From Acidiphilium acidophilum (GTDB taxonomy: Bacteria; Pseudomonadota; Alphaproteobacteria; Acetobacterales; Acetobacteraceae): 64,000 nt of DNA. A program made the translations under genes and the position numbers. Numbering within the stretch: position 1 is the stretch's first letter; every line of letters begins with the position of its first letter. The stretch spans positions 1,099,501-1,163,500 of the forward strand of contig NZ_JAWXYB010000018.1 in NCBI RefSeq assembly GCF_033842475.1, read 5' to 3'. The notes under the pieces were generated by a model. The model saw nothing but the letters and a program-made list of their open reading frames with translations, was not told where the DNA came from and ran no database searches. Positions 1 through 64,000 of the stretch are shown piece after piece.

Positions 1-1011
1 CCCGGCATCCGGCTGATCCTGCCCCGTCAGCAAGCGCAGCAGTGTCGTCTTGCCCGCCCCGTTCGGCCCGACGATGCCCAGCCGATCGCCGCGCAGCACC
101 CGCAGCGTCAGATCGCGAATGATGACCTGATCGCCATAGGATTTCGATATCCCCTTGGCATCCATCACGATCTTGCCGGACAGGGAGGCCGCGCTCGCGC
201 TCACCTGCAACTCGCGGCTGTCCCGCTTTTCCTCCCGCTTCTTCTCGCGCAACCCGGCCAGTTCCGCGACCCGCCGGACATTTCGCTTGCGCCGCGCCGT
301 CACGCCATAGCGCATCCAGTCTTCCTCGCGGGCAATCTCGCGCGAAAGCTTCTGCGCATCCCGCGCCTCCTGCTCGAACACCTCGTCGCGCCACGTCTCG
401 AAATGCGCGAACCCCCGGTCGATCCGGCTGGTGCGCCCCCGATCCAACCAGACGATGCTGCGCGACACCTTCTCCAGCAGCCGCCGGTCATGGCTGATCA
501 GCACGATCCCGGCGCGAGAGCCGCGCAACTCCGCCTCAAGCCATTCGATCGCGGGCAGATCCAGGTGATTGGTCGGCTCATCCAGCAACAGCACGTCAGG
601 TGCCGGTGCCAACACGCGCGCAATCGCCGCCCGCCGCGCCTCGCCACCCGAAAGTCGCACCGTGGTCTCCGCCCCGCTCAACCCGAGCTGGTCCAGCAAT
701 CCCCGAGCCCGATGCCCGTCGGTCTCGGCATCCAGCCCATCCAGAACGTAATCCATCACCGTCGCAAACCCGGTCAGATCCGGCTCCTGCGGCAGATATC
801 GCAACGTCGCCCCCGGCTGCAAAAACCGCGTCCCGCCATCCGCACCGATCATGTCGGCAGCGATTTTCAGCAGCGTCGACTTGCCCGAACCGTTCCGCCC
901 GACGAGACAAATCCGCTCACCCGCCCCCACCCCGATCTCCGCCCCATCGAGCAAGGGCGATGCGCCGAGTGAAAGCCGGATATTCTGTAAATTCAGCAGG
1001 GGAGGGGCCAT
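1..1011 (-). CDS. ABC-F family ATPase (Uup/EttA-like), C-terminus outside window
   Basis: The 337 visible residues start at ATG 1011 and run off the window edge. ABC domain 1 has Walker A GRNGSGKST (about 38-46), signature LSGGE (120-124) and Walker B LLLDEPTNHLD (141-151). A charged linker (about 195-265) follows, then the start of domain 2 with Walker A GPNGAGKTT (about 315-323). Two ABC domains, no membrane segments and the EPTNHLD box define ABC-F proteins, which act on ribosomes rather than as transporters. Uup and EttA cannot be separated without the missing C-terminus. The gene is divergent from the FAD dehydrogenase with about 57 bp between starts. Confidence 0.9.
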   Translation of the reverse strand, partial: MAPPLLNLQNIRLSLGASPLLDGAEIGVGAGERICLVGRNGSGKSTLLKIAADMIGADGGTRFLQPGATLRYLPQEPDLTGFATVMDYVLDGLDAETDGHRARGLLDQLGLSGAETTVRLSGGEARRAAIARVLAPAPDVLLLDEPTNHLDLPAIEWLEAELRGSRAGIVLISHDRRLLEKVSRSIVWLDRGRTSRIDRGFAHFETWRDEVFEQEARDAQKLSREIAREEDWMRYGVTARRKRNVRRVAELAGLREKKREEKRDSRELQVSASAASLSGKIVMDAKGISKSYGDQVIIRDLTLRVLRGDRLGIVGPNGAGKTTLLRLLTGQDQPDAG

Positions 1012-1068
1012 GTCCGCCTTGTGGCTATTCCGCCCCGGCATGGCAAGCGCGCACAGGACCGTCTAAAC

Positions 1069-2685
1069 ATGCAACCTATGCTCCGCCTTACCGAAATCAT
1101 CCTCCCGCTCGACCATTCCGAGGCCGACCTCGCCGCCGCGGTCGCCGCACGCCTCGCCCCGGCCATCCCGAGCCGCTTCACCATCGCCCGCCGCGCGATC
1201 GACGCCCGCCGCAAATCCGCAATCAAACTGACCTACACGATCGATGCCGAAACCGAAGGTGAGCCCGAAATCCTCGCCCGCAACCACCCCCACATCCGCC
1301 CCACGCCCGACACCACCTACAAACCCCCCGCCATCCGCCCCGCATCCACCCGTCCCGCATCCACCCGCCCGATCGTCATCGGCACCGGCCCCTGCGGCCT
1401 GTTCGCCGCGCTCATCCTCGCCCAGGCGGGTCTCCGCCCGATCATCCTGGAGCGCGGCAAGCCGGTCCGCCAACGCACCAAAGACACCTGGGCCTTCTGG
1501 CGGCGCGGTATCCTCACGCCGGAATCCAACGTCCAGTTCGGCGAAGGCGGGGCAGGGACCTTTTCCGACGGCAAGCTCTACAGCCAGATCAGCGACCCCA
1601 ACCATCTCGGCCGCAAAGTCCTCACCGAATTCGTCGCCGCCGGTGCGCCCGCCGAAATCCTCACCGTCGCCCACCCCCATATCGGCACCTTCCGTCTGGT
1701 CGGCATGGTCGAGACCATGCGCGAAACCATCGAACGCCTCGGCGGCGAATACCGCTTCGGTGCCCGCGTCACCGGCCTCATCCTCGATTCAACCCCCCGC
1801 CGCGCCCGTGGCGTGATCCTGGACTCCGGCGAAACCCTCACCGCCGACCACATCATCCTCGCCATCGGCCACTCCGCGCGCGACACGTTCGAAATGCTGC
1901 GCGATGCTGGCGTCCATCTCGACCCCAAACCCTTCTCGATCGGATTTCGTATCGAACATCCGCAGTCCATGATCGACCGCGCCCGCTACGGCAGCTTCGC
2001 CGGCAACCCGCTTCTCGGTGCCGCCGACTACAAACTGGTCCACCACGCGAAAAACGGCCGCAGCGTGTACAGTTTCTGCATGTGCCCCGGCGGCACCGTC
2101 GTCGCCGCCGCCTCCGAGCCCGGCCGCGTCGTCACCAACGGCATGAGCCAGTATTCCCGCAACGAACGCAACGCCAACGCCGGCATCGTCGTCGGCGTCA
2201 CTCCGGCCGACTACCCCGATGCCGATCGAGGCGACATCCTCGCCGGCATGACCTTCCAGCGCCACCTCGAATCCCGCGCCTACCTTCAGGGCGGCAGCAC
2301 CTACCACGCCCCCGGCCAGCTTGTGGGTGATTTCCTCGCCGCCCGCCCATCCACCAGCCTTGGATCAGTGATCCCCAGCTATAAACCCGGCGTTCACCTC
2401 ACCGACCTCGCCCCCTGCCTGCCCGATTACGCCATCGAAGCCATCCGCGAAGCCATCCCCCACTTCGCCCGAAAAATCCCCGACTTCGACCGCGCGGACG
2501 CGCTCCTCACAGGTGTCGAAACCCGCACCTCCGCCCCCATCCGCATCACCCGCGATCCCTCCGGCCAAAGCCTGAACACCCCCGGCCTGTTCCCCGCCGG
2601 CGAGGGCGCGGGCTACGCCGGCGGCATCCTGTCCGCCGGAGTCGACGGTATCCGCGCGGCTGAGGCGGTTATACGTGCCGGGTGA
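1069..2685 (+). CDS. FAD-dependent dehydrogenase (COG2509-like)
   Basis: The protein has 538 residues. An N-terminal domain of about 90 residues (LRLTEIILPLDHSE) comes before a Rossmann dinucleotide-binding motif GTGPCG (105-110), an arrangement typical of the uncharacterised FAD-dependent dehydrogenases of COG2509. A Gly-rich C-terminal FAD motif (GEGAGYAGGI) lies near the end. The start at 1069 is preferred over GTG 1021, whose extension is not family-like; ATG 1078 is also possible. The linker before the Rossmann fold holds a short tandem repeat (PASTRPASTR). The substrate is unknown. Confidence 0.85.
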   Translation: MQPMLRLTEIILPLDHSEADLAAAVAARLAPAIPSRFTIARRAIDARRKSAIKLTYTIDAETEGEPEILARNHPHIRPTPDTTYKPPAIRPASTRPASTRPIVIGTGPCGLFAALILAQAGLRPIILERGKPVRQRTKDTWAFWRRGILTPESNVQFGEGGAGTFSDGKLYSQISDPNHLGRKVLTEFVAAGAPAEILTVAHPHIGTFRLVGMVETMRETIERLGGEYRFGARVTGLILDSTPRRARGVILDSGETLTADHIILAIGHSARDTFEMLRDAGVHLDPKPFSIGFRIEHPQSMIDRARYGSFAGNPLLGAADYKLVHHAKNGRSVYSFCMCPGGTVVAAASEPGRVVTNGMSQYSRNERNANAGIVVGVTPADYPDADRGDILAGMTFQRHLESRAYLQGGSTYHAPGQLVGDFLAARPSTSLGSVIPSYKPGVHLTDLAPCLPDYAIEAIREAIPHFARKIPDFDRADALLTGVETRTSAPIRITRDPSGQSLNTPGLFPAGEGAGYAGGILSAGVDGIRAAEAVIRAG

Positions 2686-2703
2686 AAAGTGAGTATAGGA
2701 AGG

Positions 2704-2740
2704 TCTTCTTTTTTGTAAAAAAGAAGCAAAAAACTTTTTT
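2704..2740. repeat. TTCTTTTTTG palindrome, copy 1
   Basis: A perfect 10-bp inverted repeat, CTTCTTTTTT (2705-2714) and AAAAAAGAAG (2717-2726), is followed by CAAAAAACTTTTTT. It sits between two convergent genes. A hairpin followed by a T-run could terminate the upstream gene, but the sequence recurs in many gaps of this window, so it is called a dispersed palindromic repeat. Confidence 0.8.
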
Positions 2741-2787
2741 AATTGGCAGCAGGCGATTTTTATATTTTCTGATGAAGTAAATCTTGC

Positions 2788-3612
2788 CTATCCATGTGCT
2801 ACTCGACCGCCATAAAGGGCAGTGATCGCATCCGCCGTCCGACGCACCTGCTCACCGAGTTGCGGAATCCGTGCATCCGTGATCCGCGCCATTGGCCCCG
2901 ATACCGAAACAGCCGCCACCGCCTCGGCATGTTCGTTGAAAATCACCGCCGCAATGCACCGTAGCCCGATCGCGTGTTCCTCATCATCGATCGCATACCC
3001 CCGCGCCCGCGCCGCCGCGAGATCCTCGTGGAGATGGGCAGTGTTGTTGATCGTCTTCACCGTCATCCGCGCCATCCCCCGCGCATGCAGAATCCGCGAA
3101 ATCTCGGCACGGTTCATCGCCGACAGCAGCGCCTTGCCCACGCCCGAGCAATGCAGCGGCACCCGACCTCCGGGCCGCGCGAACGCCCGCATCATCTGCC
3201 GGCATTCAACCTGCGCCAGATAGACCGCCTCGTGCTGATCCTCCATCGCGAGATTGACGGTCTCCTCGGTCAACTCCATCAGCGCGCGCATCGGGCCCGG
3301 AGCCAGGGCCGCGACGTTGCGGCTCTTGAGGAATGCCGTCCCGGTCGCGAATGCCTGCACCCCGACCGACCAGACCCGCCGTTCCGCATCGAAATGGACA
3401 TAGCGCTCCTGTTCGAGCGTTGTGAGCAACCGATGCGCGGTGGACGGCGACAGCCCGACCTGCTGGCCGATCTCGATCAGCTTCAACCCCTCGTCGGACG
3501 CTCCGAGCCGGTTCAGAATCGCCAGCGCCCGCACCAGCGATTGCACCTGCATCGACCGTTCCGCCGGTGCCGCCATCCTCACCCGCGCCGCATCGCCCCG
3601 TTCAACCGCCAT
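2788..3612 (-). CDS. IclR family transcriptional regulator
   Basis: The N-terminal winged helix-turn-helix (SLVRALAILNRLGASDEG, then GLSPSTAHRLLTTLEQ) is the IclR DNA-binding pattern. The C-terminal effector domain includes CSGVGKALLSAM, DDEEHAIGLRCIAA and ISVSGP-like segments (VSVSGP). With the start at 3612 the protein has 274 residues. Starts at 3639, 3636 and 3576 are also open; 3612 has AGAGGG upstream at usable spacing. Usual IclR length is about 250-280. The gene is divergent from the glycosyltransferase at 3694. The effector is unknown. Confidence 0.88.
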   Translation of the reverse strand: MAVERGDAARVRMAAPAERSMQVQSLVRALAILNRLGASDEGLKLIEIGQQVGLSPSTAHRLLTTLEQERYVHFDAERRVWSVGVQAFATGTAFLKSRNVAALAPGPMRALMELTEETVNLAMEDQHEAVYLAQVECRQMMRAFARPGGRVPLHCSGVGKALLSAMNRAEISRILHARGMARMTVKTINNTAHLHEDLAAARARGYAIDDEEHAIGLRCIAAVIFNEHAEAVAAVSVSGPMARITDARIPQLGEQVRRTADAITALYGGRVAHG

Positions 3613-3693
3613 CCCGCCGCCCTCTGACCCTGTCATCATATCGAACCGATCGAACCGCCCCGTCAACGCCGGACCATCACGCCCGCCTGTGCG

Positions 3694-4746
3694 ATGCCCG
3701 CAAATCGTGCCATCATCGACCCCATGGCCGAACCCGCCCCAACCGCGCCCCGCCTCGACGCTCCCGGCGTCCGTCCCCCCACCATCTCGATCGTCGTTCC
3801 CTTCCATAACGAGGCCGCGAACATCGCCCCGCTGCACGCCCGCCTTTCCGCCGCGCTCGATGCCGGGCCGGACAGTTGGGAACTCGTCTGCGTCAACGAT
3901 GGCAGCCGCGACGACACGCTCCCCCGCCTCGTCGCCCTCGCCGCGCACGATCCGCGCGTCCGCGTCATCGATCTCTCCCGCAATTTCGGCAAGGAAGCCG
4001 CCCTCACCGCCGGGCTCGATTTCGCCCGGGGCGATGCCGTCATCCCGCTCGACGCCGATCTCCAGGACCCGCCCGAAATCATCGCCACCCTGATCGCGAA
4101 ATGGCGCGAAGGTTTCGAAGTCGTCAACGCCGTCCGCGCCTCGCGGGAGGGCGACGGTCCGGTGAAGCGCGCGACCGCCCACGCTTTCTACCGGATCATC
4201 AACCGGATGAGCGATGTCGAAATCCCCGCCGATACCGGCGATTTCCGCCTGATCTCCCGCCCCGCGCTCGACGCCCTGAAACGCCTGCCCGAGCGCCGCC
4301 GCTTCATGAAGGGCCTGTTCGCCTGGGTCGGTTTTCGCACCGCGACCATCACCTACAACCGCGCCCCCCGCCATGCCGGCACCACGACCTGGAACTACTG
4401 GAAACTCTGGAATTTCGCGATCGAGGGCATCACGTCGTTCTCCAGCGCCCCGCTCCGCCTCGCCTCGTATCTCGGCTTCGCGGTCTCGATCTTCGCCTTC
4501 GTCTATGCCGTGATCACGATCTTCAACAAGCTGATCTACGGCAATCCGGTCAAGGGCTACCCATCGCTGCTGGTCGCGGTCCTGTTCCTCGGCGGCGTCC
4601 AGCTCCTCGCCCTCGGCGTGCTCGGCGAATATCTCGGACGGCTTTACGAGGAGAGCAAACAGCGCCCGGTCTACCTCGTCCGCGCCGCCTGGAACGCGGC
4701 ACCCGATCCCTCACAGGGCTCGCCCGAACGCCCCGATCACCATTGA
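3694..4746 (+). CDS. family 2 glycosyltransferase (DPM1/GtrB-like, membrane-anchored)
   Basis: The 350-residue protein has a GT-A fold: ISIVVPFHNEAANI near residue 31, ELVCVNDGSRDDT, LSRNFGKEAALTAGLD, and the metal-binding DADLQDPPE. Two C-terminal hydrophobic segments (around 250-270 and 285-310) anchor it in the inner membrane. This is the architecture of enzymes that load a sugar onto polyprenyl phosphate (GtrB, ArnC/DPM1 type). ATG 3724 is an alternative start. There are no sugar-pathway neighbours, so the donor sugar cannot be told. Confidence 0.88.
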   Translation: MPANRAIIDPMAEPAPTAPRLDAPGVRPPTISIVVPFHNEAANIAPLHARLSAALDAGPDSWELVCVNDGSRDDTLPRLVALAAHDPRVRVIDLSRNFGKEAALTAGLDFARGDAVIPLDADLQDPPEIIATLIAKWREGFEVVNAVRASREGDGPVKRATAHAFYRIINRMSDVEIPADTGDFRLISRPALDALKRLPERRRFMKGLFAWVGFRTATITYNRAPRHAGTTTWNYWKLWNFAIEGITSFSSAPLRLASYLGFAVSIFAFVYAVITIFNKLIYGNPVKGYPSLLVAVLFLGGVQLLALGVLGEYLGRLYEESKQRPVYLVRAAWNAAPDPSQGSPERPDHH

Positions 4747-4801
4747 CGCGACTACGGCGCGTTCGTCAGGTATAAGGAACGTCAACCAGCCGAGGCCATC
4801 C

Positions 4802-5884
4802 TTGCCCTTGTCCGCCATTCGCGAACTCCCGCTCGACCAGTTGCTCCTCGGCGATGCCGCCGAGACCATGCGCATGCTGCCCGATGCCTCGATCGACTGC
4901 ATCTTCGCGGACCCGCCCTACAACCTCCAGCTCCGCGGCGAACTCCGCCGCCCCGATGACAGTCTGGTCGACGGCGTGGACGACGATTGGGACAAATTCA
5001 CCGATTTCGCCGCCTACGACGCCTTTTCCCGCGCCTGGCTCACCGAAGCCCGCCGCCTGCTCCACAAGGACGCCACGATCTGGGTGATCGGCTCGTACCA
5101 CAACATCTTCCGCCTCGGCGCGATCATGCAGGATCTCGGCTTCTGGATTCTCAACGACGTCATCTGGCGCAAAACCAACCCGATGCCCAATTTTCGCGGA
5201 CGGCGCTTCACCAACGCGCACGAAACCATGATCTGGGCGGCGCGCGAGCCGAAATCGCGCTATCGTTTCAACTACCAGGCCATGAAATCCCTCAACGACG
5301 ACACCCAGATGCGCAGTGACTGGACCATTCCGCTCTGCACCGGCAACGAACGCCTGCGCAACCAGCACGGGCTCAAACTCCACCCGACCCAGAAGCCCGA
5401 AGCCCTCCTTCACCGCGTCATCCTCGCCGCCACCAATATCGACGACGTGGTGCTCGATCCGTTCTCGGGCACCGCGACCACCGCCGCCGTCGCCAAACGC
5501 CTCAACCGCCATTTCATCGGCATCGAGCGCCACCCCGCCTATGTCGAAGCCGGCTGGGCCCGCCTGCGCGAACTCCGCGCAGCCCCCGCCCATCTCACCG
5601 CCTCAGCCACCAACCGTCGCGAAGCCCCGCGCATCGCCTTCGGCGTTCTGGTCGAACGCGGGCTGGTCCCGCCCGGCACCATCCTGCACGACCGCCTCCG
5701 CCGCATCGCCGCCACCGTCACCGCCGATGCCACCATCATCGCCGGCCCTCATCGCGGCTCGATCCATCAGGTCGGCGCCCTCGCGCAGAACGCGGCAAGC
5801 TGCAATGGCTGGACCTTCTGGCACATCGAGCGCGACGGCAGGCTTGTCGCCCTCGACCATGTGCGCGAAACCCTTCGCCCATGA
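4802..5884 (+). CDS. ccrM: CcrM-type adenine-N6 DNA methyltransferase
   Basis: The 360-residue protein has the beta-class methyltransferase order: catalytic DPPY (37-40) first, the SAM motif DPFSGT (219-224) later, and a C-terminal domain (about 270-360) as in Caulobacter CcrM. Family members methylate GANTC and serve cell-cycle control in Alphaproteobacteria. The start is TTG 4802; no ATG lies near the conserved N-terminus (ELPLDQLLLGDA). The stop overlaps the yicC start (ATGA, 5881-5884), which suggests translational coupling. Confidence 0.93.
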   Translation: MPLSAIRELPLDQLLLGDAAETMRMLPDASIDCIFADPPYNLQLRGELRRPDDSLVDGVDDDWDKFTDFAAYDAFSRAWLTEARRLLHKDATIWVIGSYHNIFRLGAIMQDLGFWILNDVIWRKTNPMPNFRGRRFTNAHETMIWAAREPKSRYRFNYQAMKSLNDDTQMRSDWTIPLCTGNERLRNQHGLKLHPTQKPEALLHRVILAATNIDDVVLDPFSGTATTAAVAKRLNRHFIGIERHPAYVEAGWARLRELRAAPAHLTASATNRREAPRIAFGVLVERGLVPPGTILHDRLRRIAATVTADATIIAGPHRGSIHQVGALAQNAASCNGWTFWHIERDGRLVALDHVRETLRP

Positions 5885-6795
5885 GCACTGGCGTCACCAC
5901 CATCGCCTCCATGACCGGCTTCGCCCGCACCGCCGGCACGTACCACGCCACGACCTACGCGTGGGAACTCCGCAGCGTGAACGGCAAGGGGTTCGATCTC
6001 AAACTCCGCCTGCCGCCGGGCTTCGATGCGCTGGAACCCGCCCTGCGCGAAGCCGCCGGCCGTCGCCTCAAACGCGGCAACATCTCGGTCGCCCTCACGC
6101 TCAAGCGCGAGAGCATCGCCTCCACCATGATCGACGAAGCCATGCTCGATCTCTACCTCGCCCGCGCGCTCGACCTCGCCCGCCGCATCCCGAACGCCCC
6201 ACCGCCCCAGCCCGAGGCCCTGCTCGCCTTGCCCGGCGTGATCCGTCCGATCGCCGACACGACCGATCCCGACGCCGATGAAGACGAACAGGCCGGCCTC
6301 GCCACCGCCCTCGCCGCGAGCTTCGAAGCGGGCCTCGCCGATCTCGTCATCGCCCGCAACGCCGAAGGCGATCGTCTCGCCACCGTCATCGAAGCCCTGC
6401 TCACGCGGATCGATAGCCAGGTCAAAGCCGCCTGGGCTCGTGCGGAGGAGCAGACCCTCCAGCATCGCGCGCGCCTCGAAGCTGCCCTCGCCGCCCTCCT
6501 CGCCGAGTCCAACCCCGTCGCCCCTGACCGCCTCGCTCAGGAAATTGCGCTCCTCGCCACCAGATCCGACATCCGCGAAGAGCTCGACCGGCTGGACGCC
6601 CACCTCGCCGCCGCCCGCGCCCTCCTCGCCGAATCCGCCCCGATCGGCCGGCGATTCGACTTCCTGATGCAGGAATTCAACCGCGAGGCGAACACGCTCT
6701 GCAGCAAATCCACCTCGCTCCCGCTCACCGCCATCGGGCTCGACCTCAAGGCGGCGATCGAGCAACTCCGCGAGCAGGTCCAGAACATTGAATAA
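5881..6795 (+). CDS. yicC: YicC family endoribonuclease-like protein
   Basis: The 304-residue protein opens with IASMTGFART and has the ELRSVNGKGFDLKLRLP segment near residue 29, both typical of YicC. Its C-terminus (GRRFDFLMQEFNREANTLCSKS) is the conserved family end. E. coli YicC is reported to be an endoribonuclease. The gene overlaps ccrM by 4 bp and is followed 6 bp later by gmk; yicC-gmk is a common bacterial pair. Confidence 0.92.
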   Translation: MSTGVTTIASMTGFARTAGTYHATTYAWELRSVNGKGFDLKLRLPPGFDALEPALREAAGRRLKRGNISVALTLKRESIASTMIDEAMLDLYLARALDLARRIPNAPPPQPEALLALPGVIRPIADTTDPDADEDEQAGLATALAASFEAGLADLVIARNAEGDRLATVIEALLTRIDSQVKAAWARAEEQTLQHRARLEAALAALLAESNPVAPDRLAQEIALLATRSDIREELDRLDAHLAAARALLAESAPIGRRFDFLMQEFNREANTLCSKSTSLPLTAIGLDLKAAIEQLREQVQNIE

Positions 6796-6801
6796 GCCCC
6801 G

Positions 6802-7392
6802 ATGAACCGGCGCGGCCTCTGCCTCGTCCTCGCCGCGCCCTCCGGTGCCGGCAAAACCTCGCTCTCCCGCGCCCTCCTCGCGAATGACGGCTTCATCTCT
6901 CTCTCGATCAGCGCCACCACCCGCGCCCCGCGCGAGGGCGAGCAGGACGGCGTGCATTATTATTTCAAAACCCCCGAAGCCTTCGCCGCCATGATCGCCA
7001 ACGGCGAATTCCTCGAACACGCCAATGTCTTCGGTCGCGCCTACGGCACCCCGCGCGCCCCGGTCGAAGCCGCCCTCGCCGCCGGGCGCGACATCCTCTT
7101 CGACATCGACTGGCAAGGCTACCGCCAGCTCCGCGCCGCCCTGCCGGACGATGTGATGGGCGTCTTCATCCGCACCCCCTCGCTCGACGATCTCCGCATC
7201 CGCCTCATCTCCCGCGGCGACGACGACGCCACCATCGCCCGCCGCATGGCGGAAGCCGAAACCGAACTCGCCCACCAGAGCGAATTCGACTTCATCATCG
7301 AGAACAAGGATTTCGACGTCGCCCTGACCGACCTGCGCGCAATCCGCCGCGCCTGCCGCCTCATGACCTCGCGGGTCGTAACGGGGCAGTAG
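6802..7392 (+). CDS. gmk: guanylate kinase
   Basis: The 196-residue protein converts GMP to GDP with ATP. The P-loop APSGAGKTSL is at 12-21, the GMP-binding stretch SISATTRAPREGEQDGVHYYF follows, and the lid-region sequence includes RRMAEAETELAHQSEFD. Length matches the family (about 190-220). It follows yicC by 6 bp and is probably the last gene of a ccrM-yicC-gmk unit. Confidence 0.96.
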   Translation: MNRRGLCLVLAAPSGAGKTSLSRALLANDGFISLSISATTRAPREGEQDGVHYYFKTPEAFAAMIANGEFLEHANVFGRAYGTPRAPVEAALAAGRDILFDIDWQGYRQLRAALPDDVMGVFIRTPSLDDLRIRLISRGDDDATIARRMAEAETELAHQSEFDFIIENKDFDVALTDLRAIRRACRLMTSRVVTGQ

Positions 7393-7400
7393 ACGTGCAG

Positions 7401-7423
7401 GAAGCAAGCGCCTCCCTTGCTTC
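7401..7423 (+). terminator. stem-loop after gmk
   Basis: A perfect 8-bp stem, GAAGCAAG (7401-7408) and CTTGCTTC (7416-7423), with a 7-nt loop lies 9 bp after the gmk stop. No T-run follows, so intrinsic termination is uncertain. Confidence 0.4.
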
Positions 7424-7498
7424 GCGAGCGCCGATCGGCCTAGATATCCGGTAACAGTCCCGGCATCGGGATCAACGTAACGGGAGGTTATCAGCATC

Positions 7499-7705
7499 AT
7501 GCCATCACAGGCACCCCCACCGGCATCCCGCGCCTCCGCGTGGCGGATTCTGCTGCTGATCCCCTTCATCGGCACGCTCTGGGTGCCGTTCTACAACCAC
7601 CCGCTCCCCGCTCTCTACGGTTTTCCATTCTTCTACTGGTACCAGCTTCTCGCCGTCCCGGTTTCCGCCCTGATCATCTTCATCGTCTACAAAGCGGAAA
7701 GCTGA
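7499..7705 (+). CDS. DUF3311 small membrane protein
   Basis: The 68-residue protein has two hydrophobic segments (about 15-35 and 43-64) with WVPFYNHPLPALYGFPFFYWYQL between them, the DUF3311 pattern. Such proteins are usually encoded just before an SSS-family symporter, as here (8-bp gap), and are thought to be accessory subunits. A GGGAGG ribosome binding site lies upstream. Confidence 0.85.
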   Translation: MPSQAPPPASRASAWRILLLIPFIGTLWVPFYNHPLPALYGFPFFYWYQLLAVPVSALIIFIVYKAES

Positions 7706-7713
7706 GTACCCCC

Positions 7714-9246
7714 ATGACAACCGCGACTATCGTCTTCACCATCCTGATCGTGCTCGTCCTGGTGCTCGGCTTCGCCGCTGCGCGCTGGAAAAGCGGAGAC
7801 CTCACCAAGCTCGACGAATGGGGCCTCGGTGGCCGCCAGTTCGGCGTCATCATTTCCTGGTTTCTGATTGGTGGCGACATCTACACCGCCTACACCTTCA
7901 TTGCGGTTCCCGCGCTGATGTTCGGTGCCGGCGCGCTCGCCTTCTTCGCGGTTCCCTACACCATCGTCGCCTACCCGATCCTCTACGTCATCTTCCCCAA
8001 ACTCTGGCGCGTCTCGGCCAGACACGGCTTCGTCACCGGCCCCGAATTCGTCCGCGGCCGCTACGGCAACCGCCTCCTCGCCCTCGCCGTCGGCATCACC
8101 GGCATCGTCGCGACCATGCCCTACATCGCCCTCCAGCTTGTCGGCATGCAAACCGTGATCGGCGGCCTCGGCATCACCGGCGCCGGCTTCGGCGCGCACC
8201 TCCCGCTGATCATCGCCTTCCTCGTGCTCGCCGCCTTCACCTTCACCTCCGGCCTGCGCGCCCCCGCCATGATCGCCATCGTCAAAGACCTGCTGATCTA
8301 CCTCACCATCATCGTCGCCATCATCGTCATCCCCTACGAGCTCGGCGGCTTCGGCGCGATCTTCGCGAAAATGCCGCCCGCGAAACTCCTGCTGCCCACC
8401 CCGCCCGCCGGCAGCGGCGGTCTCTATTCCGGCTACGCCACCCTCGCCCTCGGCTCGGCCATGGCGCTGTTCCTCTACCCCCACGCCACCACCGGCATCC
8501 TCTCGGCCCGCTCGGGCGAAGTCGTGCGCCGCAACGCCGTCATCCTGCCGGCCTACTCCTTCATGCTCGGCCTGATCACCCTGCTCGGTGCCATGGCCGT
8601 CGCCGCCGGGGTCGCGGGCATGCCGCAATTCGCCGCGGGGTTCAAAGCCTACGGCCCCAGCTTCTCGGTCCCCGCTTTGCTGATCCACACCCTGCCGTCA
8701 TGGTTCGTCGGCGTGGCCTTCGCCGCCATCGCCATCGGCGCCCTCGTCCCCGCCGCCATCATGGCCATAGCCTCGGCCAACATATTCACCCGCGACATCT
8801 GGCGCCAGTTCATCAACCCCCGCGTCACCCCCGGCCAGGAATCCATGGTGGCCAAACTCTTCTCGATCGTCATGATCATCGGCGCTCTGCTCTTCATCTT
8901 CGGCCTGCCGCTGAAATACGCCATCCAGCTCCAACTCCTAGGCGGCATGTGGATGATCCAGATCTTCCCCGCCATCGTGTTCAGCCTGTTCACCCGCTTC
9001 TATAATGGCTGGGCTTTGCTGATCGGCTGGGCTTGCGGCATCGTCATGGCAACCCACTACGCCCTGCTCAATCACCTCGCCGGTGCCATCTACCCGTTCC
9101 ACATCGGCGGCTTCACCTTCCCCTGCTACATCGCCATCGCCACCTTCCTCCTCAACGTCGCTGTCTCGACCATCCTGTCTCCCATCATCAACACCTTCGC
9201 CTCCGACCGCATCCACGACATCACGGCCGAAGCCGATTACGTATGA
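7714..9246 (+). CDS. sodium:solute symporter (SSS family)
   Basis: The 510-residue protein has about 13 hydrophobic segments. The N-terminal DEWGLGGRQFGVIISWFLIGGDIYTAYTFIAVPAL region and LYPHATTGILSARSGEVVRRN are SSS-family landmarks. With the DUF3311 partner it resembles proteobacterial monocarboxylate permeases of the MctP group, which is inference from the pairing. The start at 7714 follows the DUF3311 stop; upstream open sequence in the same frame overlaps that gene and is not used. Confidence 0.88.
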   Translation: MTTATIVFTILIVLVLVLGFAAARWKSGDLTKLDEWGLGGRQFGVIISWFLIGGDIYTAYTFIAVPALMFGAGALAFFAVPYTIVAYPILYVIFPKLWRVSARHGFVTGPEFVRGRYGNRLLALAVGITGIVATMPYIALQLVGMQTVIGGLGITGAGFGAHLPLIIAFLVLAAFTFTSGLRAPAMIAIVKDLLIYLTIIVAIIVIPYELGGFGAIFAKMPPAKLLLPTPPAGSGGLYSGYATLALGSAMALFLYPHATTGILSARSGEVVRRNAVILPAYSFMLGLITLLGAMAVAAGVAGMPQFAAGFKAYGPSFSVPALLIHTLPSWFVGVAFAAIAIGALVPAAIMAIASANIFTRDIWRQFINPRVTPGQESMVAKLFSIVMIIGALLFIFGLPLKYAIQLQLLGGMWMIQIFPAIVFSLFTRFYNGWALLIGWACGIVMATHYALLNHLAGAIYPFHIGGFTFPCYIAIATFLLNVAVSTILSPIINTFASDRIHDITAEADYV

Positions 9247-9284
9247 TCGCGCGGCCATCAGAGCGACGGCGCAGAAAAGACCAA

Positions 9285-9374
9285 GGGGCGCTGCCCCCCG
9301 GCCCGCCCCCTTGCCTGAAACTCAAAGGTTCTAAGGGCTCCGCCCTTAGCGGGGTCCAGGGGCAGAGCCCCTGG
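9285..9374. repeat. cluster of three GC-rich palindromes
   Basis: Three inverted repeats lie between the symporter and the MFS gene: GGGGC/GCCCC (9285-9297), CTAAGGGC/GCCCTTAG with a 3-nt loop (9331-9349), and CCAGGGGC/GCCCCTGG with a 3-nt loop (9356-9374). The order and spacing resemble REP-like clusters common in high-GC alphaproteobacteria. It may end symporter transcription. Confidence 0.65.
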
Positions 9375-9409
9375 CCTTCTGCCCCCCGTCTGTCGAGCCA
9401 CCGCGCGCC

Positions 9410-10693
9410 GTGAGCGGACTCTTACCGCGACGGGCGCGGCGTGGGGCGGCATTCGGGTTCATCATGGCGACGATCCTGCTCGACATGCTGGCGATGGCGA
9501 TCGTCTTGCCGGTCCTGCCTAAACTGATTCAGGGTCTGGTACGGGGCGACACGGTGGTTGCCGCGCATGTGTTCGGTCTGTTCGGCGCGGCATGGGCCGC
9601 AATGCAGTTCATCACAGCACCGGTGCTGGGTGCCCTGTCCGACCGCTATGGCCGCAGGCCGGTGATATTATTGTCCTGTCTGGGTCAGGCCGCCGATTTC
9701 GTGGTGATGGCTCTGGCGCCGGATGTGGCGTGGCTGCTGGTCGGGCGGATGCTGTCGGGCGCGTCATCGGCGAACATTGCGGCGGCGAACGCCTATATCG
9801 CGGATGTCACCCCGGCGGAGCGCCGGGCAGCGGCATTCGGCATATCCGGCGTTGCGGCGGCCTTGGGGTTCGTGCTGGGTCCGGCGCTGGGCGGAATTCT
9901 GGGCGGGGTGTCGCTGCGCCTGCCATTCTGGTTCGCAGCCGGTCTGGCATTGGCGAATTTCATCTACGGATGGGTTGCGCTGCCGGAATCGCTATCGAAG
10001 CGGGCGCGCACGCGGTTGACCTGGCGCGGCCTCAATCCGCTATCGGCGCTTGCATTTTATCTGCGCCCCGGCATTGCGGCACCGGCGACCATCTATGCGC
10101 TCGGCACGCTGGCCCTCCAGGCGATCCCCTCGGTGCTGGTGCTCTACGTGCAGGACCGGTTCGGCTGGATACCGCTGAAAATCGGCCTGACCCTTGCGGC
10201 GGCGGGAATCGGCTTCGCTCTGGTCGGTGGCCTGCTGGTCGGCCCGGTGGTCAAGCGGTTCGGCGAGGTTCGCACGTTGATTCTGGGGCTGTTACTGGGC
10301 GCGGCGGGGTTCGGGGTTTTCGGCTTCGCGCCGCGCAGTCTCATCTTCTGGGCCGGGGTGCCGGTGATCTCGTTCTGGGCGCTGGCGATGCCCTCGGTGC
10401 AGGGGATCATGGCGCACCGGGTCAGCGGCGCGGCGCAGGGGCGGTTGCAGGGCCTGCTCAGCAGCCTGTCCGGCCTCACCGCGCTGATCGGCCCGTTATT
10501 ATTCACCGCAATCTATGCGAAATGCCTCGGCCCCGGCGGTTCGGCCCTGGTCTGGACCGCCGGATTGCCCCTCGTCACCGCCGGGGGGCTGCTGCTCGTT
10601 TCGATGCTGCCGATTTTGCGCCTCGGCAATGTTGTGCCAGCGGCCAGCCCGAGCGCCTGCGTCAGTCGTGAACGGCGGCAGGCCGATCGCTGA
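9410..10693 (+). CDS. MFS transporter, TetA/TCR-like
   Basis: The 427-residue protein has about 12 transmembrane segments. The loop 2-3 motif GALSDRYGRRPV and the motif GPALGGILGG are those of drug:H+ antiporters of the TetA type. The start is GTG 9410; an internal ATG at 9464 is possible. Codons here end in G more often than in neighbouring genes and the local C excess on this strand disappears, which suggests insertion or inversion. The last 32 bp overlap the convergent dioxygenase gene. Actual drug export is unproven. Confidence 0.85.
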   Translation: MSGLLPRRARRGAAFGFIMATILLDMLAMAIVLPVLPKLIQGLVRGDTVVAAHVFGLFGAAWAAMQFITAPVLGALSDRYGRRPVILLSCLGQAADFVVMALAPDVAWLLVGRMLSGASSANIAAANAYIADVTPAERRAAAFGISGVAAALGFVLGPALGGILGGVSLRLPFWFAAGLALANFIYGWVALPESLSKRARTRLTWRGLNPLSALAFYLRPGIAAPATIYALGTLALQAIPSVLVLYVQDRFGWIPLKIGLTLAAAGIGFALVGGLLVGPVVKRFGEVRTLILGLLLGAAGFGVFGFAPRSLIFWAGVPVISFWALAMPSVQGIMAHRVSGAAQGRLQGLLSSLSGLTALIGPLLFTAIYAKCLGPGGSALVWTAGLPLVTAGGLLLVSMLPILRLGNVVPAASPSACVSRERRQADR

Positions 10694-11477
10694 CGCGGTC
10701 GAACGCATAGGCGTCCATCCGCAAAATCGCATGCTCGGTCGAACGATGCAGCCGATGCGCTTCGATGTCCGGCCCCGCCGCGCCCATCGCCGTGAAGAGC
10801 GGCAGCAGATGTTCCTCGGTCGGGTGTTCGTCGTGCGCATGCGGCGCAAGCGACCGGTAATCGAGCAGCGCCGCGATATCGGCGCGTGCGATGGCGTCAT
10901 CCATCCACGCGCTGAAAGCGGTCACGTCCCCGGCTTCCGGCGCATCCACCGCCTGACCGCGAAACCGCCGCAAATCATGGGTAAAATTGCCCGACCCGAG
11001 CACCAGCACCCCCTCGTCGCGCAACGGCGCCAGCGCGCGACCCACCGCAAACGCATGTTCCGGCCCCAACATCGTCTGCACCGAAAGCTGCAGCACCGGC
11101 ACATCGGCCATCGGATAGGCCAGCATCACCGGCACCCACGCTCCATGATCGAGCCCCCGCACCGGATCGATCCCGGTCGCGAACCCCGCCGCCGTCAGCA
11201 GATCCGCAACCCGCGCCGCCAGTGCGGGATCGCCGGGCGCGGGATACTCGATTTCGAACAACGCCCGGGGAAATCCGCCGAAATCATGGATCGTCGCGTT
11301 GCGGGCCACTGCATTGACCATCGGCGTCACGGTCTCCCAATGAGCGGACACCACCAGAATCGCCCGCGGCTTGGGCAGCGCCGTCCCCAACCCGGCCAGA
11401 AACGCCCGTGCCGGCGTCGGCGTGATCGCCAGCATCGGCGATCCGTGGCTCACGAAAATAGCTGGCAACGCATCCAT
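10662..11477 (-). CDS. DODA-type extradiol dioxygenase (LigB superfamily)
   Basis: The 271-residue protein begins with the metal-site region IFVSHGSPM and has LVVSAHWE, TIHDFGGFP, GLDHGAWVPV and LGSGNFTHDLR. These are the His-bearing motifs of class III extradiol dioxygenases of the 4,5-DOPA dioxygenase/YgiD group. Length is typical (about 260-275). Its 3' end overlaps the convergent MFS gene. No betalain or lignin pathway genes are nearby, so the natural substrate is unknown. Confidence 0.88.
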   Translation of the reverse strand: MDALPAIFVSHGSPMLAITPTPARAFLAGLGTALPKPRAILVVSAHWETVTPMVNAVARNATIHDFGGFPRALFEIEYPAPGDPALAARVADLLTAAGFATGIDPVRGLDHGAWVPVMLAYPMADVPVLQLSVQTMLGPEHAFAVGRALAPLRDEGVLVLGSGNFTHDLRRFRGQAVDAPEAGDVTAFSAWMDDAIARADIAALLDYRSLAPHAHDEHPTEEHLLPLFTAMGAAGPDIEAHRLHRSTEHAILRMDAYAFDRVSDRPAAVHD

Positions 11478-11544
11478 GGTCCGAACCCATCATAATCGTT
11501 CGATACTGATATAATCGTCCGCCCCCGTCGTTTCCATCACCCCT

Positions 11545-13002
11545 TCATGCGCCGGCAAGACCCCTGCCCACCAGTTTCGCCGGATCGACGATGCGATCGA
11601 ATTCCGCCCCGTCCATCCCGGCATAAGCCATCGCCGCGTCCCGCAGGCTCAGCCCTTCCGCCTCGGCCCGATGCGCCACCATCGCCGCCCGATCATACCC
11701 GATCACCGGGCTCAGCGCGGTCACCAGCATCAGCGAACGCCCGATCTGCTCGTCGATCCGCTCCCGGTTCAACACGGTCCCCGCCACCGAAAACCGGTTG
11801 AGCGTGCCGCAGGCATCTGCAAGGTTCCGGCATGATCGCAGCACATTATTGATGATGATCGGGCGCATCGCATTGAGTTCGAAATTGCCTTGGCTCCCGG
11901 CAAACGCGACCGCATTGTCATCCCCGATCACCTGAATGCACACCATCACCATCGCCTCGCACTGGGTCGGATTGACCTTTCCCGGCATGATCGACGATCC
12001 CGGCTCGTTCTCCGGTAAAACCAGTTCCCCGATCCCGCAGCGCGGTCCCGAAGCCAGCCAGCGCATGTCGTTGGCAATCTTCATCAATGCCACCGCGAGC
12101 CCCCGGATCGCCGCCATCACCGCGACCATCGCATCGAGCGACCCTTGGGCCGCGAATTTATTCGGCGCCGTCACAAACGGCTGGCCGGTCAGCGCGGCAA
12201 TCCGTGCCGCAATCGCCATACTGAACCCGGGCCATGCCGCGATCCCGGTCCCGACTGCGGTGCCGCCCGCCGCCAACTCGTAGAGTCCCGCCTTCGCGGC
12301 CTCGATCCGCGCCAGCGCATCGCGCAATTGATGGCCGTAGCCGGACCACTCCTGTCCCACCGTCAGCGGCACCGCATCCTGCAGATGGGTCCGCCCGGTC
12401 TTGGGCACATCCATCCATTCCACCGCCTTCGCCTCGATCGCGGCCGTCAGCGCCGCTGCATTCGGCAACAACTGCCGCTCGAGAGCATCCAGCGTCGCCA
12501 CGTGCATCGCAGTCGGAAACGTGTCGTTCGAGGATTGCGCCAGATTGACATCGTCGTTGGGGTGCACCGGTGCCTTGCTCCCGATCACCCCGCCCAGCAA
12601 CTGGCTCGCCCGGTTGGCGAGGACCTCATTGATATTCATGTTGGACTGGGTGCCCGACCCGGTCTGATAAACAAATAACGGGAAATGGGCGTCGAATGCC
12701 CCGTCGAGCGCCTCATCCGCGGCCCGCACGATCGCCGCCGCCTTCCACGCCGGCAGCTTCCCCGCCGCGTGATTCACCTCCGCCGCCGCCTTCTTGACCA
12801 GCGCATAGGCCCGGTACACCTCAAGCGGCATCCGCTCCGCGCCGATCGAAAAATGCTTCAGGCTCCGCTGCGTCTGCGCGCCCCAGTACCGATCCGCCGG
12901 AACTTCGATCTCGCCCATCGAATCGCTCTCGGTCCGAAATCCGTGCGCCGCGATCCCGATCGCCACGTCGCGCAGGGCAGGGGGGTCATGCTCGTCCATC
13001 AT
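11545..13002 (-). CDS. fumC: class II fumarate hydratase
   Basis: The 485-residue protein interconverts fumarate and malate in the TCA cycle. It has RTESDSMGEIEVPADRYWGA near residue 25, TGSGTQSNMN, the catalytic-His region KTGRTHLQDA, and the superfamily signature GSSIMPGKVNP. The start is taken at 13002 (M-M at 13002/12999). Upstream codons to 13062 would overlap the divergent DUF427 locus. The protein carries about 15 more N-terminal residues than typical FumC. Confidence 0.94.
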   Translation of the reverse strand: MMDEHDPPALRDVAIGIAAHGFRTESDSMGEIEVPADRYWGAQTQRSLKHFSIGAERMPLEVYRAYALVKKAAAEVNHAAGKLPAWKAAAIVRAADEALDGAFDAHFPLFVYQTGSGTQSNMNINEVLANRASQLLGGVIGSKAPVHPNDDVNLAQSSNDTFPTAMHVATLDALERQLLPNAAALTAAIEAKAVEWMDVPKTGRTHLQDAVPLTVGQEWSGYGHQLRDALARIEAAKAGLYELAAGGTAVGTGIAAWPGFSMAIAARIAALTGQPFVTAPNKFAAQGSLDAMVAVMAAIRGLAVALMKIANDMRWLASGPRCGIGELVLPENEPGSSIMPGKVNPTQCEAMVMVCIQVIGDDNAVAFAGSQGNFELNAMRPIIINNVLRSCRNLADACGTLNRFSVAGTVLNRERIDEQIGRSLMLVTALSPVIGYDRAAMVAHRAEAEGLSLRDAAMAYAGMDGAEFDRIVDPAKLVGRGLAGA

Positions 13003-13096
13003 CCGGACATGGGCAACCGCGCGCCCGCCGCCAACCCTTCCACTGTTCCGCGCCATGCCCATCTATCGTTACGCAACACATCTTCAGGAGCACGCC

Positions 13097-13378
13097 GTGG
13101 TCAAAGCCATCTGGAACGAATCGGTCATCGCGGAATCGGACGACACCGTGGTGGTCGAAGGCAACCATTATTTCCCGCTCGGGTCCGTCCGCGCCGCTTC
13201 CCTGCGCCCGAGCGCCACCACCTCCCGCTGCCCCTGGAAAGGCACCGCCAATTATCATTCGATAGAAATCGACGGCAAAACCAACCAGGACGCCGCCTGG
13301 TACTACGCCGATCCGCTCCCCGCCGCGTCCAACATCAAGGGCCGCATCGCCTTCTGGAAAGGTGTCACGGTCCGCTGA
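13097..13378 (+). CDS. DUF427 domain protein
   Basis: The 93-residue protein VKAIWNESVIAESDDTVVVEGNHYFP, with CPWKGTANYHSI and AWYYADPLPAASNIKGRIAFW, matches the small DUF427 family of unknown function. The start at GTG 13097 is chosen because AGGAG (13086-13090) sits 6 bases upstream and the family begins at this point. ATG 13055 would add 14 residues and run into the divergent fumC leader. Confidence 0.88.
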   Translation: MVKAIWNESVIAESDDTVVVEGNHYFPLGSVRAASLRPSATTSRCPWKGTANYHSIEIDGKTNQDAAWYYADPLPAASNIKGRIAFWKGVTVR

Positions 13379-13407
13379 TCGGCGAGCCGCCGCGACCTGA
13401 CGCTCGG

Positions 13408-15240
13408 TTATCCCGCCTGTCGCAGCGGCACCCGCGCCCGACCCGGAGCGACCTCGGCAACCAGCCTGAACTGGGCCATCAAATCCGAGAGCGAATCGGC
13501 TTCATCAGATAACGCATGCGCTGCGGCAGTCGATTGCTCGACCATGGCGGCATTTTGCTGGGTGACCTGATCCATCTGATTGACCGCCATGTTGATCTGC
13601 GCGAGCCCGGTGGCCTGCTCCTGCGTCGAAGCCGCAATGTCGGACACGATATGATTGATCTCCCCGACCTGCTGAACGATCCGTTTGAGCGCCTTACCCG
13701 CCTCGGCAACCAGATCGACCCCGGTTGCAACCTGCCCGCCCGAGGTGCGGATCAGCGCGGTGATCTCCTTCGCCGCCTCGGCGGACCGCTGCGCCAGTGC
13801 CCGCACTTCCGAGGCGACCACGGCAAACCCGCGCCCCGCATCCCCCGCCCGTGCCGCCTCGACACCGGCATTGAGCGCCAGCAGGTTGGTCTGAAACGCA
13901 ATCTCGTCGATCACTCCGGTAATCTTGCCGATTTCGCCCGCCGATTCCGCAATCCCGCCCATCGCCGTCACGGCGCGTCCCACCACTTCGCCCGATCGTT
14001 CGGCATCTTCCCGCGCCGCCTGTACCACATTTCGCGCATGGCTCGCCCCTTCGGCGGTCTTGCGCACGGTGGCGGTCACCTGATCAAGCGCGGCGGCGGT
14101 TTGCTCCAGACTCGCCGCCTGCTGCTCGGTCCGGCGCGACAAATCGTCCGACGCTCCGGCAATCTCCCCGGTCCCCGACCGGATCGCATCGGTATTCACC
14201 GCCACACGGGTCATCGTCGCATTCAACTGCGTGATCGCTGCGTTGAAATCGCTCCGGAGTGTCTCGTAATCGGCGGCGAATGGTTGCTCGATCCGCTGCA
14301 CCAGGTCACCGGCGGCAAGTTTGCTCAACCCGCCGGCGAGTTCATCCACCACCCGGCCGAGATTCCGTGTGGTCTCTTCCCTGACCGCTTCCGCCCGCCG
14401 GCGTTCCCCCTCAGCCGCTTCACGCGCCTTGCTCGCTTCATCCTCCAACCGGCGCGCCTTGATGCCGGCGATCTTGAACGCATCGATCGCGGCGGCCAGA
14501 ATGCCGATTTCGTCGGGTCGTGCGGTCCCCTCCACGGCGATACTGAAATCACCCTCGACCAGCCGTTGCGTCTGCGCCGCCAGCCCGCGCAAGGGCCGCG
14601 CGATCGTGCGCGACAGCCAGAACGCCACCCCGAAGATCACCAGCAGAATCGGCACCGCAAAGCCCGCGAATGCCCAGATCTCATTGATGAAAGCATGCCG
14701 CACGTTATCCAGATATACCCCGGTGCCGATCACCCAGTCCCACGGTGCGAAATAGATCACCGTCGCCACTTTCGGCTGCGGCGACGCCGATCCGGGTTTG
14801 GGAAACCGGTAGAACACCGGTCGAGGATCTCCCGCGACCGCGCGCTGCGCCATGATCCGGTTCGGATAGGTCCCACCGGCACTGCGGAGATTCCACGTAT
14901 CCTGGCCGACCAGCTTGGGGTCGGGCGGAAAGATCACCCGCACCGCCTTGCTGGTATTGACGAAGACATACCCGTCCTTGCCGTATCTGATCGTGCTGAT
15001 GATCCGTACCGCCTTGGCCTGCGCCTGCGCCTCGGTCAGTTGCCCCTTCTGCTCGCGCCGATAGATCGACTCGACCACCGAGCGCGTCACCTGCGCAATC
15101 GTATCGACCTTGTCGATCCGGTCCTCCACCATGGTCCGGTACAGAAGATGCAGCGCAAAGGCGCACAGGCAGATGAACCCGATCAGGCTGATCGCCGCCG
15201 TCAGATATAATTTGGTGGATACGTCGCGCCTCAGGATCAT
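13408..15240 (-). CDS. methyl-accepting chemotaxis protein with Cache sensor
   Basis: The 610-residue chemoreceptor has a transmembrane helix at about 10-32, then a periplasmic single Cache domain ([24 protein letters not shown]-like segments), a second helix near 195-215, HAMP, and a long signalling coiled coil. The hairpin tip includes [21 protein letters not shown] and [18 protein letters not shown], which contact CheA/CheW. No CheB/CheR pentapeptide is seen at the C-terminus. No chemotaxis genes are adjacent, so it is an orphan receptor. Start at 15240. Confidence 0.92.
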
Positions 15241-15313
15241 CTTCGGTCGTCCTCGCCGATCGGTTGCAATCCGGCGCATCTTAGACGGCAAAGATAAAGC
15301 GAAGGTTAACCGA

Positions 15314-16630
15314 TCAGTCCTCCTCGATATCTTCGAGACTGAACTGCTGCGCCTCCTCGTCATACGAATACAATTCGGCATACCGCCCCCACGAAATCGC
15401 GGTCCGCAGCGTCTCCTCCGCCCGTTCGGGCGACATGTGATCCTCCAGCTCGTCGCGAAACCGCACCGCCGACGCCCGGTGATTCCACCGCTCATCGATC
15501 ACCTGACGGATCGCGGCCACCAGTTTCACATGGGTCCGCGCCGCCTCGGCGAAAATCGTCTTGCGCTCCTCGGTATCGGCCTGCACGAACCGCATCCCCT
15601 GCTCGGTCAGCCGGATATCGCCTTCCTCAAGTTCCGCGAACCGCAGCAACTGCAACGTCTCACCGAGCGGCAGCAACTCATCCGCCTCGTACTGCAAAAC
15701 CGCCGCCAGCGCCGGCAGATCGGCCCGCCCGTGATAAGGTTCCGCCGCCAGCGTCTCCATCAACCCCGACATCAGATTTGTCCCGATCGGATGCAGCGGG
15801 GTGGCAAACCCGGTCGCGGGCACTGCCGCCGCGGCCCGCAGATCCGCCGGCGTCTTCCGCCGCGTCATCACCGCATAAATGTCATCGACCATCTGCCGGA
15901 ACGCCGTATCCAGCCGGTTGCGCGGATGCGCGAACGGCACCGCCATCTCATGCGCGACGCGCCCGGGGTCCGAGGAGAACACCAAAATCCGGTCGCACAT
16001 CAGCACTGCTTCCTCGATATTATGTGTCACCATCAATATCGATTTCACCGGCAGTTTCCGCTCCGACCACAGATCGATCAGATCGGTCCGCAGCGTCTCG
16101 GCGGTCAATACGTCGAGCGCCGAAAACGGCTCATCCATCAACAACAAATCCGGATGCGTCACCAGCGCCCGCGCCAGCCCCACCCGCTGGCGCATCCCCC
16201 CCGACAATTCCTTGGGATACGCCCCGTCATACCCGCCGAGCCCGATCAGATCGATCGCCTCCTCCGAACGCTGCTCGCGCTCCCGCCGCGCCACCCCCTG
16301 CGCCTCCAGCCCCAGCTCGACATTCTCCTGCACCGTCAGCCACGGAAACAGCGCGAAGCTCTGAAACACCATCGCCACCCCGCGCACCGGCCCCACGACG
16401 GGCCGCCCCTGCCAGGTCACATCGCCCTTGGTCGGCCGCAGCAACCCCGCGATGATCCGCAGCAGCGTCGACTTCCCCGAGCCCGACCGCCCGAGCAACC
16501 CCACGATCTCGCCCTCGCGCAAGCTCACATTCACATCGTCGAGCACGATCACATCGCTGTTGGCATCCTTCGGATAGGCCTGCTGGCAATGCCTGACCTC
16601 AAGCAGCGTCGTCGTCACCTGCTGATCCAT
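15314..16630 (-). CDS. ABC transporter ATPase with C-terminal AAA-associated domain (nitrate/sulfonate type)
   Basis: In this 438-residue protein the first 260 residues are an NrtD/SsuB-like ATPase with Walker [10 protein letters not shown] (47-55), signature LSGGMRQR and Walker B LLLMDEPF. An additional domain (about 300-435) matches the AAA-associated C-terminal domain found in a subset of these ATPases. The gene starts 9 bp after the permease gene, so the two are co-transcribed. No periplasmic binding protein is encoded nearby and the substrate is unknown. Confidence 0.88.
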
Positions 16631-16639
16631 CGAAACCTC

Positions 16640-18373
16640 CTACCCAAGGTTGGTGCGCCGGCTGGCATAGGCATAAAGCGGTCGCCAGATCAGCCGGTTG
16701 AACGAGAGAACGAAGGCCGACATCACCGCGACCCCGAGCACGATCCGGCTGGTATTCCCCGCAACGGTCGCAAGCGCGATATACGCGCCCAACCCCTTGG
16801 CCACCAACGTCGTCTTCCCCCAGGACGCCACCTCGGCCACGATCGAGGCATTCCAGGCCGCTCCCGTCGCGGTCAGCGCCCCGGTCACGAAATAGGGCAA
16901 TATCCCCGGAATGATCAGCCGCTTCCACCAGAGAAATCCGCGCAGCCCGAAGCTCGCGGCGACCTCCTTCAAATCGCCCGGCAACGCCGAAGCCCCGGCG
17001 ACCACGTTGAACAGAATATACCACTGCGTCCCCAGCACCATCAGCGGCGTCAGCCATATATTCGGCATCAGCCGGAACGCGACGATCCCGGCCACTACCA
17101 CCGGAAACAGCAAATTCGCCGGAAATGCCGCCAGAAACTGCGCCACCGGCTGCACCAGCTTGGTCGCCTTCGGTCGCAGCCCGACCCACACCCCCACCGG
17201 CACCCAGATCGCACATGAAATGATCAGCGCCGCGAGCACCCGCGCGAGGGTACAGAGCGCATCGATCACGCAGGTCCACAAATCATGCCACTGCAGATGC
17301 GCCGCACAGAACGACACCACGAGCCACAGCCCATACCCCGCCGCCGCCGCCACGATCGCATAGAACACCGCATCGCCCAGCCGGGACGACACGCGACTGG
17401 TCTTCATCGAGGCGAACGTCCGCTCCGCCCGCCCCAGCCGCAACCGCCCGACCGCCGCGAGCCGCTCGCCCAGCCACGCCGCCGCATCCGCCACCAGATA
17501 GGTCCGCCGCAGCACCTTGAGCATCCACGGCTCGGAATCCGCCGCCGTCTGCACCGTCTCGAACCGGAACTTGGCCGACCAGGCGACCAATGGCCGGAAC
17601 AGCAACTGATCATAAAGCAAAATCACCACCAGCATCGCCAGCACGGCATAGAAAATCGCCAGCAGATCGCTCCGCCTCAGCGCCACCGCCACGTAGGAGC
17701 CGATCCCCGGCAGGGTGAACGTCGTGTTCCCCACCGTGATCGCCTCCGAGGCCACCACGAAAAACCACCCGCCCGACATCGACAGCATGGTGTTCCACAC
17801 CAGCCCCGGCATCGCGAACGGCACATCGAGCCGCCAGAAGCGCTGCCACGGCGAAAGCCCGAAACTCCGGCACGCCTCATCGAGATCCGCCGGTTCCGTG
17901 GTGAGCGACTGATAGAAGCTGAACGCCATGTTCCACGCCTGGCTGGTGAAAATCGCAAACACCGCCGCCAGTTCCGCACCCAGCTCCTGCCCCGGAAACA
18001 AATGCAGGAAAAACAGCACCGTGAACGACAGAAACCCCAGGATCGGCACCGATTGCAGAATATCCAGAATGGGAATGATAATAATCGCCGCCCGCCGGCT
18101 CTTCGCTGCCAGCGTCGCCACGGTGAACGTGAAAATCAGCGAGGCAACGAGCGCCGCGAACATCCGCAGCGTCGTCCGCACCGCATATCCCGGCAGATAC
18201 GCCGGATCGAGATGGATCGCGGTCGCCTGCACGCTGCTCAGCGGCGCCAGCGTTCCCTGTCCCACATGCACCACGCCGATCAGCACGGCGAACACCAGCA
18301 CGATCGCGGCGATATCCCAGCCATTGGGCAGCCGGCGTCCATGCACAAGGGCGGGCGGGGCGATTCTGGTCAT
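16640..18373 (-). CDS. double-domain ABC permease (nitrate/sulfonate/taurine type)
   Basis: The 577-residue protein carries two binding-protein-dependent permease domains in one chain. Each has an EAA-type loop: DEACRSFGLSPWQRFWRLDVPFAMPG in the first half and KEVAASFGLRGFLWWKRLIIPG in the second. About 12 hydrophobic segments are visible. It is the membrane half of the importer whose ATPase follows. Standard systems of this class use two copies of a single-domain permease, so the fused form and the missing binding protein are notable. Confidence 0.87.
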   Translation of the reverse strand: MTRIAPPALVHGRRLPNGWDIAAIVLVFAVLIGVVHVGQGTLAPLSSVQATAIHLDPAYLPGYAVRTTLRMFAALVASLIFTFTVATLAAKSRRAAIIIIPILDILQSVPILGFLSFTVLFFLHLFPGQELGAELAAVFAIFTSQAWNMAFSFYQSLTTEPADLDEACRSFGLSPWQRFWRLDVPFAMPGLVWNTMLSMSGGWFFVVASEAITVGNTTFTLPGIGSYVAVALRRSDLLAIFYAVLAMLVVILLYDQLLFRPLVAWSAKFRFETVQTAADSEPWMLKVLRRTYLVADAAAWLGERLAAVGRLRLGRAERTFASMKTSRVSSRLGDAVFYAIVAAAAGYGLWLVVSFCAAHLQWHDLWTCVIDALCTLARVLAALIISCAIWVPVGVWVGLRPKATKLVQPVAQFLAAFPANLLFPVVVAGIVAFRLMPNIWLTPLMVLGTQWYILFNVVAGASALPGDLKEVAASFGLRGFLWWKRLIIPGILPYFVTGALTATGAAWNASIVAEVASWGKTTLVAKGLGAYIALATVAGNTSRIVLGVAVMSAFVLSFNRLIWRPLYAYASRRTNLG

Positions 18374-18582
18374 GAGCAGATCCGCTTGAAAGAATTGACG
18401 ATGTCGATCTGATGCCCGGCCCTCAGAACCCGACGGCCCGCCTTAACCCGCAACGCCCCCCCTTGTCACCCATTGTTTGGTTTCACGTCAGTGACAGCGG
18501 CATGGTTCTATTCCCCCCGGATGTAGGCTATGGAACAAAACCGGCCGACTCGGACGTCCGGCACAATGACTGGAAGGATCGC

Positions 18583-19707
18583 ATGAAGCTCAAGGCGGAT
18601 CGCGCCACGCTCCTCAAGGCGCTGGCCCATGTTCAGAACGTGGTGGAAAAACGCAACACCATCCCCATCCTCGCCAATGTGCTGCTTTCCGTGAAGGACG
18701 GCCGCCTGACCATCGCCGCGACCGACCTCGAAATCGCCCTGATCGAAGACGTCCCCGTGGACTCGGCACAGGACGGCGCCGTCACCGCCCCCGCCGCCAC
18801 CCTCTACGAAATCGTCCGCCGCCAGCCCGAACACGCCACCATCGAGCTCGACCATCAGGGCGGCGACGCCCCGCTGGCCCTGCGCGCGGGCCGCTACGCC
18901 ACCAAACTCGTGGTCCTGCCGACCGATGAGTTCCCCAAACTCGACGCCGGCAAGCTCAGCCACAAATTCGCCGTCCCCGCCCAGGCCCTGCGCGGCCTGA
19001 TCGACCGCACCCGCTTCGCGATCTCGACCGAGGAAACCCGCTACTACCTCAACGGCATCTACCTCCACGCCGCGATCTCCGATGGCACGGACGTGCTGCG
19101 CGCCGTCGCAACCGATGGCCACCGCCTCGCCCGGGTCGAGGAAGCCCTGCCCGAAGGCGCCGCAGGCATGCCCGGCGTCATCATCCCGCGCAAAACCGTC
19201 AATGAAATCCGCAAACTCCTCGAAGACGTCTCTGGCGATATCGCCATCGCCCTCTCCGAAACCCGGATCCAGTTCACGCTCGATACCATGCGCATGACCA
19301 GCAAACTGATCGACGGCACCTACCCCGACTACAGCAAGGTCATCCCGGTCGGAAACGACAAAATCCTCCGCGTCGACACCCACGAATTCTCCAACGCGGT
19401 CGCCCGCGTCTCCGCCATCACCGCCGAACGCCACAAACCGATCAAACTCTCCGTCGCCCGCGACCTCCTCGTCCTCTCCGCCACCAGCCCCGATCAGGGC
19501 ACCGCCTCGGAAGAACTCGACGGCGACCAGGTCGATTACACCTCCACCCCGCTCGAAATCGGCTTTCAGGCCCGCTACCTCAACGACGTCACCGAACAGA
19601 TCAAAGGCCACGTCGAATTCTGCTTCGCCGACGGCGGTGCCCCCACCCTGGTCCGCGCCGCCGGAGACGCCAGCGCCGTCTTCGTCCTGATGCCGATGCG
19701 GGTTTGA
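18583..19707 (+). CDS. dnaN: DNA polymerase III sliding clamp (beta subunit)
   Basis: The 374-residue protein begins MKLKADRATLLKALAHVQ and has VEKRNTIPILANVLL, FAISTEETRYYLNGIYLH, VATDGHRLA and the conserved C-terminus VLMPMRV. It forms the ring that tethers polymerases to DNA. GGAAGG upstream supports ATG 18583. dnaA is not upstream as it is in many bacteria; the divergent neighbour is the ABC permease. recF follows after 171 bp. Confidence 0.96.
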   Translation: MKLKADRATLLKALAHVQNVVEKRNTIPILANVLLSVKDGRLTIAATDLEIALIEDVPVDSAQDGAVTAPAATLYEIVRRQPEHATIELDHQGGDAPLALRAGRYATKLVVLPTDEFPKLDAGKLSHKFAVPAQALRGLIDRTRFAISTEETRYYLNGIYLHAAISDGTDVLRAVATDGHRLARVEEALPEGAAGMPGVIIPRKTVNEIRKLLEDVSGDIAIALSETRIQFTLDTMRMTSKLIDGTYPDYSKVIPVGNDKILRVDTHEFSNAVARVSAITAERHKPIKLSVARDLLVLSATSPDQGTASEELDGDQVDYTSTPLEIGFQARYLNDVTEQIKGHVEFCFADGGAPTLVRAAGDASAVFVLMPMRV

Positions 19708-19751
19708 ACCCCGCGTCGATCTGGATATTCCGCTGGAAAGGTTAAGAAAGT

Positions 19752-19791
19752 GCTTCTTTTTTGAAAAAAAGAAGCAAAAAACTTTTGTTAA
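19752..19791. repeat. TTCTTTTTTG palindrome, copy 2
   Basis: GCTTCTTTTTTG, then AAAAAAAGAAGC, then AAAAAACTTTTG lie 45 bp after the dnaN stop. The arms pair over about 10 bp. The layout is the same as copy 1 and as the copy at 36400. Confidence 0.8.
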
Positions 19792-19878
19792 ATCAAGGTT
19801 CGGGCGCGGCCAAGGTCACGGACGCAGCGGACTGACGTTTTTCTGCGAAATAAGAAGCGCTTCCCATCCTTCCCCTCC

Positions 19879-20988
19879 ATGACCCGGCTTACCACCCTCC
19901 GCCTGACCGATTTCCGCTCCTACGCCGCGCTCGATCTCCGGATCGAGGCCCGCATCGTCGCCCTGCAAGGCCCCAACGGTTCGGGCAAAACCAACCTGCT
20001 CGAAGCGATCTCCCTGCTCGCCCCCGGCCGTGGCCTGCGCGGCGCGAAATTTGCCGAACTCGCCCGCCGCGCCCCCGCAGCTTCCGGCGGCTGGGCCGTC
20101 GCCGCCACCCTCGCCGCCACCCTCGCCGACGAAACCCGCCGGTTCACCCTCGGCACCGGCATCGAAACGTCAGGTGCCGACCGCCGCAAAATCCTGCTCG
20201 ACGGCGATCCGGTCACCGCCGCCATCGCCGCCGCGAATTTCGCCTGCGTCTGGCTCACCCCGCAGATGGACCGCCTGTTCACCGAAGGTGCCTCCGCCCG
20301 CCGCCGCTTCCTCGACCGGCTGACCCTCGCCCTCGCCCCCGGCCACGCCAGCGAGGTTGCCGCCTTCGAGGCCGCCGCCGCCAACCGCAACCGCCAGATC
20401 GAACAGCACACCGCCGATCCCGCATGGCTCGCGGTCATCGAGGATTCCATGGCCCGCCACGCCGCCGCCATCACCGCCGCCCGGCTCGACCTCATCGCCC
20501 GCCTGAACAAAACCCTCGCTCTGGGCAGTTTCGCCCCATTTCCCGCCGCGCAAATGACTCTGGACTGCCCGATCGCCACCCGCCTCGCCACCGAACCCGC
20601 CCTCGCGGTCGAAGACTGGCTCCGCCGCCTCTACGCCACCAACCGCATCGAACCCTCGGCCCCGGTCTCACCCCAACGCGCCGACCTCATCCTGACCGAC
20701 GCCACCGGCCTCGCCGCCGCCCTCGCCTCGACCGGCCAGCAACGTGCCATGCTGGTCGCAACCATTCTGGCCCACGCCACTCTGGTCACAACCTTGCGCG
20801 GCACCGCCCCGGTCCTCCTGCTCGACGAACCCTTCGTCCATCTCGACGCCACCCACCGCATGGCCCTCGGCACCGCCCTGACCCGGCTCGACGCCCAGAT
20901 CATCTGCACCGCCACCGACCGCGACCAGCTCACCCCCCTCGGCTCCGACGCAACCATCCTCAACGTCACCCACGGCGCCATCCACTGA
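19879..20988 (+). CDS. recF: DNA replication/repair protein RecF
   Basis: The 369-residue SMC-like ATPase acts in recombinational repair of gaps with RecO and RecR. LRLTDFRSYAALDLRIEAR is followed by Walker A GPNGSGKTN. Later come FLDRLTLALAPGHA, the signature region STGQQRAMLVATILAHA, and Walker B PVLLLDEPFVHLD. Length is typical. It follows dnaN, a common order, but gyrB does not follow. Confidence 0.95.
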   Translation: MTRLTTLRLTDFRSYAALDLRIEARIVALQGPNGSGKTNLLEAISLLAPGRGLRGAKFAELARRAPAASGGWAVAATLAATLADETRRFTLGTGIETSGADRRKILLDGDPVTAAIAAANFACVWLTPQMDRLFTEGASARRRFLDRLTLALAPGHASEVAAFEAAAANRNRQIEQHTADPAWLAVIEDSMARHAAAITAARLDLIARLNKTLALGSFAPFPAAQMTLDCPIATRLATEPALAVEDWLRRLYATNRIEPSAPVSPQRADLILTDATGLAAALASTGQQRAMLVATILAHATLVTTLRGTAPVLLLDEPFVHLDATHRMALGTALTRLDAQIICTATDRDQLTPLGSDATILNVTHGAIH

Positions 20989-21093
20989 CCTCGGGTTGCC
21001 TCGGATTTCCTCGGGGGACTCGGCCTCAGCTTTTGCCGGACGAAAACACCTTCGCGTGACCCACGATCCGATCAGGCGCCAGACCGAAACCGG

Positions 21094-21864
21094 TCAATCC
21101 CCGATCGTCACCATCACCGGCACATGATCCGAAGGCTGCGTCCGGTCCCGCTCCGCCTTCGCAATGACCACGCTCTCCAACCGCTCCGCCATCCGGGGCG
21201 AGAGCAGGGCATGGTCAATCCGCAAGCCCCGGTCCCGCTGCCACGCCCCCGCCTGATAATCCCAGAACGTGTACAGCGTCTCCGCCGGGTGCAGCGCCCG
21301 CACCGCATCGGTCAAGCCGAGCCACATCAACGCCCGAAACGCCGCCCGGCTCTCCGGCCGCACCAGCGCATCGTCGGCCCCCAACGCACCTTTGGCATAA
21401 TCCGCATCGGTCGGGCACACATTGTAATCCCCCGCCAGCACGAAATCCCGGTCCGTCGCCATCAGCGCCGCCGCATGAACCCGTAGCCGCGCCATCCAGT
21501 CCAGCTTGGCCTGAAACCCGTCCGCCCCGCCCGAATTGCCGTTCGGCAGATACAGATTGCCGATGATCACATCCCGCAACCCGACCTCGATATACCGCGC
21601 CGCCGCACCCTCGGCCTCGCCCGGCAAGCCGCGCGCCCGCACCTCGACCGCCTCGCGCGAAAGAACCGCCACGCCATTATACGATTTCTGCCCGAACACC
21701 TCGGCGCGATACCCCGCCGCGGCAAACGCGTCCCCCGGAAACTGATGCGCCTCGCACTTGATCTCCTGCAGCAACAGCACATCCGGCTGCACGCGCTCCA
21801 GAAAATCCGCAACGAGTGCGGCGCGAATCCGTACGGAATTCACGTTCCAGGTCGCAATCCTCAT
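21094..21864 (-). CDS. xth: exodeoxyribonuclease III
   Basis: The 256-residue protein opens MRIATWNVNSVRIRAAL and has LLQEIKCEAHQFP (metal-binding Glu), GNLYLPNG, LAGDYNVCPTDAD, LRIDHALLSP and the terminal PSDHVPVMVTI. These are the catalytic motifs of the ExoIII/APE family, which cut abasic sites in base excision repair. It is 12 bp upstream of erpA on the other side of its 5' end and runs in the same direction, so erpA is downstream of it. Confidence 0.95.
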   Translation of the reverse strand: MRIATWNVNSVRIRAALVADFLERVQPDVLLLQEIKCEAHQFPGDAFAAAGYRAEVFGQKSYNGVAVLSREAVEVRARGLPGEAEGAAARYIEVGLRDVIIGNLYLPNGNSGGADGFQAKLDWMARLRVHAAALMATDRDFVLAGDYNVCPTDADYAKGALGADDALVRPESRAAFRALMWLGLTDAVRALHPAETLYTFWDYQAGAWQRDRGLRIDHALLSPRMAERLESVVIAKAERDRTQPSDHVPVMVTIGD

Positions 21865-21876
21865 CGTGTCAGCGTC

Positions 21877-22218
21877 TCACTCGACGGAAAACGAGGTGCC
21901 GCACCCGCAGGATGTTTTCGCATTCGGATTACCCACTGCGAAATACGCCCCCATCAGCGTATCCTTGTAATCGAGCTCCGCCCCATCGAGCAGATCGAGA
22001 CTGGCAGGATCGACCACCACCTTCGCCCCATCCCGCTCGACGACATAATCCTCGTCCTCGATCGCTCCGGTCAGATCGAACTTGTACTGAAACCCGTTGC
22101 ACCCGCCGGCCAGCACCTCGACCCGCAATGCCTTGGCATCATCCTCGCCCGCCACGATCGCGGCGATCCGCTCTGCCGCGCTGGCGCTGATCCTGAATCG
22201 GTCCATGGTTTCGCTCAT
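21877..22218 (-). CDS. erpA: iron-sulfur cluster insertion protein ErpA/IscA-like
   Basis: The 113-residue A-type carrier delivers Fe-S clusters to apoproteins. The three conserved cysteines are present: Cys40 in AGGCNGFQY, and Cys104 and Cys106 in SCGCGTSF near the C-terminus. The start at 22218 gives the family length; the long open frame upstream is antisense to dgt. The gene ends 12 bp before the xth start. It is divergent from dgt across a gap that holds a palindromic repeat. Confidence 0.93.
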   Translation of the reverse strand: MSETMDRFRISASAAERIAAIVAGEDDAKALRVEVLAGGCNGFQYKFDLTGAIEDEDYVVERDGAKVVVDPASLDLLDGAELDYKDTLMGAYFAVGNPNAKTSCGCGTSFSVE

Positions 22219-22280
22219 GGTCCATATATAGGCCCATCGAGCCGGTTGGGCCAGCAGTAAGGTGGGGCAGGGGAGGGAGG

Positions 22281-22315
22281 GCTTCTTGTTTGGAAACAAG
22301 AAGCAGAAAACTTTC
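22281..22315. repeat. TTCTTGTTT palindrome, copy 3
   Basis: CTTCTTGTTT GG AAACAAGAAG (22282-22303) is a perfect 10-bp inverted repeat followed by CAGAAAACTTTC. It has compensatory changes relative to the other copies (T to G in one arm, A to C in the other), so the ability to pair is conserved. It lies between the divergent erpA and dgt genes, where a terminator would serve neither. Confidence 0.75.
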
Positions 22316-22383
22316 ATTCGCCTCAACCTCGGGCAGTTCCGGTGCATCTTGGACACCGGCCCGCACTCCTGTAAGCCACCCCA

Positions 22384-23523
22384 ATGCTCGCGCCCTACGC
22401 CTCCCACGCCGCTGCCTCGCGCGGCCGCCAGTTCCCCGAACCGGACAGCGCCACCCGCAGCGCCTTCCAGCGCGACCGCGATCGCGTGCTCCACTCCAAC
22501 GCCTTTCGCAAACTCCAGTACAAAACCCAGGTCTTCGTCATTCACGAGGGCGATTTCTATCGCACCCGCCTGACCCACAGCCTCGAAGTCGCCCAGATCG
22601 CCCGCAGCATCGCACGCGGCCTCGCCCTCGATGAAGACCTCACCGAAACCCTCGCCCTCGCGCACGATCTCGGCCATCCCCCCTTCGGTCATGCCGGCGA
22701 GGCCGGGCTGAACACCGCGCTCGCCGCCCATGGCGGGTTCGACCACAACGCCCAGAGCCTGCGCAGCCTCACGATGCTCGAACGCCGCTACCCGGGCTTC
22801 GATGGCCTCAACCTCACCTGGGAATCCCTCGAAGGCATCGCCAAACATAACGGCCCGCTGCCCGCGCCACCCGCCTACATCGCCGCGTTCGACGCCGGCT
22901 ACCCGCTCGACCTCACCCGGCAAGCCGCCGCCGAAGCCCAGGTCGCCGCCCTGTCCGACGACATCGCCTACCACGCCCACGACATCGACGATGGATTGCG
23001 CGCCGGGCTCTTTACCATCGATGACCTGTCCGATCTCCCGGTGGTCGGCACGGTCCTCGCCGAAGCCCGCGCCCTCACGCCCGATCCCCGCCGCATCCGC
23101 GCCCACATGGTCCGCCAGATGATCGGCGTCTTCGTCACCGGCGCCCTCGCCGAAAGCCGCACCCGGCTTGCCGCGCTGAAACCGGCATCGCCCGACGCGA
23201 TCCGCGCCGCCGCCCACCCCGTCATCGGCTTCGCGTCGGACCTCGCGGAGGCCAACCGCGCCATCCGCACCTTCCTCTACGCCCGGATGTACCGCCACTG
23301 GCGCGTCAACCGCATGACCCACAAGGTCGAAGCCGTGGTCCGCGACATGGCCACCCTGTTCCTCGCCCGCCCCGATCTCCTGCGCGATGATTGGCGCGAC
23401 CGGGCGGGACACCCCCACACCGACCAGACCGCCGAAGCCGTCCGCGACTACATTGCCGGCATGACCGACCGTTTCGCCCTCGACGAACACCGCCGTCTGA
23501 CCGACCCCACCGCCGCCGCCTGA
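22384..23523 (+). CDS. dgt: deoxyguanosinetriphosphate triphosphohydrolase-like protein
   Basis: The 379-residue HD-domain enzyme has an N-terminal RDRDRVLHSNAFRKLQYKTQV, the first metal-ligand region RLTHSLEVAQIARSIAR and the HD motif AHDLGHPPFGHAGE. It is the short dGTPase-like type common in Alphaproteobacteria, which hydrolyses dNTPs to nucleosides and triphosphate. It ends 8 bp before argS. Confidence 0.94.
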   Translation: MLAPYASHAAASRGRQFPEPDSATRSAFQRDRDRVLHSNAFRKLQYKTQVFVIHEGDFYRTRLTHSLEVAQIARSIARGLALDEDLTETLALAHDLGHPPFGHAGEAGLNTALAAHGGFDHNAQSLRSLTMLERRYPGFDGLNLTWESLEGIAKHNGPLPAPPAYIAAFDAGYPLDLTRQAAAEAQVAALSDDIAYHAHDIDDGLRAGLFTIDDLSDLPVVGTVLAEARALTPDPRRIRAHMVRQMIGVFVTGALAESRTRLAALKPASPDAIRAAAHPVIGFASDLAEANRAIRTFLYARMYRHWRVNRMTHKVEAVVRDMATLFLARPDLLRDDWRDRAGHPHTDQTAEAVRDYIAGMTDRFALDEHRRLTDPTAAA

Positions 23524-23531
23524 AGGTTCAC

Positions 23532-25322
23532 ATGTCCGCAAACCTGTTCACCGACCTCCGCACCACCGTGCTCGGCACGATCGCATCGCTCTACCCCACA
23601 CTCGGAACCGAGCATCTCGCCCGCATCGAAATCACCCCCACCCGCGAGGCCGCCCACGGCGACGTCGCGACCAATGCCGCCCTGATCGCGGCCAAACCCC
23701 TCGGTCAGAAACCGCGCGACATCGCCGATGCCCTCGCCGCCGCCCTGCGCGACAATCCCAGCGTCACCAAAGCCGAACCCGCCGGCCCCGGCTTCGTCAA
23801 CCTCACTCTCGCACCCGCCCTCTGGCAGTCCCAGCTCCCCGTCATCCTGCAAACCGGCGAAGCCTTCGGCGCGAGCACGCTGGGGCAGGGGGCCAGGGTC
23901 AACGTCGAATACGTCTCGGCCAACCCCACGGGCCCGCTCACCGTCGGCCATTGTCGCGGTGCCGTGGTGGGCGATGCACTGGCCAGCCTGCTCGCCAAGG
24001 CCGGCTACGCCGTCACCCGCGAATATTACCTGAACGATGCCGGTGCCCAGGTCATCGCCCTCGCCTGGTCGGTTTACTGGCGCTACCTTCAGACCCTCGG
24101 CACGCCAATGACCGAAGCCGAATTCGCCGCCGCCACCCCCACCGGCCTGCAATATCCCGGCGACTATCTGCTGCCGGTCGGGGCCCAACTCGCCGAACGC
24201 CACGGCCCCGCTCTCGCGACGCCCGATCTCACCATCGCCGACCCCGCCCTCTGGCTCGATACCGTGCGCGATTTCGCGGTCGCCGCCATGATGGATCTGG
24301 TCCGCGCCGACCTCGCCGCCCTTCACGTCCACCACGATGTCTTCACCAGCGAAGCCGCCCTGATCGCCGGCGGCGGCGTCATCCGCGCCGAAGCCGCCCT
24401 GCGCGCGCGCGGCCTTCTCTACGAGGGCATTCTCGAACCCCCCAAAGGCAAAACCCCGGAGGATTGGGAACCCCGCGAACAAACCCTGTTCCGCGCCACC
24501 GATTTCGGCGACGACGTCGATCGCCCGGTCCGCAAATCCGACGGCTCGAACACCTATTTCTTCAACGATATCGCGAACCACGCCGACAAGATGGCGCGCG
24601 GCTTCGACCAGATGATCGATGTCTGGGGCGCCGATCACGGCGGCTACGTCAAACGCATGCAATCCGCCGTCCGCGCCCTCGCCGCCAACGCCGAGGCCCG
24701 GCTCGACATCGTGCTCTGCCAGATCGTCCGCGTCCTCAAGGATGGCGTGCCGATGCGCATGTCCAAGCGCGCCGGCACCTATATCGAACTCGCCGACCTG
24801 ATCGATGCCGTCGGCCCCGATGTCGTCCGCTTCATCATGCTGATGCGCAAATCCGACGCGCAGATGGAATTCGACCTCGATGCCGCGGTCGCCCAGACCC
24901 GCGAAAACCCGGTCTTCTACGTCCAGTACGCCCACGCCCGCTGCCGCTCCGTCCTCCGCGCCGCCGCCGGCATGCCCGAACTCGGCGACATTTCGGATGC
25001 CTCCCTCGCCACCACCAGCCTCGTCTCGCTCACCGCCCCCGAGGAACTCGCCCTCATCCGCCGCCTCGCCTCGTGGCCGCGCCTGATCGAATCCGCCGCC
25101 CTCGCGCGCGAGCCGCACCGAATCGGATTCTTCCTGTATGATCTCGCGGGCGACTTCCACGCTCTCTGGAACGCCGGCCGAACCGAGACCACCCTGCGCT
25201 TCATCCAGACCGAAGCGCCCGAACCCACCCGCGCCCGCCTCGCCCTGGTCGCGGCCACGGCAGTGGTGATCCGCTCCGGCCTCGCGGTCATGGGGGTCGC
25301 CCCGGCCGAGGAGATGCGCTGA
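23532..25322 (+). CDS. argS: arginyl-tRNA synthetase
   Basis: The 596-residue class I synthetase has an N-terminal Add1 domain. The HIGH-type box is TVGHCRGAVVGDAL (Thr137 in place of the first His) and the KMSK-type loop is MRMSKRAGT. The C-terminal anticodon-binding DALR domain includes FYVQYAHARCRS. The class I pattern tolerates Thr at the first HIGH position, so activity is expected. It is the first of a run of genes with tight spacing: SPOR protein, nagZ, protease, scpA and scpB. Confidence 0.95.
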   Translation: MSANLFTDLRTTVLGTIASLYPTLGTEHLARIEITPTREAAHGDVATNAALIAAKPLGQKPRDIADALAAALRDNPSVTKAEPAGPGFVNLTLAPALWQSQLPVILQTGEAFGASTLGQGARVNVEYVSANPTGPLTVGHCRGAVVGDALASLLAKAGYAVTREYYLNDAGAQVIALAWSVYWRYLQTLGTPMTEAEFAAATPTGLQYPGDYLLPVGAQLAERHGPALATPDLTIADPALWLDTVRDFAVAAMMDLVRADLAALHVHHDVFTSEAALIAGGGVIRAEAALRARGLLYEGILEPPKGKTPEDWEPREQTLFRATDFGDDVDRPVRKSDGSNTYFFNDIANHADKMARGFDQMIDVWGADHGGYVKRMQSAVRALAANAEARLDIVLCQIVRVLKDGVPMRMSKRAGTYIELADLIDAVGPDVVRFIMLMRKSDAQMEFDLDAAVAQTRENPVFYVQYAHARCRSVLRAAAGMPELGDISDASLATTSLVSLTAPEELALIRRLASWPRLIESAALAREPHRIGFFLYDLAGDFHALWNAGRTETTLRFIQTEAPEPTRARLALVAATAVVIRSGLAVMGVAPAEEMR

Positions 25323-25335
25323 AAAGGACCGCGTG

Positions 25336-26130
25336 ATGCAAGACCCGGATATCGACATTCCCCCCTACGCCTCGCCCCGCCTGCGCGCACGCGGTGTCGA
25401 CCCCGAAACCAAACGCATGGCGATCATCGCCGGCGGCCTCGGCGTCGGCATCATCGCGCTCGCCCTGATCTGGAGCGGCATCCACACCAGCCTCGGCCCG
25501 CCGCCGGTCATCAAACCTCCGGCCGGCCCGATGCGCACCGTGCCGAAAAACCCCGGCGGCCTTCAGGTTCCCGGTGCCCATGAACAGATCATGTCCGGCG
25601 AAGTCGCCTCCGGCCCGCCGCAACTCGCCCCGGCATCGCCCCAGCCCGATTTCTCGAAACTCGACCAGGAAGAAGCCGCCGCCCTGCCCAAACCCCCACC
25701 TCCAACCCCGGCCACAACCCCGTCTCCCGTCGCAACCTCCACCGCCCCGGCATTGCCGCTGCCCCCGCCACCCCCACCCCAATTCGCGGCGGCAACGATC
25801 CCCACGCCCATCCCCACGCCCACCCCCGCGCCCATCCCGACCCCGCCACCCCCGTCCACCACCGCCCCCGCTCAAACCACCGGTTCCGGCGCCTACGCTG
25901 TCCAGCTCGCCGCCCTGACCTCGATGGCGAAAGCCGATCAGGCCTGGCAGGTCCTGGTCGCCCGGGTCCCCGACATTCTGGGCAACCAGAAGCCCGTGGT
26001 CGTCCCCGGCCTCGTCCACGGCAACACCTTCTACCGCCTCCGCCTCGAAGGCTTCCCCACCGCCAAAGCCGCTGGCACCTTCTGCGCCCGGCTGAAATCG
26101 CGCGGCGTCACCTGCTACCTTCCGAAATGA
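25336..26130 (+). CDS. SPOR-domain membrane protein
   Basis: The 264-residue protein has a short cytoplasmic N-terminus, one transmembrane segment (MAIIAGGLGVGIIALALIW, about 31-49), a long Pro/Ala/Thr-rich linker (about 80-185) and a C-terminal SPOR domain (YAVQLAALTSMAKADQAW to the end). SPOR domains bind denuded septal peptidoglycan, so a division or cell-wall role is likely. ATG 25336 overlaps GTG 25333; AAAAGGA precedes both. It overlaps nagZ by ATGA. Confidence 0.85.
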   Translation: MQDPDIDIPPYASPRLRARGVDPETKRMAIIAGGLGVGIIALALIWSGIHTSLGPPPVIKPPAGPMRTVPKNPGGLQVPGAHEQIMSGEVASGPPQLAPASPQPDFSKLDQEEAAALPKPPPPTPATTPSPVATSTAPALPLPPPPPPQFAAATIPTPIPTPTPAPIPTPPPPSTTAPAQTTGSGAYAVQLAALTSMAKADQAWQVLVARVPDILGNQKPVVVPGLVHGNTFYRLRLEGFPTAKAAGTFCARLKSRGVTCYLPK

Positions 26131-27056
26131 TGAAAGCCGCCATCCTCGGCATCGCCGGACCCAGCCTCACCGCCGCCGAACGCGCCCTGCTGGCCGAACT
26201 CCCCCCCACCGGCATCATCCTGTTCGGCCGCAACATCGTCTCCCCACCCCAACTCGCCGCCCTGATCGACGATCTCCGCTCCGCCCTGCCACCGCAGGCC
26301 GTGCTGATGATCGATCAGGAAGGCGGCCGCGTTGCCCGCATGCGCGCCCCGCACTGGCCCGAACTCCCGCCCGCCGCCACTCTCGGCACCCTCTACGCCA
26401 CCGACCCCGAAGCCGCCCGCAACGCCGCCCGCGCCCACGGTGCCGCCCTCGGCGCGATGGCCCGCGAAGCCGGGTTCGACATCGTCACCGCCCCGGTGCT
26501 CGACGTGCCGAGCGAGGGAGCCAGCGCCGTCATCGGCGACCGCGCGATCAGCGCCAACCCCGTCGCGGTCGGTGTCCTCGGGGCCGACATCGCCTGGGGC
26601 CTGCTGTTCCAGGGCATCCAGCCGGTCATGAAACACCTCCCCGGCCACGGCCGCGCGACGCTCGACAGTCACCACGCCCTCCCGCACGTCGATGCCGCCA
26701 ATCTCGACGCCGATTTCGCCCCGTTCGCCGCTAACCGCGCGCTGCCATGGGGCATGACCGCCCATATCGTCTACGATCACCTCGACCCGGCCAACCCCGC
26801 CACCTTCTCCCCCACCATCATCGAAACCATCATCCGCACCCGCATCGGTTTTCGCGGCATCCTGGTCAGCGACGATCTCGCGATGAACGCGCTCACCGGC
26901 CCTGCCGCGTCCCGCGCGGTTCGCGCCCTCGCCGCCGGGTGCGACATCGCGCTGTTCTGCCCCGGCGACCTCGCGGACAACCGCGCCGTGCTCGAAGCCA
27001 TCCCCGATCTCGCCCCCGGCCTGATCCCCCGGCTGAAAGCCCCCTCCCTGCCATGA
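26127..27056 (+). CDS. nagZ: beta-N-acetylhexosaminidase (GH3)
   Basis: The 309-residue cytoplasmic GH3 enzyme removes GlcNAc from anhydromuropeptides in peptidoglycan recycling. It has MIDQEGGRVARMR, the signature KHLPGHGRATLDSHHALPHV whose His is the unusual general acid of NagZ, and VSDDLAMNAL with the nucleophile Asp. ATGA overlaps tie it to both flanking genes. Confidence 0.93.
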   Translation: MMKAAILGIAGPSLTAAERALLAELPPTGIILFGRNIVSPPQLAALIDDLRSALPPQAVLMIDQEGGRVARMRAPHWPELPPAATLGTLYATDPEAARNAARAHGAALGAMAREAGFDIVTAPVLDVPSEGASAVIGDRAISANPVAVGVLGADIAWGLLFQGIQPVMKHLPGHGRATLDSHHALPHVDAANLDADFAPFAANRALPWGMTAHIVYDHLDPANPATFSPTIIETIIRTRIGFRGILVSDDLAMNALTGPAASRAVRALAAGCDIALFCPGDLADNRAVLEAIPDLAPGLIPRLKAPSLP

Positions 27057-27748
27057 ACAACGACCTCATCCGCACCATCGTCATCGGCGTCTCCGCCTCG
27101 ATCCTCGCGATCGTGCTCCACGAACTCGCCCACGGTTTCACCGCTCTCGCAATGGGCGACCACACCGCCCAGCGCGCCGGACGCCTCTCGCTCAATCCGC
27201 TCTGCCATGTCGATCGCGTCGGCACCATCCTCCTCCCCGCCGTGCTGATCGCCTTTCAGCTCCTCACCATCGGGCGGATCGCCTACATGTTCGGCTGGGC
27301 GAAACCGGTCCCGATCGACCCGTCCGGTTTCCGCAACCCGAGGCGCGGCATGGCGATCGTCGCCGCCGCCGGCCCGGCCTCGAACTTCATCCTCGCTTTG
27401 CTCTCCGCCTTCGCCCTCGCCGCGATCGGCACGAGCGGCTTCGTCGCCGATTTCCTGCTCTATTTCCTGCTGTTCAACGTTCTGCTCGGCCTGTTCAACC
27501 TCGTCCCCCTGCCGCCCTTCGATGGCGGGCGGATCATGGTCGGACTCCTGCCCCTCGCCGCCGCCCGCGCCCTCGCGCAGGTCGAACGTCTCGGCATCCT
27601 GGTCATCCTGTTCCTGATCTTCATCCTCCCCGCCGCCCTCGGCCAGTTCGGCATCCATTTCGACCCGGTCTCCGACGTGCTCGACAACTGGGTTCCCCGC
27701 GTCGCCACCGCCTTTCTCCACGTTGCGGGCGTCCATGCCGGTTACTGA
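27053..27748 (+). CDS. site-2 protease family protein (M50)
   Basis: The 231-residue integral membrane metalloprotease has the zinc motif HELAH (22-26 region) in the first membrane segment and the second ligand motif NLVPLPPFDGGRI in a later one. It is the minimal S2P form without a PDZ domain. The start is ATG 27053, overlapping the nagZ stop. The nagZ-S2P-scpAB order is common in Alphaproteobacteria. The substrate is unknown. Confidence 0.9.
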   Translation: MNNDLIRTIVIGVSASILAIVLHELAHGFTALAMGDHTAQRAGRLSLNPLCHVDRVGTILLPAVLIAFQLLTIGRIAYMFGWAKPVPIDPSGFRNPRRGMAIVAAAGPASNFILALLSAFALAAIGTSGFVADFLLYFLLFNVLLGLFNLVPLPPFDGGRIMVGLLPLAAARALAQVERLGILVILFLIFILPAALGQFGIHFDPVSDVLDNWVPRVATAFLHVAGVHAGY

Positions 27749-28526
27749 ACCCGCCCCCGTCACCGAGTCCTTCATCGTCCGGTTCGAAGGTTTCGAAGGC
27801 CCGCTCGATCTCTTGCTCGACCTCGCCCGCACCCAGAAGCTCGACCTCGCGACCATCTCGATCCTGTCTCTGGTCGACCAATACCTCGCCATCATCGAAG
27901 GCGCGCGCAAAATCCGCCTCGAACTCGCCGCCGACTGGCTGGTGATGGCCGCCTGGCTCGCCTGGCTGAAATCCCGCCTCCTCCTGCCCGACCCCGAAAC
28001 CATCGAGGAAGCCGAACTCAGCGCCGATCTCCTGGCCGACCGTCTCCGCGCCCTCGAAGCCATCCGCGCCGCCGCCGCCTGGCTCAACCAGCGCCCCCAG
28101 CTCGGCCTCGACGTCTTCCCCCGCGGTACCCCGGAAGACTTCACCGAAATCGACCGCTCGCGCCTGAAACTCGACGTCCCGGCTCTGCTCGCGGGCTACC
28201 TCGCCGCCCGCCGCCGCTCCGGCGCGAAACGCCGTTACCGGCCCAAACCGGTCACCTACTGGACCGTGCAACAGGCGCTCGAACGCCTCACCCGCCTGAT
28301 CGGCTCCACCCCCGACTGGTCGGACCTCGCGAGCTTCCTCCCGGACTCCCCGGACTCCCCGCTCGCCCACCGCGCCGCGCTGTCCAGCACCCTGATCGCG
28401 AGCCTCGAACTCGCCCGCAACGGCGTCCTCACCTTGCGCCAGGAACAGGATTTCGCCCCGATCCTGCTCCGCGCTACCGAAGCCGCCCCAATATCCCCGC
28501 ACCCGACACCCACCCCCGCATCATGA
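27735..28526 (+). CDS. scpA: segregation and condensation protein A
   Basis: The 263-residue kleisin subunit of the Smc-ScpAB complex has VRFEGFEGPLDLLLDLARTQKLDLATISI and a C-terminal winged helix. ATG 27735 lies within the last 14 bp of the protease gene. It overlaps scpB by ATGA (28523-28526). Confidence 0.93.
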   Translation: MPVTEPAPVTESFIVRFEGFEGPLDLLLDLARTQKLDLATISILSLVDQYLAIIEGARKIRLELAADWLVMAAWLAWLKSRLLLPDPETIEEAELSADLLADRLRALEAIRAAAAWLNQRPQLGLDVFPRGTPEDFTEIDRSRLKLDVPALLAGYLAARRRSGAKRRYRPKPVTYWTVQQALERLTRLIGSTPDWSDLASFLPDSPDSPLAHRAALSSTLIASLELARNGVLTLRQEQDFAPILLRATEAAPISPHPTPTPAS

Positions 28527-29086
28527 CCACGCGCCCCCACGCCGAGCGCCTGCTCGAAGCCGTCATCTTCGCCAGCCGCGACCCCGTTCCGCTCCGCACC
28601 CTCGCCACCCTCCTGCCCGACACCGCCGATCTCGACGAAACCCTCGCCGCGATCCGCGCCCACCATGCCGGCGGCGGCTTCGAGCTGGTCGAAGCCGGGC
28701 AGGGCGTGATGTTCCGCACCGCCCCCGACCTCGCGCCCGACCTCAAGCGCGTCGTCGAAATCCCCCGCCGCCTGCCCCGCGCCGCCATGGAAACCCTGGC
28801 GATCATCGCCTACCACCAGCCGGTCACCCGTGCCGAAATCGAAGACCTGCGCGGCGTCAGCCTGTCGCAGACCACGCTCGATGCCCTGCTCGAAGCCGAT
28901 CTGGTCACCCCCGCCGGCCACAAGGAAGCCCCCGGCCGCCCCGCGCTCTGGGCCACCACCGCGCATTTCCTCACCCAGTTCGGCCTGAAATCCCTGCGCG
29001 ACCTGCCAAAACGAACCGATCTCCTGGTCGAACCCGCCGCTCCGGTCAGCGAACCCGCGCCCACCCCGGAACCCCCCGCACTTTGA
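28523..29086 (+). CDS. scpB: segregation and condensation protein B
   Basis: The 187-residue winged-helix partner of ScpA has LLEAVIFASRDPVPLRTLA at the N-terminus and the highly conserved ETLAIIAYHQPVTRAEIEDLRGV at about 92-114. The Pro-rich tail (about 168-187) is not part of the family core. It is followed 62 bp later by tatB. Confidence 0.93.
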   Translation: MTTRPHAERLLEAVIFASRDPVPLRTLATLLPDTADLDETLAAIRAHHAGGGFELVEAGQGVMFRTAPDLAPDLKRVVEIPRRLPRAAMETLAIIAYHQPVTRAEIEDLRGVSLSQTTLDALLEADLVTPAGHKEAPGRPALWATTAHFLTQFGLKSLRDLPKRTDLLVEPAAPVSEPAPTPEPPAL

Positions 29087-29148
29087 CCTGCGCCCGACCT
29101 CTGCTAGCACACGCTCCGGTCAAGCAAGGCCGGTCAACGTAGGTCAAG

Positions 29149-29592
29149 ATGCTCGGTTTTTCCTGGACAGAAATTTTAGTCATCATGATGGTGGCGCTGG
29201 TGGTCATCGGCCCGAAAGACCTCCCGGTCGCCATCCGCACCGCCAGCGCCGCGATCCGCAAGATGCGCGGCCTCGCGAGCGATTTCCAGGGCCACGTCCA
29301 GGACCTGATGCGCGAGGCCGATCTCGCCGATATCGGCAATGATTTACGCAGCATCCGCAATTTCGACCTCGGCAGCCTCGCCGAACGCCATATCGACCCG
29401 CAAGGCGATTTCCGCCACGCCTTCGATCCCGCGAGCGGCGATCCGCACGACATGGACAACACCATGATCGAAGCCGACGAGATCGAACCGGAACCCGAAC
29501 CCGTCATCGATGCCCCCGCCTTCATCCCGCCCAACGAAATCCGCCACCGCGCCGTGCCCGCCTTCATTCCCCCCGGCACGCGTCTCTGGTAA
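29149..29592 (+). CDS. tatB: Sec-independent protein translocase subunit TatB
   Basis: The 147-residue protein has one N-terminal transmembrane helix (FSWTEILVIMMVALVVIGPKDLP) with the TatB-type Glu in that helix, an amphipathic helix and a charged tail. TatB with TatC forms the twin-arginine signal receptor. A separate tatA is expected between scpB and tatB in related genomes, but the 62-bp gap here cannot hold one. Confidence 0.88.
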   Translation: MLGFSWTEILVIMMVALVVIGPKDLPVAIRTASAAIRKMRGLASDFQGHVQDLMREADLADIGNDLRSIRNFDLGSLAERHIDPQGDFRHAFDPASGDPHDMDNTMIEADEIEPEPEPVIDAPAFIPPNEIRHRAVPAFIPPGTRLW

Positions 29593-29601
29593 ACCGGAGC
29601 C

Positions 29602-30405
29602 ATGGATATCGACCCGACCGCAACCGACGCGCCGCACGATCCGATCCACGACAAGGAAATGCCCCTGCTCGACCATCTGGCCGAGTTGCGCAAACGCCTG
29701 CTCTGGTCGGCGCTCGCCTTCCTCATCGCGTTCCTGGTCTCCTACTACTACGCCAAGCACGTCTATTATTTTCTCGCCCAGCCGCTTGTCCACATCATGG
29801 AGGAGCGCGGCCAGAAGCCCGAACTGATCTACACCGCCCTCTACGAGGCCTTCTTCACCTATGTGAAGGTCGCGGTGTTCTCCGCCGCTTTCGTCTCCTT
29901 CCCGGTGATCGCCTCGCAGATATGGCTGTTCATCGCCCCCGGCCTCTACCGTTCGGAAAAACGCGCGCTGCTGCCCTTCCTGATTGCAACGCCGATCCTG
30001 TTCTTCGGCGGCGGCGCTCTGGCATATTATTTCATATTTCCAAACGCGTGGCGGTTTTTCCTGAGTTTTCAGACAAGCCCGGCCAACCACCATTTCCAGA
30101 TCGACGTGATGCCCCGCGTCTCCGATTACCTCAATCTGGTGATGAAGCTGATCTTCGCTTTCGGCCTCTGCTTCGAACTCCCGGTCCTGCTCACCCTGCT
30201 CGGCAAGGTCGGCATCATCACCGCCGCCGGGCTGCGCAAATACCGCCGCTACGCCTATGTCGGCTGCTTCATCGTCGCCGCCATCCTGACCCCGCCCGAC
30301 GTCTTCACCATGACCGGCCTCGCCATCCCGCTGATCGCCCTGTTCGAAATCTCGATCTTCGCGGTGAAATTGGTGCAGCCGAAGAGCGTGGTGGTCGATG
30401 AGTAG
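29602..30405 (+). CDS. tatC: Sec-independent protein translocase subunit TatC
   Basis: The 267-residue protein has six hydrophobic segments. The N-terminal MPLLDHLAELRKRLLWS and the first periplasmic-loop region FFTYVKVAVFSAAFVSFPVIASQIWLFIAPGLYRSEKR are diagnostic of TatC. It follows tatB by 9 bp and forms a unit with it. Confidence 0.95.
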   Translation: MDIDPTATDAPHDPIHDKEMPLLDHLAELRKRLLWSALAFLIAFLVSYYYAKHVYYFLAQPLVHIMEERGQKPELIYTALYEAFFTYVKVAVFSAAFVSFPVIASQIWLFIAPGLYRSEKRALLPFLIATPILFFGGGALAYYFIFPNAWRFFLSFQTSPANHHFQIDVMPRVSDYLNLVMKLIFAFGLCFELPVLLTLLGKVGIITAAGLRKYRRYAYVGCFIVAAILTPPDVFTMTGLAIPLIALFEISIFAVKLVQPKSVVVDE

Positions 30406-30414
30406 CAAGCAAGC

Positions 30415-30447
30415 GCTTCTTTTTGAAAAAAGAAGCAAAAACCTTCG
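30415..30447. repeat. TTCTTTTTTG palindrome, copy 4
   Basis: CTTCTTTTTTG and AAAAAAGAAG (30416-30435), then CAAAAACCTTCG, lie 10 bp after the tatC stop. A second copy in a different form follows within 60 bp. Confidence 0.8.
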
Positions 30448-30481
30448 CTCCGCTGCGCGACCCTTCCTTTACGAATAAGAG

Positions 30482-30512
30482 TTTTTTGGTTCTTTTTTGC
30501 AAAAAAGAACCG
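30482..30512. repeat. perfect 24-bp palindrome, copy 5
   Basis: GGTTCTTTTTTG and CAAAAAAGAACC (30488-30511) form a perfect 12-bp inverted repeat with no loop bases. It is preceded by GTTTTTT on its left, the mirror of the AAAAAAC tail of copy 4, so the two copies lie head to head between tatC and serS. Confidence 0.82.
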
Positions 30513-30548
30513 CTTTCCTTCCTTCCCTGATCCCGGACCATCGCCCTT

Positions 30549-31844
30549 ATGCATGACCTCAAATCGATCCGCGACAACCCCGACGCTTTTCAGGCGGCTT
30601 TGGCCCGGCGACATATCGCGAACCTCAGTGAACTGATTCAAAACATTCTGGATGCCGACGCTGCATTCAGAAGTCAAACCCAAGAGTATCAAGCGCTTGA
30701 AGCTAAACGTAATGCGAATGCCAAAGAAATAGGGGCAGCCAAGCGATCCGGAGCGGATACCACCTTGCTGCAAAAAGAGGCGGTCGAAATAAAAGCGGCT
30801 TTTGATTCGGTGGGCTTTGATTGCCTTACATCGCAAGAGACCCTTCATGACCTCGTTCATGAAATCCCCAACATCCTCGATCCCGAAGTCCCCGATGGCG
30901 CCGATGAATCCGCCAACGTCGAACAATCCCGCATCGGCACCATCCGCAACTACGATTCCCCGCCCCAACAGCATTTCGAACTCGGCGAATCCCTCGGCCT
31001 GATGGATTTCGCCACTGCGGGCAAAATCGCCGGCAGCCGTTTCACCCTCCTCAGGGGCGACCTCGCCCGGCTCGAACGCGCCCTCGGTCAGTTCATGATC
31101 GACCTGCACATCACCGAGCATGGCTACACGGAGGTCTCGCCACCGCTGCTGGTCAACGAGGCCACCATGTTCGGCACCGGCCAGTTGCCGAAATTCGAGG
31201 AGGACCTCTTCAAGACCACCGATGGCCGCTACCTGATCCCCACCGCCGAAGTCCCCCTCACCAACATCGTCGCCGGTGAAATCCTCGATCTCGCCAAACT
31301 CCCGCTCCGTTTCACCGCACTCACCCCCTCCTTCCGCTCCGAAGCCGGCTCGGCAGGCCGCGACACGCGTGGCATGTTGCGCCAGCATCAGTTCTGGAAG
31401 GTGGAAATGGTCTCGATCACCACCCCCGAATCCAGCGCGGACGAGCACGAACGCATGACACGCTGTGCGGAGACCGTGCTGGAACGCCTCGATCTGCCCT
31501 ATCGCCGCATGTTGCTCTGCGCCGGCGACACTGGTTTCGCCGCCGCCAAAACCTACGACCTCGAAGTCTGGCTGCCGGGGCAGGGGGCCTATCGCGAAAT
31601 TTCCTCCTGCTCGAACTGCCGCGCCTTTCAGGCCCGCCGCATGAACGCCCGCTACCGCCCGGCGCAATCCGGCCCGAAACCGGCCAGACCCGATTTCGTC
31701 CACACGCTGAACGGCTCCGGCGTCGCGGTCGGCCGCGCCCTGATCGCGGTGATGGAGACCTATCAGAATCCGGATGGCAGCATTACGATTCCGGAAATTC
31801 TCCGCCCTTACATGGGCGGGCGCAGCCTCATCGGGCGGTCCTGA
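30549..31844 (+). CDS. serS: seryl-tRNA synthetase
   Basis: The 431-residue class II synthetase has a C-terminal catalytic core with [19 protein letters not shown], the motif-2 region [26 protein letters not shown] and motif 3 near [19 protein letters not shown]. The N-terminal tRNA-binding coiled coil (about 1-110) is encoded by DNA visibly less GC-rich and with different codon choice from the rest, and its sequence ([23 protein letters not shown]) looks divergent. The protein appears complete. Confidence 0.94.
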
Positions 31845-31970
31845 AACCAGCCCATCGCCGCCTTTGCACCAGATCATCCGCGGATTCGGTCGATTGTCCG
31901 GCGCCTCGGCAAGGCGTGGCTTTGCCTCAACATTGCCGATCTCTTATATACTTCGCCTAATTAAAATGTA

Positions 31971-31999
31971 TTGACATCCCCGTGTCCCGACTACATATT
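31971..31999 (+). promoter_or_regulatory. sigma70-type promoter for the persulfide dioxygenase operon
   Basis: TTGACA (31971-31976) is followed by a 17-bp spacer and CATATT (31994-31999). It is the best match to the consensus in this gap and stands 41 bp before the ATG at 32041. Confidence 0.6.
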
Positions 32000-32012
32000 C
32001 GCTCCAACGAAT
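31997..32012. promoter_or_regulatory. candidate SqrR/BigR operator (ATTC-N8-GAAT)
   Basis: The 16-bp inverted repeat ATTCG CTCCAA CGAAT fits the ATTC-N8-GAAT pattern I recall for Rhodobacter SqrR. It overlaps the -10 box and the likely transcription start of the persulfide operon, where a repressor would block transcription. The cognate regulator is encoded at the other end of the same gene cluster. Confidence 0.6.
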
Positions 32013-32040
32013 GTTTTTCGCTGCCCAGGAGTCAGCACCC

Positions 32041-32934
32041 ATGAACACCCAACGGAACACCCAGCCGAACAACCACCCCGAGGTCCTGTCGTTCTACGAC
32101 AAGGCCACCAACACGATCAGCTACATCGTGATCGATCCCGCGACGAAACATGCCGCGATCGTCGATTCGGTGCTCGATTACGACCCCAAGGCCGGCCGCG
32201 TCTCGACCGCCTCCGCCGATGAAATGATCGCCGCCGTGAAGGCGCATGATCTGACCATCGACTGGATCGTCGAAACCCACGTCCACGCCGATCATTTCTC
32301 CGCCGCCCAGTATCTCCAGCAGCATATCGGCAGCGGCGTCATCGGCATCGGCGGCCAGATCGCCCCGGTCCAGAGCAACTTCGCCGACATGTTCGACATG
32401 GGCATCGACTTCAAGACCGATGGCAGCCAGTTCGACCATTTGTTTCAGGACGGCGAGAGCTTCAAGGTCGGCACCATCGAGGCCAAGGCCATATACACGC
32501 CCGGCCACACCCCGGCCTGCATGTCCTACCTGATCGGCGATGCGGTCTTCGTGGGCGACACCCTGTTCATGCCCGATTACGGCACCGCGCGCTGCGACTT
32601 CCCGGGCGGGGACGCCCATGCGCTCTACGCCTCGGTCCAGCGCCTGTTCACCCTGCCGCCGGAAACCCGCATGTTCACCGCGCACGACTACCAGCCCGGT
32701 GGCCGCGAACCGGCATGGGAAACCACGGTCGGCGAGCAGAAGGCCAAAAACGTCCAGATCCGCGAAGGCATCTCCGAGGATGAATTCGTCGCGATGCGCC
32801 AGAAGCGCGATGCGACCCTCGCGGCTCCCGTGCTGATCCTGCCCTCGTTGCAGGTCAACATCCGCGGCGGCGACCTGCCCGATCCTTCGGGCAATGGTCG
32901 GCGCTATCTGAAAATCCCTTTGAACGCGATGTGA
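32041..32934 (+). CDS. persulfide dioxygenase-like MBL-fold hydrolase (Blh/ETHE1 type)
   Basis: The 297-residue metallo-beta-lactamase fold has the metal motif ETHVHADHF, then TPGHTPACMSYLIGD, VGDTLFMPDYGTARCDFPGGDA and TAHDYQPGGR. This combination marks persulfide dioxygenases and Blh proteins, which oxidise glutathione persulfide to sulfite. AGGAG upstream supports ATG 32041. It leads an operon with two YeeE/YedE genes, with a SqrR-type regulator convergent at the end. Glyoxalase II is a less likely alternative. Confidence 0.87.
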   Translation: MNTQRNTQPNNHPEVLSFYDKATNTISYIVIDPATKHAAIVDSVLDYDPKAGRVSTASADEMIAAVKAHDLTIDWIVETHVHADHFSAAQYLQQHIGSGVIGIGGQIAPVQSNFADMFDMGIDFKTDGSQFDHLFQDGESFKVGTIEAKAIYTPGHTPACMSYLIGDAVFVGDTLFMPDYGTARCDFPGGDAHALYASVQRLFTLPPETRMFTAHDYQPGGREPAWETTVGEQKAKNVQIREGISEDEFVAMRQKRDATLAAPVLILPSLQVNIRGGDLPDPSGNGRRYLKIPLNAM

Positions 32935-32938
32935 TAAA

Positions 32939-33376
32939 ATGCTCCTTCCCGCACCCTTCCCAACCGCCTTCACGCCCGGTCTCGATCTCGCCGGCGGCCT
33001 GCTGATCGGCACCTCCGCCGTCGTGCTCTGGCTCGGCATCGGTCGCATCGCCGGCATCAGCGGCGTCATCGGTGGCTTGGTCCAGCGCGCCGAGCGCGAC
33101 TGGCGTCTCGCCTTCATCTCCGGCCTGCTGCTCTCCGGCATCCTCGCCCGCGCACTCGGCGTCGCGCCGGACATCCACCTTCAGGGCTCCGATGCCCTGC
33201 TGGTCGGTGCCGGCCTGCTGGTCGGTGTCGGCACCGCCCTCGGCGGCGGCTGCACCTCCGGCCACGGCATCTGCGGCCTGTCCCGCGCCTCGCCCCGTTC
33301 GATCACCGCGACCATGACCTTCATGGCCGTCGCCGTCCTGGTCGTCTTCCTCACCCGTTCATATGGTGGCTTCTAA
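32939..33376 (+). CDS. YeeE/YedE family sulfur transporter, first half
   Basis: The 145-residue membrane protein has about four hydrophobic segments. GTALGGGCTSGHGICGLSR carries the cysteine motif of DUF395 (YeeE/YedE) proteins, which transport thiosulfate or other sulfur species. In PmpA/PmpB-type systems the channel is built from two short proteins, as in this locus. Its stop overlaps the next start (TAATG). Confidence 0.87.
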   Translation: MLLPAPFPTAFTPGLDLAGGLLIGTSAVVLWLGIGRIAGISGVIGGLVQRAERDWRLAFISGLLLSGILARALGVAPDIHLQGSDALLVGAGLLVGVGTALGGGCTSGHGICGLSRASPRSITATMTFMAVAVLVVFLTRSYGGF

Positions 33377-33855
33377 TGCGTCGTACCCTTGTCGCTTTCT
33401 CATCCGGCCTGCTGTTCGGCGCCGGTCTGCTGCTCTCCCGCATGGCCGACCCCGCCAAGGTCCTGAACTTCCTCGACTTCACCGTTCACTGGGACCCCAG
33501 CCTCGCCTTCGTCATGGTCGGCGGTATCGCGGTCGCGGCGGTCGGCTTCTTCATCGCCCGGCGCATGGCCCATCCTTTGTTCGGCACCAGCTTCCCGAGC
33601 CTGCCCTTCGGTGGCGTCACGGCGAAACTGCTGGCGGGCGCGGCCCTGTTCGGTACCGGCTGGGGCTTGCTCGGCCTCTGCCCCGGCCCAGCCATCGTCG
33701 CCCTGCCACTCGACCCGACACGGGTGATCGTCTTCATCATCCCGATGCTTGCAGGAATGTGGGGCGTGCGTACCCTCGCGGCCCGGGCCGAAGCCGGCAA
33801 GCGTCAACCGTTGCCGGTCGGAACTCCCGCCGTCGCGGTGCAGAACAACCGGTAA
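33376..33855 (+). CDS. YeeE/YedE family sulfur transporter, second half
   Basis: The 159-residue membrane protein has about four hydrophobic segments. FGAGLLLSRMADPAKVLNFLDF and GTGWGLLGLCPGPAIV are DUF395 signatures with a single conserved Cys. It overlaps the first half by one base and is probably its partner subunit. Its 3' end overlaps the convergent regulator gene by 52 bp. Confidence 0.87.
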   Translation: MRRTLVAFSSGLLFGAGLLLSRMADPAKVLNFLDFTVHWDPSLAFVMVGGIAVAAVGFFIARRMAHPLFGTSFPSLPFGGVTAKLLAGAALFGTGWGLLGLCPGPAIVALPLDPTRVIVFIIPMLAGMWGVRTLAARAEAGKRQPLPVGTPAVAVQNNR

Positions 33856-34205
33856 ACCAACCCGACGGTCTCACGCGCGGCATTGCTGCCCAACGCGTAG
33901 TAGATCGTCCGGGAATCCCGTCGGGTGGTCACCAGACCATCCTGACGGAGCCGGGCCAGTTGCTGCGAAAGATGCGCCTGGCGAATCCCCAGTTCCCGCT
34001 CCAACTGCCCCACCGACGCCTCGCCATGGGTCAGATGACACAACACCATCAGCCGATGCGGATTGGCGATGCAGCGTAAAAACTGCGTCGCCATAATGGC
34101 ATTTGCGGTCATGGCATCGAGTTCGATCCCCTCATCCATGCCATCGCCATCCAGTGCCGCCCGTCCGATATCGTCGTCGTCGATCTCCTCACGCAACTGG
34201 CTCAT
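33804..34205 (-). CDS. ArsR-family persulfide-sensing repressor (SqrR/BigR type)
   Basis: The 133-residue winged-helix protein has FLRCIANPHRLMVLCHL and the recognition helix region IRQAHLSQQLARLRQDGLV. Cys56 and Cys122 are 66 residues apart, the same spacing as the reactive pair in SqrR (Cys41/Cys107) and BigR, which form a tetrasulfide bridge and release DNA. GGAG 6 bases upstream supports ATG 34205. It presumably controls the adjacent persulfide operon and itself. Confidence 0.88.
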   Translation of the reverse strand: MSQLREEIDDDDIGRAALDGDGMDEGIELDAMTANAIMATQFLRCIANPHRLMVLCHLTHGEASVGQLERELGIRQAHLSQQLARLRQDGLVTTRRDSRTIYYALGSNAARETVGLVYRLFCTATAGVPTGNG

Positions 34206-34281
34206 GTCCACTCCACATCGCAAAATGTAAATATGTATGAACGCATCGGCTGGAGTTTGGCAAGCCTTGCTGCCGCAAACG

Positions 34282-35250
<969 letters not shown>

Positions 35251-35254
<4 letters not shown>

Positions 35255-36372
35255 GCCGCACTCCTCAACCGCTCGAACCGCCCCGCACTGAACGCCGCCA
35301 GCCGGGGATCGGGCGTTCCATCCAGAATCGTCGCCGCCATCGCCGCCGCCGTCACCGGCGTCAGCAGAATCCCGTTGCGATGATGCCCGCAACACAACAT
35401 CAGGCCGGGCAGGGCGGTTGGCCCCAGAATCGGCGCATCATCGCGCGACCCCGGCCGAAACCCCACCCAGGTCTCGATCACCGGCAGATCCTCGATCCCC
35501 GGCACCGCCCGCCATGCGCCATCGAGCAGCGCATACAGCCCGCCCGCCGTCATCCGCGCATCGAACCCGCGTTCCTCCACCGTCGCGCCCACGATCAACC
35601 GCCCATCCGCGCGCGGCACCAGATACGCCTTGGGCGCCCAGATCACATGCCGCACCAGAGGTGCCGCCGCATCCATCTGCACCGCCAGCATCTGCCCCTT
35701 CACCGGGCGCACCGGCGGCCGCGCCACCGGCAGATCGATCCCGCCCGACCACGCCCCGGCCGCCACGACCACGACATCCGCCTCATGAACGGCCTCGCCC
35801 ACCACCACGCCCGCGACCCGGCCCGGTCCCGTCTCGACCCGCGAAACCGGCGATCCCTCATGCAAAATCCCGCCCGCGCGCCGAAACGCAACGACCAGTG
35901 CCGCCACCAGCGCCCGGTTATCGACCTGAATATCATCCGGCGAAAACACCGCCCCGGCCAGTTGCGGCGCCAGATACGGCTCGCGCTCCCGCGCCTCGCC
36001 CGGCGTCAGCCATTCCAGCATAATCCCCTGACTCCGCTGAAACGCCATATCGTGCCGCAGCTTCGCCGCATCGTCCCGATTGAGCGCCACCAGCAGCGTG
36101 CCCTCGCGCCGCAACCCGACCTCGCACCCCGAAGCCGCCTCGACCTCGGCGGCGAACGCGGGCCACAGCGCCAGCGACTCCCGGCTGAGCACGCCCAGCG
36201 CCGCCTCACCCGGCTCCGCCTCGCACCCCGCCGCCAGCATCCCGGCAGCAGCATGGCTCGCCCCGCACCCCGCAATCTCGCGCTCGAAAATCTCGACCGC
36301 GACCCCGCGTTGCGCGAGTCGCCACCCGAGTGCCAGTCCGATCACGCCTGCACCGATGATTGCGGTTTTCAT
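35251..36372 (-). CDS. thiO: glycine oxidase
   Basis: The 373-residue FAD enzyme oxidises glycine to dehydroglycine for thiazole synthesis. The N-terminal FAD motif is IIGAGVIGLALGWRLA; ASHAAAGMLAAGCEAEPGE is the conserved DAO-family segment after it; CGHHRNGILLTPVTA is the C-terminal motif. It is separated from thiC by 168 bp that hold two palindromic repeats. Confidence 0.93.
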
Positions 36373-36399
36373 GATTGCAGCAGTGGAAGTGAAGGAAGG

Positions 36400-36437
36400 A
36401 CTTCTTTTTTGAAAAAAAGAAGCAAAAAACTTTTGTT
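36400..36437. repeat. TTCTTTTTTG palindrome, copy 6
   Basis: ACTTCTTTTTTG, AAAAAAAGAAGC and AAAAAACTTTTGTTAG run in the plus direction in the thiC-thiO gap. The 3' tail is the same as at copy 2. Confidence 0.8.
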
Positions 36438-36480
36438 AGTTTGGTTCGCGGCGGCTTCACCAACCCCGTCCAAATTAACA

Positions 36481-36521
36481 AAGTTTTTTTTGCTTCTTTT
36501 TTGTTCACAAAAAAGAAGACC
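36481..36521. repeat. TTCTTTTTTG palindrome, copy 7 (inverted)
   Basis: AAGTTTTTTTTGCTTCTTTTTTG, TTCA and CAAAAAAGAAG run in the opposite direction to copy 6, so the pair forms a larger inverted repeat between thiC and thiO. Confidence 0.8.
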
Positions 36522-36540
36522 TGCCCCGAGCTTCACGACC

Positions 36541-38710
<2,170 letters not shown>

Positions 38711-39325
38711 ATGATCGGCCTGATCCCGTTCCTCATCGACGATTTCATGATCAGTCAATGCGGCCGTTCCGCGCGCAACGAAGTGCTGATCGCAGAATCT
38801 CTCCCGGCCGATTTCAGCTTCAGCATCGCCCAATTCTACGAGGACGATCTATGCCGTCGCGTCATCATCGCGATGGCGATCCGCATCGCCCTGCCGCTGC
38901 CCGATCTGTACGATCGGCTGGGCACGCATTTCCTCGCCTGGATTCACGAACATCTCGGCGGCATGTTCGCCGGCGCGACCGACACGACCCAGTTTCTCCA
39001 TCGCCTTCCCGCGATCTATAACAGTTTCGGCGGTTCCGCCGCCGGGGCCGGCCTGCCCGGCGCGGTCGATCTGGTCACGATCCGTCCCGCCGGCTCCCAT
39101 CTGCGTGTCACCTACCAGTCCCAGCAGCGCTTCGCCGCCTTCTTCGCGAGCTTCATGAAGGCCGTCGCGCGCCATTTCAACGAACCGATCGCCATTGAAA
39201 TCGTCGCCGGCGGTCTCGATGCCGTTTACTGCGTGTTCGATGTCGCGGTGGGTGAGGCGGCACGATCACCCCATCACGAACCGGAAGGGGCGGCTCTCGA
39301 AAACGCCTTTCACCATGCCGGATGA
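38711..39325 (+). CDS. H-NOX-like (HNOB fold) protein lacking the proximal heme histidine
   Basis: The 204-residue protein follows bacterial H-NOX proteins from residue 1: MIGLIPFLIDDFMISQCGRS matches the N-terminal helix pattern of Shewanella H-NOX, FAGATDTTQFL the region before the heme ligand, and the C-terminal part FMKAVARHFNEPIAIEI also aligns. Where H-NOX has the proximal His there is Ile-Tyr-Asn (102-104). The YxSxR motif is Tyr135-Gln-Ser137-Gln-Gln139, so its Arg is lost. Heme or NO binding is therefore doubtful, or uses a different ligand. It overlaps the GGDEF-EAL gene by 11 bp, the usual H-NOX partner type. Confidence 0.8.
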   Translation: MIGLIPFLIDDFMISQCGRSARNEVLIAESLPADFSFSIAQFYEDDLCRRVIIAMAIRIALPLPDLYDRLGTHFLAWIHEHLGGMFAGATDTTQFLHRLPAIYNSFGGSAAGAGLPGAVDLVTIRPAGSHLRVTYQSQQRFAAFFASFMKAVARHFNEPIAIEIVAGGLDAVYCVFDVAVGEAARSPHHEPEGAALENAFHHAG

Positions 39326-41264
39326 TCAAGCCCGTCCCCCTTGGATCGACCCCGCCGATATCGAGGATATCTGCCAGCAATTCTTTAATCTGAGCGATCG
39401 TCCCGGCGCCGGTACCATCGTCGCCACCAGCCGGCACCCGCTGATCCAGAAATTCGCCCTCGCCGCCAATTTCTCGCTGGACCTCGCCCGGCGTGCCGCC
39501 CGCACCTCGGCGGAGTCCATCCGCGAGCTGAAAAAAATCCACCGCATCGCCCGCATCGCCAGTTGGCGGGTTCTCACCGCGCATCACGACACGATCTGGT
39601 CGGATGAAATGCACGAGATGTTCGGCTGCGACCCCGATCGCTTCGTCCCCGGGTTCGATGCCATGATCCACCTGTTCGCCCCGCCCGACGCGCACGATTT
39701 CGAGTCCGCCTTCCACGACGTCGTCGCCCGTGGTCAGGGCGTCGCGATCGAATTGCGCGGCAACGAGACCAACGGTGCCGACCGCTGGTTCTGGATCGAC
39801 ATGCAACCCGAACACGATAGCGATGGTGAGGTTTTCGCCGTCCGCGGCATCTGCCAGGACATCACCGAGCGCAAATCGGCGTTCGAGCGCATCCGCTACC
39901 TCTCCCGGCACGACCAGCTCACCGGCCTGTCCAACCGCGCCCATCTCGGCGAACAACTCGTCCCGATCCTCGCCGCCGCCGCCCGCCGCCGCGACTCCGT
40001 CGCTGTGCTCTGCATCGATCTCGACGGGTTCAAATCCGTCAACGACCTCTACGGCCACGCGGCGGGGGACGACGTGCTGCGTGAAATCGCCCGCCGCCTG
40101 TCGCGCCATATCCGCGATACCGATATCCTCGCCCGCAGCGGCGGCGATGAGTTCGTCGTCATCCAGATCGGCGGCAACCAGCCCGATGCCGCAACCAGCC
40201 TCGCCCGCCGCCTGCTCACCGAAGCCAGCACCAGCGTCGTCCTCGGCGGCCACGCCGAAATCGCCCTTTCCACCTCGATCGGCATCGCCCTCTACCCGGA
40301 GGACGGCACCACCCCGGACGATCTGCTCGCCCATGCCGCCCGCGCGCTCCACATCGTCAAGAGCGACAGTCCGAACAATTTCGCCCGTTACGACAGCTCG
40401 ATGGAACGCACCGGCCAGGACCGTCGCAAATTCGAGCACGATCTGCGCCTCGCCTTGCAGCGTGACGAGTTCTCCCTGGTCTACCAGCCGATCCTCTGCG
40501 CCCATCACGGCGCATTCAAAGGGTTCGAGGCGCTGCTGCGCTGGAACAGCCCTCTCCACGGCCCGGTCCCGCCCGACATCTTCATCGGTATCGCGGAAGC
40601 GATCGGCATCATGGGGCCGCTCGGTGCCTGGGTCCTCCGCACCGCGTGCACGGAGGCGGCAACCTGGCCCAACCCGCTCAAAATCGCCGTCAATGTCTCG
40701 CCCATCCAGATCCAGCAGGGCAATCTCGCCGCGACCATCGCGGATATCCTCGCCGAAACCGGCCTCGCGCCCGGGCGGCTGGAAATCGAAGTCACCGAAT
40801 CCATGCTGATCCGTCATCCCGAACGCGCGCTCGAAACCCTGCGTCAGATCAAGGCGCTCGGCGTCGATATCGCGATCGACGATTTCGGCACCGGCTACTC
40901 CTCGCTCGCCACGCTCCGCGCCTTCCCGTTCGACAAACTCAAGGTCGATCGCAGCTTCGTCCGCGATCTCGACGAAGGCTCGGAATCGCTTGCCATCATC
41001 AACGCCATCCTCGGCCTCGGCCGGGGCCTGCGCATGCCCGTGGTGGTCGAGGGGGTCGAAACCCAGACCCAGGCCGACATCCTCCGCCGCTGCGGCTGCG
41101 ATGAAATGCAGGGCTACCTGCTCGGCCGCCCCTCCGCGATCGAACGGTTCACCACCATCACCAATCCCAACGGTACTCTTTCCCCGCCATCCTGCATCCT
41201 GAGCCCGCCGATGGCGCACGAAAGGGCAGGGGGGATCGCGATCAGCAATGCCGGACATTCATAA
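39315..41264 (+). CDS. PAS-GGDEF-EAL bifunctional c-di-GMP enzyme
   Basis: The 649-residue cytoplasmic protein has an N-terminal helical segment (about 1-75), a PAS domain (about 78-190, ending RGICQDITERK), GGDEF (about 195-365) and EAL (about 375-625). GGDEF is intact (276-280), as is the inhibitory RxxD site (RDTD 267-270). The EAL motif (405-407) and DDFGTGYSS (522-530) are also intact. Both synthesis and breakdown of c-di-GMP are thus possible. Its start lies inside the H-NOX-like gene, which suggests coupled translation and complex formation. Confidence 0.9.
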   Translation: MPDDQARPPWIDPADIEDICQQFFNLSDRPGAGTIVATSRHPLIQKFALAANFSLDLARRAARTSAESIRELKKIHRIARIASWRVLTAHHDTIWSDEMHEMFGCDPDRFVPGFDAMIHLFAPPDAHDFESAFHDVVARGQGVAIELRGNETNGADRWFWIDMQPEHDSDGEVFAVRGICQDITERKSAFERIRYLSRHDQLTGLSNRAHLGEQLVPILAAAARRRDSVAVLCIDLDGFKSVNDLYGHAAGDDVLREIARRLSRHIRDTDILARSGGDEFVVIQIGGNQPDAATSLARRLLTEASTSVVLGGHAEIALSTSIGIALYPEDGTTPDDLLAHAARALHIVKSDSPNNFARYDSSMERTGQDRRKFEHDLRLALQRDEFSLVYQPILCAHHGAFKGFEALLRWNSPLHGPVPPDIFIGIAEAIGIMGPLGAWVLRTACTEAATWPNPLKIAVNVSPIQIQQGNLAATIADILAETGLAPGRLEIEVTESMLIRHPERALETLRQIKALGVDIAIDDFGTGYSSLATLRAFPFDKLKVDRSFVRDLDEGSESLAIINAILGLGRGLRMPVVVEGVETQTQADILRRCGCDEMQGYLLGRPSAIERFTTITNPNGTLSPPSCILSPPMAHERAGGIAISNAGHS

Positions 41265-41314
41265 TTCATCTTTGCCCCGCGAGCGACCTGCGCTAGACCG
41301 GTACGACAGTGAAT

Positions 41315-41977
41315 ATGGTACTCCCCCGTCCGGCCCGCATCGCGGTCGAAATCGTCTACGATTTCGTCTGCCCGTGGTGCTATCTCGGCGTCCATCGCTT
41401 CGCCCGTCTCCGCGCCGAGCGCCGCGATCTCGCCATCGAGCCGGTATGGCGGCCGTTCCTGCTCAATCCGGACATGCCCCGCGCCGGCATCAGCCGGACC
41501 GACTATGCCGCCCGCAAATTCGGCGATGAGGAACGCGCCCGCCGCTTCTACGCCGCCATCACCGACATCGCGGCCACCGAAGGCCTCACGGTCGATTTCG
41601 CCCGCATCCGCCGCACGCCCAGCAGTGTCGATGCCCATCGCCTCGTCCGTTTCGCCACCACCATCGGCCCGGTCGAACCCCTCATCCTCGCGATCTTCCG
41701 CGCCTATTTCGAAGCCGGGGTCGATATCGGCCAGATCGAGTCCCTGGTCCGCATCGCGGGTGATGCCGGGCTCGATCCAGCGGTCACCCGCCGGTTCCTC
41801 ACCTCCGATCTCGCGGTCGATCAGGTCCATGCCGACAATCTCCACGCCCACCGCCTCGGCATCAACGGCGTGCCCTGTTTCGTGGTCAACGGCGTCTCCG
41901 CCATTGCCGGTGCCCAGGAACCCGATGTGCTGGAACGCCTGATCGAGCTCGCCGCCTGCGATGCGGCACCGCTCTGA
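41315..41977 (+). CDS. DsbA-family oxidoreductase (FrnE/HCCA isomerase-like)
   Basis: The 220-residue thioredoxin-fold protein has the redox motif CPWC in VEIVYDFVCPWCYLGVHRF at the N-terminus, an inserted helical domain and the cis-Pro region GVPCFVVNGVSAIAGAQ. It has no signal peptide, as expected for the cytoplasmic FrnE group. GTG 41309 is an alternative start two codons earlier. The substrate is unknown. Confidence 0.87.
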   Translation: MVLPRPARIAVEIVYDFVCPWCYLGVHRFARLRAERRDLAIEPVWRPFLLNPDMPRAGISRTDYAARKFGDEERARRFYAAITDIAATEGLTVDFARIRRTPSSVDAHRLVRFATTIGPVEPLILAIFRAYFEAGVDIGQIESLVRIAGDAGLDPAVTRRFLTSDLAVDQVHADNLHAHRLGINGVPCFVVNGVSAIAGAQEPDVLERLIELAACDAAPL

Positions 41978-42031
41978 TCAATTCCGCCTGACCACCTTCC
42001 GCGCCGCTCCGGCGCATGGCACAAGGCGAAA

Positions 42032-43033
42032 ATGAAACGCCGCACCCTCCTCGCCGCCGCCCCGCTTGCCGCCCTTCCGCTCGCCGCTCTTCCGCTCGCC
42101 GGGGCCTTCGCTCCCGCAACCGCCCGAGCCGCCCAGCCCGCCGATTTCAGTGGTTTCCTCGCCGGGCTGAGCAACCGCGCCCGCCAGCAGGGGGTGCCCG
42201 ACAGCATCGTGACGCAGGCCCTCGGCGGCCTCGCGCCCGATTCCCGGGTCATCCATCTCGACAGTCACCAGCCCGAATTCACCCTCACCTGGGCGCAATA
42301 CAGCGCCCGCGTCGTCACCCAGGCGCGCATCAAGGATGGTCACGCGAAGGAATTGGCTCTGCGCCCCATCTTCGCCAATCTCCGCCGCCGCTTCGGCGTC
42401 GATGCCGCGCCCATGATGGGCATCTGGGGCATCGAAACCGATTTCGGCGTCATCCAGGGCAATTTCCAGGTGATCGATTCGCTCGCCACCCTCGCCTGGT
42501 TCCGCAACAGCACCTTCTTCGCCAACGAGGCGATCGCCGCGATGAAAATCGCCGCCCGGGGCGACGCCCCGCTCCCCGGCCTGATCGGCTCCTGGGCCGG
42601 CGCGATGGGGCAGCCCCAATTCATGCCGAGCGTCTACCTCACCACGGCGGTGAACTATTCCGGCCAGGGCACCCCCAATATCTGGACCAGCGTGCCCGAC
42701 ACCCTCGCCTCGATCGCGAACTATCTCCACAAAGCCCACTGGATCCCGGGCCTGCCGTCGAGCGAGCCGGTCCTGATCCCCGCCGGGTTCAACGCTGGCC
42801 TCGCCGGCCGCGACCATCGCCTCCCGCTCGCCCGCTGGCAGCAACTCGGCGTCCACCGCCTTGCCGATGCCGCCATCCTGCCCCCCACCACCGAAGCCTC
42901 GCTGCTCCTGCCCGACGGCCCGACCGGTGCCGCCTATCTCGCCTACGCCAATTTCACCTCGATCCGCCGCTACAACCCGTCCGATCTCTATGCCCTCGCG
43001 GTCGGCGAACTCGGCCGCCTGATCGCCGCATGA
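42032..43033 (+). CDS. lytic murein transglycosylase (MltB family)
   Basis: The 333-residue protein has a cleavable signal (RRTLLAAAPLAALPLAALPLAG, cut after about residue 34). The catalytic motif MGIWGIETDFG carries the active-site Glu; AGAMGQPQFMPS and the late region RRYNPSDLYALAVG also fit the MltB/SLT_2 family. It cleaves peptidoglycan glycan strands with 1,6-anhydro ends. It lacks a lipobox, so is probably soluble in the periplasm. It overlaps rlpA by ATGA. Confidence 0.9.
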   Translation: MKRRTLLAAAPLAALPLAALPLAGAFAPATARAAQPADFSGFLAGLSNRARQQGVPDSIVTQALGGLAPDSRVIHLDSHQPEFTLTWAQYSARVVTQARIKDGHAKELALRPIFANLRRRFGVDAAPMMGIWGIETDFGVIQGNFQVIDSLATLAWFRNSTFFANEAIAAMKIAARGDAPLPGLIGSWAGAMGQPQFMPSVYLTTAVNYSGQGTPNIWTSVPDTLASIANYLHKAHWIPGLPSSEPVLIPAGFNAGLAGRDHRLPLARWQQLGVHRLADAAILPPTTEASLLLPDGPTGAAYLAYANFTSIRRYNPSDLYALAVGELGRLIAA

Positions 43034-43944
43034 ACCCGGCCCGCCCGTGGCCCGGCCTCAATCGTACCGGCCTCGCCATCGCCGCCGCCACCGTCGCAAT
43101 GCTCGCCGGCTGCGCCCACAAACCGCCCCGGCCCGGAGCCGCGCCGACCGGCGCGCACTACACGATCGGCTACCCCTTTGAGGCCGGCGGCGAATGGCAC
43201 TACCCGCGCGCCTTCGGTGCCTATGACGAAACCGGCCTCGCGGCGGTCATCCCGCCCGGCCACGAGGCCGCCACCACCGATGGCGAAGCCTTCCACCAAT
43301 CCGGCCTGATGGCGCAAAGCCCGGTCCTGCCGCTGCCCTCGCTGGTCACCCTGACCAATCTGGTCAACGGACGATCCCTGACCGTCCGGGTCAACGATCG
43401 CGGACCCGCCACCCCCGGCCGCATCATCGCGGTCACCCGCGCCGTCGCAAGCCGCCTCGGCTTTCCCGCCAGTGGCGTGGTCGAAATCCGGGTCAAACTG
43501 CTGGAATCGCGCTCCTCCTCCCTGCAATCCGCCCTTGGTGCCGGCCCGCATCTCACCCCGGCCCCGGTCGCGGGCGTCGAGGCCAGCGCCCTGCCGCCTC
43601 CGCCCGGCGCCGCCGGCTCCGCCGGAACCACCCGTCCGACCAACGCCCCGGTCACCGCCGCCGCACCCTCCACCGCCGCTGGCCTGTCCGGCATCGTCCA
43701 CACCACCGCGCCCGATCCCGGCCCGCTTTACGTCGAAATCGGCGGCTTCGGCTCCGGCAGCGATGCCCAAAACACGCTCTACCGCCTCGAAGGCCTGCCC
43801 GGCGGCGTCGTGCCGCAATCGAGCGAAGGCCGCACCCTCTACGCCGTGAAACTCGGCCCCTACCACAGCGTCGCCGCCGCCGATGCCGCCCTGCGCGCCG
43901 TCCTCGCCCGCGGCGTCCCCGACCCCGAAATCACCGTGCATTGA
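43030..43944 (+). CDS. rlpA: RlpA-like lipoprotein with SPOR domain
   Basis: The 304-residue protein has a lipoprotein signal with lipobox LAGC (about 26-29). A double-psi beta-barrel domain includes LPSLVTLTNLVNGRSLTVRVNDRGP with the catalytic Asp of RlpA transglycosylases. A Pro/Ala-rich linker (about 180-230) and a C-terminal SPOR domain (LYVEIGGFGSGSDAQN onward) follow. It is likely a septal cell-wall enzyme acting with the MltB-like gene upstream. Confidence 0.87.
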   Translation: MNPARPWPGLNRTGLAIAAATVAMLAGCAHKPPRPGAAPTGAHYTIGYPFEAGGEWHYPRAFGAYDETGLAAVIPPGHEAATTDGEAFHQSGLMAQSPVLPLPSLVTLTNLVNGRSLTVRVNDRGPATPGRIIAVTRAVASRLGFPASGVVEIRVKLLESRSSSLQSALGAGPHLTPAPVAGVEASALPPPPGAAGSAGTTRPTNAPVTAAAPSTAAGLSGIVHTTAPDPGPLYVEIGGFGSGSDAQNTLYRLEGLPGGVVPQSSEGRTLYAVKLGPYHSVAAADAALRAVLARGVPDPEITVH

Positions 43945-44582
43945 ACCGCGCCAACCACCCCGGCGTCTTCATCACCTTCGAGGGCGGTGAGGCCGTCGGC
44001 AAATCCACCCAGATCGCCCGCCTTGCCGCAACCCTGCGCCAGCAGGGACACACGATCGTCCTGACCCGCGAACCCGGCGGCACGCCCGGTGCCGAATCCC
44101 TCCGCGCCCTGATGCTCGACCCCGCCACCAGCCTCGCCCCGCTCGCCGACACCCTCCTCGTCTTCGCCGCCCGCGCCGACCATGTCGAAACCCTGATCCG
44201 TCCGGCCCTCGCGCGCGGCGCCATCGTCCTGTGCGACCGCTTCACCGATTCCACCATGGCTTATCAGGGCCACGGCCTCGGCGTCGAACCCGCCACCATC
44301 GCCACCCTCGCCACCCTGATCGGCCTCACCCCCGACCTCACCCTCATCCTCGACGCCCCGCCCGAAATCGCCGCCACCCGCCTCGCCGCGCGCTTCGCCG
44401 CGCACTCCGGCCGACCCGACCGCTACGAACGCTTCGACGCCGGTTTCGCCGCCCGGATCGCCGCCGGTTTCCGCGCCATCGCCGCCGCCGACCCTGCCCG
44501 CTGCGCCCTGATCGATGCCACCGGCAGCATCGACTCCATCGCCGCCACCATCGCCGCCACCGTCACCGCCCGCCTCGCATGA
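43941..44582 (+). CDS. tmk: thymidylate kinase
   Basis: The 213-residue enzyme phosphorylates dTMP to dTDP. P-loop FEGGEAVGKST, the DR motif LTREPGG, the CDRFTDSTMAYQG segment and an Arg-rich lid are all present. The start is TTG 43941, overlapping the rlpA stop (TTGA); the next ATG is far inside the protein. It overlaps holB by ATGA, a common tmk-holB pair. Confidence 0.95.
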   Translation: MNRANHPGVFITFEGGEAVGKSTQIARLAATLRQQGHTIVLTREPGGTPGAESLRALMLDPATSLAPLADTLLVFAARADHVETLIRPALARGAIVLCDRFTDSTMAYQGHGLGVEPATIATLATLIGLTPDLTLILDAPPEIAATRLAARFAAHSGRPDRYERFDAGFAARIAAGFRAIAAADPARCALIDATGSIDSIAATIAATVTARLA

Positions 44583-45559
44583 TCGCCCCGCGCGCCAACC
44601 CCCTCCTGCTCGGCCAGAACCGCGCGATCGCCGAACTCCACCGCACCGCCTCCGGCCCCCGCCTGCACCACGCCTGGCTGATCGCCGGCCCGCCCGGCAT
44701 CGGCAAAGCGACCCTCGCCTACCGCTTCGCCCGCTGGCTCCTCGCTGGCGCCACCACGCCCGACCTCTCGCTCGCCCCCACCGACCCGGTCTTCCGCCGC
44801 GTCGCCGTCGCCTCCCACGCCGACCTCCTCGTCATCGAGCGCCGCTATGACGAGAAAAAAAAGCGCATGCAGGGCGAAATCGTCGTCGAAACCGTCGCCC
44901 AGGCCGGAAAATTCCTCCGCCTCACCCCCGGCGAGGGCGGCTGGCGCGTTGTCATCGTCGATGGCGCGGAAGCCCTCAACCGCAACGCCGCCAACGCCCT
45001 CCTCAAACTCCTGGAGGAACCACCCCCGCGCGCCATCTGGCTCCTGATCAGCCACGCCCCCGGCCGCCTGCTCCCCACCATCCGCAGCCGAACCCGCCAG
45101 CTCGATGCCGCCCCGCTCGACCCCGCCACCCTCGAAACCCTCCTCGCCACCGCCCAGCCCGACCTCACCGCCGCCCAGCGCACCCGCCTCGCCACCCTCT
45201 CCGAAGGCTCGATCGGCCGCGCCCTGTCCCTTGCCGGCACCGATGGTCTCGCCCTCGCATCCCTCGCCGAGGAAGCCCTCACCACCGCCATCCCACCCAC
45301 CCGCGCCGCCGCCATCGCCGATCAGGTCGCCCGCGCCGAAGACGGTTTCACCACCTTCCTCGACCTCCTCCGCACCGCCCTCGCCACCACCACCCGCGCC
45401 CAGGCCCGCATGACAGCCCGCACCGCCCCCGCCCCATCCCTTGATCGCCAAGCCGCCCTCTGGCAGGAGTTCGGCCAGCTCGAAGCCGAAGTCGAAGGCC
45501 TCAACCTCGACCCCCGCGCCGCCATCCTCACCCTCCTCCACCGCCTGAGGCCCGCATGA
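44579..45559 (+). CDS. holB: DNA polymerase III delta' subunit
   Basis: The 326-residue AAA+ clamp-loader subunit has LLGQNRAIAELHR, GPPGIGKATLAYRFARWLL (modified P-loop), VVETVAQAGKFL, VIVDGAEALNRNAANALLKLLEEPPP and TIRSRTRQL, which replaces the usual SRC sensor by SRT. It lies between tmk and metG with 4-bp overlaps on both sides. Confidence 0.93.
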   Translation: MIAPRANPLLLGQNRAIAELHRTASGPRLHHAWLIAGPPGIGKATLAYRFARWLLAGATTPDLSLAPTDPVFRRVAVASHADLLVIERRYDEKKKRMQGEIVVETVAQAGKFLRLTPGEGGWRVVIVDGAEALNRNAANALLKLLEEPPPRAIWLLISHAPGRLLPTIRSRTRQLDAAPLDPATLETLLATAQPDLTAAQRTRLATLSEGSIGRALSLAGTDGLALASLAEEALTTAIPPTRAAAIADQVARAEDGFTTFLDLLRTALATTTRAQARMTARTAPAPSLDRQAALWQEFGQLEAEVEGLNLDPRAAILTLLHRLRPA

Positions 45560-47091
45560 CCAAGCGTTTCTACATCACCACGCCCATCTATTACGTGAAC
45601 GGCGCCCCCCATATCGGCCACGCCTATTCCTCCATCGCGGCCGACGTCATGGCCCGCTTCAAACGCCTCGACGGCTACGACGTCGCCTTCCTCACCGGCA
45701 CCGACGAACACGGCCAGAAAATCGAAAAAGCCGCAACCGATGCCGGCATCACCCCCCAGCACCTCGCGGACCGCAACAGCGCCGCCTTCCGCGCCATGGC
45801 CAGCGCGATCAACCTCTCGAACACCGATTTCATCCGCACCACCGAACCCCGCCACAAAGCCGCCTGCGCCGCCATGTGGCAGGCGCTCGATGCCGCCGGC
45901 GCCATCCACCTCGGCCATTACGAAGGCTGGTACGCCACCCGCGACGAAGCCTTCTACAACGAGGACGAACTCACCACCGCGCCCGACGGCACCAAACGCT
46001 CCCCCTACGGCGCCCCGGTCGAATGGGTCCGCGAACCCTCCTACTTCTTCAAACTCAGCGCCTTCCAGTCCCGCCTGCTCGACCTCTACGAATCCCACCC
46101 CGAATTCATCCAGCCCGCCTCCAGCCGCAACGAAGTGCTCAGCTTCGTCCGCTCCGGCCTGCGCGATATCTCGATCAGCCGCACCAGCTTCACCTGGGGC
46201 GTGCCGGTCCCCGACGCCCCCGGCCACGTCATGTATGTCTGGATCGACGCCCTCACCAACTACCTCACCGCCCTCGGCTACCCCGACCTCTCAGCCCCCG
46301 CCATGCAGTTCTGGCCCGCCGACATCCACCTCGTCGGCAAGGAAATCACCCGCTTCCACGCCATCTACTGGCCCGCCATGCTGATGGCCGCCAACCTCCC
46401 CCTCCCCAAACGCGTCTTCGGCCACGGCTGGTGGGTCGTCGATGGCGAAAAAATGTCCAAATCCCTCGGCAACGCCCTCGAAATCCAGCCCCTCATCGCC
46501 GAATTCGGCATCGACCCCGTCCGCTTCTTCCTCCTCCGCGAAATCCCCTTCGGCAACGATGGCGACGTCTCCCGCCGCGCCATCATCACCCGCCTGAACA
46601 CCGAACTCGCCAACGGCCTCGGCAACCTCGCCCAGCGCACCCTCAGCTTCATCGCGAAAAACGCCGGCGCCGCCATCCCCGAATCCGGCCCCGAAACCGA
46701 AGCCGACCACGCGCTGAACACCATCGCCGCAACCCTCCCCACCCGGTTCCGCGCCGCGATGGACCGTCTCGCCTACCAGGAAGCCCTCGAAGACATCTGG
46801 AAACTCATCCGCGCCGCCAACGCCTATATCGACCACCAGCAGCCCTGGACCCTCCGCAAATCCGACCCCGCCCGCATGAACCACGTCCTGCGCACCCTCT
46901 GCGAAACCCTCCGCATCGCTGCCCTCCTGCTCCAGCCCTTCATGCCTGACACCATGGCAAAACTGCTCGACCAGCTCGCCGTCCCACCCGATGCCCGCAC
47001 CTTCGCCGCCCTCGAAACCCCCCTCCCGACCGCCGCCCCGCTCCCCACCCCCACCGGCCTCTTCCCCCGCTTCATCGAACCGGACGCATGA
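45556..47091 (+). CDS. metG: methionyl-tRNA synthetase
   Basis: The 511-residue class I synthetase has HIGHAYS (19-25), GTDEHGQKIEKAA and KMSKSLGN (near 300). It lacks the CxxC zinc-knuckle region and the C-terminal tRNA-binding domain, so belongs to the short MetRS type. It overlaps holB by ATGA. A tandem hairpin follows the stop. Confidence 0.96.
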   Translation: MTKRFYITTPIYYVNGAPHIGHAYSSIAADVMARFKRLDGYDVAFLTGTDEHGQKIEKAATDAGITPQHLADRNSAAFRAMASAINLSNTDFIRTTEPRHKAACAAMWQALDAAGAIHLGHYEGWYATRDEAFYNEDELTTAPDGTKRSPYGAPVEWVREPSYFFKLSAFQSRLLDLYESHPEFIQPASSRNEVLSFVRSGLRDISISRTSFTWGVPVPDAPGHVMYVWIDALTNYLTALGYPDLSAPAMQFWPADIHLVGKEITRFHAIYWPAMLMAANLPLPKRVFGHGWWVVDGEKMSKSLGNALEIQPLIAEFGIDPVRFFLLREIPFGNDGDVSRRAIITRLNTELANGLGNLAQRTLSFIAKNAGAAIPESGPETEADHALNTIAATLPTRFRAAMDRLAYQEALEDIWKLIRAANAYIDHQQPWTLRKSDPARMNHVLRTLCETLRIAALLLQPFMPDTMAKLLDQLAVPPDARTFAALETPLPTAAPLPTPTGLFPRFIEPDA

Positions 47092-47155
47092 CCAAACCCC
47101 GCGCGGCCCACCAGCCGCGCACGACGAAACCCCGCGCGGCCCACCAGCCGCACGA
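47088..47155. terminator. tandemly duplicated hairpin after metG
   Basis: A 34-bp unit occurs twice (47088-47121 and 47122-47155). Each holds the inverted repeat GCGCGGC, CCACCA, GCCGCGC (47101-47120 in the first; the second has GCCGCAC). It lies between metG and the convergent tRNA, so it may end transcription from both sides. No T-run is present. Confidence 0.45.
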
Positions 47156-47186
47156 TCCAAAACCCACAAATTTTCCCGAAAAAACC

Positions 47187-47261
47187 TGGTAGCGGCGGGC
47201 GGATTTGAACCACCGACCAAGAGATTATGATTCTCCTGCTCTACCGCTGAGCTACGCCGCC
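47187..47261 (-). tRNA. tRNA-Met (elongator, anticodon CAU)
   Basis: The 75-nt sequence folds as a cloverleaf: acceptor GGCGGCG with CGCCGCT, D-arm TAGCTCAGCGGTAGAGCA, anticodon loop ATCATAA, T-loop GGTTCAAATC, and a genome-encoded CCA. The GGCGGsG start matches alphaproteobacterial elongator tRNA-Met. A lysidine-modified tRNA-Ile2 also has CAU in the gene and is a less likely alternative. Confidence 0.92.
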
Positions 47262-47274
47262 AACCGGTGCCGCC

Positions 47275-47303
47275 GAGGTAGCGCCCACCGCCACCCCTGT
47301 CAA
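47275..47303 (-). promoter_or_regulatory. promoter of tRNA-Met
   Basis: On the minus strand TTGACA (47303-47298), a 17-bp spacer and TACCTC (47280-47275) stand 13 bp before the tRNA 5' end. The -35 is perfect and the -10 is weak. Confidence 0.6.
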
Positions 47304-47331
47304 TCAGCCCGCCGCCGAGCCCACCCCGCCA

Positions 47332-47628
47332 TCAAACCAGCCCCATCCCCAAATCCCGCCAATCCGGATTCCCCTGCTCGATCAGCGCCAACTTCCCCCG
47401 CCGCGACCCCGCCTTGATAGCCTTCTCCCGCACGATCGCCCCCTCCATCGAACCCCACATCTCGAACCATACCAACATCCGGCACCCGTACCGCGCCGCA
47501 AAACCGGCACCACCACCATCTCGATGCTGCGCCACCCGCCGCACCAGATCGGACGTAACCCCGACATAAATCGTCCCGTTCCGCCGATTCGCCATCATAT
47601 AAACCGCAGGCTGCCTCTCAGCTCCCAT
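47332..47628 (-). CDS. GIY-YIG nuclease family protein
   Basis: The 98-residue single-domain protein has VYMMANRRNGTIYVGVTSDLVRRVAQH, the GIY-YIG core with Tyr and Arg, and WGSMEGAIVREKAIKAGSRRGKLALIE carrying the metal-binding Glu. Such UPF0213-like proteins are widespread and mostly uncharacterised. The 5' end adjoins the tandem repeat array. Confidence 0.85.
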   Translation of the reverse strand: MGAERQPAVYMMANRRNGTIYVGVTSDLVRRVAQHRDGGGAGFAARYGCRMLVWFEMWGSMEGAIVREKAIKAGSRRGKLALIEQGNPDWRDLGMGLV

Positions 47629-47654
47629 CCCCCCATCCCATCATCGCAATCACC

Positions 47655-48476
47655 CCCACGCCGTCATTGCGAGCGAAGCGCGGCAATCCAGCCCCGAACC
47701 CTCGCCAAACCTTCCGTCGAGACCAGAAACCAAAGCAGCAAGCCCTTCTTTCTCGCAAGAAAGAAGCAAAGAACCTTTATCCCCAACCCTAACCCCGCCC
47801 GGCCCAACCCCCCAACCCCCACGCCGTCATTGCGAGCGAAGCGCGGCAATCCAGCCCCGAACCCTCGCCAAACCTTCCGTCGAGACCAGAAACCAAAGCA
47901 GCAAGCCCTTCTTTCGTGCAAGAAAGAAGCAAAGAACCTTTATCCCCAACCCTAACCCCGCCCGGCCCAACCCCCCAACCCCAACCCGTCATTGCGAGCG
48001 AAGCGCGGCAATCCAGCCCCGAACCCTCGCCAGACCTTCCGCCAAGACCAGAAGCCGAAGAAGCAAGCCCTTCTTTCTTGCAAGAAAGAAGCAAAGAACC
48101 TTTATCCACAACCTTAACCCCGCCCGGCCCAACCCCCCAACCCCCACGCCGTCATTGCGAGCGAAGCGCGGCAATCCAGCCCCGAACCCTCGCCAGACCT
48201 TCCGCCAAGACCAGAAACCAAAGCAGCAAGCCCTTCTTTCGTGCAAGAAAGAAGCAAAGAACCTTTATCCCCAACCCTAACCCCGCCCGGCCCAACCCCC
48301 CAACCCCAACCCGTCATTGCGAGCGAAGCGCGGCAATCCAGCCCCGAACCGTCGCCAAACCTTCCGTCGAGACCAGAAACCAAAGCAGCAAGCCGTTCTT
48401 TCTTGAAAGAAAGAACCAAAGAACTTTCGCGCCCCTCTAACCTTGAATTGCAAAACGCATTGCTCAGTGCCCCACC
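47655..48476. repeat. tandem array, five copies of a 162/163-bp repeat
   Basis: The motif GTCATTGCGAGCGAAGCGCG starts at 47663, 47826, 47988, 48151 and 48313, giving alternating periods of 163 and 162 bp. Each unit carries a GCAAT-bounded imperfect palindrome, a conserved middle, a TTCTTTCTTG/CAAGAAAGAA hairpin followed by CAAAGAAC, and a C-rich stretch. The final copy has a changed hairpin (GTTCTTTCTTG) and a different tail (TTGCAAAACGCATTGC). Open frames across it have the repeat's own translation and are not counted as genes. Nothing else is seen between 47629 and 48557. Confidence 0.92.
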
Positions 48477-48557
48477 CATGCGCTAGGAAAGTAACCGAAC
48501 CCAACCCAAAGGCGCCCGGTCCATGTCCAGCAACCAACCCAGCGCACCACTCAGCCC

Positions 48558-49262
48558 ATGAGCGACGCCATGGACCTCAGCCAGGCCCCCTTCGTCAATC
48601 AAATCCTCGACCGCGCCCGCAACGAACTCCTCGGGCGCTCCTACGACACCTTCAACATCGACCACCTCATCCCCTTCGCCGCCAGCCTCGACACCGCCGC
48701 CTACGTCGCCGATCACGCCGCCGATGCCGCCCGCTTCGCCTCGAACCACGACCTCCTCCGCGCCGGGCTCGACTGCGCCCCCCGCGATGGCCTCGTCCTC
48801 GAATTCGGCGTCGCCTCCGGCAGCACCCTCCGCACCATCGCCAACCACTGGAAACAACCCGTCTTCGGGTTCGACAGTTTCGAAGGCCTCCCCGAACAAT
48901 GGCGTCCCGGCTTCCCCGCAGGCATGTTCGCCCAGAACCCGCCCGACACCCCCGCTAACGCAAGCCTCGTGCGCGGCTGGTTCGACCAGAGCCTCCCCAC
49001 CTTCGCCCAGACCCACCCCGGCGATGTCGCCTTCCTTCACATCGATTGCGATCTCTACTCCTCCACCCGCACCATCTTCGAAATCCTCGGCCACCGCATC
49101 AAACCCGGCACCATCATCGTCTTCGACGAATACTGGAACTACCCCGGCTGGCGCACCCACGAATTCAAAGCCTTCCACGAATTCCTCGCATGGTCGAAAC
49201 GGAGTTATTCGTTCCTCGGATTTGTCCCGTCCCACCAGCAGGCCGGCGTCATCATCATCTGA
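48558..49262 (+). CDS. TylF/MycF-like class I SAM methyltransferase
   Basis: The 234-residue protein has the SAM motif LEFGVASGSTLR, then FGFDSFEGLPE, FLHIDCDLYSSTRTIFE and FDEYWNYPGWRTHEFKAF. These match the macrocin O-methyltransferase (TylF/MycF) family, which also occurs in polysaccharide clusters. The glycosyltransferases that follow suggest a sugar or glycan substrate. The gene starts 80 bp after the repeat array. Confidence 0.87.
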   Translation: MSDAMDLSQAPFVNQILDRARNELLGRSYDTFNIDHLIPFAASLDTAAYVADHAADAARFASNHDLLRAGLDCAPRDGLVLEFGVASGSTLRTIANHWKQPVFGFDSFEGLPEQWRPGFPAGMFAQNPPDTPANASLVRGWFDQSLPTFAQTHPGDVAFLHIDCDLYSSTRTIFEILGHRIKPGTIIVFDEYWNYPGWRTHEFKAFHEFLAWSKRSYSFLGFVPSHQQAGVIII

Positions 49263-49264
49263 GC

Positions 49265-49425
49265 CCCGGCATCGCGAGCAAAGCGCGGCAATCCAATCCC
49301 GTCACCCCCGGTAGCGGGTAAAAGGGAAAGGCAAAGCAAGCCGTTCTTTCTTGAAAGAAAGAACCAAAGAACTTTCGCTCCCCTTCTAACCATAGATTGC
49401 AAAACGCATTGCCCACACCGCCACG
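49265..49425. repeat. solitary diverged copy of the 162-bp repeat
   Basis: GGCATCGCGAGCAAAGCGCGGCAATCCA, a shortened middle, the hairpin GTTCTTTCTTGAAAGAAAGAAC and the tail ATTGCAAAACGCATTGCCCA are recognisable. It resembles the last unit of the array, including the same tail, and sits directly before the secreted-protein gene. Confidence 0.8.
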
Positions 49426-49504
49426 GATAGGATAGGAGAGAACCACGAAAAAAATCGCAAGGCTCCCGTTACCCGATGCAAAAGCAAAACCTCGCCGCCC
49501 TGCC

Positions 49505-50404
49505 GTGATCCGACCGATCAGAACCCTATCGGCATTCGGACTCGCGATAACGGCGGCAGCACTCACCGTCTCGCCCGCATCGGCCTGCTCCGATCACACC
49601 AAACCCATCGCCGTCGGCGGCGTGGACGGTTTCGCGAGCCTCGCCAATCCCGCCAACTCCGCCATCCTCCGCAAAAGCTGCAAAGTCTCCCTCTACATTC
49701 ACGATTACATCTGGACCCGCCTGAAACACGGCAACCCAACCCGTCAGAAAATCCTGAACGTCTTCAAGGGCACCGGCCCCGCAATGCTCGAACTCGGCGC
49801 ATCCGCGAACGCATCCGCCTATTTCGGCACCTACTACAAACAAACCTACCTCGCGCGCGGCGTCATCGCCCACATCGCCAACATCAACGGCGCAGGTGGC
49901 CTCACCCTCCCTCAATGGCGAGCCTACGTTGCCGGAGGCCGCGCCGATGGCCTGAAAACCCTCGCCCCTGTCTTCGCCCCCAACGTCAACCAACTCTGGC
50001 ACCACGGCAAAATCGACCGCCACGTCTGGGACCAGAACAAACGCCGCGCCCTCATCGGCGGCGGCATCGCAATCGACGCCCCACCCTCCTTCTTTTTCTG
50101 GTACACCCCGGACTATCGCCATTTCATCGTCCACGAAATCCAATGGGCCAACCAGAACCATCTCCGCTCGATCCTGATTATCTCCCCCAACACCGCCCGC
50201 CGCCGCTTCCTGTCCGACACACAGTTGATGGTCGCTTACCTCCGCAAACGAAACGCCATCCCCACCAACTACGTCGTCGAAAACTACGATCCGTTGCCTT
50301 GGCCGAAAAACTTCATCAATCTGGTCGGATCGGAAACCAGCCCCTATTCGGTAACCGGCGTCGCCCTCTGGATGACCACCCTCTTTCCCAACCCGCCCGC
50401 CTGA
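49505..50404 (+). CDS. secreted protein of unknown function
   Basis: The 299-residue protein has an N-terminal signal (IRPIRTLSAFGLAITAAALTVSPASA, cut near residue 27) and three cysteines in the first 60 residues. Aromatic and polar stretches such as NQLWHHGKIDRHVWDQNK, PSFFFWYTPDYRHFI, VHEIQWANQN and VENYDPLPWPKN suggest a glycoside-hydrolase-like barrel, but I do not recognise a family. The start is GTG 49505. It lies between a methyltransferase and a glycosyltransferase. Confidence 0.75.
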   Translation: MIRPIRTLSAFGLAITAAALTVSPASACSDHTKPIAVGGVDGFASLANPANSAILRKSCKVSLYIHDYIWTRLKHGNPTRQKILNVFKGTGPAMLELGASANASAYFGTYYKQTYLARGVIAHIANINGAGGLTLPQWRAYVAGGRADGLKTLAPVFAPNVNQLWHHGKIDRHVWDQNKRRALIGGGIAIDAPPSFFFWYTPDYRHFIVHEIQWANQNHLRSILIISPNTARRRFLSDTQLMVAYLRKRNAIPTNYVVENYDPLPWPKNFINLVGSETSPYSVTGVALWMTTLFPNPPA

Positions 50405-50417
50405 AACTGGATAGCGA

Positions 50418-51977
50418 ATGACCAATCTCCGCCTCGCCTGCGTCGCCATCGTCAAAAACGAACAGAACCACGTCGCGGAATGGATCGCCTACCAACTCGC
50501 CATCGGCTTCGACACCGTCATCGTCTTCGACAACCAGTCAACCGACGATACCGCCGCCCGCATCCGCGCCTTCGCCCCTGATCACGACGTCCGCCTCCAC
50601 GAATGGACCATGACCACCCCGGACTACCAGACCCGTTGCTACGAACACGCAGCCCGCTCCTACACCGATGAATTCGACTGGCTCGCTTTCTTCGACATCG
50701 ACGAATTCCTCGTCCTCGATCCCGGTTTCGACCTCAAATCCATCCTCAATCTCTTCCCCGCCATCCCCGCCATCGGCGTCCCCTGGGCCATGTTCGGCTC
50801 ATCCGGCCACACCGAAAAACCGGACGGCCTCCTGATCGAAGCCTTCACCCACCGCTCCGAACCCTCCTTCGGCCCCAACCGCCACATCAAATCCATCATC
50901 CGCCCCAAACACATGCTCTACTGTCACAACGCCCATTCCTTCGCGATGGACGGCCAGTACCGCAGCCTCACCGGCAAACCGCTCACCTTCACCCAGGGCG
51001 GATTGCTCGACACCGACCCCGACTACACCCTCGGCAAACTCCACCACTATTTCACCCGCTCCCGCGCCCACTGGGCCGACAAAATGCAGCGCGGCTACCA
51101 CGACACATCCCGCGAGGATTCCGAATTCGAAGCCTACGACCGCAACGAAATCCCCGACGACAGCGCCCGCGACCTCACTCCCCGCGTCCGAAAAATCCTC
51201 GCGAACCTCGGCACCCCACCCCCCCAACCCCAACCCGTCATTGCGAGCGAAGCGCGGCAATCCAGCCCCGAACCCTCGCCAGACCTTCCGCCGAGACCAG
51301 AAACCAAAGCAGCAAGCCCTTCTTTCTTGCAAGAAAGAAGCAAAGAACCTTTATCCCCAACCCTAACCCCGCCCGGCCCAACCCCCCGACCCCAACCCGT
51401 CATTGCGAGCGAAGCGCGGCAATCCAGCCCCGAACCGTCGCCAAACCTTCCGCTGAGACCAGAAACCGAAAAAGCACGCTCATCTTTGGAACAAGCCACG
51501 GGCAACTGCGCCCTTCTGACCGAATTCGGAACCTTCCTCGCATGGAGTCCAGAGCAGCGAAAACTCCGCCACCAATCACCCGGCGAGATCGAAATGGAAC
51601 AGCTCCTGTTATGGAACCCGGATCATCCAGACGAAATCTTTGTCAACCTCGATGGACAAAAGCGAGTTATCGACCCACTGACCGGCGAACTTGCTGATGC
51701 AGCCAAAAGGCCATCCTTCAACGTCGTTGCAGGACTACGAACCGACGAAATTGCACTGAACTTGGTATCCGGCGATTACGTGTCAGCCCGCCCTGCACCA
51801 TCGGCGTTCGAGCCCGGTAGCCTTGATTTTCATGTATCCAGAAAAAATGCATGGGAATGCTTTTTGCCAATCCCACAGGCTTCCGCAGTTTTCATCGCGA
51901 ACGCAAATCGCCGATGGCTGGCATATTGGAGAGCAAGGGCAACCCAGCCCGATCTGCATCATGGCGCTGCAGTATAA
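50418..51977 (+). CDS. family 2 glycosyltransferase with in-frame repeat insertion
   Basis: The 519-residue protein has a GT domain (about 1-265) with CVAIVKNEQNHVAEWIAYQLAIGFD, VFDNQSTDDT and the DxD motif FFDIDEFL. Residues about 267-353 are translated from about 1.6 units of the 162-bp repeat (VIASEARQSSPEPSP occurs twice, 54 residues apart). A C-terminal module (about 363-495) begins LLTEFGTFLAW and is shared with the protein at 54408-55835. The reading frame is intact across the insertion. The last 19 bp overlap the convergent gene. Confidence 0.82.
   Translation: MTNLRLACVAIVKNEQNHVAEWIAYQLAIGFDTVIVFDNQSTDDTAARIRAFAPDHDVRLHEWTMTTPDYQTRCYEHAARSYTDEFDWLAFFDIDEFLVLDPGFDLKSILNLFPAIPAIGVPWAMFGSSGHTEKPDGLLIEAFTHRSEPSFGPNRHIKSIIRPKHMLYCHNAHSFAMDGQYRSLTGKPLTFTQGGLLDTDPDYTLGKLHHYFTRSRAHWADKMQRGYHDTSREDSEFEAYDRNEIPDDSARDLTPRVRKILANLGTPPPQPQPVIASEARQSSPEPSPDLPPRPETKAASPSFLQERSKEPLSPTLTPPGPTPRPQPVIASEARQSSPEPSPNLPLRPETEKARSSLEQATGNCALLTEFGTFLAWSPEQRKLRHQSPGEIEMEQLLLWNPDHPDEIFVNLDGQKRVIDPLTGELADAAKRPSFNVVAGLRTDEIALNLVSGDYVSARPAPSAFEPGSLDFHVSRKNAWECFLPIPQASAVFIANANRRWLAYWRARATQPDLHHGAAV
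51213..51478. repeat. 162-bp repeat inside a glycosyltransferase gene
   Basis: The GTCATTGCGAGCGAAGCGCG motif occurs at 51237 and 51399, exactly 162 bp (54 codons) apart. The first unit includes the TTCTTTCTTGCAAGAAAGAA hairpin; the second is cut short before its hairpin. All of it is read in the host gene's frame. Confidence 0.9.
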
Positions 51978-54355
51978 CCCCGCCGGTGCCCGATTTCGAC
52001 ATAATGATGCTCAAAATCCAGATATTCGCCTTGCGCCACCTCAGCGGCAGCCAGCGGGTATCTCGTAGCGTAATGAAACGGGTCGAGCTTGAAACACGGT
52101 CTTTCCTCTCGGAATCCATGTTCGAGGTAATGATGCAACGCGCTCGGCAATAGCCCATCCCGAACCGCCGCCCCGATATCCCCCTGCGATTCCGAATAAA
52201 ACGCATCATCATAGAACGCCAGATACGCATCGATCCGCCGTTTGACCTGTGGCGCAGCCTCGATGATCGCCCGCAGCCGTTCCGCTGAAACGAGCCGGGC
52301 CGTCCCATCCAGCGCCCGCTGCATCGTCGCGAAATGATGGGGATACTTCGCGACATCCACAGCATACGCCAGCGGAAACAAATGGAACCGGTAACGCGGA
52401 TCATCGAGCGGCAACAGAAAATGCGCCCGCGCCTGACGTGGATTAAACAACCCCGCGACCGGCAGATGCACGCTTTCGGCCTCGCTGAGCCATGCTGCCA
52501 GCCATGAAAACGTGCTGATGCTCGGCACGATATGGCAGGAGCGCCGCAGCACCGCGAAATCGTGCATCACCCCTTGGCCCGCAACAAACTCCGCGCGCGG
52601 AAACCGTGCCCGCAACGCCAGACAATACGCATTATCCTCGATCTGCCCGAAAAACACCGGCTTTAATCCGGTCTGTTCGATCAACCCCTCATAAAAGGAC
52701 GGCGGCAGCAAAATATAATCAGGATGCCGCCCATCCAGTATCTCCCCACCCCGTATGCTGATCACTAACCGATCCGCACCGAACCCCCGCACATGATCCA
52801 ACGCCGACGGTGTCACAAACAAACGTCGCGCCGTAGCGACATCTGGAAAATTGTCGAAATGCTGTGCGTAGCTATCAACTACGACAGTATCGATCATACC
52901 ACGATTAAGGCAACTAGTAATGCCCACAATATCCAGCCTATGGCGTCCTGGACCGAACCTCACAGACTTAGAGATCGCACCATCGAACTCAGATGACGTA
53001 ATACCCCATTCCAGTAGCGCGTCATGAACTAACCTACACCTTGGAACCGACGCGCTTATGCGATTTCCTACCATAAACTGGATCATTTTATTAGCAAAAC
53101 CGCCCATAGATTCGATCCGCACGGATGAAATCTTCGTACTAAATTTATTGGGCGCATACACAGTATGCTCCTGAAGCCACCGATTGATATAATGTTCCAT
53201 ATTAGGAATATCAACCGACCAAGAACCATGAATGCTTCCATCAGAATAGTCACCAAAATAAAAGAAAGTATTTGACGAATATCCAGATTGCAGCATGAGT
53301 TCTTGTACATGAACAAAGTCTGGTGGACAAATTATAAAAGAGGACTTCAAATTAAGTTGGAAGGCGAGACCATATAGATTGCTACCGGCTGGACCAGCTA
53401 CAGTCTCGGCATTTGCCCATAAATTAACTTGTTCAGGAAAAGTTAAATTTTCTGGATGTATAACCTCAAAACCTTTTTGACGAAAAATCTCCTCAACCTC
53501 GATTTCATTTTTTAGTTTTCGACTATTAACTCCCGACCTCGAAATATAAATTGCCGAAGGGCCTGTGTTTAAATTATAGTAGTCACGAACCTTTTTCCAG
53601 ATATTACAAGCAACTTCCGTAGTATATCCTTGCGTAAAAAACGATCGCGTTGCAAACAAAACGTTCTCAAAAATAACTGGCCGCTCAATCTGATAAACGG
53701 AGTCCGGCGGAACGCCCCAGCACGCTAACGCATCCTTAAAATATGGAGATAAATTTTGAGAAATAGCTATTTTAAGGTCGGAAAAGCCTAAATCTCTCGC
53801 GAAATCGATCGCCCAGAACATTGATAGAATATCTACAATAAAATGTCCAAAATGATCTCCGTGCATACAGTCAAAATATAAGTATGTCCCTTTCACATAC
53901 TCAGGGTTTGAAATCGAAATTTTCAAAGAGAACTTAACGTCGTCAATTTTGTTGATTGACACGCTGCCACGGCTATATTCATCGGAGAGTGATGTACCAA
54001 TAATTTTGGGTGCGCGATCTTCAGAGTTTTTAGGTAAAAGCATTGCAAGTTGGCCGGGAGCACACGTCACATCTGAGATGCGAGTCAGATACAAGTCTGG
54101 AGAAGTCGTTGTAGTGGGAAATCCAGACGGTACTTCTCCAATATGCGGATAAAAATAAAACGGTCCAGTTAACAAAACATCTTTATTTGGAATATTAAGA
54201 AGATTTGAATTTGGAAATGAGCAAGTTGACCTTTTATAAAATAAAGTTCTGGAATTTGGTGTATTATAAAACAGATCGTTAGGAACGATAGTGGTTATTT
54301 CTTCTACGCTAGCATATTCCAAAATATCTTCGGTAACTAAATCTAGACCAGCCAT
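51959..54355 (-). CDS. multidomain glycosyltransferase: GT61-like plus GT11-like, mosaic gene
   Basis: In this 798-residue protein residues about 150-400 look like a GT61 (DUF563) enzyme: CMHGDHFGHFIVDILS, YISRSGVNSRKLKNE, ETVAGPAGSNLYGLAF. Residues about 415-690 recall GT11 fucosyltransferases: ESMGGFANKMIQFM, VISIRGGEI, SISTFSWLAAWL. The end (about 715-798) has FYSESQGDIGAAVRDGLLPSALHHYLEHGFREER, a motif seen at the ends of alphaproteobacterial surface proteins. DNA for the first 500 or so residues is AT-rich, the rest GC-rich, so the gene looks recombined. Confidence 0.75.
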   Translation of the reverse strand: MAGLDLVTEDILEYASVEEITTIVPNDLFYNTPNSRTLFYKRSTCSFPNSNLLNIPNKDVLLTGPFYFYPHIGEVPSGFPTTTTSPDLYLTRISDVTCAPGQLAMLLPKNSEDRAPKIIGTSLSDEYSRGSVSINKIDDVKFSLKISISNPEYVKGTYLYFDCMHGDHFGHFIVDILSMFWAIDFARDLGFSDLKIAISQNLSPYFKDALACWGVPPDSVYQIERPVIFENVLFATRSFFTQGYTTEVACNIWKKVRDYYNLNTGPSAIYISRSGVNSRKLKNEIEVEEIFRQKGFEVIHPENLTFPEQVNLWANAETVAGPAGSNLYGLAFQLNLKSSFIICPPDFVHVQELMLQSGYSSNTFFYFGDYSDGSIHGSWSVDIPNMEHYINRWLQEHTVYAPNKFSTKISSVRIESMGGFANKMIQFMVGNRISASVPRCRLVHDALLEWGITSSEFDGAISKSVRFGPGRHRLDIVGITSCLNRGMIDTVVVDSYAQHFDNFPDVATARRLFVTPSALDHVRGFGADRLVISIRGGEILDGRHPDYILLPPSFYEGLIEQTGLKPVFFGQIEDNAYCLALRARFPRAEFVAGQGVMHDFAVLRRSCHIVPSISTFSWLAAWLSEAESVHLPVAGLFNPRQARAHFLLPLDDPRYRFHLFPLAYAVDVAKYPHHFATMQRALDGTARLVSAERLRAIIEAAPQVKRRIDAYLAFYDDAFYSESQGDIGAAVRDGLLPSALHHYLEHGFREERPCFKLDPFHYATRYPLAAAEVAQGEYLDFEHHYVEIGHRRGYTAAP

Positions 54356-54407
54356 ATATTTTTATACCTTTTTGGTTGAGGATTTATAAAGCGATAAATT
54401 CAAATGT

Positions 54408-55835
54408 TTAAGCGGGATAAACGTCGCTAGACATTAGAAGACTCTGCAAGTATCTAGTCATCGCGATAGCTCTATTTGGCCCAAAGTGCCAAAAGTGAAC
54501 AAATCCTCTCCGATCATTTTGGTCAAACTGGTCATGATGAAACGGAACTCTCGTTAATCGAGTTAGTGGTTCAGGATCAAAGGCATCGAATTTTGCAGCA
54601 ACGTAATTTATAGCGGCCTGATCCGCCCAAGTTAGGCCATTTCTTCCATGAATCCGACAGTATTCAGTTAATAGCTTCTTTGTTGAGCTCAAAATCGAGG
54701 CACAAATTTCCATGTTTGGAAATCCCATAAGCCCAGAATTAAAACCAAATGTGTTTTCTACCTGAATGGGATCGTCATTGAACAGTTCCGCACCGACAGA
54801 AGCACCATCTAATCTATTTTGAAATTCTTCTTGCTGTGCAGTCATTTTGTCTGAAAAAAGCAGGTCAACTAAGAATTTTTCAATATCGTTATCGAATATA
54901 ATATCGAGATCAGCATATAAAATAGGTTGATGATCAGATATTTCATCAATTTCAGCCAGCATCAATCTAGCTGAAACCTGATCAGTCCTGTCAAGCGCAG
55001 AAACGATTTTGATCATTATATTAATTTTTCCGAGTAATATCATGAGTGTTTCAATATCATGCGGCGTCTTATCAGTAATAAGAAGTATTTTATCGTTGTA
55101 GTTTCCAATTCTCACAAGGCTGGTGACGGCTGAAATAAACTGCTTTTCGATTTCACCGGAACCAAATAAGACGAACACAACTAAAGGATTGTACCGTTTA
55201 AGTCGATCAAAGCGCCATACATTCGAATTGAGATCAAGGGACAAAATTCCATTGCCTATGTGGTCCCTTCGTATCGACATAAATTGATTGTCTTGGGCAA
55301 GATCCAGATTAAGCTCTGAAATTCGAAATTTGTTAGATCCCGAGAATCCTATTTCACTCGAACGAGCAAGCAGCTTATTCGCGGAGAAAACCCAGTCGTG
55401 CCAAGATATTTCCTGCAAATACGCAAACAATTCTGAATCAACCGGATAAAAACTTTCCCAGTCAGATTTTTCTAGTGTATCAACGTTGATGCCGCCATCG
55501 GGACGATATGTTACATATCCGGATGATCCTTTAATTGAAAGACTATGATCGAACTTTCCGCTATCAGTCTCTAAGACATCGCCCGGCAGGCTACGAAAGC
55601 CGGTGGGAGCATCTAAATGAATATTGCTATAATAACCAGACGCTCGTTTCAACAATAACCGCGGTTTTGGATTACGGTCCAAGTAAATCGGCTGTATATC
55701 ACGACCTAGTTTCTTGAGATCGCAGTGGACCAGTCCCATTTTTTTGCCGTCAAACGCCAATATAGTGCCGAAAATAGTGGTAAGAACGTACATCGTTATC
55801 CCGAGCGAAGGTGCCTTAGGCGTTGCCAGCTTCAT
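54408..55835 (-). CDS. putative GT-A fold sugar transferase with N-terminal accessory module
   Basis: Starting at ATG 55835 (GTG 55901 is possible) the protein has 475 residues. The N-terminal part (about 15-150) begins VLTTIFGTILAFDGK and resembles the C-terminal module of the glycosyltransferase at 50418. The C-terminal half has VVFVLFGSGEIEKQF, the DxD-like YADLDIIFDND and NSGLMGFPN, as in nucleotide-sugar transferases. The DNA is AT-rich and unlike its surroundings, pointing to acquisition. The exact family is not recognised. Confidence 0.68.
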   Translation of the reverse strand: MKLATPKAPSLGITMYVLTTIFGTILAFDGKKMGLVHCDLKKLGRDIQPIYLDRNPKPRLLLKRASGYYSNIHLDAPTGFRSLPGDVLETDSGKFDHSLSIKGSSGYVTYRPDGGINVDTLEKSDWESFYPVDSELFAYLQEISWHDWVFSANKLLARSSEIGFSGSNKFRISELNLDLAQDNQFMSIRRDHIGNGILSLDLNSNVWRFDRLKRYNPLVVFVLFGSGEIEKQFISAVTSLVRIGNYNDKILLITDKTPHDIETLMILLGKINIMIKIVSALDRTDQVSARLMLAEIDEISDHQPILYADLDIIFDNDIEKFLVDLLFSDKMTAQQEEFQNRLDGASVGAELFNDDPIQVENTFGFNSGLMGFPNMEICASILSSTKKLLTEYCRIHGRNGLTWADQAAINYVAAKFDAFDPEPLTRLTRVPFHHDQFDQNDRRGFVHFWHFGPNRAIAMTRYLQSLLMSSDVYPA

Positions 55836-56044
55836 TTCACGGCCTGTTGATTCCCCAATGTTTTCTGAAGCGCCCCAACCAGCCTTGGAATAACATAGCA
55901 CGGCCGCGGATTGAATTCAAAATAACCGGCAGAAACTAGCGGATTGGTTTGCCTATTGGAGCTTTGGTTTGCGGAAGATCGTGCCGAACAAACCGTAAAC
56001 AAACCCCTTTCTCACCCCCCACCCATCGTGCTTATCTCCGCGCG

Positions 56045-56665
56045 ATGTTGCCCTGGACCCCCTACCCACCCGACGCGACGCCTACCGATCGTTTCAAAAC
56101 GATCATGGCCTACCTGTGCCGGTGCATCATCGTCCAGGGGCGCGAGCAGGGCATCGCCTGGCCCCTCATCCTCATCATGTGGGCGCGCATCTGCCGCCTG
56201 TCGCAGCGCTTCAACCGCCTCATCGCCCGCGGCCCCCGCGCCCCGCGCCCGCGCACAAGCCCCCGCAAACCAACCCCCGAACCCCTCTTCCAAGCCGAAT
56301 ACCGCCTGCCCACCGCCTTCAACTGGCTCGGCCAGAACATCACCGGCATCCTCGCCGGTCCCTCCCTCGCGCGCGCCGAACTCGCCTTCCTCCTCGATGA
56401 CCCGGCAATGACCACCCTGATCGCGGCAAACCCCACCATCGGGCGCATCCTCCGCCCCCTCTGCCGCAGCCTCGGCCTCGCCCGCCCCCGCAGCCTCTAC
56501 CTCGATAGCGACATCACCCCCACCCAATCCCCCCGCCCCAACCGCCCCAAACCCCCCAAACCACCCGAACCCCCAAATAACGGCATCCTCCCGCGCCCAA
56601 CCCCCTTCGCCCCCGGCAACCGCTTCTGGCCGCCCTGGATCAAACCCCGAACCACCCACTCCTGA
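56045..56665 (+). CDS. hypothetical protein, Pro-rich tail
   Basis: The 206-residue protein has a hydrophobic, Cys-containing helical stretch (RFKTIMAYLCRCIIVQGREQGIAWPLILIMWARICRL region, about 14-52), a central part with FNWLGQNITGILAGPSLARAELAFLLDDP, and a Pro/Arg-rich C-terminus. Codon use agrees with the native genome. No family is recognised. ATG 56105 is an alternative start. Confidence 0.6.
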   Translation: MLPWTPYPPDATPTDRFKTIMAYLCRCIIVQGREQGIAWPLILIMWARICRLSQRFNRLIARGPRAPRPRTSPRKPTPEPLFQAEYRLPTAFNWLGQNITGILAGPSLARAELAFLLDDPAMTTLIAANPTIGRILRPLCRSLGLARPRSLYLDSDITPTQSPRPNRPKPPKPPEPPNNGILPRPTPFAPGNRFWPPWIKPRTTHS

Positions 56666-56711
56666 ACCACCACCCGCCCACATCCAATTAGTTACGATAT
56701 CGCAACAAATA

Positions 56712-57158
56712 TCAGGGCCGCCCGGCCCGGTGATAAGGGTGTCCCGCCAGAATACATTTCGCCCGATACAACTGCTCCGCCAGAACCACCCGCGCCAGCA
56801 TGTGCGGCAACGTCAGCCTCCCCAGCGAAACCACAACCCCCGCCCGCGCCAGCACCGCCCCATCCAGCCCCTCGGCCCCGCCGATCACGAAAACCACCCG
56901 CCCGCGCTCCGCCCACCCCGCAAACAGCCGCGAAAACCCCATACTGTCAGGCATCACCCCGCCCTCATCGAGCACGACGACGAAATCAGACCCCGCGATT
57001 TTCCCCAAAATAGCCGCAGCTTCCCGCCGCTTGATCTCGCCCGGACTCCCAACCCCATCCGCCAGCGCGATCAGCTCAAGCCCAACCCGCTTCGCATACC
57101 GAACAAACAACTCCTGCGCCGGCCCGGAACTCTCCCGCCCGACCGCAACCAGCCGCAT
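56712..57158 (-). CDS. rlmH: 23S rRNA (pseudouridine1915-N3)-methyltransferase
   Basis: The 148-residue SPOUT methyltransferase has MRLVAVGRES at the start, VVLDEGG, FVIGGAEGLD (the SAM-binding knot) and the conserved C-terminal YHR in HPYHRAGRP. It starts directly at the end of rsfS. This rsfS-rlmH order is widely conserved. Confidence 0.94.
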   Translation of the reverse strand: MRLVAVGRESSGPAQELFVRYAKRVGLELIALADGVGSPGEIKRREAAAILGKIAGSDFVVVLDEGGVMPDSMGFSRLFAGWAERGRVVFVIGGAEGLDGAVLARAGVVVSLGRLTLPHMLARVVLAEQLYRAKCILAGHPYHRAGRP

Positions 57159-57601
57159 CAGCCTTCCGGCTCGTCCAGCTCCGGCCCCCACATTTTCTCA
57201 AGCGCATACATCGCCCGCGCCTCCGCCTTGAACAGATGCACCACAATGTCACCCGCATCCACCAGCACCCAGTCCGACCCGCCAGCCCCCTCGGTCTGCA
57301 CCCGCTTGACCCCCAGCTCCGCCAGCTTCTCGATCAAATGAGTAGCCATCGCCGCAATCTGACGATCCGCCAGACCGGTCGCAATCACCATCCGATCGGC
57401 AAAACTCGCCCGCCCCGCCAGATCGAGCGCCACGACATCCTCGGCCTTGTCATCCTCAAGGCTGGAAACGATCGCCTTCTGCATCCGCTCCAGTAGGTCA
57501 GGCGACCCCTCGGCCGACTTCCGCACCCGCGGTTTCGGCCCCGCCACCACCGCCTTCTTGCGCGGCGATCCGGGAACTTTCGGCAAAATCTCGGCAACCA
57601 C
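57158..57601 (-). CDS. rsfS: ribosome silencing factor RsfS
   Basis: The protein has 147 residues from GTG 57601. It has LEDDKAEDVVALDLAGRASFADRMVIATG, RQIAAMATHLIEKL and the motif GSDWVLVDAGDIVVHLF. It binds ribosomal protein L14 and blocks subunit joining. The start is unclear: AGGAG at 57676-57672 precedes in-frame ATC (57667) and ATA (57664) codons that overlap the nadD stop, which would add 21-22 basic residues (SRTSSPPAAPRKRKAP). Confidence 0.9.
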   Translation of the reverse strand: MVAEILPKVPGSPRKKAVVAGPKPRVRKSAEGSPDLLERMQKAIVSSLEDDKAEDVVALDLAGRASFADRMVIATGLADRQIAAMATHLIEKLAELGVKRVQTEGAGGSDWVLVDAGDIVVHLFKAEARAMYALEKMWGPELDEPEG

Positions 57602-57660
57602 CGGCGCCTTGCGCTTGCGCGGCGCGGCAGGGGGACTCGAAGTACGGCTCGGCGGACGGG

Positions 57661-58260
57661 TTATGATGGCTCTCCTGATGATAAAGCACGCAACGCAGTG
57701 GCTGATAGCGGATTCTCACGCACAGGCAACCATGCCCACCCCACCGGCCCCGTCAACCGCCCCGGCCTCACCCGCAAATGCCTCAAAACCCGCGCCGCCC
57801 GCCCCGCCAAAGCCGCCCGCTTCTCCCCAGGCCGTGGCAAAACCGCCACCGGCACCGCCCGAACGATCTCCCGCCACCGATCCCACCGCGGCAATTGCGC
57901 CAGATTATCCGCCCCCATCAACCAGATAAATTGCGCCCGGGGAAACCGCCTTCGTAATTCCCTCACCGTATCGGCAGTAAACCGCGTCCCCCACGCCGCC
58001 TCCACCGAAGTCGCCAGAATCCGCCGCCCATCCGCAATCCCCCGTGCCGACCCCAGCCGATCCTCCAGCGAACCCATCGCCATCCCCGCCTTCAAAGGAT
58101 TCCCCGGTGAAACCAGCAACCACACCTGATCCAGCCCCAACTGCCTCATCGCCGCCCGCGCCACATGCAAATGACCAGCATGAGCCGGATTGAAACTCCC
58201 CCCCAGCAACCCGATCCGCAAACCACGCCGATCCCCGAATCGCGGAACCGGATCGCTCAG
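57661..58260 (-). CDS. nadD: nicotinate-nucleotide adenylyltransferase
   Basis: The enzyme makes deamido-NAD from NaMN and ATP. RIGLLGGSFNPAHAGHLHVARAAM carries the nucleotidyltransferase motif GSFNPxHxGH; LLVSPGNPLK, FIWLMGADNLAQLPRW and the C-terminal NPLSATALR are also present. The likely start is CTG 58260 overlapping the proA stop (199 residues), or TTG 58221 (186 residues); no ATG or GTG fits the conserved N-terminus. Confidence 0.92.
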   Translation of the reverse strand: MSDPVPRFGDRRGLRIGLLGGSFNPAHAGHLHVARAAMRQLGLDQVWLLVSPGNPLKAGMAMGSLEDRLGSARGIADGRRILATSVEAAWGTRFTADTVRELRRRFPRAQFIWLMGADNLAQLPRWDRWREIVRAVPVAVLPRPGEKRAALAGRAARVLRHLRVRPGRLTGPVGWAWLPVRENPLSATALRALSSGEPS

Positions 58261-59507
58261 GGCCGCACCTGGCCTGTCCCCACCACATGATACCGAAACG
58301 TCGTCAGCTGCGCCGGCCCCACCGGCCCCCGCGCATGAACCCGCCCCGTGGCAATCCCGATTTCCGCCCCGAATCCAAACTCCCCCCCATCGCAAAACTG
58401 GGTCGAGGCATTCCACATCCCCACCGCACTATCGATCCCCGCCAGAAACCGCCCCGCCACCTCGGCATCCTCCGTCACGATCGCATCGGTGTGTGACGAT
58501 CCATACCGTCCGATATGCGCCAGCGCCCCCTCCAGCCCATCGACCACCCCCACCGAAATCACCGCATCCAGCCATTCGGTATCGAATTCCGCCTCCCCCA
58601 TGGCAACAATCGCCCGCGCCCGCTCATCCCCACGGCAATCGCACCCCAGCGCCCGCAAATCACCCACCAGCACCGGCAACCACGCCTCCGCCACCGCCCC
58701 ATCGATCAGCAACGTCTCGGTCGCCCCGCAAACCCCGGTCCGCCGCATTTTGGCATTGGCCAGGATCGTCCGTGCCATCGCCAGATCAGCCCCGCGATCG
58801 ACATATGTATGGTTCAACCCCTCGGCATGAGCCAGAACCGCCACCCGCGCCTCTCTCTGCACCCGCTCGACCAGCGATTTGCCCCCCCGCGGAATGATCA
58901 GGTCGATCATCCCGGTCGCCCTCAGCATGGCAGCAACGAATTCCCGATCGGTCGTCGGCGCGATCTGAACACAAGACCCAGGCAATCCCGCCTCCTGCAG
59001 TCCCTCGCTGATTGCTTCATGGATCGCCCGCGCCGAATGCTGACTTTCCGACCCGCCCCGCAGAATGACCGCATTACCCGATTTCAAACAGATCGCCGCA
59101 GCGTCCGCCCCCACATTTGGCCGGCTCTCATAAATCATCCCGATCACCCCGATCGGCTGCGGCACCCGCCTGATCACCAGCCCGTTGGGTCGCTCCCACT
59201 CAGCAAGCGCCCCCCCCAGCGGATCGGGCAGCCCCGCAACGATCTCCACCCCGGCGGCCATCGCCTCAATTCGGGGCTCCGTGAGCAACAAACGGTCCCG
59301 AAACGCATCCGTCCCGGAATACGCCGCGATATCCTGCGCATTCGCCATCATGATCGCCTCTCGATGACGGCGGATCGCCCCCGCAACGGCCACCAGCGCC
59401 GCATCTCGCTGCCTCGCCGGCGCCTGCGCCAGTTGCCGCCCGGCGTCCCGCGCCTCCCGACAGGCGTTACGGAGCCATGAGTCGATCGGTTCTGCCAGCA
59501 TGTCCAT
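58257..59507 (-). CDS. proA: gamma-glutamyl phosphate reductase
   Basis: The 416-residue proline-synthesis enzyme has PIGVIGMIYESRPNVGADAAAICLKSGNA, PRGGKSLVERVQ, the catalytic Cys in RTGVCGATETLLI and the C-terminal GPVGPAQLTTFRYHVVG. It overlaps nadD. proB, the partner kinase, is not next to it, where it is often found; the adjacent DNA changes in strand composition just beyond its 5' end. The start could also be 59501. Confidence 0.94.
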   Translation of the reverse strand: MDMLAEPIDSWLRNACREARDAGRQLAQAPARQRDAALVAVAGAIRRHREAIMMANAQDIAAYSGTDAFRDRLLLTEPRIEAMAAGVEIVAGLPDPLGGALAEWERPNGLVIRRVPQPIGVIGMIYESRPNVGADAAAICLKSGNAVILRGGSESQHSARAIHEAISEGLQEAGLPGSCVQIAPTTDREFVAAMLRATGMIDLIIPRGGKSLVERVQREARVAVLAHAEGLNHTYVDRGADLAMARTILANAKMRRTGVCGATETLLIDGAVAEAWLPVLVGDLRALGCDCRGDERARAIVAMGEAEFDTEWLDAVISVGVVDGLEGALAHIGRYGSSHTDAIVTEDAEVAGRFLAGIDSAVGMWNASTQFCDGGEFGFGAEIGIATGRVHARGPVGPAQLTTFRYHVVGTGQVRP

Positions 59508-59608
59508 ATCCGAGATTTGCGCCGGGGCCGAAAGCAAATCAACCGCTCTTTCGGCGCGGCGGTGGAGCGGCTATCCCAGGGTATCACGAACTGAAGCTCA
59601 GGAGTCCC

Positions 59609-60586
59609 GTGTCCGATACCCTGCTCCCCGAACCGCGTGTCAAAACCGCGCTGCGCCCGATCGAAGCGGGTGACGCCGCGCGACTGCACCAGTTGATCAA
59701 CGACTGGGAAATCTGCCGCTTGCTGCCGGAGGCACCGTTTCCCTACCCGGCGGACCTGGCACGGGACTGGATCACCGCCGCGATTGCGGATCGCGAGGCA
59801 GGAATCGCTTACCAGTTCGCGATCACCGACGATGCCGGCACCATGATCGGCTGTGCCGGGCTGCGCCTCGACAAGTCCGGAATGGCCGCCTCACTCGGCT
59901 ATTGGGTGGCGCGGCGGGCATGGGGCAGGGGCCATGGGCGGCAGGCGGTGCTGCTCATGTTGCGCTGGGGGTTTGCCGAACTCGCGATCGATCGGGTGGT
60001 GGCGACCGTCGCTGACGACAACGCCGCCTCGCTGGCGGTACTGCGCCGCGCTGGATTTACCGAGACGGGGACGGGTCATGAAAAATTCATCAGCCGGCCC
60101 GGTATTCGCCAGGCGGTGCGGCATTTCGAGATTACCCGGGAGGTGCTGGCATTTCGCGAGCCGGTGGACAGCATGAACGAGGGACCCCGACCTTTGCTGC
60201 TGGTGGTGGCCTGTGCCCTGATCGACCGATCCGGCAAAATCCTCCTGGCACGGCGCCCGGCGGGGAAGAAACTGGCGGGGCTGTGGGAGTTTCCGGGCGG
60301 CAAGCTGGCTCCGGGTGAAACGCCTGAAGCTGCGTTGGTCCGCGAACTCGACGAGGAATTGGGGATTGCCGTGAAGACAGCGGATGTCGCGCCCTTCGCC
60401 TTCGCCTCGCACGCTTATGAGAGTTTTCATCTGATGATGCCGCTCTATCTGTGCCGGCGCTGGGTGGGGGTGCCATCCTCGCGTGAGGGTCAGGCGCTGG
60501 CCTGGGTCGATCCCGCGCGGCTGGAGGAATATCCGATGCCGCCGGCGGACCGCCCGCTGATCCCGTTATTGCGCGATTTTCTGTGA
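59609..60586 (+). CDS. GNAT acetyltransferase-Nudix hydrolase fusion
   Basis: The protein has 325 residues from GTG 59609, with AGGAG 4 bases upstream. The N-terminal GNAT domain (about 8-180) has LGYWVARRAWGRGHGRQAVLLML and VADDNAASLAVLRRAGF. The C-terminal MutT-like domain (about 195-325) has LLARRPAGKKLAGLWEFPGGK and an intact Nudix box, GETPEAALVRELDEELGI. MutT removes 8-oxo-dGTP; the fused acetyltransferase's target is unknown. Confidence 0.87.
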   Translation: MSDTLLPEPRVKTALRPIEAGDAARLHQLINDWEICRLLPEAPFPYPADLARDWITAAIADREAGIAYQFAITDDAGTMIGCAGLRLDKSGMAASLGYWVARRAWGRGHGRQAVLLMLRWGFAELAIDRVVATVADDNAASLAVLRRAGFTETGTGHEKFISRPGIRQAVRHFEITREVLAFREPVDSMNEGPRPLLLVVACALIDRSGKILLARRPAGKKLAGLWEFPGGKLAPGETPEAALVRELDEELGIAVKTADVAPFAFASHAYESFHLMMPLYLCRRWVGVPSSREGQALAWVDPARLEEYPMPPADRPLIPLLRDFL

Positions 60587-60593
60587 GGATATC

Positions 60594-61361
60594 ATGAGCG
60601 AACCCGCCAATCCGACCGCTGCGATCCTGATCATCGGCAACGAGATCCTCTCGGGGCGGACGCAGGATATCAACGTCAAATTCATCGCCGGACGTCTGGC
60701 CGCGATCGGTCACCGGCTCGAAGAGGTGCGCGTGGTGCCCGATGTGCCGGAGCGGATCATCCGCGCGGTGAACGAACTCCGCGCCGCCTACGACAATCTG
60801 TTCACCACCGGCGGCATCGGGCCGACCCATGACGATATCACGTCCGAATGCATCGCCGCCGCCTTCGGCGTGCCGTGGGAGAAACACCAACCGACCTGGG
60901 AGGCGATGGAAACGCATCTGGGTCCGGAGAATTTCAACGCGGCGCGTCAGCGCATGGCAACATTGCCGCGTGGCGCGGTGCCGATTCCGACCAGCATGAC
61001 GATCGCGCCGGGGTTCTCGATCGGGAATGTCCATGTCATGGCTGGCGTGCCGCGGATCATGCAGTCGATGTTCACCGCACTCGAACCCGCGCTGGGCCGG
61101 GGCGCGCCGATCTCGATGCGGGCCGTGCACGGTATCGGTGTGAAGGAAGGCAGTATCGCGGCGGGGCTGGGGGAAATCCAGGCGCGGTTCGCAATGCTCG
61201 ATCTGGGGAGCTACCCGTTCTACCGCGACTCGGGCAGTGGCGTGGCGATCGTTGCCAAGGGAACCGACGATGCCGCCCTCGATGCCGCGATTGCCGAAGC
61301 CGAATCGCTGATCGCCGGGCAGGGGATCGTGCCGATCCGTGGCGAGCCCGGGGCGGCTTAA
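60594..61361 (+). CDS. CinA-like molybdopterin-binding domain protein
   Basis: The 255-residue protein has AAILIIGNEILSGRTQDINVKFIAGRL, FTTGGIGPTHDDITSECIAAAFG and VMAGVPRIMQSMF. It corresponds to the N-terminal MoaB/Mog-like half of CinA without the C-terminal nicotinamide-nucleotide amidase. It is often annotated as competence/damage-inducible protein A. It follows the GNAT-Nudix gene by 7 bp. Confidence 0.87.
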   Translation: MSEPANPTAAILIIGNEILSGRTQDINVKFIAGRLAAIGHRLEEVRVVPDVPERIIRAVNELRAAYDNLFTTGGIGPTHDDITSECIAAAFGVPWEKHQPTWEAMETHLGPENFNAARQRMATLPRGAVPIPTSMTIAPGFSIGNVHVMAGVPRIMQSMFTALEPALGRGAPISMRAVHGIGVKEGSIAAGLGEIQARFAMLDLGSYPFYRDSGSGVAIVAKGTDDAALDAAIAEAESLIAGQGIVPIRGEPGAA

Positions 61362-61377
61362 CCCCGGCCAAGGGTGA

Positions 61378-61599
61378 ATATCCCGCCTGTTTTTCGGGCT
61401 GTTTTCCGGGCTGTTTTTCGGCTTGGCTGCTCCCCTGCACGAGCGGTTGCATAAGATCATCGCCGCCCGCCAGAAAGGCCGCAAACGGGCGCCAAAGCCC
61501 AAAGCCGCTCCGGAACCGGCAGGGAATGTGGTGAACATCATGGATGCGCTGCGCCAGAGCATGAAGGCGGAAACCTCGGAGCGCAGCCGCAAGAGGTGA
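61378..61599 (+). pseudogene. Ku protein C-terminal remnant
   Basis: From about 61423 to the stop at 61599 the translation reads HERLHKIIAARQKGRKRAPKP, then AGNVVNIMDALRQSMKAE and a basic tail. This is the linker and the conserved NVVNLMDALRxSL C-terminus of bacterial Ku. No Ku core precedes it: the upstream bases are a short direct repeat of GGGCTGTTTTTC and a stop at 61375. The gene has lost about four fifths of its length. Confidence 0.7.
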
Positions 61600-61604
61600 A
61601 CGGG

Positions 61605-62457
61605 TCAGCGCTTGCGGGCGCGGGGTGGTTTGTCGCCCGTGGCGGGCAAGGGGGCGGCAGGGTCGTCGAACTGGCGGATGTTGCGGTTGAGGCCTTTCCA
61701 AGCGTGTTTCTGAAAGAAATGCGGCCCGGTGATGCCGGTCGGGCAGCGCAGCAGGGCGAGCGGTCGCCCGGTAATGTACGGGGCGATGCTGGGCCATATT
61801 TCGGCATAGTAATCGGCGAGCCCTTCCTTGGTGACGCCATCATCGGGCCAATAGATTCGGTCGGGGTGGGTGAGGGTGATGGTACGGCGCTGCGGTTTCG
61901 CGGCGGCTTGATCCTGCGGCGCTTCATGGACGATTTCGCTGGCCGGCTTGTCCTCGCGCAGGCCGCGGAACGAGGCGTGGCGGAGATGACCATCGGCGGT
62001 CCAGGCGCGGAATTCGACTTCGGCGACGAGCGTGGGGCGGACATAACGGGCCTGTCTGGCATCATCGGCGGTGAGGGGGGCGGCGAAGGGTGGGTCGTCG
62101 GTCTCCAAGCGTTTGAGCGTCTTGAACAGATCGCGCGCGATCGAAGCCGAAAACCCGGTGCCGACGCGGCCGACCGGAGTGAGATCGCCGTCATGATAGA
62201 CGCCGAGAATAAGCGAGCCCACCGCGCTTGCCGAGGCCGACGAGACGGTGAATCCACCGATCGAACCCGTAGAACGTGAAACGATCCGATCGGTGATCGT
62301 GCAGATCGGCCTGCAAAGCCGAGAAATCGGACGCACCGGTGCGGGTTTCGACCACGATTTCCCCGTCGATGATCGCGGTATCGACGGCGAGTGCCTTCAG
62401 GGCATCGGGTACGTTCGTGCCGAATTTATGGGTCCAGTCGAGACCCCTGCGGGTCAA
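61605..62457 (-). pseudogene. ligD: LigD (NHEJ ATP-dependent ligase/polymerase) remnant
   Basis: Three pieces of LigD appear in order. The ligase core start (GLDWTHKFGTNVPDAL, IIDGEIVVE, SDFSALQADL) lies at 62457 to about 62260. The OB-fold (LILGVYHDGDLTPVGRVGTGFS to RHASFRGLREDKP) is in another frame from about 62255. The polymerase-domain start (LTHPDRIYWPDDGVTKEGLADYY to FFQKHAWKGLN) follows and stops at 61605. About 200 residues between the ligase core and the OB-fold, most of the polymerase domain and the N-terminus are missing. Confidence 0.82.
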
Positions 62458-62661
62458 CCGGACAGGTCAGTTCCGCGACGCGCAGATATCGTTTGCAGCT
62501 TGCCCGTGATGCCACGCGATCCTCGCTTTCGCCCTGCTATCTTGTCAGCGCAAGGGCACGGGGCAAGGCGTGGGGGCGATCCGGCCATGCCGGTTAAATC
62601 GGGGCTTGGCGTGGTCGGGGCGCGGCTCGATATGAGACGGGGACAACGAACGGAGGCCTTC

Positions 62662-63501
62662 ATGATCCCTATGGTCGATCTGCCGGACGGCACGGCAATT
62701 TCCGCCCTCGGCCAGGGCACGTGGAATATCGGCGACGATCCGGCCAGGGCGGCTGACGAGGTGGCGACGCTGCGGGCCGGGATCGATCTCGGACTTTCGC
62801 TGATCGACACCGCCGAAATGTACGGCGAGGGAAAATCGGAACGCCTTGTTGCCCGGGCGATCGAGGAGCAGCGCGACCGGGTGTTTCTGGTCAGCAAGGT
62901 CTACCCGCACAATGCCTCGGCGACCGGGGTGGCGAAATCATGCGCGGCGAGCTTTGAGCGGCTCGGCACCGATCATATCGACCTTTATTTGCTGCACTGG
63001 CGGGGCCAGCACCCGCTGGCGGAGACCGTTGAGGCGTTCGAGCGCCTGCGGGAGGCGGGCAAGATCCGCTACTGGGGGGTCTCGAATTTCGATACCGATG
63101 ACATGACGGAACTCGCCGACCTGCAGTCGGGACGCCATTGCGCCACCGATCAGGTGCTCTATCACCCCGATGAACGCGGCATCGAGTTCGATCTGCTGCC
63201 CTGGTGCAGCGCGCATGCGATGCCGGTGATGGCCTACTCGCCGCTCGGGCAGGCCGGGCGGCTGCTTCGTTCGGCGGCGCTGCGCAAGGTGGGGCAGCGG
63301 CACGGAGCGACGCCCGGCCAGATTGCGCTGGCGTGGTCCCTGCGATCGGGCAAGATCATCGCGATCCCGAAGGCTTCGAGCGTCGCGCATGTTCGCGAGA
63401 ACGCGGCGGCGGCGGCGATCGAACTGACCGCGCAGGACCTTGCCGAAATCGATGCGGCGCATCCCCCGCCGCACGCGCGGGAGCGGCTGGCGATGCTGTA
63501 G
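62662..63501 (+). CDS. aldo/keto reductase
   Basis: The 279-residue protein has ALGQGTWNIGDDP, LIDTAEMYGEGKSERLVARA (Asp and Tyr of the catalytic tetrad), FLVSKVYPHNAS (Lys), LYLLHWRG (His) and the C-terminal NADPH-binding IAIPKASSVAHVREN. GGAGG upstream supports ATG 62662. The physiological substrate is unknown. Confidence 0.9.
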   Translation: MIPMVDLPDGTAISALGQGTWNIGDDPARAADEVATLRAGIDLGLSLIDTAEMYGEGKSERLVARAIEEQRDRVFLVSKVYPHNASATGVAKSCAASFERLGTDHIDLYLLHWRGQHPLAETVEAFERLREAGKIRYWGVSNFDTDDMTELADLQSGRHCATDQVLYHPDERGIEFDLLPWCSAHAMPVMAYSPLGQAGRLLRSAALRKVGQRHGATPGQIALAWSLRSGKIIAIPKASSVAHVRENAAAAAIELTAQDLAEIDAAHPPPHARERLAML

Positions 63502-63634
63502 GCCGATGCTTTGACCGGGATCGCCCTCGCGTAAACTTGATCGCGCGGTTCGGGCCGGGGGGCAGCGAGCGGCGCATCGATGGTCTATCCACCCCGGCAC
63601 ATCCGTGACCGACCGTCGAAGGAGATCCTCACGC

Positions 63635-64000
63635 ATGAGTTCGACCGCTGCCGCCTTGCGCCCCGTGTACCGCCGCCCGATGCTGACCAAGGTGCCCGAG
63701 ATCACGTTGATGTTCTGGGTCATCAAGATCCTCAGCACCGCGATGGGGGAGGCGACGTCGGATTTTCTGGTGTTTCACGTCAACCCGTATCTCGCGGTGA
63801 TCTCCGGCTTTGTGGGATTTGCCGCAGCATTGATCCTGCAACTCGCGGTGCGGCGCTACATTGCGCCGGTCTACTGGCTGGTCGTGGTGATGATCAGTAT
63901 ATTCGGCACGATGATTGCCGATGTCATCCACATCGTGCTCGGCGTGCCCTATGCCTTGACCACCCTTGGTTTCGGCGGAACGCTCGCGATCGTGCTGATC
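63635..64000 (+). CDS. membrane-anchored protein (COG4705-like), C-terminus outside window
   Basis: The 122 visible residues include KVPEITLMFWVIKILSTAMGEATSDFLV, a signature of the COG4705 group of uncharacterised membrane proteins, and at least three hydrophobic segments. AAGGAG lies about 11 bases upstream of ATG 63635. Confidence 0.8.
   Translation, partial: MSSTAAALRPVYRRPMLTKVPEITLMFWVIKILSTAMGEATSDFLVFHVNPYLAVISGFVGFAAALILQLAVRRYIAPVYWLVVVMISIFGTMIADVIHIVLGVPYALTTLGFGGTLAIVLI

Follow-up and report, generated by a model that had tools for sequence, protein, structure and literature searches.

A Tyr-bearing H-NOX-fold protein without the proximal heme His, encoded in overlap with a PAS-GGDEF-EAL gene in Acidiphilium acidophilum

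In Shewanella woodyi, SwH-NOX toggles the bifunctional SwDGC between synthesis and hydrolysis of c-di-GMP, and the NO-bound forms of the Dinoroseobacter and Legionella H-NOX inhibit their cyclases (excerpts of PMC8846402). Activation of canonical H-NOX by NO is thought to require rupture of the Fe-His bond, and a Caulobacter H-NOX is activated by Cys oxidation, not by NO (excerpts of PMC12329717). The proximal His is given as absolutely conserved in 598 closer homologues, and the Vibrio cholerae H-NOX as acting heme-free in vitro as a Cys/Zn redox sensor (excerpts of PMC7108781). H-NOX without the proximal His are recorded in Paracoccus denitrificans and Rhodobacter sphaeroides, the P. denitrificans hnoX gene overlapping a GGDEF gene (excerpts of PMC5588039). 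Group 5 H-NOX carry His in fewer than 10% of cases and mostly Pro instead, and sensing by His-less H-NOX is posed as an open question in the same source (excerpts of PMC8738867).

The window, a stretch of 64,000 nucleotides from Acidiphilium acidophilum, holds a gene pair of this kind, with the following features:

38711..39325, + strand: 204-aa protein of the H-NOX fold with Tyr103 in place of the proximal His (Pfam match, alignment, fold)
39017..39019, + strand: TAT codon of Tyr103, where the proximal heme His would be encoded; one base from CAT (His)
39113..39127, + strand: YxSxR remnant, Y135-Q-S137-Q-Q139
39315..41264, + strand: PAS-GGDEF-EAL enzyme, 649 aa, with GGDEF, RxxD I-site and EAL catalytic residues present (Pfam, alignment)
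39345..39506, + strand: N-terminal module of the partner (aa 11-64), common to partners of this H-NOX subfamily; putative docking module

As with SwH-NOX, which acts on SwDGC, a stand-alone H-NOX is encoded with a GGDEF-EAL enzyme; unlike SwH-NOX, which is a heme/NO sensor, the window protein has Tyr for the proximal His and has lost the Arg of YxSxR. It resembles group 5 (Pden_3719/DgcA) in being an H-NOX homologue without the proximal His whose gene adjoins or overlaps a GGDEF gene. A His-less H-NOX next to a c-di-GMP enzyme is a class already known, from whose published cases the Acidiphilium form with Tyr looks separate; among the papers listed by literature searches, none dealt with a naturally Tyr-ligated H-NOX or with the Acidiphilium gene. 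The V. cholerae H-NOX differs from the window protein in keeping the proximal His and working by Cys oxidation at a zinc site. A Cys/Zn redox switch of the Vibrio type was rejected for the window protein: of that site, C174 is the one residue for which a counterpart seems to exist.

The 204-residue protein, which begins MIGLIPFLIDDF, has the H-NOX fold. It matched Pfam HNOB (PF07700) at E 4.2e-15 (56.5 bits; cut-off 25.5), residues 3-163 lying on positions 2-162 of the 163 in the profile and thus along its full length, and was itself the one HNOB match in the whole A. acidophilum genome. The AlphaFold2 model, made with three sequences, had a mean pLDDT of 77.6 and a pTM of 0.72, and Foldseek against the PDB returned 49 matches at E <= 0.001, all to H-NOX or sGC chains (TMq 0.40-0.70; best match 0.68) and among them 2kil, the H103G mutant structure of Shewanella H-NOX. 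Profile and structural searches therefore agree with the full-length H-NOX similarity proposed in an earlier note on this DNA, and chance similarity was ruled out by the full-length Pfam match together with the all-H-NOX/sGC Foldseek list. No family was matched in an NCBIfam search with the protein, no relatives of it were found in the viral contigs scanned, and a promoter scan found none (0.7 expected).

The reading of Ile-Tyr-Asn at residues 102-104, where the invariant proximal His would be expected, was confirmed by sequence and alignments. Tyr103 sits in helix 92-111 of the model and pairs with His102 of Tt H-NOX in a gap-free stretch of the sequence alignment. Its column is His in the sister proteins, the window protein having AIYNSF and its nearest His-bearing relatives EIHNSL (in a sister from the same genus), EIHSSL or EIHASL. 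A change from His to Tyr is reachable by one base. The YxSxR motif had likewise been read correctly as Tyr-Gln-Ser-Gln-Gln, with Tyr and Ser kept and Arg gone; both the proximal His and the complete YxSxR of canonical heme-NO-sensing H-NOX are absent from the window protein.

Tyr occupies the proximal column in 3/3 distinct Acidiphilium orthologues, those named being A. rubrum ATCC 35905 (55% identity to the window protein) and Acidiphilium sp. PA (53%), and also in the same-species fragment G299. Since about half of the columns do not vary between the three Tyr orthologues, the invariance of Tyr is a weak signal. Y135 and S137 are invariant in all three, and the Arg of YxSxR is Q in the window protein and A in the two named orthologues. 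The Tyr clade is uniform at R98 and L99, beside the proximal position; the His-type sisters have Q or H in place of L99. His97 was rejected as a concealed proximal ligand, being Met in both named orthologues. In the residue table the Tyr clade has the first hinge Gly and lacks the second, and P115, a column that is uncertain because the surrounding loop is poorly modelled, occurs within that clade in the window protein alone; the eight tabulated His-type sisters retain His, Y and S, and are without R, P115 and either hinge Gly.

The H-NOX and enzyme genes overlap by 11 bp (39315-39325) in different frames. Their description as fused by overlap was thus right about the overlap with the next gene and wrong about the fusion, which the differing frames exclude: these are two genes. 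The enzyme was above the Pfam cut-offs for GGDEF, EAL, PAS_3 and PAS_4, and below that for PAS_9. Both active sites and the I-site are intact, as had been claimed (RDTD-x5-GGDEF, EALLR and DDFGTG are present), and E405, N460, E495, D522, D523, K543, E579 and Q599 are invariant across the three Acidiphilium enzyme orthologues. By its motifs the enzyme appears to be bifunctional, capable of c-di-GMP synthesis and breakdown. At the gene level the pair has the make-up of an H-NOX-associated c-di-GMP enzyme (HaCE), adjoining genes with intact GGDEF and EAL motifs; alignment and motifs support a His-less H-NOX homologue whose gene overlaps that of an apparently bifunctional c-di-GMP enzyme. In G196 and G302, two genomes of the genus, a His-bearing H-NOX precedes the same kind of enzyme, and the pairing as such therefore does not imply loss of the cofactor; in G302 a stop interrupts the enzyme frame ahead of the second EAL half. 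In four partners of His-type proteins (G102, G236, G925, G870) the motif search gave no GGDEF motif, the main EAL motifs being present; the G925 partner was still above the Pfam GGDEF cut-off and the G870 partner below it. These partner motif calls rest on alignment, the pattern search having given some empty or first-match artefact entries.

Genomes of the family and the phylum were searched with PF07700, and those of the genus and the class with the subfamily profile, in draws that partly overlap. HNOB or subfamily matches were found in 14/299 family, 6/13 genus, 11/385 class and 103/398 phylum genomes. Fifteen duplicate loci were left out before alignment, and the weak phylum matches G845 and G834 are also absent from the resulting 136 rows. 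The proximal column of these rows was H in 75, L in 23, P in 11, Q in 5, Y in 4, F in 4, V in 2 and A in 2, with one each of E, D, N, S, R, G and W, and 3 gaps. All four Tyr rows are from Acidiphilium. His was missing from 58 of the 133 HNOB rows with a residue at this column, one of them through an alignment shift (the E row, L007, has its His one residue earlier). Loss of His is not rare by this count, and the rarity of His-less H-NOX beside GGDEF/EAL genes that the earlier note had implied is also contradicted by the cases in print from P. denitrificans, R. sphaeroides and group 5.

The suggested search for further His-less H-NOX beside GGDEF genes yielded one group, referred to as f23-type (n = 19), whose members probably belong to Rhodobacteraceae. 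His was absent from 18 of these rows, 10 of them having Pro; a GGDEF ORF lay downstream of, or overlapped, the H-NOX gene at 17/17 loci and then at the other two as well. The Tyr of YxSxR was lost in 19/19 and the Ser in 17/19; in the residue table, where Y was present in 0/18 and S in 2/18, P115 and both hinge Gly were retained. The f23-type rows are likely the group 5 counterparts in the sample. Whereas they have Pro in 10/19 and have largely lost YxSxR, the window protein has Tyr and keeps YxS; they stand on a separate branch of the tree and their partners have another N-terminus (HNOBA was marginal, 23.6 vs 23.4 bits, in the one scanned), whereas the window protein is paired with PAS-GGDEF-EAL carrying its own N-terminal module. 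In a profile comparison of the window H-NOX with one f23-type H-NOX, only the first 75 residues aligned. A second His-poor group consists of 46 long rows (HNOB plus about 250 residues), 34 of them without His and 23 with Leu. PilZ was present in 11/11 of the long rows scanned, and the whole YxSxR was kept in 31/34 of the His-less HNOB-PilZ-type rows, from which it follows that a retained Y and S need no heme. One further long row, L119, is f23-type and outside the 46. Loss of the proximal His has occurred in other H-NOX groups beside DGCs.

For the tree, 9 rows that were fragments, of the same species or doubtful were taken out and the remaining 127 thinned at 75% identity to 101, the tree being computed without the trait column. 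Over the whole tree the column must have switched between His and not-His no fewer than 8 times. The window protein fell in a 10-row subfamily (SH-aLRT 100) made up of two Tyr rows and eight His rows, the Tyr pair being sister to three His-bearing proteins (support 96), two of them of the same genus. Forcing the Tyr rows together with the f23-type His-less rows was rejected by the AU test (p = 0.029), and so was forcing them together with the 16 other His-less rows, taken as PilZ-type (p = 0.001); the groups were named after the tree had been seen, and hence these p values are indicative and the f23-type rejection is moderate. Tyr- and His-type genes of Acidiphilium have 24-30% identity (L010 vs the three Tyr proteins) and lie in different gene neighbourhoods, and a simple substitution in one vertical lineage is thus not required.

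The His-type sisters L008, L009, L010, L013, L019, L023, L077 and L137 share with the window protein the subfamily and the partner module, as does L160, a His-type sister outside the tree; unlike the window protein they keep His, and the eight tabulated sisters are also without the YxSxR Arg and both hinge Gly. The module comprises about 55 residues at the N-terminus of the partners in this subfamily. Searched against the ORFs of the fetched loci, a model of its core matched only the gene directly 3' of a subfamily H-NOX, and the module lay directly downstream of H-NOX in 12/12 genomes holding it among these loci, 9 of which had seeded the model and 3 had not. In the genome search there were matches in 11/299 family and 3/385 class genomes. 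Strong matches (E < 1e-15) came from nine genomes, seven of them seeds and the other two G236 and G209; G209 had no match in the PF07700 genome search, yet its module directly follows a His-bearing H-NOX ORF. Another five matches were weak (E 1.8e-5 to 8.2e-4), had no H-NOX ORF in their 2.7-3.2-kb loci and look like chance.

The outputs behind the module were GGDEF-EAL, EAL without a detected GGDEF motif or, in G486, a sigma54 activator domain (PF00158, 246.6 bits) in place of GGDEF-EAL; such variety fits the expectation for a docking module. The module is accordingly a candidate docking site of this H-NOX subfamily, a role suggested by sequence and gene order. Against Pfam, the partner N-terminus gave no family for the window and weak sub-cut-off matches for two other partners. 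The AlphaFold model of the partner N-terminus was poor (mean pLDDT 58), and Foldseek with this poor model returned mostly PAS/LOV domains among the listed matches. A partner module that is strong only directly downstream of these H-NOX genes is apparently new.

Tyr at the proximal place means that the canonical switch, in which NO breaks the Fe-His bond, cannot operate as such. The protein probably functions without His-ligated heme, and the conserved pairing and the module suggest that it regulates the enzyme. Somewhat favoured on balance is a two-gene signalling unit in which an apo H-NOX-fold subunit, docked on the partner module, would bias c-di-GMP turnover. The PAS-GGDEF-EAL protein would receive the subunit at its N-terminal module of some 55 residues, and the subunit, once docked, would shift the enzyme between c-di-GMP synthesis and hydrolysis, working as an apo regulatory subunit without His-ligated heme. 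Removal of the proximal His reportedly traps a signalling-like state, and an H-NOX without that His may rest in a conformation that is released and signalling-like. Candidate inputs are another ligand, redox state or the amount of protein alone.

A Tyr-ligated heme sensor, in which the Tyr103 phenolate would bind ferric heme and be freed by reduction, by NO or by loss of heme, is possible though unlikely. Other folds use Tyr as a natural axial ligand of ferric heme, and Tyr103 is invariant across all sampled Acidiphilium orthologues, as are Y135 and S137 of YxSxR in the Tyr clade; retention of these two residues, unlike in the f23-type rows, could mean that a propionate-bearing cofactor has been retained. 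Their weight is reduced by the His-less PilZ-type rows, in which the whole motif is commonly kept and which make Y plus S no proof of heme. The Arg of YxSxR, lost to Q or A, also speaks against heme, although eight His-type sisters without R135 and P115 (the latter in the uncertain loop) still keep His, so that such losses need not mean heme loss. If Tyr-ligated heme were present, the pair would read redox state or heme, and not NO through the Fe-His mechanism. The heme-free subunit is the more likely of the two. The broader proposal of a naturally evolved Tyr-ligated H-NOX, an NO sensor turned into a ferric-heme/redox or tetrapyrrole sensor that drives a c-di-GMP enzyme through the docking module, is regarded as speculative and rather doubtful.

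That the pocket holds another tetrapyrrole or a ligand that is not heme at all, a metal-porphyrin intermediate being one candidate, is improbable. Photosynthetic reaction-centre genes were found in 8/13 genus genomes, namely 6/6 of those with HNOB and 2/7 of the others, and the invariant R98 and L99, with L99 altered in the His-type sisters, count in its favour. A. rubrum contains Zn-bacteriochlorophyll a, according to the title of a reference cited in PMC7677001. However, His- and Tyr-type genomes are both phototrophic, two of the six genomes belong to one species, several of the drafts are incomplete and common ancestry can account for the overlap; the association of HNOB with reaction centres is weak.

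It is highly improbable that the H-NOX protein is vestigial, having lost its cofactor and drifting while PAS-GGDEF-EAL acts alone via its PAS domain, since the long branch to the Tyr clade (1.39) and a dN/dS (Nei-Gojobori) above that of the enzyme in all three pairs (0.46/0.34 and 0.48/0.28 for the window vs the two orthologues, 0.30/0.09 between those two; the enzyme comparison leaves out the same-species draft G299, where the frame shifts) are set against H-NOX values that are nonetheless well under 1, an open frame, 11-bp overlap and downstream gene order preserved in A. rubrum and A. sp. PA, and a partner that retains its N-terminal module. H-NOX dN/dS of about 0.30-0.48 indicates purifying selection, and a pseudogene was rejected with values below 0.5.

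In the single genus Acidiphilium, the Tyr clade and its His-bearing sisters occur with the same kind of partner, and comparing the two types would reveal the effect of removing the Fe-His switch. What is unusual is the Tyr; of more use is a by-product, the partner module, which serves as a sequence handle for H-NOX-linked enzymes and regulators and brought to light one H-NOX gene absent from the Pfam genome search results. The A. acidophilum genome also has one match to FIST (PF08495), the domain of the NO sensor NosP (excerpts of PMC8846402).

Beyond the studied subfamily, the H-NOX domain (HNOB, PF07700) was joined to PilZ in a set of fusion proteins:

L073-L143, 46 long alignment rows: HNOB-PilZ fusions of about 430 aa (e.g., L081:1974-3257, L092:1230-2507, L142:1878-3239)

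The proximal His was absent in 34 of the 46 long rows of this type, with Leu at that position in 23, and the full YxSxR motif was retained in 31 of the 34 His-less rows. PilZ was present in all long HNOB rows scanned (11/11, of 46). The fusion joins an H-NOX domain without the heme His to a probable c-di-GMP receptor.

The N-terminal module of the partner proteins, a proposed docking module, and the partner enzyme genes were also noted in other genomes:

L145:3588-5491 (G486): module plus sigma54 activator domain (PF00158), gene after the H-NOX gene
L160 (G209), minus strand: His-bearing H-NOX ORF, module in the gene directly downstream
L146:2572-4860 (G302, draft) and L151 (G299, draft): partner enzyme genes, frame apparently interrupted

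The same module preceding a sigma54 activator domain suggests H-NOX control of transcription in G486. The G209 ORF was unseen by the PF07700 genome search and was reached solely through the module.

Photosynthetic reaction-centre genes occurred in 6/6 Acidiphilium genomes with HNOB and in 2/7 without it, a co-occurrence possibly caused by shared ancestry alone.

Window 38407-38511, minus strand: TPP riboswitch (Rfam RF00059, 68.3 bits)

The divergently oriented thiC gene (PF01964) carries this riboswitch at its 5' end. The longest thiC ORF (36541-38535) begins upstream of the riboswitch, and therefore the true start is probably further inside.
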